Source: an uncultured Pseudomonadota bacterium
GTDB taxonomy: Bacteria; Pseudomonadota; Gammaproteobacteria; Methylococcales; Methylomonadaceae
DNA length: 37,143 nt
Assembly (NCBI GenBank): GCA_903876445.1
Contig: CAIQZX010000174.1
Coordinates: forward strand, 1 to 37,143
Direction: 5' to 3'
The position numbers and the translations under genes were made by a program. Every line of letters begins with the position of its first letter. Within the stretch, counting starts at the first letter, position 1. This document shows positions 1 through 37,143 of this stretch, piece by piece. The notes below the pieces were generated by a model, which made no database searches, had not been told where the DNA came from, and worked only from the letters and a program-made list of their open reading frames with translations.

Positions 1-77
1 CGGGGTGAATGATGATTTTTAATTTCATGATTGAATTGCTCGCATGTTTGCTTCAAAAGCCGAATAACGTAATCTGT

Positions 78-422
78 TCAGTCAATAATCTTTTCAGTCA
101 ATTTACGATAATGCAAAACTAACTTCTCTCTAGTCGAGACAATACCTATCACAAATCCAACAGCTACTGGCAAGCCAGTCATAAATCCAAACCAAAAACT
201 AGCAAAAAGCATCAGCGCTGAGGTTAATAACGTAATTAGAACGCTTATAAATAAAATTCCTCTGGATACTGTTTGCAGTATTATCATAAAAATACCCATT
301 TGCTTATTTATTCCAAACGAATTGGGGCGCAACGACCGCACCCTAATCTCCTCAGCTGGTATCATTCCTATGAATCCCCCTAAAAAAGCTTTAAAAACAA
401 ATAATCCAATCACCTCTGCCAT
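78..422 (-). CDS. Small integral membrane protein of unknown function
   Basis: I do not recognise this 114-residue protein. Three hydrophobic stretches are visible, at about residues 4-21, 44-68 and 70-94. A charged, arginine-containing loop (residues 24-40) separates the first two, and the C-terminal tail is basic. There is no cleavable signal peptide, so it is probably an inner-membrane protein. The start is supported by an AGAGGA ribosome-binding site a few bases upstream of the ATG. It reads in the same direction as the pyruvate dehydrogenase operon but is separated from lpdA by 77 bases containing a hairpin, so it is probably not part of that operon. The real-gene call rests on the good ribosome site and the coherent membrane topology; no function can be given. 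Confidence 0.6.
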   Translation of the reverse strand: MAEVIGLFVFKAFLGGFIGMIPAEEIRVRSLRPNSFGINKQMGIFMIILQTVSRGILFISVLITLLTSALMLFASFWFGFMTGLPVAVGFVIGIVSTREKLVLHYRKLTEKIID

Positions 423-458
423 TTACAATATCCTCTAAAAATTTCGTTACATAATTAA

Positions 459-484
459 AGCCGCATCATAAAAATAACGCGGCT
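459..484 (-). terminator. Hairpin downstream of lpdA
   Basis: AGCCGC and GCGGCT arms (459-464 and 479-484) flank an A/T-rich 14-base loop. On the minus strand the hairpin is followed by a short, interrupted T-rich run. It is placed to end the aceE-aceF-lpdA transcript. The stem is short and the T-tract weak, so the call is moderate. Confidence 0.4.
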
Positions 485-499
485 CACTCCTTCAGAAAA

Positions 500-1903
500 C
501 TAAGCCTTCTTCACATACAAATCCGTAATCGTGCCTTCAATCATTTCAGCGGCAAACGCAAAGGTTTCAGACAACGTCGGATGCGCGTGAATGGTCAAAC
601 TAATGTCTTGCATATCTGCGCCCATTTCCAACGCTAAAACCGCTTCGGCAAGCAATTCCCCTGCATTCGTGCCAACAATTCCCGCACCTAAAATGCGCCC
701 TGTTTCTTTGTCAGCCAAAATTTTGGTCATACCTTCTTTGCGTCCCATACTCAAAGAACGTCCGCTCGCCGCCCAAGGAAACGCGCCTTTTTCGTATTCG
801 ATGCCTTGCGCTTTGGCTTGATTTTCGGTCAAACCCATCCACGCAACTTCGGGGTCGGTGTACGCCACCGATGGAATCGTCAGCGCGTCGAAATACGATT
901 TATGTCCTGCAATCACTTCGGCGGCAACTTTGCCTTCGTGTACCGCTTTATGCGCGAGCATCGGTTGCCCGACAATATCGCCAATCGCAAAAATGTTTGG
1001 AACATTGGTGCGTTGTTGTTTATCAACGGCAATAAAACCGTAATCATCAACCGCTACACCCGCATTTTCAGCACCGATTTTTTTACCATTCGGTCTACGT
1101 CCAACAGCAACTAAAACCGCGTCGAAAATTTCCGATTCAGGCGCACCTTTGCCTTCAAATGACACTTTCAAACCATCGTCTTGCGCTTCAATCGCGCTCA
1201 CTTTGGTTTCAAGCCAGATGTTTTTGTATTGCTTTTTGATTTTGCGGAATAGCGGCGTAACCAAATCTTTGTCACAACCTGGAATAATTTGCTCCATCAA
1301 TTCGACAACGTGAATTTCAGACCCCAGCGCGTGATAAACCGTCGCCATTTCTAGCCCAATAATGCCACCGCCAACAATCAACAGCTTTTTCGGAATAAAC
1401 GGCAACGCTAACGCATCGCTCGAATCCCAAAGGCGTGGGTCGTCGTTGGGGAAAACGGGGATTTCAGTCGCTTGCGAACCAGCGGCAATAATCGCGTTTT
1501 CAAATGTCACAGTTGTATCACCAACAACGAGTGTATTCGCGCCCGTAAAACTGCCGACACCTTGAATCACGGTGACTTTGCGTTGTTTTGCTAACGCACC
1601 AAGTCCGTCATTCAAACCTTTTGTGACACTGGATTTCCAATCGCGGATTTTGTCGATGTCGAGTTCTGGTTTGGCGAATTTCACGCCGAAGTTTTCAGAT
1701 TCTTCGGCTTCGTGAATCGTGTGCGCCAAATGCAAAAGAGCTTTCGACGGAATACAACCGACGTTCAAACACACGCCGCCCAACACAGGATAACGTTCAA
1801 CTAAAACAACATTTTTACCCAAATCCGCCGCGCGAAACGCCGCCGTATAACCACCAGGCCCGCCGCCTAAAACGAGAACTTCTGTTTGTAAATTTTCGCT
1901 CAT
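500..1903 (-). CDS. lpdA: Dihydrolipoyl dehydrogenase (E3)
   Basis: This FAD-dependent flavoprotein reoxidises dihydrolipoamide on E2 and passes electrons to NAD+. At 467 residues it has the normal family length. The FAD-binding GGGPGG is at residues 13-18. The redox-active disulfide motif GGVCLNVGC gives Cys45 and Cys50. A second nucleotide-binding glycine motif (GGGIIGLE) lies near residue 178, and the C-terminal HAHPTLSE carries the catalytic His and Glu. A strong AAGGAGAG ribosome site precedes the ATG. It is the last gene of aceE-aceF-lpdA, starting 10 bases after aceF, so it most likely serves pyruvate dehydrogenase, though the same enzyme may be shared with other 2-oxoacid complexes. 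Confidence 0.96.
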   Translation of the reverse strand: MSENLQTEVLVLGGGPGGYTAAFRAADLGKNVVLVERYPVLGGVCLNVGCIPSKALLHLAHTIHEAEESENFGVKFAKPELDIDKIRDWKSSVTKGLNDGLGALAKQRKVTVIQGVGSFTGANTLVVGDTTVTFENAIIAAGSQATEIPVFPNDDPRLWDSSDALALPFIPKKLLIVGGGIIGLEMATVYHALGSEIHVVELMEQIIPGCDKDLVTPLFRKIKKQYKNIWLETKVSAIEAQDDGLKVSFEGKGAPESEIFDAVLVAVGRRPNGKKIGAENAGVAVDDYGFIAVDKQQRTNVPNIFAIGDIVGQPMLAHKAVHEGKVAAEVIAGHKSYFDALTIPSVAYTDPEVAWMGLTENQAKAQGIEYEKGAFPWAASGRSLSMGRKEGMTKILADKETGRILGAGIVGTNAGELLAEAVLALEMGADMQDISLTIHAHPTLSETFAFAAEMIEGTITDLYVKKA

Positions 1904-1913
1904 GATTCTCTCC

Positions 1914-3200
1914 TTAAACGAGCAAACGACGCACGTCGCTTAAATAGTATTTCAACGCTTCCATAAACCGTGCGCCTTCTGCACCGTCAATCACGCGGTG
2001 GTCGTAAGTTAAATCAAGCGGCAACATCAAACGCGGTTCAAATTCTTTGCCATTCCAAATGGGTTGAATCGTTGATTTTGTTACGCCTAAAATCGCTACT
2101 TCGGGTGCATTAACGATTGGAGTGAACGCTTTGCCGCCAATGCCGCCCAAACTTGAAATACTCATACAACCGCCTTGCATATCGCCTGCGCTTAATTTTC
2201 CAGCGCGTGCTTTTTCGCTTTTTTCGCCAAGTTCAGCGGCTAATTGTTTAAGCGATTTATTTGGAATATCACGCAAAACAGGCACAACCAAACCATTCGG
2301 CGTATCAACCGCGATGCCGATGTTTAAGTATTTTTTGAAAATCAAACTTTCGCCATCACTTGAAAGCGAAGAATTGAAACGCGGGAATTGTTGCATCGCG
2401 GCGGCTAACGCTTTGATGATGAACAACAAGCCCGTGAATTTCACGTCAACGTTTTTCTGCGAATTGAGCGACACACGAAACTCTTCCATTTCGGTAATAT
2501 CGACTTCATCGTGATACGTCACCATCGGCAAATTGAGCCAAACGCTGGTCATGTGCTGACCTGTGAGTTTGTTAATTTTGCTTAAAGGTTGCGTTTCGAT
2601 TTCGCCAAAAACAGAAAAATCAGGCACGGCAATTTTCGGCAACGTCGAACCACCTTTGACGGTAATGCCTTCGGTCAACGCTTTTTTGACATACGATTTC
2701 ACGTCGTCTTTTAAAATCCGACCTTTGCGACCATTGCCTTGTGAAATTTGCGAAATATCAACGCCGAGTTCACGCGCAAATAAACGAATTGCTGGTGAAG
2801 CGTGCGCTTTGCCTTTTGAAACGATTGGCGCAGATACTTCAACAGGTGCAGGTGCGGCAGGTTTTGGCGCAGGTGCAACTTCAACCGCTTTCACTTCTTC
2901 AACGACTGGCGCGGGAGCAAGTTTCGATTCAGCAACAGGCGCAGGTGCAGCAGCTTCATCACTGACTAAAACCGTGATAATCAATGAACCTTCGTTCACT
3001 TTATCGCCCACTTTTAAATGCACTTGCTGAACCGTTCCCGCCGCAGACGACGGAACATCCATACTTGCTTTATCGGTTTCGAGTGTAATCAAGGTTTGGT
3101 CAACCGTAATCACATCGCCCGTTTGCACTTCAACCGCGACAACATCTACATCATGCACGTTGCCAATATCGGGAACTTTAATTTCAATTGTTGTACTCAT
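1914..3200 (-). CDS. aceF: Pyruvate dehydrogenase E2, dihydrolipoyllysine acetyltransferase
   Basis: This is the core of the pyruvate dehydrogenase complex and transfers the acetyl group from lipoamide to CoA. Domains in order: one lipoyl domain (about residues 1-78) with the lipoylated lysine in ETDKASMD (Lys44); an Ala/Pro-rich mobile linker (about 80-130); a peripheral-subunit-binding domain (about 133-170, ASPAIRLFARELG); and the catalytic domain ending in DHRVIDGAEG, with the active-site His near residue 400. At 428 residues it is much shorter than the E. coli enzyme because it has one lipoyl domain rather than three. AAGGAAGGAACC provides a strong ribosome site. It lies 10 bases after aceE and 10 before lpdA, so the three genes form one operon. 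Confidence 0.95.
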   Translation of the reverse strand: MSTTIEIKVPDIGNVHDVDVVAVEVQTGDVITVDQTLITLETDKASMDVPSSAAGTVQQVHLKVGDKVNEGSLIITVLVSDEAAAPAPVAESKLAPAPVVEEVKAVEVAPAPKPAAPAPVEVSAPIVSKGKAHASPAIRLFARELGVDISQISQGNGRKGRILKDDVKSYVKKALTEGITVKGGSTLPKIAVPDFSVFGEIETQPLSKINKLTGQHMTSVWLNLPMVTYHDEVDITEMEEFRVSLNSQKNVDVKFTGLLFIIKALAAAMQQFPRFNSSLSSDGESLIFKKYLNIGIAVDTPNGLVVPVLRDIPNKSLKQLAAELGEKSEKARAGKLSAGDMQGGCMSISSLGGIGGKAFTPIVNAPEVAILGVTKSTIQPIWNGKEFEPRLMLPLDLTYDHRVIDGAEGARFMEALKYYLSDVRRLLV

Positions 3201-3210
3201 GGTTCCTTCC

Positions 3211-5883
3211 TTATTTCAACCAAGGGGCTTTAACATCAGCGTCGATACCGTATTTCGCAATCGCCACTTCGACTTTGCCGAGTTCAAATTGTCCGTTATC
3301 TGCCAAATTTTTCAGCGCGGCAATGGTGATGTGATAACGGTCAACTTCAAAGAATCGGCGTAAATGTTCGCGGGTGTCAGAACGCCCGAAACCATCTGTG
3401 CCTAAAACGGTGTAAGGAGCTTTGATTTCACTACGAATTTGTTCGGCGAAAGCACGGATGTAATCCGTTGCGGCAATCACAGGCACGTTTGCGTTAGGTA
3501 ATAATTTGCTGACGTGTGATTGATGTGCTTTTTCAGTTGGATGCAGACGATTCCACCGTTCACACGTTTGCGCGTCACGCGCCAATTCGGTGAAACTTGG
3601 GCAACTCCATAAATCGGATTCCACGCCCCAATCGTTGCGTAATAATTCAGCTGCAAAAACCGCTTCACGGAAAATTGCACCAGAACCTAATAAATTCACT
3701 TTCAATTTTGCCGCTTGGTCGCCTTGTTTGAAGCAATACATCCCTTTCAAAATGTCTTGCTCAATACCTTGTGGCATCGCTGGGTGCGTGTAATTGTCGT
3801 TCATTACGGTTAAGTAATAAAAAACGTCTTCTTGTTCTGCGTACATTCGACGCAAACCGTCTTGAATAATCACCGCCACTTCATACGCATACGTTGGGTC
3901 GTAAGAAATACAATTTGGAACGGTTGCAGACATTAAATGACTGTGACCATCTTCGTGTTGCAAACCTTCACCGTTCAAGGTTGTACGACCTGCTGTGCCA
4001 CCTAATAAGAAACCGCGTGTACGTTGGTCTGCCGCCGCCCAAATCAAATCGCCAACCCGTTGAAAACCAAACATAGAATAGAAAATATAGAACGGAATCA
4101 TTGGCATATTATGGGTTGAATAAGACGTTCCCGCTGCAATCCAATCCGCTAAACCGCCTGCTTCGTTGATGCCTTCTTGTAAAACTTGACCGTGTTTATC
4201 TTCTTTGTAGAACATCAACTGGTCAGCATCTTGAGGTGTGTAAAGCTGTCCAACTTGTGACCAAATGCCGAGCTGACGGAACATACCTTCCATACCGAAA
4301 GTACGCGATTCATCTGGTACAATAGGTACAATCCGCTTACCAATCGTTTTGTCTTTTACCAAAATGTTCAAAATCCGCACAAACGCCATTGTGGTTGAGG
4401 CTTCTTTGTCATTCGCTTCAAGCAAGGCTTTGAAATCGGTTAAAGTTGGAACAGGCAGCGCGTCAGATTTTGGACGACGTGCTGGCAAATAACCACCCAA
4501 AGCGGCGCGGCGTTCGCGCATATAAGTGAGTTCTTTTGAACCTTCTGAGAATGTAATGTACGGTAAGTCGTGTAATTCTTCGTCTGTTACAGGTAAATCA
4601 TATAAATCACGCAAATGTTTTAAATCACCATCACTCATTTTTTTCTGTTGATGCGAGGTATTTTGCGCTTCGCCCGATGATCCCATGCCATAACCTTTAA
4701 TAGTTTTAGCAAGAATTACGGTTGGTTGACCTTTATGATTAGCCGCTGTTTGGAAGGCAGAGAAAATTTTGGACGGATCGTGTCCACCACGATTCAAACT
4801 CCAAATATCTTTATCAGACCAATCGGCGACCATTGCTTTCAATTCTGGGGTATTAAAGAAATGTTCACGCACATACGCGCCATCTTTAGCTTTGAAAGTT
4901 TGGAAATCCCCATCGACACATTCCATCATTCGTGCCGCTAAAATACCGTCTTTATCGCGTGCTAATAAACTGTCCCAACGATTGCCCCAGACGAGTTTAA
5001 TTACATTCCAACCTGCGCCACGGAATTCGCTTTCGAGTTCTTGAATGATTTTGCCATTACCACGAACTGGACCATCAAGGCGTTGCAAGTTGCAATTCAC
5101 CACAAAAATCAAATTATCTAAATGTTCACGTCCCGCCATACCAATTGCGCCGAGTGATTCAGGTTCGTCGGTTTCGCCGTCACCTAAAAATGCCCACACT
5201 TTACGTCCGTCTGTATTTGCCAAACCACGATCACGCAAATAACGCATGAAACGCGCTTGATAAATTGCACAAATAGGACCTAAGCCCATAGAAACTGTTG
5301 GGAATTGCCAGAATTCAGGCATCAGCCAAGGGTGCGGATACGATGACAAACCGTTACCACCGACTTCTTGGCGGAAATTATCCATTTGTTCATGTGTAAA
5401 ACGTCCGAGTAAAAATGCGCGAGCATATTCGCCTGGTGAAGAATGCCCTTGCGTGTAAATTAAATCGCCACCGTGTTTTTCAGAAGGTGCGTGCCAGAAA
5501 TGGTTATAACCCACATCATATAAAGTCGCGGCAGAAGCAAAACTCGCAATGTGTCCACCGACATTCGTATCTTTGTTGGCGCGTAAAACCATCATCATTG
5601 CATTCCAGCGAACATACGAACGAATCCGATGTTCAAGCGTCGCATCACCAGGGAATTGCAATTGTCTATCGACGGGAATGGTATTCAAATACGCGGTATT
5701 TGCACTAAAAGGTACGTCAAATCCTGCGTGGCGTGTTACCGCAACCAATCGTTCAATTAAAAAATGGGCGCGTTCGCTGCCTTCATTTTCCAAAACGGAT
5801 TGCAACGCTTCAATCCATTCTTGAGTTTCCGCAGGATCAACGTCATTTTGACCCGTAATATCTGAAAAAAAAGTGCTACTCAT
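3211..5883 (-). CDS. aceE: Pyruvate dehydrogenase E1, homodimeric type
   Basis: This thiamine-diphosphate enzyme decarboxylates pyruvate and acetylates the lipoyl group of E2. At 890 residues it matches the homodimeric (AceE-type) E1 of gammaproteobacteria rather than the alpha/beta type. The thiamine-diphosphate motif is clear: GDGETDEPES followed by the NLIFVVNCNLQRLDGP segment. Typical AceE blocks such as WNAMMMVLRAN, GHISSFASAATLY-like (here GGHIASFASAATLY) and VPIVPDESRTFGMEG are also present. It is the first gene of aceE-aceF-lpdA. AGGA lies eight bases or so before the ATG. No pdhR-type regulator gene is adjacent, and I could not identify a convincing promoter or operator in the upstream gap. 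Confidence 0.97.
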   Translation of the reverse strand: MSSTFFSDITGQNDVDPAETQEWIEALQSVLENEGSERAHFLIERLVAVTRHAGFDVPFSANTAYLNTIPVDRQLQFPGDATLEHRIRSYVRWNAMMMVLRANKDTNVGGHIASFASAATLYDVGYNHFWHAPSEKHGGDLIYTQGHSSPGEYARAFLLGRFTHEQMDNFRQEVGGNGLSSYPHPWLMPEFWQFPTVSMGLGPICAIYQARFMRYLRDRGLANTDGRKVWAFLGDGETDEPESLGAIGMAGREHLDNLIFVVNCNLQRLDGPVRGNGKIIQELESEFRGAGWNVIKLVWGNRWDSLLARDKDGILAARMMECVDGDFQTFKAKDGAYVREHFFNTPELKAMVADWSDKDIWSLNRGGHDPSKIFSAFQTAANHKGQPTVILAKTIKGYGMGSSGEAQNTSHQQKKMSDGDLKHLRDLYDLPVTDEELHDLPYITFSEGSKELTYMRERRAALGGYLPARRPKSDALPVPTLTDFKALLEANDKEASTTMAFVRILNILVKDKTIGKRIVPIVPDESRTFGMEGMFRQLGIWSQVGQLYTPQDADQLMFYKEDKHGQVLQEGINEAGGLADWIAAGTSYSTHNMPMIPFYIFYSMFGFQRVGDLIWAAADQRTRGFLLGGTAGRTTLNGEGLQHEDGHSHLMSATVPNCISYDPTYAYEVAVIIQDGLRRMYAEQEDVFYYLTVMNDNYTHPAMPQGIEQDILKGMYCFKQGDQAAKLKVNLLGSGAIFREAVFAAELLRNDWGVESDLWSCPSFTELARDAQTCERWNRLHPTEKAHQSHVSKLLPNANVPVIAATDYIRAFAEQIRSEIKAPYTVLGTDGFGRSDTREHLRRFFEVDRYHITIAALKNLADNGQFELGKVEVAIAKYGIDADVKAPWLK

Positions 5884-6230
5884 AAAGTAATCCTAAAATT
5901 TGTGAAAAGAGAAATTTTAAAGCATTAAAAACACACAAAACCGTATAACACGCGGGTTTTAAGTAGTATATACAAATCGGTGTAGACTGGCATCCGCTTT
6001 TATGTGTAATGCTTTGGATTTGTATACCAACATGGCTTTATAGCTCTATTACTAATTTTGTGCCATTAGATTGGACGATATTGTGTGTTTCCGATATACT
6101 TAGCAAGCATCACAGCCCGTGGTGTACTCCAAATAAATCATTTCAAATAAATACCCCTTTAATTTTTCTTTCTATTCCACGTTTCGAAATTTAATTCTTA
6201 ACGCTATCCTTTTCTTTTGAGCTGTCTTTT
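5884..6230. other. Divergent intergenic region between aceE and rho
   Basis: These 347 bases lie between two divergently read genes. The rho side contains a good sigma-70 promoter (listed separately). The aceE side is A/T-rich with several TATA-like boxes but no pair I trust. No ATG lies between the proposed rho transcription start and the rho ATG, so there is no rhoL-like leader peptide. A 61-codon ORF at 6009-6194 begins upstream of the promoter and has no ribosome site; I do not call it. Confidence 0.5.
6071..6100 (+). promoter_or_regulatory. Sigma-70 promoter for rho
   Basis: TTGGAC (6071-6076) and TATACT (6095-6100) are separated by 18 bases and lie about 130 bases before the rho ATG. 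The implied leader of over 100 bases fits the known tendency of rho genes to be autoregulated through a long leader, but autoregulation itself is not visible in the sequence. Confidence 0.55.
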
Positions 6231-7487
6231 ATGAATCTTACCGAATTAAAACTAAAACAAATCAGTGAAGTTATCGAAATCGCCGAATCTCTCGGACTTG
6301 AAAATGTCGCACGATCCCGCAAACAGGATTTGATTTTTGCTATTTTGAAAAAACAGGCTAAAGCAGGCGACGATATTTCTGGTGACGGTGTATTGGAGAT
6401 TTTAGCTGATGGTTTTGGTTTCCTCCGCACACCAGGATGTTCTTATCTTGCGGGACCAGACGATATTTATGTTTCACCCAGCCAAATTCGCCGTTTTTCA
6501 TTGAAAACGGGCGACACGATTACAGGCAAAATTCGTCCACCGAAAGACAATGAACGTTATTTTGCGATGCTAAAAGTGGATCAAATCAATTTTGAACCAC
6601 CTGAAAATACGAAAAACAAAATTACTTTTTCCAATTTGACTCCTTTATTCGCACACCAACGCTTTGTTTTAGAACAAGGAAATGGTACAAGCGAAGACCT
6701 AACCGGACGAATTATCGATTTGATTGCGCCGATTGGTAAAGGGCAACGCGGATTGATTGTTTCGCCGCCAAAAGCCGGTAAAACCATGATTTTACAAAGT
6801 TTGGCGCAAGCAATTGCTGAACGAAATCCGGAGTGTTATTTGATTGTGTTACTTATCGACGAACGTCCGGAAGAGGTAACGGAAATGGAACGCTGTGTAA
6901 AAGGCGAGGTGATTTCGAGTACCTTCGACGAACCTGCAACGCGCCATGTTCAAGTTGCAGAAATGGTAATTGAAAAAGCGCGTCGCTTGGTTGAGCATAA
7001 GCATGATGTTGTTATTTTGCTTGATTCAATTACTCGTTTAGCGCGTGCTTATAATACTGTTGTGCCGTCGTCAGGGAAAATCTTGACGGGTGGTGTCGAT
7101 GCGAACGCACTTGAAAAACCAAAACGTTTCTTTGGAGCGGCGCGAAATATCGAAGAAGGCGGCAGTTTAACGATTATTGCTACAGCGTTAATCGATACCG
7201 GATCAAAAATGGATGACGTAATTTTTGAAGAATTCAAAGGTACGGGCAACATGGAATTGCATTTGGATAGAAAAATTGCTGAAAAACGTGTTTATCCTGC
7301 GATTAACATTAGTCGTTCTGGAACACGTCGTGAGGAGTATTTAGTTGATCCCGATACATTGCAAAAAACATGGATTTTACGAAAAATTCTCCAACCAATG
7401 GACGAAACCGCTGCATCAGAATTTTTAATTGGTAAATTAAAAGATTTTAAAACTAATAGTGAATTCTTTGATTCAATGAAACGCTAA
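6231..7487 (+). CDS. rho: Transcription termination factor Rho
   Basis: This is the hexameric RNA-dependent ATPase that terminates transcription of untranslated RNA. At 418 residues it is almost the same length as the E. coli protein. The N-terminal Rho_N helical domain starts at [10 protein letters not shown]. The RNA-binding cold-shock-like fold includes DGFGFLR and [18 protein letters not shown]. The Walker A motif SPPKAGKT is at about residues 178-185, followed by Walker [16 protein letters not shown] and the Q-loop/R-loop region. There is no insertion of the kind seen in actinobacterial Rho. The ribosome site is weak. The gene stands alone between divergent aceE and convergent corB, and its stop codon lies inside a perfect hairpin. 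Confidence 0.98.
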
Positions 7488-7500
7488 AATTTAGCGTTTC
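7478..7500 (+). repeat. Perfect palindrome over the rho stop codon
   Basis: GAAACGCTAAA (7478-7488) and TTTAGCGTTTC (7490-7500) are exact inverted copies separated by one base, with the rho stop codon inside the left arm. There is no T-tract after it, so it is more likely a 3'-end stabilising or processing hairpin than an intrinsic terminator. Confidence 0.5.
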
Positions 7501-7540
7501 CTAATGCAACAAAACTATTCAACACAATAAAATTGAATGA

Positions 7541-7585
7541 ACTACCAACGACTAAATCGTTATTGCGATTTCAGAAGTTGGTAGT
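7541..7585. terminator. Nested stem-loop between convergent rho and corB
   Basis: ACTACCAAC (7541-7549) pairs with GTTGGTAGT (7577-7585). An inner stem AAATCG/CGATTT (7554-7559, 7566-7571) sits between them. Its position between two convergent genes suggests a transcript-end structure for both strands. No uninterrupted T-run follows on either side, so termination is uncertain. Confidence 0.4.
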
Positions 7586-7595
7586 CGCAAAAGGT

Positions 7596-9743
7596 TTATT
7601 TTTGTTCTACATAATTTTCAAACGGCTGCAACGCACCTAAGTTTGCATCACGCCCATTTTTTCCCACGGCAGGTAATTGCAAGAATAAGTCTTGCGCTTG
7701 CTTCGCATTTTTCGCACTTGTATTCAACGTATGTCCATGTGGAATGTTAATTTGTGGGTGATCAAAGGGCGCGCGTTCCCAGCGAACACGTTCATCCGTC
7801 AATGATTTTAAAAACGCGACTAAATCGGCTTTTTCAGTTTCAGTAATCGATTGTGGAAATACAACGGTTGCAAAATGCGCGGCGTTTTTAAAGTTTCCCC
7901 CTCGGAAATAAAAATCAACCACTTGTTCCAACGTTAACAAACTTCCGTTGTGCATATAGGGTCCGGTCAATTCAACATTTCGAAGCGATGGCACTTTGAA
8001 TGCGCCTTTCGTGGCCAAAAACGCTCGCCCTTGATTAACTTTTTTCAGTTCTGTTTGTAATGCGGATAATGTTGGAATTTGTGCATATTCTTTCGTATCA
8101 CCGCAATCTCCCGTAATGTAAGGATCATCAAGCAATTCATAGTATTTGAAATCGCCAATGAATGGATTGTCAAAGTCGCAAGAATTGACAATTATCTGGT
8201 CAACCAACGGTTTACCGGTTAAGATTTTTTGGAAATACTGTTCACTAAATGACAGCGGATTTCCGAACGGGTCTTTATCACCGACACCTAAATCATTATC
8301 TTCGGGGGTGACACTTGTATTGAAATAACCTTCATCCATGACAGCTTGTGCCACGCCATTTCCATCAAATGCGCCGTTTAATGTTTTTCGATTGACTAAA
8401 CGTAACGAAGCAAAAGAATTGTTTGGTGTATAAACATCGGGATGCGCCGCCGCAGAAAGCGTTGGCCCTCTGTGACAAATTGCACAATGGGCATTAAGAA
8501 AAACCGTTAAACCATTTTTTTGATGTTCATTTAAGCCTTCTGGCATTTGGGGGTAAGTGCCTTTTATGCGTGGTGTATCAAATGGTGTTTGATCCGAAAC
8601 AAGAGTTTGTTGATACGACTGTAATGCTAATCCAAAGAAAAACGAAAAGTTCGCCTCCATTTGGTTATAAGGCATTGCGTTTGCGGCTTTTGGTTTGCCA
8701 AAATTTCCTAAGCCCGCCCAATAACGTGAATCAAATGCCGTTTTAACCAATTCTTCATAAGTCGTTGTTAAGCCTTTTCCGGATTTATCTCGCAAACCCG
8801 CTAACACGCTGTCTTGAACATGAATATCTTGTGTAGAGAGTGGTTTGCGTGAAAGTAATTTTCGTCCCACATCAGGAAAAAGACGCTGCGTACATGACAT
8901 TTCAGAATCATTTAACGGTGGCGCGACCGCTTGTGAAGCAAGCGACGCATTTTCTAAACGTATTTTTTGTTTAATTGCGTTTTTTCCATCTGATTGAGTA
9001 ACCCAAATGCTTGCATTTGAATCACGCGCACCGAAGGGCGATACTCCGTTGAAGATATTATTTGCACGTCCATCCCAGAAATTACGGTAATTGAAACCCG
9101 CGTTGATAACACTTGGTGTTTGACGAGCTTGAACTTTACGAGTATTTAATGTGCCGGCATGAAAAATAGCATCTTTCACTGAGGCACAATTATCAGAGCG
9201 GCTATCCGTTACATTTTCACCATTTACACGATTTGAAAATACGCCTGCGGAGGCAACAACATCGTCTGATTTAAATAATACCGCAGAATCTTTATCGGCT
9301 GCATTAGCAAGTTGGTAGAAAGGAAAATCACTGGTTTTTAATGTGTAGTTTACGCCCCCTTTTTCATTTGAAGCGGTTTTTTCAAATGTTTTTCCGATTT
9401 TTTGTTTATGTAAAAGTCCAGGTGATAACTGATTTTTTGTGCGAATGTCTGCACCTGCATGAAAATGGCACGACGCACACGCCATATTGCCATCGCTACC
9501 AACGGCTGTATCCCAAAATAAGGCTTTCCCGAGTTGAATGGCGGCTTCTTTATTGATAATAATAGGTGCATCACCATCGAATAAGCCAGGTGTTTGAGGC
9601 ATTGCTACACCTTGTAACGATTGTGGTGTGCTGCCGTGTGCGCTGACTTCACTTGTTAATAACAACGCCAGAAAAAAAATTTCGCACGATAAAGTTAAAA
9701 TACTTAATCGATTGGTTGTTAAACGTCGATGATTACTGCTCAT
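7596..9743 (-). CDS. corB: CorB/SACCP-like di-haem cytochrome c peroxidase (MauG superfamily)
   Basis: This large secreted di-haem c-type cytochrome belongs to the bacterial cytochrome c peroxidase/MauG superfamily. The N-terminal hydrophobic segment (about residues 12-35, ending ...SEVSA) looks like a signal peptide. Two CxxCH haem sites are visible: CASCH at Cys89-His93 and CAICH at Cys420-His424. At 715 residues it is about twice the usual peroxidase length. That fits the family found next to mopE in Methylococcus (surface-associated SACCP) and next to corA in Methylomicrobium album. It lies 97 bases downstream of the corA-like gene on the same strand. By analogy it may be involved in oxidising the CorA tryptophan to kynurenine or in electron transfer at the cell surface; that role is inference. 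Confidence 0.85.
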   Translation of the reverse strand: MSSNHRRLTTNRLSILTLSCEIFFLALLLTSEVSAHGSTPQSLQGVAMPQTPGLFDGDAPIIINKEAAIQLGKALFWDTAVGSDGNMACASCHFHAGADIRTKNQLSPGLLHKQKIGKTFEKTASNEKGGVNYTLKTSDFPFYQLANAADKDSAVLFKSDDVVASAGVFSNRVNGENVTDSRSDNCASVKDAIFHAGTLNTRKVQARQTPSVINAGFNYRNFWDGRANNIFNGVSPFGARDSNASIWVTQSDGKNAIKQKIRLENASLASQAVAPPLNDSEMSCTQRLFPDVGRKLLSRKPLSTQDIHVQDSVLAGLRDKSGKGLTTTYEELVKTAFDSRYWAGLGNFGKPKAANAMPYNQMEANFSFFFGLALQSYQQTLVSDQTPFDTPRIKGTYPQMPEGLNEHQKNGLTVFLNAHCAICHRGPTLSAAAHPDVYTPNNSFASLRLVNRKTLNGAFDGNGVAQAVMDEGYFNTSVTPEDNDLGVGDKDPFGNPLSFSEQYFQKILTGKPLVDQIIVNSCDFDNPFIGDFKYYELLDDPYITGDCGDTKEYAQIPTLSALQTELKKVNQGRAFLATKGAFKVPSLRNVELTGPYMHNGSLLTLEQVVDFYFRGGNFKNAAHFATVVFPQSITETEKADLVAFLKSLTDERVRWERAPFDHPQINIPHGHTLNTSAKNAKQAQDLFLQLPAVGKNGRDANLGALQPFENYVEQK

Positions 9744-9840
9744 GATAAACCTGCTGCTATTGTTTTTTTAAATTCGAAATGCGAGATAAAAACATCTGCC
9801 GTAAAATGCGTCCAAATTACGCGCAGATGTGAGAATTGTG

Positions 9841-10482
9841 TTATTTAATACTTACTTTTACATTAACATCATGATTAGCTTTAATAGCGGTTGCATCGCC
9901 TGTGATGTTTGCATCGGGATTGAAACCACCAACAACAAACATATACGCGCCATCATAAGGTGCTTTGAATGTAACCGTGAATTTTCCTGCTACTGTGTCT
10001 TTTTTACCTTTTAACAACGCATCGTTTACGGTGTTTTTGTCTAAATCGTACCCGTGAGCGACATACTTCATGATGATATTTCCAAGTGCTTCACCCGTAT
10101 CTTCAGTAACTGCCTTCATTTTTGCAAAGTTCGCATTTTGCGGATAAAAATGATCCACCACATAACTATCAGGGGCAGTATCATTTGCGCCGCGATACCA
10201 GATTGTTGTACCGGGATGAATACCTTTATCTGTCGCAACCAACGTCACAGTGACATTTTGTCCTTTCTTTGCCGTAAATGAACCCCAACCCGATTTGTGT
10301 GTCCATCCCATGTCACCAAAAGCAGGATCACTCCAACCCGTTGCCGTTACCGAAAAAACATCACTAGTTAAAACGTTATCAAAAGCGGTAATTTTCGATG
10401 GAGTAGTTGCAGCTTGTGCAGTAGAAACTGTCATAACACCAACTGCTGCTAAAGCCATCAAAATTTTTTTAATTTTCATCAT
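9841..10482 (-). CDS. corA: CorA-type copper-repressible Cu(I)-binding surface protein
   Basis: This 213-residue secreted protein has a clear signal peptide (about residues 1-24, cleavage after AQA). It resembles methanotroph CorA/MopE proteins, which bind one Cu(I) through two histidines and a tryptophan converted to kynurenine. Candidate ligands are visible: Trp60-Thr-His62, the same W-x-H spacing as the kynurenine/His pair of MopE, and His111, about 50 residues later as in CorA. The HPGTTIWYRG segment (His89) and FVVGGFNP are other distinctive blocks. Not to be confused with the magnesium transporter of the same symbol. GAGGAAA at 10487-10493 is a good ribosome site. The pair with corB points to copper acquisition, probably induced when copper is scarce. 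Confidence 0.85.
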   Translation of the reverse strand: MMKIKKILMALAAVGVMTVSTAQAATTPSKITAFDNVLTSDVFSVTATGWSDPAFGDMGWTHKSGWGSFTAKKGQNVTVTLVATDKGIHPGTTIWYRGANDTAPDSYVVDHFYPQNANFAKMKAVTEDTGEALGNIIMKYVAHGYDLDKNTVNDALLKGKKDTVAGKFTVTFKAPYDGAYMFVVGGFNPDANITGDATAIKANHDVNVKVSIK

Positions 10483-10670
10483 ATTATTTCCTCATAAATT
10501 TTAGGTAAAACCTTTCACACGCAATAAAACTATTACGTTCCCAAATCATTACAATCAATATATATGCCACATAAAAAATCTTTATTTTTCAATATATTAT
10601 GACTTTATCGAAAAATTAGTTATTCAAAGTGAGTGATATGCCGCACTAAACTGAGGCAAATAACACAAAC

Positions 10671-10698
10671 AAAAAAGGCTGGTTTTCGCCAGCCTTTT
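10671..10698 (-). terminator. Rho-independent terminator of pepN
   Basis: GGCTGG (10677-10682) and CCAGCC (10689-10694) form a stem with a six-base loop, flanked by A and T runs. On the minus strand it is followed by TTTTTTGTTTG, immediately downstream of the pepN stop codon. Confidence 0.75.
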
Positions 10699-10725
10699 GT
10701 TTAATGATTTTAATTTACAGAGATC

Positions 10726-13332
10726 TTAATGGATTCCCAAACTTTTATTCGCTAATTCAAACACATCGTTGGAAATATCTTTCGTTTCAATAATCCGTTG
10801 GAGTTGTGCTATCATTAAAATTTGGCGGGTTTCATCGACTTTTTGCCATGCCGTCAAAGGTGCAACCATTCGAGAGGCAACTTGTGGATTTAATGTGTTT
10901 AATTCTAAAATTGCATCCGCTAAAAACGCATAACCTTGACCATTTTCAGCGTGAAAATGCACAGGATTATTTTGGCAGAAAGCTCCAATTAACGCGCGGA
11001 CACGATTTGGATTTTTCATATCAAACGCCGCGTGGGAATGTAAATTTTTCACAGTTTCAAACGCATCAACCGCAGAACTACTGGCTTGAAGAGTAAACCA
11101 TTTATCAATCACCAACGGTTCGTTTTCCCATTGTGTGTAAAACTGCGCCAAACAATCTTGTTTCGCCGGATGAGTATTGTGAACAATAGCCGTTAAAGCG
11201 GCGATTTGGTCAGTCATATTGCCCGCTTTTTCAAATTGCGATTGTGCCAGCTTATAATTTTTTTCCGAATTTAAACGGCTTAAAAACGCTAAACACATAT
11301 TTTTTACGCGCCGACGACCAATTGCTTCGGGACTAAAATCACCGGATTCATCTTTGTGATTGGCGAGATAAATTTTCGTGAATTTGGCTTCAAATTTTTC
11401 AGCAAGCGTTTTTAAAACATTTTCCCGTGCTAAATGAATGCCTTCGAAATTTACAATTTTCATGCGTTCCGCTAAATAATTTTCCGATGGCAATGAAAGT
11501 AACAACGAAAAATAAGCGAAATCATCAATCGAGGTATTCAATACTTTTTCAAACGTGGTTAATAAAATCGGATTTATTTCTGCCGTTGGGGATTTTACTA
11601 AATCCAAAATAATTTGTTCGGCGAATTTTTGACTTGCATCCCAGCGATTAAACGAATCACTATCGTATTGTGATAAAAAAGCTAATTCTTCCAAATTGCG
11701 CGGCATCTCGATATTTACCGGCGCAGAAAATTCTCGCAAAATTGAAACAATCGGCACAAATTCCATTTCGCTAAACGTGAAAGTTTGTTGCATTTGATTG
11801 AATTGCAATAATGTTCCATCAGATAACAAATCCGCCCCTGTTTTTGGATGCAATAATCCGAGTTTAATCGGAATTAGCAACGCCTCTGTTTGATTTGGAT
11901 AAGATTGAGACAACGTCAGCGAAAATGTTTTTGTAGTTTCATCGTAAGCGGTTGAAACACTTACTTTTGGTGTTCCTGCTTGCGAATACCAAAGGCGAAA
12001 TTGTGTTAAATCTATATTGTTTGCATCTTGCATGGCACTAACAAAATCATCGCACGTTACAGCTTGTCCATCATGACGCTCAAAATATAAATCGCTGCCA
12101 CGTCTAAAACCGTCTTGACCCAATAATGTATGGAGCATTCGCACAACTTCGGCACCTTTTTCATAAACGGTTAACGTGTAAAAATTGTTGATTTCAATGT
12201 AAGCGTCTGGGCGAATAGAATGCGCTAATGGACTGGCATCTTCGGCGAATTGGCGCGTGCGTAAATTCGTGACATTTTCAATTCGCTTAACGGATTTTGA
12301 AACGCGGTCTGCCGTAAATTCTTGGTCACGGAAAACCGTAAAACCTTCTTTCAAACTTAATTGAAACCAGTCACGGCAAGTAATTCGGTTTCCTGTCCAG
12401 TTGTGAAAATACTCATGGGCGATAACGCCTTCAACACCTTCATAATCCACATCAGTAGCGGTATCGGGTCGCGCCAACACAAATTTTGTATTAAAAATGT
12501 TTAAGCCTTTATTTTCCATGGCGCCCATATTGAAATGACTTACCGCGACAATCATGTATAAATCTAAATCGTATTCACGCCCATAAACGGCTTCGTCCCA
12601 ACGCATAGCGTATTCCAAAGATTGCATAGCATGAGCGCATTTATCTTTGTCTTTTTCTTCGACAAAAATTTCCAAATCAATTTTGCGACCTGATTGCGTA
12701 ATAAACGTGTCCGAAACACATTCTAATTGTCCTGCCACAAGCGCGAACAAATAACACGGTTTTGCAAAAGGATCGTGCCACGTTACCCAATGCTGATTAT
12801 TTTCGAATTCGCCACTGGCAACTTTATTGCCGTTGGAAAGCAAAACAGGATAGTTTGTTTTATCGCCAACCAACGTTACGGTAAATTTCGTCATCACATC
12901 AGGGCGGTCGAGAAAATAAGTGATTTTTCTAAAGCCTTCTGCTTCACATTGTGTGCAAAGCATTCCATTTGATAAATATAACCCTTCGAGCGCGGTATTT
13001 TCTCTAGGATTTATCGTGTTTTCAATAATAATGGAGAACGATTCTGTTTTTGGAACATTTGCAATGACTAATGTTTCGGGCGTTAATGTGTAATCACTTG
13101 GTGTAAGTACATTTTCATTGACGATTAAACGATTCAAAATCAATTTTTCGCCGTGTAAAACTAACTCTGCCGTTTGATTGTCACTAACAGCGTTGCGTTG
13201 TAAGGTGATGGTAGAAAGAACTTTAGTATTTTCTGCATCGAGTAAAAAATGTAATTTAACGTCATGAATTAAAAAGTCGGGAACGGTGTAATTTTTACGG
13301 TAAATCGTTTGAGGCGTGTTTTTATTTTGCAT
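10726..13332 (-). CDS. pepN: Aminopeptidase N (M1 metallopeptidase)
   Basis: This cytosolic zinc aminopeptidase removes N-terminal residues from peptides. The exopeptidase motif GAMENKGLN and the zinc site HEYFHNW, with the third ligand in LKEGFTVFRDQEF, are intact. The C-terminal half has the helical PepN-type domain. I place the start at the ATG at 13332 (868 residues). From there MQNKNTPQTIYRKNY lines up with the E. coli N-terminus, and the total length matches the roughly 870 residues of PepN. The frame stays open to a GTG at 13383, which would add 17 residues that do not look conserved. No clear ribosome site is seen at either start. The gene is a single transcription unit ending in a good terminator. 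Confidence 0.93.
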   Translation of the reverse strand: MQNKNTPQTIYRKNYTVPDFLIHDVKLHFLLDAENTKVLSTITLQRNAVSDNQTAELVLHGEKLILNRLIVNENVLTPSDYTLTPETLVIANVPKTESFSIIIENTINPRENTALEGLYLSNGMLCTQCEAEGFRKITYFLDRPDVMTKFTVTLVGDKTNYPVLLSNGNKVASGEFENNQHWVTWHDPFAKPCYLFALVAGQLECVSDTFITQSGRKIDLEIFVEEKDKDKCAHAMQSLEYAMRWDEAVYGREYDLDLYMIVAVSHFNMGAMENKGLNIFNTKFVLARPDTATDVDYEGVEGVIAHEYFHNWTGNRITCRDWFQLSLKEGFTVFRDQEFTADRVSKSVKRIENVTNLRTRQFAEDASPLAHSIRPDAYIEINNFYTLTVYEKGAEVVRMLHTLLGQDGFRRGSDLYFERHDGQAVTCDDFVSAMQDANNIDLTQFRLWYSQAGTPKVSVSTAYDETTKTFSLTLSQSYPNQTEALLIPIKLGLLHPKTGADLLSDGTLLQFNQMQQTFTFSEMEFVPIVSILREFSAPVNIEMPRNLEELAFLSQYDSDSFNRWDASQKFAEQIILDLVKSPTAEINPILLTTFEKVLNTSIDDFAYFSLLLSLPSENYLAERMKIVNFEGIHLARENVLKTLAEKFEAKFTKIYLANHKDESGDFSPEAIGRRRVKNMCLAFLSRLNSEKNYKLAQSQFEKAGNMTDQIAALTAIVHNTHPAKQDCLAQFYTQWENEPLVIDKWFTLQASSSAVDAFETVKNLHSHAAFDMKNPNRVRALIGAFCQNNPVHFHAENGQGYAFLADAILELNTLNPQVASRMVAPLTAWQKVDETRQILMIAQLQRIIETKDISNDVFELANKSLGIH

Positions 13333-13571
13333 AATTTTAGTGGTTTGTGAAACTGAATGATATGTTACGTTCGAGTTTGCCACATTTTTAGGTGAACTTC
13401 AAAATTGAAAATTAAAATTGTCTAGCATTGTCGCCATTTCGAAAAAAGGTTTATTTAGTTTAATTTTAATGCCCTAAAATAGTTACAAATTTATTATCAG
13501 TGGCGCATTTTCTGAAAATTAAATACACTTCACACGCGGTTTTTTCAAAAATCAAAACAGGAACGAACATT

Positions 13572-14054
13572 ATGAGTGATGTAAGTTTATACGAGCGATT
13601 AGGCGGTGAAAATACGATTGCGAAATTAGTCGAGAATTTTTATCAAAAAATGCTAGATGATTATCGCGTTAGCCGTTTTTTCAATGACACCGAATACGAT
13701 AAACAACGTGACGCGCTAAAAAATTTGGTAACAGCCATTTTTAAACAGCATGAATTTCAAGCGTTGTTGACTCCTTTTTTTATGTCGGCGTTTGCGCGAT
13801 TTAAAGATAAAGAACGGTTGCCCGAATCGGGTTTTGCTTATTTTGGTTATATCATTGATCAAAACCACCCAAGTCCTAAATGGTTATGTGATAGTCATAG
13901 TCACTTGCTGAAATTTATGCCTGAAGATTCCCATTACGATATTTTAATTACGCATTTAACGAGTAGCTTACAAGAATTACAGATTGACAATGCGTTGGCG
14001 AAAGAAGTTTTAGTCTTAGCTGAAAGTGGACGAAATAGTTTGTTAGGTAAGTAA
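13572..14054 (+). CDS. Truncated-haemoglobin-like protein with enlarged centre
   Basis: The N-terminus (SLYERLGGENTIAKLVENFY) is typical of group 1 truncated haemoglobins, and the C-terminal HYDILITHLTSSLQEL matches their G helix. A candidate proximal haem ligand is His109 or His111 in DSHSHLL. The protein is 160 residues, some 35-40 longer than a usual TrHb1. The excess lies between about residues 57 and 105, where the usual GGP...Y.G segment is replaced by unrelated aromatic-rich sequence. The ATG at 13572 is chosen because homology begins right after it; the open frame back to 13500 is not conserved in character. It may bind haem and handle O2 or NO, but the altered core makes this less certain than the family name suggests. 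Confidence 0.75.
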   Translation: MSDVSLYERLGGENTIAKLVENFYQKMLDDYRVSRFFNDTEYDKQRDALKNLVTAIFKQHEFQALLTPFFMSAFARFKDKERLPESGFAYFGYIIDQNHPSPKWLCDSHSHLLKFMPEDSHYDILITHLTSSLQELQIDNALAKEVLVLAESGRNSLLGK

Positions 14055-14060
14055 CGGCAG

Positions 14061-14099
14061 AAAAAAAGCCTTGTGGAATGGATTTCACAGGGCTTTTTT
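14061..14099. terminator. Bidirectional terminator between globin and DUF934 gene
   Basis: GCCTTGTG (14068-14075) pairs with CACAGGGC (14086-14093), with one G-U pair. An A-run before and a T-run after give a terminator shape on both strands, between two convergent genes. Confidence 0.75.
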
Positions 14100-14117
14100 G
14101 AGTTAAATTTTTAATTT

Positions 14118-14549
14118 TTATTGGTAAAATACCGTAAAATCGTTCAGCGTCGCGTGTGCTTGCGGCAGATTTTCAGGTTCGAACGCATTCACACCAACAC
14201 GGGAAAGGTAAAAGGTTTGGTCTGACAAAAACTTTCCGATGGCACGAATTTCACCTTGGAAGTGATAGCGATTTCGTAATAAATACGCCTGCGAAAAACT
14301 GCGCCCATCCATAAAATCGGCAAAATTCAGTTCTATCAACGCAAAAATTCCTAAATCTGAACCCAAACTTGTGACATCGTCCGTGCTAGAAAGTCGCACC
14401 CCTAAATTTCCCGCGTGTTTCGACAAATCAGCTTTTTCGGCTTGCCAACGCGCTAAAGAAACACAGATATTTCCCGAGACAACTGGTGCATCGTCGCTCA
14501 CATACGTCCAAGTATTTTCGATTAACTGATTATTTTTAATGATTTGCAT
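14118..14549 (-). CDS. DUF934 protein linked to sulfite reductase
   Basis: This is a 143-residue soluble protein. DUF934 proteins are commonly encoded directly after cysI-type reductases in beta- and gammaproteobacteria and are thought to assist sulfite reduction, but their biochemistry is not established to my knowledge. Features seen are LARW, the SSTDDVTSLGSDLG segment and the RNRYHFQGEIRAIG block followed by a VGVNAFE segment, which is characteristic of the family. I place the start at the ATG at 14549 (MQIIKNNQ), giving a 14-base overlap with the preceding reductase. The frame is open ten codons further upstream. The overlap implies translational coupling. Confidence 0.85.
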   Translation of the reverse strand: MQIIKNNQLIENTWTYVSDDAPVVSGNICVSLARWQAEKADLSKHAGNLGVRLSSTDDVTSLGSDLGIFALIELNFADFMDGRSFSQAYLLRNRYHFQGEIRAIGKFLSDQTFYLSRVGVNAFEPENLPQAHATLNDFTVFYQ

Positions 14550-16188
14550 ACACTTTTGCCTTAAAGGGGTCGATGCCAACGCGGTTGACGGTTTCTAAAA
14601 AAGTTTCTTCGTGCAAACGTTGTTGAACATACACGTCTAAAATTATGCCAATTGCAGAAGCAATTTCGTGTTTCGCCACAGCCGGTCCCAAACGTTCACC
14701 AATTGCTGCTTCATTTGATGATGAGCCGCCAAGCGTGATTTGATACCATTCCACGCCTTTTTTATCCACACCTAAAATGCCGATATGACCCACACTTTGA
14801 TGAGCGCAACCATTCATACAACCCGACATATTGATTTTTACATCGCCAATATCATGTAAATAATCCATATCATCGAGGATTTCGTTAATTTCTTTTGCTA
14901 TACCGATTGAACCGGCATTGGCGAGTGAACAAAAATCTAAACCGGGGCAACAAATCATATCTGTCGCGGTGCCGATGTTTGGCGTAGCTAAATTTTCAGC
15001 CTCCAAAGATTGCCATAAAGCAAACAAGTCGCTTTGTTTTACGTCCGCCAAAACCAAATTTTGACGATGCGTGCTACGAACTTCGCCAAAACTGTAACGA
15101 TCAGCTAAATCCGCAATAACGTCTAATTGTTCTGCGGTTAAATCACCGGGAGCAGTTTGAGGGTGTTTTAACGATAAAAAGACGATTTGATAACCAGCTA
15201 TTTTATGTGCAACGGTGTTATGTTCCATCCATTTCGCAAAAGCTGAGTTTTCATGTTTATGTTGTTCAAACGTGTTGTCTTCAGCGGCTTTTGTGTCGTA
15301 ATTGAACGGCACAAAATGTGACTTTAAGGCTTCAAAACGCGCGTCACTAACTTCTAACTCATCACGGATTAACAGCCATTCTTTTTCCACCATTTCGTTA
15401 AATTTTTCTAACGTTTCTTCTTTTACCAAAATTTTGATGCGTGCTTTGTATTTATTATCACGACGACCAAATAAATTGTAAATGCGTAAAATGGCTTCCA
15501 AGTATGACAAAATGTGTTTCTTTTCCAAGAAAGGTTTTATCACTTGTCCAATCACGGGCGTGCGTCCTAAACCGCCACCCACTAAAACTTTAAAACCAAT
15601 TTCACCCGCAGTATTTTCAACAAGGTGCAAACCAATGTCGTGAAATTGTGTGGCCGCACGGTCGTCACGCGAACCACTGACGGCAATTTTGAATTTACGC
15701 GGCAAAAAATCAAATTCGGGATGTAATGTTGTCCATTGACGAATCAATTCACAATAAGGACGCGGGTCTTCGATTTCGTCAACGCAAACGCCAGCTAAAT
15801 GATCGCTAGTTGTGTTACGCATACAATTACCACTCGTTTGAATGGCGTGCATTTGTACTTTAGCGAGTTCTGCCAAAATATCAGGAATTTGTTCTAATTT
15901 TGGCCAGTTATATTGCACATTCTGGCGCGTCGTAATGTGGCAAAAATTTTTATCGTAAGTGCGAGCGATGTAGGCAAGTTTTTGAATTTGTTTTGAATTT
16001 AAAATGCCGTAAGGAACGGCTACACGCAACATCGGACCATGTGTTTGAATGTAAACACCGTTACGCAAACGTAAATTTCGATAGCCATCATCAGAAATTT
16101 CACCGTTTAAAAACTGCTCAGTTTGCCGCCTAAATTGTGCAACGCGCTCTTCAATGAGAATTTGATCGTTATGATTATATTGATACAT
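14536..16188 (-). CDS. cysI: Siroheme/4Fe-4S sulfite (or nitrite) reductase, haemoprotein
   Basis: This enzyme carries out six-electron reduction of sulfite to sulfide (or nitrite to ammonia) for assimilation. Two ferredoxin-like half-domains and the siroheme domain are present. The coupled siroheme-[4Fe-4S] ligands are seen as CCPGLDFC and MSGCMNGC, the C-x5-C and C-x3-C pattern, near residues 411-460. Arginine-rich active-site blocks (THGPMLRVAVPYG, THRQNLVLAD) are also present. At 550 residues it is of usual length. The DUF934 gene behind it favours sulfite over nitrite as substrate. No cysJ flavoprotein is nearby, so electrons may come from ferredoxin or another donor. The upstream neighbour on the same strand is mptG, 109 bases away. 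Confidence 0.88.
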   Translation of the reverse strand: MYQYNHNDQILIEERVAQFRRQTEQFLNGEISDDGYRNLRLRNGVYIQTHGPMLRVAVPYGILNSKQIQKLAYIARTYDKNFCHITTRQNVQYNWPKLEQIPDILAELAKVQMHAIQTSGNCMRNTTSDHLAGVCVDEIEDPRPYCELIRQWTTLHPEFDFLPRKFKIAVSGSRDDRAATQFHDIGLHLVENTAGEIGFKVLVGGGLGRTPVIGQVIKPFLEKKHILSYLEAILRIYNLFGRRDNKYKARIKILVKEETLEKFNEMVEKEWLLIRDELEVSDARFEALKSHFVPFNYDTKAAEDNTFEQHKHENSAFAKWMEHNTVAHKIAGYQIVFLSLKHPQTAPGDLTAEQLDVIADLADRYSFGEVRSTHRQNLVLADVKQSDLFALWQSLEAENLATPNIGTATDMICCPGLDFCSLANAGSIGIAKEINEILDDMDYLHDIGDVKINMSGCMNGCAHQSVGHIGILGVDKKGVEWYQITLGGSSSNEAAIGERLGPAVAKHEIASAIGIILDVYVQQRLHEETFLETVNRVGIDPFKAKVYANH

Positions 16189-16297
16189 TTAAATTTGGAT
16201 TGTTGTGATTATGTTTGAGGTTACGCAGGCTATGTTTTTGCTGCGTTTTGAATTATACACTGCTAAGGGGCGATGCGGCTATTACCAGAAAATCACG

Positions 16298-17272
16298 TTA
16301 ATTTTGAGAAATCGTGATTTCACCACCACTATTCCGCGCACTGACAATGCTAAAATGTAAAGGTGTTTTTTCAAAAACGGTTTGTGCTTGCTTGGTTAAT
16401 GATTCCGCGATTTCGCTATTTTCAACTAAACAAAAACCAGTCGGTCCCCATGATGTTTGTCCAATTGCTACCGCGCCACGTTCTGCTAACCATTGCATTG
16501 CATTCGCCACATTTTCGCTGGTAAATATGCCGCCTTGAGCAGGTGAGAAATGTTCGCCTACTGTGCGTTGGAGTTCTGTAATTACCTCACCAAAACGCAC
16601 TAAATCTTTTTCAGCAATCGCTGGCATTGCTTGCATTAACAATAAATAACTTAACCGTTCGGCGATATGACGTGGGAAAGCAGACAGCGTTTTGAAGGCT
16701 TCGACTTCTTGTGAACCGTGCAAACCTTGTCCGCGCTCATCAAAAACGAGAATAAATCGCCAATTTTCTGGAACATCGAACCGCGCTAACATCGGTGGTG
16801 TAAGGGTGTTTTCACCGCGACCACCATCAACAATCAGACCGCCTTTTTCAAAAATACCGATTCCAATACCTGAACGTAAACCTCTATCCATCGTCGCAGC
16901 AATGTCACGCACACTTAAATTCAAGCCATAAAACGCATTTAAACCTGCGCCGACCGCCAATGCCATCTGTGTTCCAGAACCTAAACCAATATGTTCGGGA
17001 ATTGTTTCAATCACCTCAATTTGAGTCGTATTCTGAATTTGAAAGGCTTCGCAAAAAGTGGCGCGATATTTTTCAACACGATTTAAAAATTCATTGTTGT
17101 TAACATTTTGAAGCAGGGGAGAGGGGTTATGTTTTATAACAAGATGCGTCACTGGTTCATTCAATGCCACACCAATACTGCCAAAATGTCGTCCTAACGA
17201 ACCACTTAAATCTAAAAAACCCATGTGCAACCGAGCCGGTGCAATAACAGAAACTGAAGAATACGAAGTCAT
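16298..17272 (-). CDS. mptG: Beta-ribofuranosylaminobenzene 5'-phosphate synthase
   Basis: This GHMP-kinase-fold enzyme condenses 4-hydroxybenzoate or 4-aminobenzoate with PRPP, the first committed step of the (tetrahydro)methanopterin side chain. The N-terminus (VIAPARLHMGFLDLSGSLGRHFGSIG) and the GHMP glycine-rich loop (EHIGLGSGTQMALAVG, about residues 93-108) are clear. GQTSWGPTGFCLV near the C-terminus is typical of beta-RFAP synthases. At 324 residues the length is normal. In Bacteria this gene is a marker for methylotrophs and methanotrophs that oxidise formaldehyde through H4MPT. It lies apart from other methanopterin genes here and may be transcribed with the downstream reductase. Confidence 0.92.
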   Translation of the reverse strand: MTSYSSVSVIAPARLHMGFLDLSGSLGRHFGSIGVALNEPVTHLVIKHNPSPLLQNVNNNEFLNRVEKYRATFCEAFQIQNTTQIEVIETIPEHIGLGSGTQMALAVGAGLNAFYGLNLSVRDIAATMDRGLRSGIGIGIFEKGGLIVDGGRGENTLTPPMLARFDVPENWRFILVFDERGQGLHGSQEVEAFKTLSAFPRHIAERLSYLLLMQAMPAIAEKDLVRFGEVITELQRTVGEHFSPAQGGIFTSENVANAMQWLAERGAVAIGQTSWGPTGFCLVENSEIAESLTKQAQTVFEKTPLHFSIVSARNSGGEITISQN

Positions 17273-17359
17273 GCGTAATTATTAAAAAATAGAAAATAGC
17301 TGAAATAGCCGTAAAGATAACAGATTTTTCTGATGATTATGAAATGGAATGTCATCTAT

Positions 17360-18739
17360 TTATTCAATGTGATTCAATTGATATTTTTTCACGCGATAAC
17401 GCAATGTTTCTCGCGTTGTGCCTAACGCTCTTGCTGCCGCTGTTAAATTATTTCCCGCTCGCTCCAAAGCTGTTTGAATAATAAATTTATCCATATCATC
17501 TAACGCCATACTTCCATCAATCGGTAAATGAATATGCGTATTATCAGCGGTCACTTTTTCAGTCGGGTTGCCAATTTGCAACCATTGAACCGGAAAAACC
17601 GTATCGTCCGCAAACAAGACGCAACGTTCAATTACATTTCGTAATTCGCGAACATTTCCGCGCCAATCGTGTGCTTTGAGTTTTTGCCAAACTTCATCAG
17701 GAATTTGCTTAACGTGTTGACCTGCTTTTGCGTTGTATTCGGCAATAAAAAGCGGGACTAATTCGTCTAAATCTTCAATCGCATCCCGTAATGGCGGTAA
17801 ATTTACGCGAAAAACGTTTAATCGATGATATAAATCGGCTCGAAATGTTCCCGCTTGCGCCATACTTTCTAAATCTCGATTACTCGCCGCGATAATTTGT
17901 ACATCCACATTGATTTCTTTTTCACCACCTAAGCGTCGAACTTTGTGGTCTTCAATGACTTTCAATAATTTGGCTTGTAAATCCAGCGGCATTTCGCCAA
18001 TTTCATCCATAAATAATGTGCCGCCGTCGGCTTGTTCTAATAAACCGCGATGCCGACCTGTTGCCCCAGTAAATGCCCCCGCTTCATGTCCAAATAATTC
18101 TGATTCCAAAAGTTCACGCGGTAATGCAGCACAATTTACTTCAATCATTGGCAGTGACGCTCGTGAACCGCCGTAATGTAAAATTCGAGCAATTAAACCT
18201 TTGCCTGTTCCTGTTTCTCCGCCAATAATCAAAGCACTAAATGGTACTTGCGTTAATTTTGTTAGAAGTTGCCGAACAGTATGGGCTTGTAAACTATGTC
18301 CCATAAAGGCTTCCGGTGAATAACGGCGATGTCCTTGTTTCGTTTGGTCAATCACTCTTCGTCGCATTGAAGCACTACGCGATGCGCTCGTAATCACTAA
18401 ATCAAGACGATCTAAATCACACGGTTTTTCCAGAAAATCATAAGCACCTAAACGTAAGGCACGAACTGAATCCGGTACGCTGCCAAAACCCGTTAAAAAT
18501 AGCCATTCGGTACTACTAACTTGTTTTTTCATGGATTCCATAAAATCGAGCGCGTTTCCATCCGGTAAATTCATATCTGACAAAATCAACAATGGCTCAA
18601 TGGCTTTGGAAACTAAAAGCTCTTTAGTTTCTTTTAATGTTGTAGCTAAAACCACATCCCAACCCATTTGCCGATAATGGAGTGACAATTCTGTGCCGAG
18701 TAGTTTTTCATCTTCAATGATTAACAACGTTTTTATCAT
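17360..18739 (-). CDS. Sigma-54-dependent response regulator, NtrC family
   Basis: This transcriptional activator of sigma-54 promoters is controlled by phosphorylation. The receiver domain (about residues 1-120) has the acidic pair Glu9/Asp10, phospho-acceptor Asp55 and Lys105. The AAA+ domain (about 145-375) has Walker A GGETGTGKG, the sigma-54 contact loop GAFTGA, Walker B FMDEIGEMP and arginine fingers. A Fis-type helix-turn-helix is at the C-terminus (NLTAAARALGTTRETLRYRVKK). At 459 residues it is full length. It lies 47 bases after the cyclase gene on the same strand, so the two are probably co-transcribed. No histidine kinase is encoded nearby, so its sensor and targets are unknown. 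Confidence 0.93.
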   Translation of the reverse strand: MIKTLLIIEDEKLLGTELSLHYRQMGWDVVLATTLKETKELLVSKAIEPLLILSDMNLPDGNALDFMESMKKQVSSTEWLFLTGFGSVPDSVRALRLGAYDFLEKPCDLDRLDLVITSASRSASMRRRVIDQTKQGHRRYSPEAFMGHSLQAHTVRQLLTKLTQVPFSALIIGGETGTGKGLIARILHYGGSRASLPMIEVNCAALPRELLESELFGHEAGAFTGATGRHRGLLEQADGGTLFMDEIGEMPLDLQAKLLKVIEDHKVRRLGGEKEINVDVQIIAASNRDLESMAQAGTFRADLYHRLNVFRVNLPPLRDAIEDLDELVPLFIAEYNAKAGQHVKQIPDEVWQKLKAHDWRGNVRELRNVIERCVLFADDTVFPVQWLQIGNPTEKVTADNTHIHLPIDGSMALDDMDKFIIQTALERAGNNLTAAARALGTTRETLRYRVKKYQLNHIE

Positions 18740-18786
18740 GATGTTCTGTTCTCTCGTTAAATTGAGAATTAAAAAATTTCGCTATT

Positions 18787-21012
18787 TTATTTACTCGTGT
18801 GTGTGAACGCACCATCCCAACTTTCTTCCGGTGGGTTTTGTCGATAATGTTCAATCCGTTCTAAATAGATTTTGTACAATTTATCGTCGGGAAATAAATC
18901 ATGCAGTTGTTGAAATAAAATTTCAGAGTCATTCCACAATTGTTGTCGATAATTTATCAACGCTTGATGCACTAACTTTAAAACGGTTTGTTGTTCAGCA
19001 GAAGTTTCTGCCCATTCTGCAATTGGTTCATAAATTGTAATTGGTCTACTTTTCCCTTTTACTCGAACACGATCTAATTCACGGTAAGCAAATTCTGGCG
19101 CGGCAGCAAGTGTCGATTCACTAACAATCATTTTCACGCCATATTGTTTCGTCAAACCTTCTAAACGCGAACCTAAATTTACCGTATCGCCCATTACGGT
19201 ATAAGCAATTCTGAATTGCGAACCCATATTACCGACAACCATCGCACCTGTATTTAAACCAATGCCTAAATCGACTTCTGGCCAGTTTTTTAATTTAAAA
19301 CGCGCGTTAATTCCGGCAAGCGATTTAATCACTTCTAAACCCGCTTTCACGGCAGAATAAGCGTGTCTTTCAGTGTGAACCGGTGCGCCCCAAAACGCCA
19401 TAATTGCATCACCAATATATTTATCAATCGTGCCTTTGTTGTTATGAATGACGTGTGTGACGGGTGTCAGAATTTCGTTAATCAAGTCGCATAAATCTTG
19501 CGGGTCTTCCATGGCTTCTGAAATCGTTGTAAAGCCACGAACATCGGAAAAGAAAACAGTCATAACACGATTTTCACCTTTCAAAGTAAATTCTTCATCC
19601 GTTTTGCTCATTTCTTCAACAAGTTCATTAGGAATGTACTGCCCGAAAATGTTACCTAATTGTTTTTTCTTTCTACTTTCAAAGAAAAAACCGAAAAAAA
19701 GCTGCAAACCGTATAAAAAACTCAATAAAATTAAAGGTGCAGCTAAATGCGTATCTAAATTATGTTCCGTCCAAATATAAAAATTCATCGTTATTACAAC
19801 ACCAAGAAACAGTAAAAATGCGGCCGCTGATGTCATAACGCTTAATTTTGGAAAAATGAGCATCGCCAAAAATAATAATAAAACTAATTGAATGGCTTCG
19901 GCGGCGATAATGTAAGTCGGACGAGATTTCACAGATTGGTCTAATAAACCACTCAAAACATTCGCGTGAATTTCAACACCTGCATAAATGTTTTGTACAG
20001 GCGTGGAACGCAAATCAAGTAAACCCGCAGCGGAAGTACCGATAATTATAATTTTATCTTTCAATTTTGAAACATCTGTCACGCCATTCAAAACGTCAGT
20101 AGCCGAAATATAGTTGAAATTACCTTGTCTGCCTCGAAATGGCACTAACAAATTGCCGCTAGCGTCCACTGGAATGTTAAATCCAGCAAGTGAAATGGCT
20201 TCCAAACGATTGTCACCGTAATCATCGCTAGTAATAAATTTAATGCTTGGCATTCCGATTACTTGCTGAAAAAGTGATAAAGCTAACGTGCCATAAATTT
20301 GATTTTTATATTGTGTGATGAGTGGCAAACGACGATAAACACCGTCTTCGTCAACATTTAAATTATTTAAATACCCACCCATTTGAGTGGCGGTTTGAAG
20401 TTGCGCTAAATTACCGACGTAACTTTTTGCCTCAAAAAGTAATGATGAAAAATCATTGCCATCAGAGCGACTTAATGGCGGTGGAAGCATTCCTAATTCG
20501 TTATTTTTTTCTGAGTGATGACTGAAAAAATATCCCATGACAACAGGGCGATTTTTTAAACTTGTCGCTAATTTATCGTCAAATGATAATTCCGGACGCA
20601 TTTTTGCAATCGCAGATAAAAATTTAGCGTCTTGTTGCAATTCTGCTTTTGCTAATTTATCGAGAACGTCAATCCCGCCACTTGTATCGGGTTCTGAAAA
20701 TACAACGTCGAATCCTAAAACGGTCGCCCCGTAATAATCAAAAATCATGTCTACTAAATAGGCAAGTTTATCTCGCCTCCAAGGCCAATGTCCTTCTTGT
20801 GCCAGACTTTTTTCGTCAATATCTAAAATCACAATCCGTTCATCAATCGTGTTAGGCATCGTAATTCGCAAACGTAAATCATACAAAATGTTTTCAACGC
20901 GCTGCAGCGTGGGAATTTTTATCCGCCCAACGGTATGTGCTAAAAAAAAAGCAGTTAAAGCAATGCACAACAACCATTGATAGCCTTTCAGCCATTTACT
21001 ACTTAATTTCAT
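18787..21012 (-). CDS. CHASE2-domain adenylate/guanylate cyclase
   Basis: This membrane-bound class III nucleotide cyclase probably makes cAMP in response to an extracytoplasmic signal. The order is an N-terminal membrane helix (about residues 13-30), a large periplasmic CHASE2 sensor domain (about 30-345), three closely spaced membrane helices (about 355-445), then a class III cyclase catalytic domain (about 480-650). Catalytic metal residues are seen in FFSDVRGFTTISE and GDAIMAFWGAP, so both metal-binding aspartates are present. A roughly 75-residue C-terminal extension follows. The substrate (ATP or GTP) is not decided. It is divergent from metF and precedes the NtrC-type regulator, suggesting a shared signalling unit. 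Confidence 0.93.
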   Translation of the reverse strand: MKLSSKWLKGYQWLLCIALTAFFLAHTVGRIKIPTLQRVENILYDLRLRITMPNTIDERIVILDIDEKSLAQEGHWPWRRDKLAYLVDMIFDYYGATVLGFDVVFSEPDTSGGIDVLDKLAKAELQQDAKFLSAIAKMRPELSFDDKLATSLKNRPVVMGYFFSHHSEKNNELGMLPPPLSRSDGNDFSSLLFEAKSYVGNLAQLQTATQMGGYLNNLNVDEDGVYRRLPLITQYKNQIYGTLALSLFQQVIGMPSIKFITSDDYGDNRLEAISLAGFNIPVDASGNLLVPFRGRQGNFNYISATDVLNGVTDVSKLKDKIIIIGTSAAGLLDLRSTPVQNIYAGVEIHANVLSGLLDQSVKSRPTYIIAAEAIQLVLLLFLAMLIFPKLSVMTSAAAFLLFLGVVITMNFYIWTEHNLDTHLAAPLILLSFLYGLQLFFGFFFESRKKKQLGNIFGQYIPNELVEEMSKTDEEFTLKGENRVMTVFFSDVRGFTTISEAMEDPQDLCDLINEILTPVTHVIHNNKGTIDKYIGDAIMAFWGAPVHTERHAYSAVKAGLEVIKSLAGINARFKLKNWPEVDLGIGLNTGAMVVGNMGSQFRIAYTVMGDTVNLGSRLEGLTKQYGVKMIVSESTLAAAPEFAYRELDRVRVKGKSRPITIYEPIAEWAETSAEQQTVLKLVHQALINYRQQLWNDSEILFQQLHDLFPDDKLYKIYLERIEHYRQNPPEESWDGAFTHTSK

Positions 21013-21195
21013 GAGCTTTTTCCGTTGTTAAAATTTTAATCTACAGTGTAACTGTTAGCCGCTAAGTTAGAGCATTGTGAATAACTATCAATTTGTAATT
21101 TGTTTACGGTATTTCTAAAAATCACTATCTACGATTGACCATGAATGCTAAAGTTTTCGCTTATTTTTATTTTTTCAACGGAACACTTTAAAATT

Positions 21196-22029
21196 ATGCC
21201 AAGACCACAATTTAGTTTTGAATTTTACCCTCCAAAAACGCCCGAAGGAGCAGTAAGTTTAGAAAATGTGCAACAACAATTAGCCGAAGTCAATCCTGAA
21301 TTCTTTTCTGTGACTTTCGGAGCGGGCGGTTCGACGCGCGATAAAACATTTGAAACCGTTATTAAAATTCAAAGTCACGGTATTTCAGCCGCTCCGCATT
21401 TATCGTGTGTTGCATCAACCAAAGAAAATGTCCGTTCAATTTTAAATAATTATCGTGAAAATAGTATTTCCAAAATTGTGGCTTTACGCGGTGATTTACC
21501 TTCAGGAACGTTGTCAGCGGGTGAATTTCGTTATGCAAATGAGTTAGTCGAATTTATTCGTACTGAAACAGGTGATTATTTTGATATTCATGTCGCGGCT
21601 TATCCAGAGGTTCATCCTCAAGCTGTAAATGGCACAGAAGATTTTAAAAATTTCAAACGCAAAGTTGATGCGGGTGCAAATTCCGCGATTACCCAGTATT
21701 TTTATAATGCAGAAGCCTATTTTCAGTTTGTTGAACAATGTCAAAAATCGGGCATTTCAATTCCTATCGTGGCGGGAATTATGCCGATTACACAGTATTC
21801 ACAATTATTTCGATTTTCTGAAATGTGTGGCGCGGATATTCCACGTTGGTTACGCAAGCGTTTAGAAAGTTTTGGCGATAATCGAGAAGAAATAAAAGAA
21901 TTCGGTTTAGAAGTCGTTAGTCGTTTGTGCCAGCAATTACTTGATGGCGGTGCGCCGAGTTTGCATTTTTACACGATGAATCAAGCCGCACCAACATTAG
22001 CAATTTTGAAAAATTTGAATTTGTCGTAA
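21196..22029 (+). CDS. metF: 5,10-Methylenetetrahydrofolate reductase
   Basis: This FAD-containing enzyme reduces methylene-H4F to methyl-H4F for methionine synthesis. FSFEFYPPKT at the N-terminus carries the catalytic Glu. FSVTFGAGGSTRD, ALRGD and NGTEDFKNFKRKVDAGANSAITQYFYN (shown here only as landmark blocks) are family signatures. I choose the ATG at 21196 (277 residues), where family similarity begins; an upstream ATG at 21145 would add 17 hydrophobic, non-conserved residues. Its upstream gap, shared with the cyclase, shows no SAM or SAH riboswitch that I can recognise. The ffh promoter overlaps its last codons. Confidence 0.95.
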   Translation: MPRPQFSFEFYPPKTPEGAVSLENVQQQLAEVNPEFFSVTFGAGGSTRDKTFETVIKIQSHGISAAPHLSCVASTKENVRSILNNYRENSISKIVALRGDLPSGTLSAGEFRYANELVEFIRTETGDYFDIHVAAYPEVHPQAVNGTEDFKNFKRKVDAGANSAITQYFYNAEAYFQFVEQCQKSGISIPIVAGIMPITQYSQLFRFSEMCGADIPRWLRKRLESFGDNREEIKEFGLEVVSRLCQQLLDGGAPSLHFYTMNQAAPTLAILKNLNLS

Positions 22030-22048
22030 GCGGTCGCTCGCTTATAAT
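22021..22048 (+). promoter_or_regulatory. Sigma-70 promoter for ffh
   Basis: TTGTCG (22021-22026) is the last two sense codons of metF. A consensus TATAAT follows at 22043-22048 after a 16-base spacer. The ffh ATG is 40 bases further on. Confidence 0.65.
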
Positions 22049-22088
22049 GCCCCTTTTATTACCGTATTATTCATTTTAGAGACACATC

Positions 22089-23444
22089 ATGTTTGATAAT
22101 TTAACCCAACGCCTAAACGGTACGCTTAAAAAGCTCAAAGGCGAAGCTCGTTTTACAGACAACAATATCAAAGAAACGTTGCGCGAAGTGCGTATGGCGT
22201 TATTAGAAGCCGATGTTGCGTTGCCCGTTGTTACCGATTTTCTGGAAAATTTACGCGAAGGTTCGTTAGGCAAAGAAGTCCAAGCTAGCTTAACGCCTGG
22301 TCAAGCCATGATTAAATTGGTTCATTCTGAACTGATTAAAACAATGGGTGACAAAAACGAAACGTTGAATTTGAATGCTCAACCGCCGGCAGTGATTTTA
22401 ATGGCGGGTTTGCAAGGTGCGGGAAAAACAACAACCGTCGCAAAATTAGGTCGTTGGCTACAAGAAAATAATAAGAAAAAAGTCGGTGTAGTTAGTGCCG
22501 ACGTGTATCGTCCGGCGGCGATAAAGCAACTTGAAATGTTGGCAGAGGAAGTTGGTTTAGTTTTCTTTGAAAGTGACATTTCGCAAAAACCGATTGATAT
22601 TGCAAATAATGCGATTGAGGCGGCAAAACGTAAATTTTTAGATGTTATTATTATAGATACCGCAGGGCGTTTGCATATCGATGATGAAATGATGACTGAA
22701 ATTAAAGCGTTACACTCGGCGATTAAACCTGTTGAAACATTGTTCGTTGTTGATAGTATGACTGGACAAGATGCGGCAAATACCGCGAAAGTGTTTAACG
22801 ATGCGTTACCGTTAACAGGCGTTATTTTAACTAAAGCAGATGGTGATGCGCGTGGTGGTGCAGCACTATCAATCCGTCAAATTACTGGCAAGCCGATTAA
22901 ATTTATCGGGATGGGTGAAAAAACGACGGCATTAGAACCGTTTCATCCTGATCGAATGGCTTCGCGTATTTTAGATATGGGTGATATGCTCAGTTTAATC
23001 GAGCAAATCGAACAAAAAATCGATAAAGAAAAAGCCGGAAAATTAGTTGAAAAACTGAAAAAAGGAAAAAGTTTTGACCTTGAAGATTTCCGTGAGCAGT
23101 TAATTGAGATGCAACGCATGGGTGGTATCGGTTCAATGATGGATAAATTACCGGGTATGAGCGCGATGCCTGCGGAAGCAAAAGAGAAAATGAACGACAA
23201 ATTGCTAGCGAGACAAATCGGTGTCATCAACTCAATGACTATGCAAGAACGTCGCTTTCCAGATTTGATTAAAGGCAACCGTAAAAAACGGATTGCAGAC
23301 GGTTGCGGACAAGAATTGAGCGACGTAAATCGAATGCTAAAACAATTTTTAATGATGCAAAAAATGATGAAAAAACTTAAATCTGGCAACATGGCGAATA
23401 TGGTTCGTGGTGTAAAGAGTCAGTTGCGCGGAATGCGTAGGTAG
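22089..23444 (+). CDS. ffh: Signal recognition particle GTPase Ffh
   Basis: This protein component of the signal recognition particle binds 4.5S RNA and hydrophobic signal sequences and docks with FtsY. The N domain (about residues 1-85) is followed by the G domain with GLQGAGKTTT, the DTAGR switch and TKADGDARGG. The C-terminal methionine-rich M domain (about 300-451) includes SMTMQERRFPDLI and the RNA-binding helix. Length and order are standard. It lies just upstream of the rpsP operon, an arrangement common in gammaproteobacteria, but a separate promoter precedes rpsP. Confidence 0.98.
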   Translation: MFDNLTQRLNGTLKKLKGEARFTDNNIKETLREVRMALLEADVALPVVTDFLENLREGSLGKEVQASLTPGQAMIKLVHSELIKTMGDKNETLNLNAQPPAVILMAGLQGAGKTTTVAKLGRWLQENNKKKVGVVSADVYRPAAIKQLEMLAEEVGLVFFESDISQKPIDIANNAIEAAKRKFLDVIIIDTAGRLHIDDEMMTEIKALHSAIKPVETLFVVDSMTGQDAANTAKVFNDALPLTGVILTKADGDARGGAALSIRQITGKPIKFIGMGEKTTALEPFHPDRMASRILDMGDMLSLIEQIEQKIDKEKAGKLVEKLKKGKSFDLEDFREQLIEMQRMGGIGSMMDKLPGMSAMPAEAKEKMNDKLLARQIGVINSMTMQERRFPDLIKGNRKKRIADGCGQELSDVNRMLKQFLMMQKMMKKLKSGNMANMVRGVKSQLRGMRR

Positions 23445-23460
23445 TTTTTGATTCTATTTA

Positions 23461-23488
23461 TTGTTTTATCAACAAAAATGCGTAGAAT
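23461..23488 (+). promoter_or_regulatory. Sigma-70 promoter for rpsP operon
   Basis: TTGTTT (23461-23466) and TAGAAT (23483-23488) have a 16-base spacer and lie 45 bases before the rpsP start. Confidence 0.55.
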
Positions 23489-23533
23489 AACGCGGTTTAT
23501 TTCAGTTAATTTATTTTAGAGGTTTATTTAAAG

Positions 23534-23785
23534 ATGGTAACTATTCGTTTATCAAGAGGTGGTTCAAAGAATCGCCCGTTTTATCAAATCGTTGTAACAG
23601 ACAGTCGCAACAGTCGTGATGGTCGTTATATTGAACGTATTGGTTTTTTCAATCCGTTAGCGCGTGGTCAAGAAGAACGCTTACGTTTAGACATGGCGCG
23701 TGTTGACCATTGGAAATCAAACGGCGCACAACCTTCTGAACGTGTTGCAAGTTTGATTAAAGACCAAATCAAAGCAGCGGCGTAA
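23534..23785 (+). CDS. rpsP: 30S ribosomal protein S16
   Basis: This small-subunit assembly protein is 83 residues, the usual size. The N-terminus [20 protein letters not shown] and the block [16 protein letters not shown] are diagnostic. It is the first gene of the conserved rpsP-rimM-trmD-rplS operon; rimM begins at the base after its stop codon. Confidence 0.98.
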
Positions 23786-24301
23786 TTGCTTTTGACTGAG
23801 CAAAAATTGATACATGTCGGAAAAATTTCTGGCGTTTTTGGCATTAAAGGCTGGGTAAAAGTTTTTTCTTTTACCGGTTACCGTGAAGATATTTTGAAGT
23901 ATTCGCCGTGGTTGTTGAAAAAAAATGCCGCGACAAAAACGGTTGAAGTTGTCTCGGGGCAATTACAAAATCAGCTTGTTGTTGCACAAATCAAAGGTGT
24001 TGATGACAGAAATACCGCTGAATTGTTAATGGGCTGGGAAATTTTTGTTGAGGCTTCTCAACTGCCAGCAGCAAAACAAGGTGAATATTACTGGTCAGAT
24101 TTGATTGGTTTGCAAGTTGAAAATGTCGAGGGAATAATTTTAGGCGTGATTGATAGTTTACTGGAAACAGGTGCAAACGATGTCATCATTGTACAAGGCA
24201 CCGAACGTCAACATGCAATTCCATTTTTACAGCCTCAAATTGTATTAAACATTGATTTAGCTGCCCAAAAAATGCGTGTAGATTGGGACGCTGATTTCTA
24301 A
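23786..24301 (+). CDS. rimM: Ribosome maturation factor RimM
   Basis: RimM binds S19 and assists maturation of the 30S head. The N-terminal RimM domain (VGKISGVFGIKGWVKVFSFT) and the C-terminal PRC-barrel half (GEYYWSDLIGLQVENVEG, HAIPFLQPQIV) are both present, and length is normal. No ATG start exists. Translation probably begins at TTG, either at 23786 immediately after the rpsP stop (171 residues) or at the TTG at 23792 (two residues shorter). The weak start and tight junction imply coupling to rpsP translation and keep RimM below ribosomal-protein levels. Confidence 0.95.
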   Translation: MLLTEQKLIHVGKISGVFGIKGWVKVFSFTGYREDILKYSPWLLKKNAATKTVEVVSGQLQNQLVVAQIKGVDDRNTAELLMGWEIFVEASQLPAAKQGEYYWSDLIGLQVENVEGIILGVIDSLLETGANDVIIVQGTERQHAIPFLQPQIVLNIDLAAQKMRVDWDADF

Positions 24302-25036
24302 ATGCGTTTTGATGTGATTACGCTTTTTCCAGAAATGGTGAAGCAAGCGGCTCAAGTGGGTGTAACAGGTAAAGCAATTGAAAATGCAATTGTAACTCTC
24401 AATGTTTGGAATCCACGCGATTACACGCAAGACAGACATAAGACTGTTGATGACAGACCTTTTGGTGGTGGACAAGGAATGGTGATGAAATACCAACCTT
24501 TACATGACGCTGTTATGGCGGCAAAAGTTGATTCAAAAAACGATTGTAAAGTGGTGTATTTAAGCCCACAAGGTAAACCGCTAAATCAATTGTTACTCAG
24601 TGAAGCCAGTAAATTGTCACAACTTATTTTAGTGGCAGGACGTTATGAAGGCTTAGATGAACGATTTATTCAGCGTGATTGTGATGAAGAATGGTCTCTC
24701 GGTGATTACGTTATTAGTGGCGGTGAACTTGCTGCGCTAATTGTTGTTGATGGTGTTACCCGTTTATTGCCAAATGTATTAGGTAATGAGCAATCTGCTT
24801 TACAAGATTCACATAGCGACGGTTTGTTAGATTATCCGCAATTTACTCGTCCTGAAGTTGTCGATGGTGAATCCGTTCCTGACGTACTACTCAGTGGTAA
24901 CCACGCTGAAATCGCACGTTGGAGAATGAAACAAGCATTAGGACGAACATGGCAGAAACGCCCAGATTTATTGAAGAATAAAACATTAAGTGCCGAGCAA
25001 GAACGCTTATTGGCACAATTTAAAGAAGTGGACTAA
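24302..25036 (+). CDS. trmD: tRNA (guanine37-N1)-methyltransferase
   Basis: TrmD methylates G37 of tRNAs reading CNN and related codons using SAM, preventing +1 frameshifting. The trefoil-knot SPOUT fold is recognisable from [36 protein letters not shown] and the N-terminal [12 protein letters not shown]. At 244 residues it has the usual size. Its ATG follows the rimM stop codon with no gap. Confidence 0.98.
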
Positions 25037-25045
25037 GGTGTAAAA

Positions 25046-25387
25046 ATGAACATTATTGATGTATTAGAACAAGCACAAATGAAACAAATTCCTGATTTCA
25101 AATCAGGTGATACCGTTGTAGTTCAAGTGCGTATTAAAGAAGGTGAGCGTGAACGTATTCAGGCGTTTGAAGGCGTTGTGATTGCAATGCGTAATCGTGG
25201 TTTAAATTCTGCTTTCACCGTGCGTAAAATTTCACATGGCACAGGCGTAGAACGTGTTTTTCAAACACATAGCCCGTTAATCAGTGAAATCCAAGTTAAA
25301 CGTCGTGGCGCAGTTCGTCGTGCAAAATTGTATTATTTGCGCGATTTAACTGGTAGAAAAGCTCGCATCAAAGAAAAATTGTCATAA
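25046..25387 (+). CDS. rplS: 50S ribosomal protein L19
   Basis: L19 lies at the 30S-50S interface. At 113 residues it has the standard length. [34 protein letters not shown] and [16 protein letters not shown] are all highly conserved blocks. A good AAGGTG site precedes the ATG. It is the last gene of the operon, followed by a strong intrinsic terminator. Confidence 0.98.
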
Positions 25388-25412
25388 GAAATTTTGGCAA
25401 GGTCGTGATTTG

Positions 25413-25438
25413 AAAAGGCAGCGTAAGCTGCCTTTTTT
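25413..25438 (+). terminator. Rho-independent terminator of rpsP operon
   Basis: GGCAGC (25417-25422), a GTAA loop and GCTGCC (25427-25432) are preceded by A's and followed by a T-run. The hairpin starts 25 bases after the rplS stop codon. Confidence 0.85.
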
Positions 25439-25475
25439 ATTTTTTACTATTTTCAAAATTGAAATTAGGCGCACT

Positions 25476-25958
25476 ATGATTAAAAAATTGTTTCTTTCTA
25501 TTTTTGCGTTACTTGTCATTTTTGAAGAATGGCTTTGGGATGTATTAGCTATTGTTGGGCAGTGGTTTTCACGAATTTTACATTTGGAAAAATTTGAAAC
25601 GTGGCTTTTAGGTGCGTCGGCAAATCAAGCCTTAATGACTTTTCTCATTCCGTTAATTATCGTCACGCCGTTTAACATTTTAGTCATTTTTTTATTCGCA
25701 CATGGTGCAATTATCGAAGCGATTTTACTAGAAATTGCTGTTAAATTATTTTGCACATTGCTGATTGCGAGAATTTTTCGATTAGTGAAAACAGCATTAC
25801 TAACATTTACTTGGTTTGAGAAAATTTATTATATGATTAGTCGAGTCTTGCATTGGGCGCACGATATTATTCAGCATTCAGTAATTTATCAAGAAAGTTT
25901 GAAACTCAAAGCAATGATTAAAATTGAACTTGCGGCAATGAAAAAAAGAACTCAGTAA
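25476..25958 (+). CDS. Conserved-looking membrane protein of unknown function
   Basis: I do not recognise a named family with certainty. The 160-residue product has hydrophobic segments at about residues 3-25, 45-75 and 80-105. An EEWLWD motif near residue 20 resembles uncharacterised proteobacterial inner-membrane proteins. The C-terminal third is amphipathic and basic, probably cytoplasmic. The ATG at 25476 is preferred; the frame opens earlier, but that stretch is the rplS terminator and its flank. It lies 28 bases before pyrE on the same strand and may be co-transcribed with it. No motif suggests an enzyme activity. Confidence 0.7.
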
Positions 25959-25986
25959 AATTAAAAAAAGGAAAAAGGAAATCAGT

Positions 25987-26625
25987 ATGCAAGCTTATCA
26001 ACAAGATTTTATTCGTTACGCGCTTGATTGTGGCGTATTGAAATTTGGTGAATTTGAATTGAAATCTGGACGAATAAGTCCATATTTTTTTAACACGGGA
26101 TTATTTAATACCGGTACACAATTACAAACATTAGGAAAATTTTACGCTCAAGCTCTTATTGCATCTGGCATTAGCATTGATATTTTTTATGGTCCAGCCT
26201 ACAAAGGTATACCATTAGCTGTTGCCACATCAATCGCTTATGCTGAATTGACCGGCGATGATATGCCATTTGCTTTCAATCGAAAAGAAGCAAAAGACCA
26301 TGGAGAAGGTGGTGTGTTAGTCGGTGCATCGTTGAAAGGAAATGTATTGATTATTGACGATGTTATTACGGCGGGAACGTCAGTGCGTGAATCGGTTGAA
26401 ATAATTAAAGCTGCAAATGCCACACCAGCAGCGGTTTTAATTTCATTAGATAGACAGGAGCGTGGCTTAGGTGAAATTTCGGCTATTCAAGAGGTTACGG
26501 AGCGTTTTGCGTTACCTGTCATTGCTATTATCAGTTTGAGTAACATTGTTGATTATTTAAAACATATAAACGAAACCGTGCAGTTAGCGGCAATTGAAAA
26601 TTATCGTATGCAGTATGGGATTTGA
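25987..26625 (+). CDS. pyrE: Orotate phosphoribosyltransferase
   Basis: This enzyme makes orotidine 5'-phosphate from orotate and PRPP in pyrimidine synthesis. The PRPP-binding motif [16 protein letters not shown] is clear. The flexible catalytic loop with [13 protein letters not shown] carries the catalytic lysines. The N-terminal [17 protein letters not shown] is also diagnostic. At 212 residues the length is normal. AAGGAAATC is the ribosome site. No pyrimidine attenuator or rph gene is seen upstream, unlike E. coli. Confidence 0.97.
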
Positions 26626-26656
26626 TTTTTGACGTTGTGGCGGATGTTTCAAACTC

Positions 26657-26689
26657 ACCACAAACATAAAATTACCTTATGTTTGTGGT
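26657..26689. terminator. Perfect 13-bp stem-loop between pyrE and motB
   Basis: ACCACAAACATAA (26657-26669) and TTATGTTTGTGGT (26677-26689) are exact inverted copies around a seven-base loop, between convergent genes. It is symmetrical and would fold on either transcript. The lack of a T-run means Rho-dependent or processing roles are possible. Confidence 0.55.
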
Positions 26690-26711
26690 AAGTTCTTATA
26701 CAAAAACGAAT

Positions 26712-27581
26712 TTATTCTGCGCTACTACCTTGTAACACTTCTTGTTCGGTTTTCTTATTCATTACGATAATTGAAATACGACGGTTGACCGCATCTAACG
26801 GGTCGGTTGTCGGACTGTAAGGGATACTCGAAGATAAACCAACTACACGCAATACCTTTTTCTCCTCTAAACCACCTTCAACCAATTCAAATCGTGCTGC
26901 ATTCGCTCTATCACTGGATAATTCCCAGTTGGTATAACCTTTTTGAGCCGCTTGAAACGGAAGCGCGTCAGTATGACCATTTAAGCTCACGCGATTTGGT
27001 AATTCGTTAATTGCAGGAGCGAGAGCGCGTAAAATTTGACGAATATGTGGCTCTGTTTGTGCGCTAGCAAGTTTATACATTGGGCGTTTTTGATCATCAA
27101 CAATCAGAATTCGCAAACCTTCAGAAGTCATTTCAAGTTTGATTTGATCTTTAAATTCACTTAACTCGGGTGTTTCATCGAGTTTCTCCTGAATTTTTTC
27201 TTTCAAAGCTTCCAATTTAGTTTGTTCAATTTCAGCATCTTGTTTTTCAACTTCAACTTCATTTTCTTCTTCACTTGTTGACCCTTTTTGAACTTGCCCA
27301 TCCATCGTAGTGACTAAATCCGCACCACCACCTTCTATCATGGACGTTCGCTCTGCAACTTGCTGACCGCCTTCCATCGAAACTTTATATGGATTAGCGA
27401 AAAATTCGGCGATCCCTTTGCGTGAGCTTTCATCGGTCGAGCCGAGTAACCACATGAGCAAGAAGAACGCCATCATCGCCGTTACGAAATCCGCATAAGC
27501 CAGTTTCCACGCGCCACCATGATGACCATGACCGCCTTTTTTGATTTTTTTAATGATAATGGGTTGTTGTTGTTCAGCCAT
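26712..27581 (-). CDS. motB: Flagellar motor stator protein MotB
   Basis: MotB anchors the flagellar stator to peptidoglycan and forms the ion channel with MotA. The N-terminal cytoplasmic tail is histidine/glycine-rich (GGHGHHGG, residues 16-23). The single membrane helix contains the ion-binding Asp31 in AYADFVTAMMAFFLLMWLL, the pattern of proton-driven stators. A charged, Glu-rich linker (about residues 100-150) is followed by the OmpA-like peptidoglycan-binding domain with NGHTDALPFQ and SSDRANAARFELV. Length (289) is normal. It follows motA after eight bases. Confidence 0.96.
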   Translation of the reverse strand: MAEQQQPIIIKKIKKGGHGHHGGAWKLAYADFVTAMMAFFLLMWLLGSTDESSRKGIAEFFANPYKVSMEGGQQVAERTSMIEGGGADLVTTMDGQVQKGSTSEEENEVEVEKQDAEIEQTKLEALKEKIQEKLDETPELSEFKDQIKLEMTSEGLRILIVDDQKRPMYKLASAQTEPHIRQILRALAPAINELPNRVSLNGHTDALPFQAAQKGYTNWELSSDRANAARFELVEGGLEEKKVLRVVGLSSSIPYSPTTDPLDAVNRRISIIVMNKKTEQEVLQGSSAE

Positions 27582-27589
27582 GACTGCGA

Positions 27590-28441
27590 TTACCCTTTGC
27601 TGCTACGTAATAAATCATCAAGTTCTTGGAAGGTTGGGCGTTTATCTGATGAAATCATTGCTCGCATATATTCAGCGGTCATTGCAGGTGAAACACCTTT
27701 CGCACAACATAACAAACCTTTTTGAGCGCATTTAAAAATGTTACCCGCCATTTCCGCGCGATTAGCCATTAAAGCACCAACAGGTCCGATAAAACCATAA
27801 GCTAACAAAATACCAATAAACGTACCAACTAACGCCGCTGCAATCGCCTTCCCCATAACAGCAGGTGGTGCGCCAACAAGTTCCATTGTATGTACCACAC
27901 CCATAACCGCCGCCACGATACCGAAAGCAGGTAAGCCGTCCGCCATTGTTTGAATAACCCTTACTGGTGCGTGTTCATCTTCGTGATGTGTATCCATTGC
28001 TTGATCCATCAATTCTTCTAATTGATGTACTTCAACGCCTGTTACAATTAAGCGCAAATTATCACAAATGAATTGAAGTAAATGATGATCTTTTGTTAAG
28101 CCTTCCGTAAAAATCGCAGGATTGCTCTCTGGATTTTCAATCAATTCTTCTAGCGATAATAAGCCTTCTTTACGGGTTTTGTTTGTTAACATATAAAAAC
28201 ACATCAACAATTCCAAATAAAAGTCTTTGCTGTAAGGCTCTGGTTTTAATGTGGCTGTCGCTTTCGCGATTGATGTTTTTACTAATGACAACGGATTGGC
28301 AACAACCAACGCTCCGAGAGCCGCACCAACGATAATAAGGTATTCATTAGGTTGAATCAAAATCATCGGGTGTCCACCACCCCAAAGATAACCGCCCAAC
28401 AAGGAACTAAAAACTAATACATATCCAATAATAACTAACAT
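27590..28441 (-). CDS. motA: Flagellar motor stator protein MotA
   Basis: This inner-membrane stator subunit couples proton flow to rotor torque. Four hydrophobic segments are visible: residues 2-22, 33-50, and a pair at about 170-225. A cytoplasmic loop between segments two and three carries conserved charged residues. DGLPAFGIVAAVMGVVHTM is the signature of the third helix. Length (283) is close to E. coli MotA. It is first in a motA-motB unit behind a sigma-28-like promoter. No flagellar structural or chemotaxis genes are present in this window. Confidence 0.96.
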   Translation of the reverse strand: MLVIIGYVLVFSSLLGGYLWGGGHPMILIQPNEYLIIVGAALGALVVANPLSLVKTSIAKATATLKPEPYSKDFYLELLMCFYMLTNKTRKEGLLSLEELIENPESNPAIFTEGLTKDHHLLQFICDNLRLIVTGVEVHQLEELMDQAMDTHHEDEHAPVRVIQTMADGLPAFGIVAAVMGVVHTMELVGAPPAVMGKAIAAALVGTFIGILLAYGFIGPVGALMANRAEMAGNIFKCAQKGLLCCAKGVSPAMTAEYMRAMISSDKRPTFQELDDLLRSSKG

Positions 28442-28532
28442 TGTTTTCTCGTGTGCTATGAAATTAAAAATGACGTGCTACATAGAATATATATAAGCAC
28501 CCGCATAAAAATTTTGGTATAAATTTACCTGT

Positions 28533-28557
28533 TAATCGGCAGAAAAACTAATTTTTA
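28533..28557 (-). promoter_or_regulatory. Sigma-28 (FliA)-like promoter for motAB
   Basis: On the minus strand TAAA and GCCGATTA are seen, against the consensus TAAA and GCCGATAA. The spacer is 13 bases rather than the usual 15; at a 15-base spacer the -35 would read TTTA. The -10 element lies about 92 bases before the motA start. The match to the distinctive GCCGAT core and the downstream motility genes support the call. Confidence 0.5.
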
Positions 28558-28688
28558 AAAAATATACTGTGAATACCCATGATTCTATAAAACGGAATAA
28601 TTTATGCTATTTTCAATGATTGTGTGAAAAATAAACATACAGTGCTACTATTAAGTCAGCTCAACACTATTTCTATCGCATTACATTT

Positions 28689-30332
28689 ATGACTAATCAA
28701 TCTACCGAATCAAAAACTACTATGATCGATATTACCGGAACTACCTACCAACATTATTTAGAATTAAAGCACATTGTAAGCCAATTTGAGAAATTGACCG
28801 ATATTGGCGTGGCATTATCTTCTGAACATAATACGACAGAATTATTAGAAAAAATTTTAATGGGTGCCATTTCGTTGACAAATTCAGATGGCGGCACAAT
28901 TTATTTAGTTCATGGTGATAAAATCGAAGCTGAGATTTTGCATAATTCCAGCCTAAAAAATCATTCAAGTAGTAAAAATGGAATGAAAATAGTTGTCCCG
29001 TTGTATGGTGAGGATGGTGAACCAAATCTAAAAAATGTGGTGAGTTATTCTTATCACAAAGACGAAACTATCAACATTGAAGATGCTTACAACACCGATG
29101 GATTTGATTTTAGCGGCACAAAAACATTTGATGAAAAGAATAATTATCGATCGACTTCTTTTTTAACCGTTCCATTAAAAAATCACGCACATGAAACAGT
29201 TGGAATGTTGCAGCTCATCAACGCACTTGAACCAGAAAGCAAAAAGGTGATTCCTTTTAATTCTATTGCCCAACGTTTTTGTGAATCGCTCGCATCACAA
29301 GCGGCTACAGTTCTGACAAAACAACAATTGATTATTGATTTAGGCGATATGTTTGAATCGATGATTATGTTAATTGCAAACGCACTCGACGAAAAATCAC
29401 CTTACAACGGCGGACATTGCCGAAGAGTGCCAGAATTAACCAGAATGATTGCTGAAGCCGCCCATGAAACCAGCGAAGGTTATTTAGAAACGTTTACATT
29501 AACAGATGACGATCGCTATGAACTACGCATTGCAGGACTTTTGCATGATTGCGGAAAAATTACCACGCCAGAATATGTGGTAGATAAAGCGACCAAATTA
29601 GAAACTATTTTCGATCGTATTCATTTAATAGAAGCACGTTTTGAAGTGTTAAAGCGTGACGCGGAAATAACGATGTTAAAAAATCAGGTGGCGGCTTTAA
29701 AACAAGGCAAAGAATTACCTGAAATGATGTTGGAATATGGTTTGAAAAGTAATATCGATTTTCTTGTTGAGGAGTTCAATTTTATTAAAACCTGTAATAC
29801 CGGTGGCGAATTTATGTCGGATGAAAAATTACAGCGATTAAACAGTTTGCAAAACATTACTTGGAAATTGAATGGTGAAACGTTGCCGTTATTAAGTGGT
29901 AATGAATTGCATAATCTCAGTATTTCTCGTGGCACATTAACCGAAGCGGAACGAAAAATTATTAACAATCATGTTAGCGTCACGATTTCGATGCTCAGTG
30001 CAATTAAATGGCCCAAACATTTACAGCGTGTCACGGAATACGCGGGGGGGCATCACGAGCGTATGGATGGAAAAGGTTATCCAAAAGGTTTAACGCGCGA
30101 AGAAATGCCAATTCAAGCGCGAGCTATGGCAATTGCGGATGTATTTGAAGCATTAACGGCTTCTGACAGACCTTATAAACCGGGGAAAAAATTATCTGAA
30201 GCCTTATTTATTTTAGGCAAAATGAGCCAAGAAGGTCATATTGATCCCGATTTATATGCGGCATTTATTGCTCACGAAATTCCTAAAAAATATGCTGAAA
30301 AATTCTTAACGCCTGAACAAGTCGATATTTGA
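28689..30332 (+). CDS. GAF-HD-GYP cyclic-di-GMP phosphodiesterase
   Basis: This protein probably hydrolyses c-di-GMP under control of a small-molecule or redox-sensing GAF domain. GAF occupies about residues 30-205. The HD-GYP domain starts near residue 225. The metal-binding HD is His286-Asp287 in LLHDCGK. The HHERMDGKGYPKG motif sits near residues 454-466, followed by the AIADVFEALTASDRPYK block. HD and GYP motifs are about 168 residues apart, far more than in a minimal domain, because about 100 residues are inserted (roughly 305-410), including a predicted coiled coil. Divergent from motA, which suggests a link to motility control. Confidence 0.93.
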   Translation: MTNQSTESKTTMIDITGTTYQHYLELKHIVSQFEKLTDIGVALSSEHNTTELLEKILMGAISLTNSDGGTIYLVHGDKIEAEILHNSSLKNHSSSKNGMKIVVPLYGEDGEPNLKNVVSYSYHKDETINIEDAYNTDGFDFSGTKTFDEKNNYRSTSFLTVPLKNHAHETVGMLQLINALEPESKKVIPFNSIAQRFCESLASQAATVLTKQQLIIDLGDMFESMIMLIANALDEKSPYNGGHCRRVPELTRMIAEAAHETSEGYLETFTLTDDDRYELRIAGLLHDCGKITTPEYVVDKATKLETIFDRIHLIEARFEVLKRDAEITMLKNQVAALKQGKELPEMMLEYGLKSNIDFLVEEFNFIKTCNTGGEFMSDEKLQRLNSLQNITWKLNGETLPLLSGNELHNLSISRGTLTEAERKIINNHVSVTISMLSAIKWPKHLQRVTEYAGGHHERMDGKGYPKGLTREEMPIQARAMAIADVFEALTASDRPYKPGKKLSEALFILGKMSQEGHIDPDLYAAFIAHEIPKKYAEKFLTPEQVDI

Positions 30333-30414
30333 TAATGGCTTACATTCCAGTAATTGAAAGTAACAAGCTAAAATAGCATTTGTTATTTATTCTAAATTTT
30401 TAAGAGAAAATTCT

Positions 30415-31365
30415 ATGTCTACAACTGCGACGTGTTTTAACAAATTTCAAACTTATTCCGAAAATAAAATTATTCAAATTCAGAATTGCTCAAAATATCA
30501 ACAAATTCAGGCTTTGCCGGCTTTACAACGAAATTTAACATGGGTAGGGTTATTTGTCGCAAGTCAAATTGTTGTTTTTGGTGCGTTATACTTAATTTTT
30601 GGTTCAGTCGTTGTTATTGGTTTTTTAGCGAGTATTTTGGCGGGTTTAGCGACAGGCGTTGGTGCATTACCTGCATTGTGGTTGAAAAATGTTTCGGACA
30701 ATTTGTTTAATGGTTTACTTGGAGGCGCAGCTGGCGTAATGCTCGCCGCGACAGCATTTTCATTACTTGTTCCTGGCTTGGCATACGGAAACGCTATGTG
30801 GGCAGGGAAGGGCATTTATATCGTTTCGGTTGGGATGATAATTGGTGCATTCTTTTTGCATTACGCGGACAAACAATTGCCGCACATTCATTTCGATAGT
30901 TTGTCTGATACCCAATTGAATTCATTGAAAAAAATTTGGTTATTTATTATTGCCATTACCATTCACAATTTTCCCGAAGGAATGTCAGTAGGTGTAAGTT
31001 TTGGTTCGGGTGACTTAAAGAATGGCTTAGTTTTATCTGGTGCAATCGCATTACAAAACATTCCGGAAGGATTAGCGGTAGCCTTGCCTTTAGTTGGTTT
31101 AGGGTATAACAAATGGAAAGCTGTTGGTATCGCAACCTTAACCGGCTTAGTTGAACCTGTTGGCGGTTTATTGGGTATCACTATGGTGACAATTTTTGAA
31201 CCACTATTACCAATTGCAATGGGTTTTGCGGCGGGTGCGATGCTGTTCGTGATTAGCGAGGAAATTATCCCAGAAACACATTCAAAAGGACGTTCACGTT
31301 GTGCGACTTTTTCGTTAATGGGCGGTTTTATTGTGATGATGATGCTTGATAATTTACTTAGCTAA
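30415..31365 (+). CDS. ZIP-family divalent metal transporter
   Basis: This is a predicted inner-membrane importer of zinc, iron or manganese. The two metal-binding helices carry HNFPEGMSVGVSFG and LQNIPEGLAVALPL, the hallmark of the GufA/ZupT branch. About eight hydrophobic segments are seen. A roughly 45-residue soluble N-terminal extension precedes the first one, and a His-containing loop (ADKQLPHIHFD) lies between membrane segments. An AAGAGAA site precedes the ATG. It is followed after two bases by the UPF0016-ABC fusion gene, suggesting a joint role in metal homeostasis. Metal specificity cannot be read from the sequence. Confidence 0.9.
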   Translation: MSTTATCFNKFQTYSENKIIQIQNCSKYQQIQALPALQRNLTWVGLFVASQIVVFGALYLIFGSVVVIGFLASILAGLATGVGALPALWLKNVSDNLFNGLLGGAAGVMLAATAFSLLVPGLAYGNAMWAGKGIYIVSVGMIIGAFFLHYADKQLPHIHFDSLSDTQLNSLKKIWLFIIAITIHNFPEGMSVGVSFGSGDLKNGLVLSGAIALQNIPEGLAVALPLVGLGYNKWKAVGIATLTGLVEPVGGLLGITMVTIFEPLLPIAMGFAAGAMLFVISEEIIPETHSKGRSRCATFSLMGGFIVMMMLDNLLS

Positions 31366-31367
31366 AA

Positions 31368-33269
31368 ATGTTTGAAAATATCAATTTCCATGGAATTTCT
31401 GCACCCGCGTTAGCTAGTTTTTTATTGATTATTGCTGCCGAAATGGGGGATAAAAGTCAGTTAGTTTGTATGACTTTAGCTGCTAGACATCGAGCAATGC
31501 CGGTTGCATTGGGGGCGATTCTTGCTTTTTCTTGTCTAAATACTTTGGCTGTTATTTTTGGTGTAGCGATTGCGAATTGGTTGCCGTCTTATGTTGTTTC
31601 TGGAACCGTTGCTTTTTTATTTTTATTTTTCGGCATCCAATCGTTACGGACAACGGATGAAAATGATGACGAAGCTGTGATTGAAAAAAGTAGCCATAAC
31701 ATTTTTTTTACTACTTTTTTACTAATTGCGATTGCAGAATTTGGTGATAAAACACAACTTGCAGTTGTCGCCTTGAGTAGCACTCAAATTCCATTAGCGG
31801 TTTGGATTGGTTCGACCATTGCATTGGCTTTGACATCTATTCTAGGTTGTATTGCGGGGCGCACAATTTTACAAAAGTTGTCGATTGTTTGGTTGCATCG
31901 AATTAGCGGCATATTTTTTATTGTATTGGCTATTTTTGCCGCTTACCAAACGATTGTAGATTTATTTCAAATTGTTATTCTCGGAACAGATGCGCTGATT
32001 TTTATGTTGTTATTTAGCGTTGCGGGAATCGGTTATTTCATGCGTGTCAAAGAACATTTAAAACGTCCGCTGAAGACATTTCGCAAAAGCTCAACTGGAA
32101 TGGCTTCGTTGGTAATACTGTTATTTTTTATGACAATTGGTGTGTTGGATTCAATTCATTTCAAACCCCATTCAAAAGATAATGAAATTATAAGTGTATT
32201 GGATTATTTGACAACATCGCTACGAGAACAGGGTGAAAAAACGTACTCCGAACCTTTTGCAACAACACTTTATAACAAAGAAATGATAGTTCAATCTGAT
32301 GGTGAGATGCGTTGGGACTATCCGCGTCTCTCCTTTGGTGGCAAGCATTTGGAAAATAATGAACAAAAAATGATCGATATTTTCCAAAAAACAGCGAGTG
32401 GTTTTTTTCAAGGCGTGAGTATTTTTGCATTATTCGCGTTTGGATTTAAAACTAAATTCAAAATCAATGCGATTTCTCTTACACTTTTCGCGTTGATAAC
32501 AGTAAGCTCAACACTAATTTTTTTGTCGAATTATTATCATATTTTTGGTACGGATAAAGTTGGCGAAGATGTGTTTTATCAAACACTGAAAAGCATTCGA
32601 ACCGGTTTAGTTTTAGGAACGCTAACAACGTTAATTTTATTGCCATTTTCGATAATTTTGGGAATTTTGTCAGGATTTTTTCGCGGTTGGTTGGACGATG
32701 CGATTCAGTTTTTATACACAACATTAAACTCGATTCCGAGCGTTTTATTGATTGGCGCATCGGTGTTAATGGTGCAAGTTTATATGGCAAACCATGAAAG
32801 CGATTTCACCAGTTTAATTGTTCGCGCGGATATGCGATTGTTATTTCTATGCTTAATTTTAGGTATGACAAGCTGGACAGGATTATGTCGATTATTACGC
32901 GCGGAAACATTGAAATTGCGCGAAATGGAATACGTTCAAGCGGCATATTCATTAGGCGTTAAACAATATACCATTTTATTTCGCCACATTTTTCCGAATG
33001 TCATGCACATTGTGCTAATTGCAATTGTATTGGATTTTAGTTCATTAGTTTTAGCCGAAGCGGCGTTGTCTTATATCAACATTGGCGTGGATTCCAGTAC
33101 CTATAGTTGGGGAAATATGATTAACGGTGCGCGATTAGAAATGGCGCGGGAACCTGTCGTCTGGTGGTCGTTGACTGCCGCTTTTTTATTTATGTTTGCG
33201 TTAGTTCTAGCAGCAAATTTATTTGCGGAAGCCGTACAAATCGCATTTGACCCAAGACGGAGCAAATAG
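31368..33269 (+). CDS. Fusion: UPF0016 (Gdt1-like) cation exporter plus ABC dipeptide-type permease
   Basis: One open frame of 633 residues joins two transport families. Residues 1-200 are a complete UPF0016/Gdt1 (TMEM165) protein, with the paired signatures EMGDKS (25-30) and EFGDKT (124-129); family members export Mn2+ or Ca2+. Residues from about 225 on resemble DppC/OppC-type ABC permeases: an N-terminal membrane helix, an extended periplasmic loop, an extra membrane pair, FGTDKVGEDVF, the EAA loop EYVQAAYSLGVKQYTILFRH (about 520-540), and the C-terminal FDPRRSK. The ABC half starts with a Met at residue 225, so it could once have been a separate gene. No ATPase, second permease or binding protein is nearby. 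Starts two bases after the ZIP gene. A sequencing error that removed a stop codon is the main alternative. Confidence 0.88.
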   Translation: MFENINFHGISAPALASFLLIIAAEMGDKSQLVCMTLAARHRAMPVALGAILAFSCLNTLAVIFGVAIANWLPSYVVSGTVAFLFLFFGIQSLRTTDENDDEAVIEKSSHNIFFTTFLLIAIAEFGDKTQLAVVALSSTQIPLAVWIGSTIALALTSILGCIAGRTILQKLSIVWLHRISGIFFIVLAIFAAYQTIVDLFQIVILGTDALIFMLLFSVAGIGYFMRVKEHLKRPLKTFRKSSTGMASLVILLFFMTIGVLDSIHFKPHSKDNEIISVLDYLTTSLREQGEKTYSEPFATTLYNKEMIVQSDGEMRWDYPRLSFGGKHLENNEQKMIDIFQKTASGFFQGVSIFALFAFGFKTKFKINAISLTLFALITVSSTLIFLSNYYHIFGTDKVGEDVFYQTLKSIRTGLVLGTLTTLILLPFSIILGILSGFFRGWLDDAIQFLYTTLNSIPSVLLIGASVLMVQVYMANHESDFTSLIVRADMRLLFLCLILGMTSWTGLCRLLRAETLKLREMEYVQAAYSLGVKQYTILFRHIFPNVMHIVLIAIVLDFSSLVLAEAALSYINIGVDSSTYSWGNMINGARLEMAREPVVWWSLTAAFLFMFALVLAANLFAEAVQIAFDPRRSK

Positions 33270-33288
33270 AAATATCGGATTTTGGACA

Positions 33289-33330
33289 ACAAAAAACCAC
33301 GCTAGGCTAAAATCTAACGTGGTTTTTTGT
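33289..33330. terminator. Bidirectional terminator between fusion gene and tal
   Basis: CCACG (33297-33301) and CGTGG (33318-33322) form the base of an imperfect stem, flanked by A6 and T6 runs, between convergent genes. It has terminator shape on both strands. Confidence 0.8.
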
Positions 33331-33337
33331 AGAAGAA

Positions 33338-34324
33338 TTACGCTTCTAAAACAGCTAAACGATCAGCGAGTAATGTTTCTAAAACAACCAGAGCTTTCGC
33401 AAAACCATCGATGCCTTCGGCTAATTTGTCAGTTGCCATACGATCTTTAGCGTGCATCGCATCAAATGTCGCTTTATCAACATTTATTTTTTCAGCGGCT
33501 GAGGCTTTCGCTGCTTCAACATTCAATTTGCGTGGTAATTCACCTTGTGTGTTTTGCAATTCATCCAATAAAGACGGTGCAATCGTCAACAAATCACTAC
33601 CAGCCAATTCCGTGATTTCGCCAACATTGCGGAAACTTGCGCCCATAACTTCAGTGTTATAACCGAATTTTTTGTAATAGTTGTAAATTTCAGTAACAGA
33701 TAAAACACCTGGATCTTCTGCTGGTGCGTAAGAATCTTTGCCTGTGTCTTTTTTGTACCAATCTAAAATACGACCCACAAATGGCGAAATCAATGTGATA
33801 CCGTTTTCAGCACACGCAATCGCTTGATGTAAACCGAAAATCAATGTTAAATTGCAGTGAATGCCTTCTTTTTCCAAAACGGCAGCCGCTTGAATACCTT
33901 CCCATGTTGCTGCAACTTTGATTAAAACACGTTTGCGATCAATACCAGCCGCTTCATATTGAGCAATCAAATCACGACCTTTAGCGATAGTTGCTTCGGT
34001 ATCGAAAGATAAGCGTGCATCCACTTCTGTCGAAACACGGCCTGGAATAATTTTTAAAATTTGCAAACCGAAAGAAACAGCTAAACGGTCAAATGCTAAT
34101 GTCACAACTTGCGCCGCGTCAGCCGCTGCACCTAATGTTTCACGCGCCCCTTTTAAAGTATCGTCAACAATACTTTGGTATTGTGGCATTTGCGCTGCTG
34201 CTGTAATTAAGGACGGATTCGTTGTTGCATCGCGTGGTGTGAATTTTTCAATTGCTTGAATATCGCCTGTATCCGCAACGACTACTGTGTATTGTTTTAA
34301 TTGTTCGAGTAAAGATTGGCTCAT
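33338..34324 (-). CDS. tal: Transaldolase
   Basis: This enzyme interconverts sedoheptulose 7-phosphate and glyceraldehyde 3-phosphate with erythrose 4-phosphate and fructose 6-phosphate. In methanotrophs it works in the regeneration arm of the RuMP cycle. The Schiff-base lysine lies in [29 protein letters not shown] near the N-terminus and FVGRILDWY are diagnostic of the TalB class. At 328 residues it is slightly longer than E. coli TalB. An ACAGG ribosome site precedes the ATG. It is the last gene of a likely unit with the two repeat-protein genes, 33 bases after the second and with no hairpin between. Confidence 0.96.
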
Positions 34325-34357
34325 TTAAGTACCTGTTTTAAATTTTAAAAAGGGAGT

Positions 34358-34972
34358 TTAGCGTTGTGCTTTTAAATACTTTTCAACACCTGTTAGGATT
34401 ACATCATCTGCAATTGTTTCTTCAGCTGTAGCGACTTCGATTTCCGTTTGTGTTGCAACAGTTATGGCTTGTTGTTTTGCCAAATACTTACTGACACTAC
34501 TTGTTGTCGTTTCAGGAAGATTTTGCAAATACAATTCAACGCGAGTTTGTTTTGGTTTAGGCGGTGCATTACGTTCAGCAATCGCTTTTTGTAGCATGTA
34601 TTTTGCTACTTTGCTTGCAGGTACCTTATCTTGGTTTGCCAAATACTTCTCTACGCCAGTTCTGACAATTGGTGCGCTGTCTTTATTATTATTCAAATAC
34701 TTTGCGACACCACTCAAAACGACAACAGATTTATTTTTTTCAGCAATGGCTTGACGTGCTAAATACTTTGCAACACCACTCGGTTGGTTTTGCTCTTGTT
34801 CTTTTAGATATTTCGCCACACCGCTCAATGTTGTCGATGGTTTTTCGTCTAAATAACGACTCACACCAGTGCGAGCATCAGATTGAGCCGATTCGCTAGT
34901 AACTACATGAGTTGCCGTCGTGCCGTAAGCATCTTCCGAATACCTACCAAAAAGACTTGCAAAAAAGCCCAT
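34358..34972 (-). CDS. Predicted cytoplasmic protein with nine [TS]GVxKYL repeats
   Basis: I do not recognise a family. This 204-residue protein is built mostly from a short motif [TS]GVxKYL, found nine times (starting at residues 35, 50, 65, 87, 105, 120, 143, 158 and 194). Copies at 120, 143 and 158 are degenerate (SKVAKYM, TRVELYL, SSVSKYL). Spacing is often exactly 15 residues; two longer intervals contain an extra helix-like AIAEKN/AIAERN segment. There is no signal peptide or membrane helix, so it is probably cytoplasmic. It starts two bases after the neighbouring membrane protein, which carries the same motif. The end of that gene supplies a G-rich ribosome site. The design suggests a multivalent binding or scaffold protein; partners are unknown. 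Confidence 0.85.
   Translation of the reverse strand: MGFFASLFGRYSEDAYGTTATHVVTSESAQSDARTGVSRYLDEKPSTTLSGVAKYLKEQEQNQPSGVAKYLARQAIAEKNKSVVVLSGVAKYLNNNKDSAPIVRTGVEKYLANQDKVPASKVAKYMLQKAIAERNAPPKPKQTRVELYLQNLPETTTSSVSKYLAKQQAITVATQTEIEVATAEETIADDVILTGVEKYLKAQR
34373..34870 (-). repeat. Array of [TS]GVxKYL coding repeats
   Basis: This is the stretch coding for residues 35-200 of the repeat protein. The DNA copies have diverged at synonymous and spacer positions while the G-V-x-K-Y-L pattern is kept, which points to selection on the protein rather than recent DNA duplication. Confidence 0.85.
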
Positions 34973-34974
34973 AA

Positions 34975-35625
34975 CTACCCCCGGTTCGCGTCGTTTTGAG
35001 CAGCTTTTTGGGCAATGTTTTGTTTAGCAATATAACGCGCTACATTGGTTGGTTTGCCATTACGTTCTAAGTATTTAGTTACGCCAGAAACTTTAGGAAT
35101 ACGAGCGTTTAGATAACGAGTAACACCTGTTTCACGGTTTGCATGAACCGTTTCGTTTCCAACATGACTGCCATTAAATTTTGGACATCTTGATGCCGCA
35201 AAACCTGCGACAGCTAATGCACCCAACAAAAGAAATAGACTATTATCGCTTTCTTTTTCTGCTTTTTTCTCAGCCGCTTGTTCCATAATTACCGAACCTG
35301 CACTGGTTGTGTATTCAGGTGCAGAAGTTGGTACGATTGAAGGAGCAGATTTACTCGCTTTATAAGCATCGTCTTTGAATAAGACTTTTGGTTCAAAGTT
35401 TGCCGCTGGATATTTTGAATCATCGACAGAAACGACTGGCGCAATCACAGCAGCCGGTGCTGGTTTAACAACAGGAGCTGTAGCAGGTGCTGATTTTACT
35501 GACGCATCTTGATAAAGCACTTTTGGTTCAAAATCAGCCGCTGGGTATTGACCCGCAAATGCTACAAGTGGGCTTGCCACTAACAACGCAACAATTGCAC
35601 CTTGGAGTAAATTATTTTTTTTCAC
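34975..35625 (-). CDS. Predicted inner-membrane protein with periplasmic FEPKVL and cytoplasmic GVxKYL repeats
   Basis: This protein of unknown family has 216 residues. In order it has a signal peptide (1-24, ending VAFA); two copies of YPAA(D/N)FEPKVL(Y/F)xD at residues 27-40 and 72-85, separated by Ala/Pro/Val-rich linker; a second linker; one membrane helix (about 129-145, SLFLLLGALAVAGFAAS) followed by Arg-Cys; and a basic tail with three [TS]xVxxY[LI] motifs, at 166, 180 and 193. The predicted topology puts the FEPKVL repeats in the periplasm and the KYL motifs in the cytoplasm. The start is GTG with AGGTG upstream. It is followed after two bases by the nine-repeat protein, so the two probably act together, one as membrane anchor. 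Confidence 0.85.
   Translation of the reverse strand: MKKNNLLQGAIVALLVASPLVAFAGQYPAADFEPKVLYQDASVKSAPATAPVVKPAPAAVIAPVVSVDDSKYPAANFEPKVLFKDDAYKASKSAPSIVPTSAPEYTTSAGSVIMEQAAEKKAEKESDNSLFLLLGALAVAGFAASRCPKFNGSHVGNETVHANRETGVTRYLNARIPKVSGVTKYLERNGKPTNVARYIAKQNIAQKAAQNDANRG
35029..35130 (-). repeat. Three [TS]xVxxY[LI] coding repeats in the membrane protein tail
   Basis: These code for TGVTRYL, SGVTKYL and TNVARYI at 14- and 13-residue spacing, the same motif as in the downstream gene. Confidence 0.8.
35371..35547 (-). repeat. Two YPAA(D/N)FEPKVL repeats with linker
   Basis: The two units are coded by 35506-35547 and 35371-35412, 45 residues apart start to start. Eleven of the fourteen residues are identical between the copies. 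Confidence 0.85.
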
Positions 35626-35658
35626 ATTGACACCTATTATTGTTATATAAAGTCAAAA

Positions 35659-35684
35659 CCTCGATTAGACGGAGCTAATCGAGG
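35659..35684 (-). terminator. Hairpin after transketolase gene
   Basis: CCTCGATTAG (35659-35668) and CTAATCGAGG (35675-35684) give a perfect 10-bp stem with a six-base loop. On the minus strand it is followed by TTTTGACTTT. It separates tkt from the repeat-protein genes, which would then need their own promoter or readthrough. Confidence 0.6.
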
Positions 35685-35706
35685 ACTTGTGCTAAAAATT
35701 TAAAAA

Positions 35707-37143
35707 TTAAAGCACCGCTTTAACGTGTTTAACCACGTTTTCTGGCGTGAAGCCGAAGTGTTCAAATAACACACCGCCTGGTGCAGATTCACCGAATGTA
35801 TCGATACCGACTACACCGCCTTCTAAACCAACATATTTGCGCCAGAAATCTGTTACGCCCGCTTCAATAGCTACACGTTTAACGCCTGGAATCAAAATGC
35901 TGTCTTTATAGGCTTGATCTTGACGATCAAAAACATTTGTTGATGGCATAGAAACCACGCGAGCATTGATACCTTCTGCAGCTAAAGCGGCTTGAGATTT
36001 CATTGCTAATGTTACTTCTGAACCTGTCGCAATCAAAATAACAGCAACATCACCTGCTGCTTCAGAAACAACATAAGCCCCTTTACGCATTGCTGCAATT
36101 TGTGCGTCATCGTGTGCAATCGCTGGAATTGCTTGACGACTTAATACTAAGCTCGTTGGTCCATTTTTGCGTTCAACAGCTGCAACCCAAGAAACCGCAG
36201 TTTCAGTTGAATCAGCAGGTCGCCATACATCCATATTTGGAATGTAACGTAACGCAGATGTATTTTCGATTGGTTGATGGGTTGGACCATCTTCGCCTTG
36301 ACCGATTGAATCGTGTGTTAGTACCGCAATCGTTTGAATTTTCATCAAAGCAGCCATACGCAACGCACTTTTCGCATAGTCAGAGAACATGTGGAATGTG
36401 CCACCGAATGGTAATAAACCACCATGCAATGCCATGCCATTCATGATGGCGTACATACCAAATTCACGCACACCGTAAGAAATGTAGTTGCCTGTTGATT
36501 TACCACTAACGTGTTTGAAACTTGCACAGCTTGTCAGATTTGAACCCGTCAAATCGGCAGAACCACCTAAAAATTCAGGCAATGTTTCTGCTAATCCTGC
36601 AATCGCTTTTTGCGATGCTTGACGTGACGCTAAGTTTTCGCCTTTTTCGTTAGTTGCTTTGATAAATGCGTCAGTCACTGATTTCCAGTTTGCTGGTAAT
36701 TCACCTGCCATGCGGCGTTTGAATTCTGCTGCTTCTGCTGGGAATGCTGCGGCATAAGCTGCAAATTTTTCATCCCAAGATTTTTCAGCTGTTGCACCTT
36801 TAACTTTTGCATCCCAACCTGCATAAACGTTTTCAGGGATAACAAATGGTTCGTGCGTCCAACCTAATTCTTTACGAGTTAATGCAACTTCTTCCAAACC
36901 TAATGCAGCACCATGGCAATCGTGACTGCCGCTTTTATTTGGTGAGCCAAAACCAATAATAGTTTTGCAGCAAATCATTGACGGTTTATCAGTAACGGCT
37001 TTCGCTGCTACAATCGCTGCATTGATTTCATCAGCGTTGTGACCATCAACAGATTGAACGTGCCAGCCATAGGCTTCAAAGCGTTTTACTGTGTCATCTG
37101 TGTACCAGCCATCAATGTGACCGTCGATAGAAATGTTGTTGTC
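35707..37143 (-). CDS. tkt: Transketolase, 5' end outside the window
   Basis: This thiamine-diphosphate enzyme transfers two-carbon ketol units between sugar phosphates and is needed for RuMP-cycle regeneration. The open frame continues to the right-hand edge, with [16 protein letters not shown] and [11 protein letters not shown] before the internal Met at 36978, so that Met is not the start. About 478 codons are visible of a usual length near 665. The visible part holds the end of the thiamine-diphosphate domain, the pyrimidine-binding domain ([43 protein letters not shown]) and the C-terminal domain ([27 protein letters not shown]). No frameshift is seen. Confidence 0.97.

Follow-up and report, generated by a model that had tools for sequence, protein, structure and literature searches.

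A putative membrane-tethered linker for formaldehyde-fixing enzymes, encoded in the RuMP operon of methane- and methanol-using bacteria

The stretch of DNA analysed here (the window, 37,143 nucleotides of contig CAIQZX010000174.1 from an uncultured member of the Methylomonadaceae) carries on its minus strand, in this order, genes for a transketolase, a 216-aa membrane protein, a 204-aa repeat protein and a transaldolase, raising the question of what the two middle proteins, neither of which matched anything above cut-off in Pfam or NCBIfam, are doing between these enzymes. A sequence-only reading of this region had suggested a membrane-anchored scaffold, and it was correct in the coordinates and strand of both open reading frames (34358-34972 and 34975-35625, minus strand), in the two-base gap that separates the membrane-protein gene from the repeat gene downstream of it, and in siting the pair between transketolase and transaldolase. 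Out of its sight were hps and phi, the genes for 3-hexulose-6-phosphate synthase (HPS) and 6-phospho-3-hexuloisomerase (PHI), which tblastn placed with the start of the transketolase on another contig of the window genome (C133, locus L192). We propose, with moderate confidence, that the products of the two genes act as a multivalent linker, tethered to the membrane, which gathers RuMP enzymes into clusters, HPS and/or PHI being the likeliest clients; more broadly, this motif-rich pair, one member of which is membrane-anchored, probably holds formaldehyde-fixing enzymes together in methane- and methanol-users. The genes of the locus are:

35707..37143, minus strand: transketolase, cut by the contig end (tblastn)
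34975..35625, minus strand: membrane anchor protein P0002, 216 aa, GTG start (open reading frame)
34358..34972, minus strand: repeat (putative linker) protein P0001, 204 aa, nine motif copies (open reading frame and motif count)
33338..34324, minus strand: transaldolase (tblastn; family assigned on the orthologue in locus L032)

The sequence-only reading had counted nine [TS]GVxKYL copies for the repeat protein and another three for the membrane protein's tail, figures that stand for the relaxed pattern [TS]xVxxY[LMI] but not for the literal one, which occurs five times and once, respectively, or six times and twice if K or R is allowed. In 20,000 residue shuffles, the relaxed pattern appeared on average 0.019 times in the repeat protein and 0.010 times in the tail, with maxima of 2 and 1. 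Successive copies are spaced by 15, 15, 22, 18, 15, 23, 15 and 36 residues in the repeat protein and by 14 and 13 in the tail. The motif count placed the copies of the repeat protein as follows:

34850..34870, minus strand: motif 1, TGVSRYL, residues 35-41
34805..34825, minus strand: motif 2, SGVAKYL, residues 50-56 (strict pattern)
34760..34780, minus strand: motif 3, SGVAKYL, residues 65-71 (strict pattern)
34694..34714, minus strand: motif 4, SGVAKYL, residues 87-93 (strict pattern)
34640..34660, minus strand: motif 5, TGVEKYL, residues 105-111 (strict pattern)
34595..34615, minus strand: motif 6, SKVAKYM, residues 120-126
34526..34546, minus strand: motif 7, TRVELYL, residues 143-149
34481..34501, minus strand: motif 8, SSVSKYL, residues 158-164
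34373..34393, minus strand: motif 9, TGVEKYL, residues 194-200, near the C-terminus (strict pattern)

Across 86 repeat proteins, the number of copies ranges from 4 to 22 (median 11). The consensus of 1064 instances, drawn from 88 proteins that include L038 and L040 (which are not operon repeat proteins and are omitted from the set of 86), reads [ST]-G-V-[AES]-[KR]-Y-[LMV]-x-[KR]-Q; the search pattern itself fixes V and Y and restricts positions 1 and 7, and at the free positions G is found in 68%, K or R in 98% and Q in 67% of instances. Among 18 genomes of the window's genus, the motif codons of the repeat protein are more conserved than the linkers between them (dN/dS 0.048 vs 0.181, rough values, as synonymous sites are near saturation), and shuffles and dN/dS together rule out a chance repeat. 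AlphaFold predicts the repeat protein as nine isolated helices, one per motif, without an overall fold (pLDDT 60.8, pTM 0.18), and thus as a chain of many short-motif copies lacking a fixed fold, as is typical of multivalent linkers. When the repeat protein was modelled as read through into the transaldolase, the prediction was poor overall, with pLDDT below 50 over 296 of 544 residues; judged without coordinates, the motif region was mostly at pLDDT 30-50, lower than alone, with no sign of docking. Although the window's own copy has no strongly hydrophobic N-terminus by hydropathy, the description of the repeat protein as soluble is doubtful for the family, since the most hydrophobic 11-residue stretch lies within the N-terminal 32 residues in 63 of 86 repeat proteins, and N-terminal hydropathy exceeds 1.5 in 70 of them.

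Hydropathy of the membrane protein fits a signal peptide and one membrane segment, and its features, all on the minus strand, are:

35551..35625, minus strand: N-terminal hydrophobic segment, residues 1-25, probable signal peptide (hydropathy; cleavage presumed)
35506..35547, minus strand: putative periplasmic repeat 1, YPAADFEPKVLYQD (from sequence; side of the membrane presumed)
35371..35412, minus strand: putative periplasmic repeat 2, YPAANFEPKVLFKD (from sequence; side of the membrane presumed)
35185..35241, minus strand: transmembrane segment, residues about 129-147 (19-residue hydropathy 1.76)
35110..35130, minus strand: tail motif 1, TGVTRYL (motif count)
35068..35088, minus strand: tail motif 2, SGVTKYL (motif count, strict pattern)
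35029..35049, minus strand: tail motif 3, TNVARYI (motif count)

The 19-residue hydropathy windows starting at residues 5-11 all exceed 1.6, the N-terminal hydrophobic segment is kept across the anchor alignment A1, and the membrane segment exceeds 1.6 in 91 of 94 anchors. The probable signal peptide is followed by a second repeat, YPAA[DN]FEPKVL[YF]xD, present twice, which differs from the tail motif and, given the signal peptide and single internal segment, would lie on the opposite side of the membrane from it. Four tail motifs are present in 86 of 94 anchors; the fourth, C-terminal copy is missing in the window anchor and the listed anchors of its genus. In 17 anchors of that genus, the similarly rough dN/dS was 0.023 for the tail motif and 0.049 for both periplasmic repeats together, against 0.263 for the membrane segment, 0.201 for the signal peptide and 0.320 for the rest of the protein. 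At one contig end (L066 8023-9775, G028:C54), a secreted repeat protein of 94 aa that lacks the motif tail is encoded directly before a repeat gene of 16 motifs, an arrangement that looks like an anchor cut in half. Anchor-like proteins with signal peptide, periplasmic repeats and membrane segment were also seen in families f6 and f2 (L168 7031-7654, L169 7223-7867 and L170 1004-1648), without the cytoplasmic TGVxKYL motif and without an hps match nearby.

A search of 101 genomes, the window genome and 100 relatives, matched the repeat protein in 70 (E up to 0.01) and the anchor in 75 (E up to 0.001), some weak anchor matches covering the periplasmic half only. In a scan of named genomes, 79 of the best 80 of 256 matching stretches carried titles of Methylococcales, Methylococcaceae or their member genera (Methylobacter, Methylovulum, Crenothrix, Methylotuvimicrobium, Methyloglobulus and Methylomonas among them), and one was titled only Gammaproteobacteria. 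PHROGs yielded no match, no PDB chain matched the profile of either family at E up to 0.1 (a search that short peptides could escape), and plasmids held no match for the one repeat protein searched. Neither the motif nor a RuMP scaffold was described in any title or abstract found by full-text search of open-licence PMC articles, and the accessible parts of PMC517821, PMC5802761, PMC6548844, PMC7298851, PMC8527097 and PMC13108547 mention neither. The sequence-only reading was to be given up if the genes lay apart in relatives with the motif unconserved, or if the motif proved to be a known domain; instead, the pair is found together, the motif is under purifying selection and no domain was matched.

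The neighbours of the pair are the genes for HPS, PHI, transketolase (tkt), transaldolase (tal) and class II fructose-bisphosphate aldolase (fba), in the order hps-phi-tkt-anchor-repeat-tal-fba (assigned by NCBIfam models in L032 and by clustering in other loci), and the operon is present in Methylotuvimicrobium buryatense 5G (L139). Judged by labelled genes in the best 80 of 256 named loci, the anchor is preceded by tkt in 73 and by the contig end in 7, and followed by the repeat gene in 71, by tal in 8 and by the contig end in 1. Among the 79 genomes in which the anchor or its tail was matched, hps lies no more than 3.2 kb away on the same strand in 58 (59 counting a below-cut-off HPS match in G063), 52 of them with hps upstream at the distance expected of hps-phi-tkt and 6 with hps directly downstream; in the remaining 21, hps is far off on the same contig in 5 and missing from that contig in 16, 5 of which have none at all. 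One of the five with distant hps, G063, has two below-cut-off partial hps matches close to its anchors. In L162 of the same genome, the hps, phi, tkt and anchor copies are broken into several frames, possibly by sequencing errors in the assembly. Within the order, seven HPS-positive genomes had no anchor match and five anchor-positive genomes had no HPS match.

A second arrangement, tkt-fba-anchor-hps-phi, characterises family f4 (L039 and L041), the full order in L041 being tkt-fba-anchor-hps-phi-tal-tkt-fba-anchor-hps-phi; in L163 and L164 of this family only anchor, hps and phi lie together, with tal absent from the stretch or on the opposite strand. Methylococcus capsulatus Bath has RuMP clusters MCA3040-45 and MCA3046-50 (PMC517821, PMC8527097, PMC13108547), whose six and five genes, as far as the accessible parts of these papers show, fit tkt-fba-anchor-hps-phi-tal and tkt-fba-anchor-hps-phi of L041, and appear to be the same operon. 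Those parts name five enzymes and leave the anchor gene unmentioned; the anchor would thus correspond to MCA3042 and MCA3048, and f4, because its gene order fits these clusters, would be the Methylococcaceae. In a CRISPRi screen, guides against the M. capsulatus RuMP operons reportedly rank among those with negative fitness scores (PMC13108547), an effect that can extend over a whole operon, and the accessible part of that study does not single out the anchor gene.

In a sample of 369 genomes of the class, the motif profile matched six (E up to 1e-4), three of them in family f10, which lies outside the order, and HPS (TIGR03128) was found in the same six genomes and no others; the Fisher p of 3e-13 for this co-occurrence is overstated, since the six genomes represent two lineages only. 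Family f10 is probably the Methylophagaceae, and motif profile A4 matched 53 of its 57 genomes, some of them only through a ChpA-like protein. A third arrangement, hps-repeat-tal, was found in all 14 f10 genomes with a locus examined (12 of them best-scoring matches), with a small repeat protein of 97-204 aa between hps and tal and no anchor in the operon, suggesting that clustering is the core function and anchoring a Methylococcales addition. The system is not restricted to pMMO-bearing organisms, as the pMMO/AMO family was found in none of the 17 f10 genomes tested, while the control, G027, was positive. G027 and G053 also stood out in that the reversed control pattern matched 27 and 31 times, compared with 0-3 times in the other eight genomes, an excess that points to a repeated element. 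In families f7 and f8 of the order, AMO-family matches occurred in 11 of 13 genomes, and neither HPS nor the scaffold was matched in any of the 13. Some RuMP bacteria are without the anchor/repeat system: the anchor profile matched none of ten further HPS-type genomes in a phylum sample (three above the curated cut-off; E up to 1; no positive control), and in one of them, G806 (L185), tal-hps-phi stands without an anchor-profile match and no motif protein was flagged among the surrounding listed ORFs.

Linkage to the RuMP operon thus extends over several lineages and gene orders, with hps and phi as neighbours in all three arrangements (f1, f4 and f10) and tal in most of their loci, and in duplicated units the repeat gene still accompanies hps-phi (L035, L037 and L044). 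The sequence-only reading had raised a C1 or sugar-phosphate enzyme as client, and this linkage lends it support; operon position alone can reflect co-regulation. We prefer HPS and PHI as clients because their genes recur as neighbours in each of the three arrangements and go along with the repeat gene when units are duplicated. HPS forms dimers and PHI tetramers, and the anatomy of motif helices on a flexible chain, together with the adjoining genes for oligomeric enzymes, leads us to read the pair as a multivalent linker.

We infer topology, binding, client identity, clustering and benefit, and the mechanism might run as follows. Each motif opens with a helix N-cap residue and displays V, Y and L along a single side of a short helix, and the 4 to 22 helices on their flexible linkers would all dock onto one type of surface on an oligomeric RuMP enzyme, cross-linking HPS and/or PHI into a cluster. 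The anchor tail, mostly with three or four motif copies, would pin this cluster to the membrane, while the periplasmic repeat would bind a partner in the periplasm. Formaldehyde entering at the membrane could then be captured and handed to the next enzymes before it spreads. A more ambitious version, which we put forward tentatively, is a transmembrane metabolon that would bridge, through the anchor, a partner producing or delivering formaldehyde on the outside, gripped by the periplasmic repeats, and a condensate rich in HPS and PHI on the inside, held by the tail together with the repeat protein.

The periplasmic repeat is also found beyond the anchor. Twenty loci with P0002 matches outside the main set were compared, of which L065 and L070 are anchors and L066 adjoins a repeat gene; a stand-alone secreted periplasmic-repeat protein comes after a three-gene ABC importer operon in 13 of these loci, the importer being NMT1-like by Pfam in L053 and assigned by clustering in the other 12. 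When a partner was sought near mxa, xox and pmo, methanol dehydrogenase was absent among the six neighbours run against Pfam (four from L053, two from L068). Small secreted proteins in L052-L064 (e.g. L053 7192-7437) are made of YPAANFQPKVIYxD repeats and often end in PKYPAAxFxPKVIYP, and 6 of the 20 loci compared include a moaA-like cluster member.

The tail motif, too, is used elsewhere. Outside the RuMP operon, six loci encode a further family of motif proteins, the third, which bears a conserved Cys/His stretch (CxAxT-G-xxC...CxxH) at the C-terminus, and in f10 motif arrays sit in the linkers of ChpA-like kinases (e.g. TSVERYIQQQ in L160):

L152 7145-8485, L153 7338-8171, L154 7045-7461: Cys-domain motif proteins
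L155 6872-7735, L156 6478-7374, L038 9442-10272: Cys-domain motif proteins
L189 5477-11176, L158 5745-11852, L160 1-2549: ChpA-like kinases with motif arrays (f10)

The L189 kinase has Hpt, HATPase, CheW and receiver domains and adjoins response-regulator and MCP genes, a neighbourhood that we take to be pilGHIJ-chpA; through such arrays, pilus chemosensing could be connected with formaldehyde metabolism. Both L155 and L156 also encode, close to the Cys-domain motif protein, a large protein that has a Zeta_toxin-type domain. One Cys-domain homologue matched 'Diatom pyrenoid component 2' in Pfam, but below the cut-off (E 0.0049, 17.7 bits vs 70), and this was dismissed as chance.

Together, the Cys-domain family and the f10 kinases imply that the receptor of the motif need not be a RuMP enzyme, and they are the main reason for keeping an alternative in which the motif is a docking tag for a non-RuMP hub, such as a hub at the pole or membrane, or part of a chemosensory system, that several unrelated proteins use to reach the same place. 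The scattered sites of the Cys-domain proteins and the position of the L189 kinase beside response-regulator and MCP genes speak for this alternative, but a general hub should not track formaldehyde fixation, and in the class sample the motif profile appeared only where HPS did (single-motif proteins would escape that profile); the small proteins richest in the motif, moreover, stay in RuMP operons across changes in gene order. We consider a hub unlikely. Decidedly unlikely, in our judgement, is a membrane coat in which the motif binds itself or lipid and shapes or stacks intracytoplasmic membranes, a role that the sequence-only reading had also floated. An anchor with a partner whose N-terminus is hydrophobic in most repeat proteins (above 1.5 in 70 of the 86) would suit a coat, as would motif helices that look amphipathic, yet f10 has the repeat protein without pMMO/AMO, and we know of no intracytoplasmic stacks in methylotrophs lacking these enzymes, such as f10; f7 and f8 have AMO-family matches without the scaffold, and the window's repeat protein has no strongly hydrophobic N-terminus. 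Membrane shaping as the main role is thus disfavoured by f10 and f7/f8. Improbable, finally, is a regulatory device in which the periplasmic repeat would sense a condition such as a metal or the status of methanol or formaldehyde, whereupon the tail and the repeat protein would sequester RuMP enzymes, let them go or hand them over to a protease. The two-sided anchor with both repeats under strong selection and the secreted repeats that follow importer operons would fit it, but Pfam and NCBIfam found no sensory or catalytic domain, and the f10 operon has the repeat protein without the anchor.

A multivalent linker of RuMP enzymes would have counterparts in carbon fixation. EPYC1 and PYCO1 are pyrenoid repeat linkers of Rubisco, whose several binding motifs cross-link the carbon-fixing enzyme into a condensate (PMC6265248, PMC10288592). 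By analogy with what the accessible parts of these papers describe, the repeat protein is likewise a chain with several motifs, its binding being presumed. The RuMP pair differs in serving a formaldehyde pathway and in being bacterial, operon-linked and provided with a dedicated membrane anchor bearing the same motif. In the carboxysome, the scaffold CsoS2 has repeat motifs on a disordered chain and is encoded beside its client enzyme, a likeness that the RuMP pair would share by analogy, with its gene beside that of the proposed client; in contrast to CsoS2, it has a membrane anchor instead of a shell, with no shell genes among the annotated neighbours and no sequence match. Profile searches of Pfam, NCBIfam and PDB gave no match that would point to descent from EPYC1, PYCO1 or CsoS2. 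To our knowledge, a membrane anchor that carries the linker's own motif has no counterpart, and proof of client binding would justify treating the RuMP linker as a separate class.

How RuMP bacteria keep toxic formaldehyde low during fast fixation has yet to be explained, and the same problem besets engineered methylotrophs. A native linker system encoded in the operon would be a ready-made part that can be tested in a cultivated strain, and Methylotuvimicrobium buryatense 5G has genetic tools. Should the transmembrane metabolon prove true, it would amount to a shell-less, pyrenoid-like formaldehyde compartment built on the membrane that hosts methane and methanol oxidation. If our preferred reading of the pair as a membrane-tethered RuMP linker is true, bacteria have evolved a linker that clusters enzymes in a pathway other than CO2 fixation and that brings its own membrane anchor.
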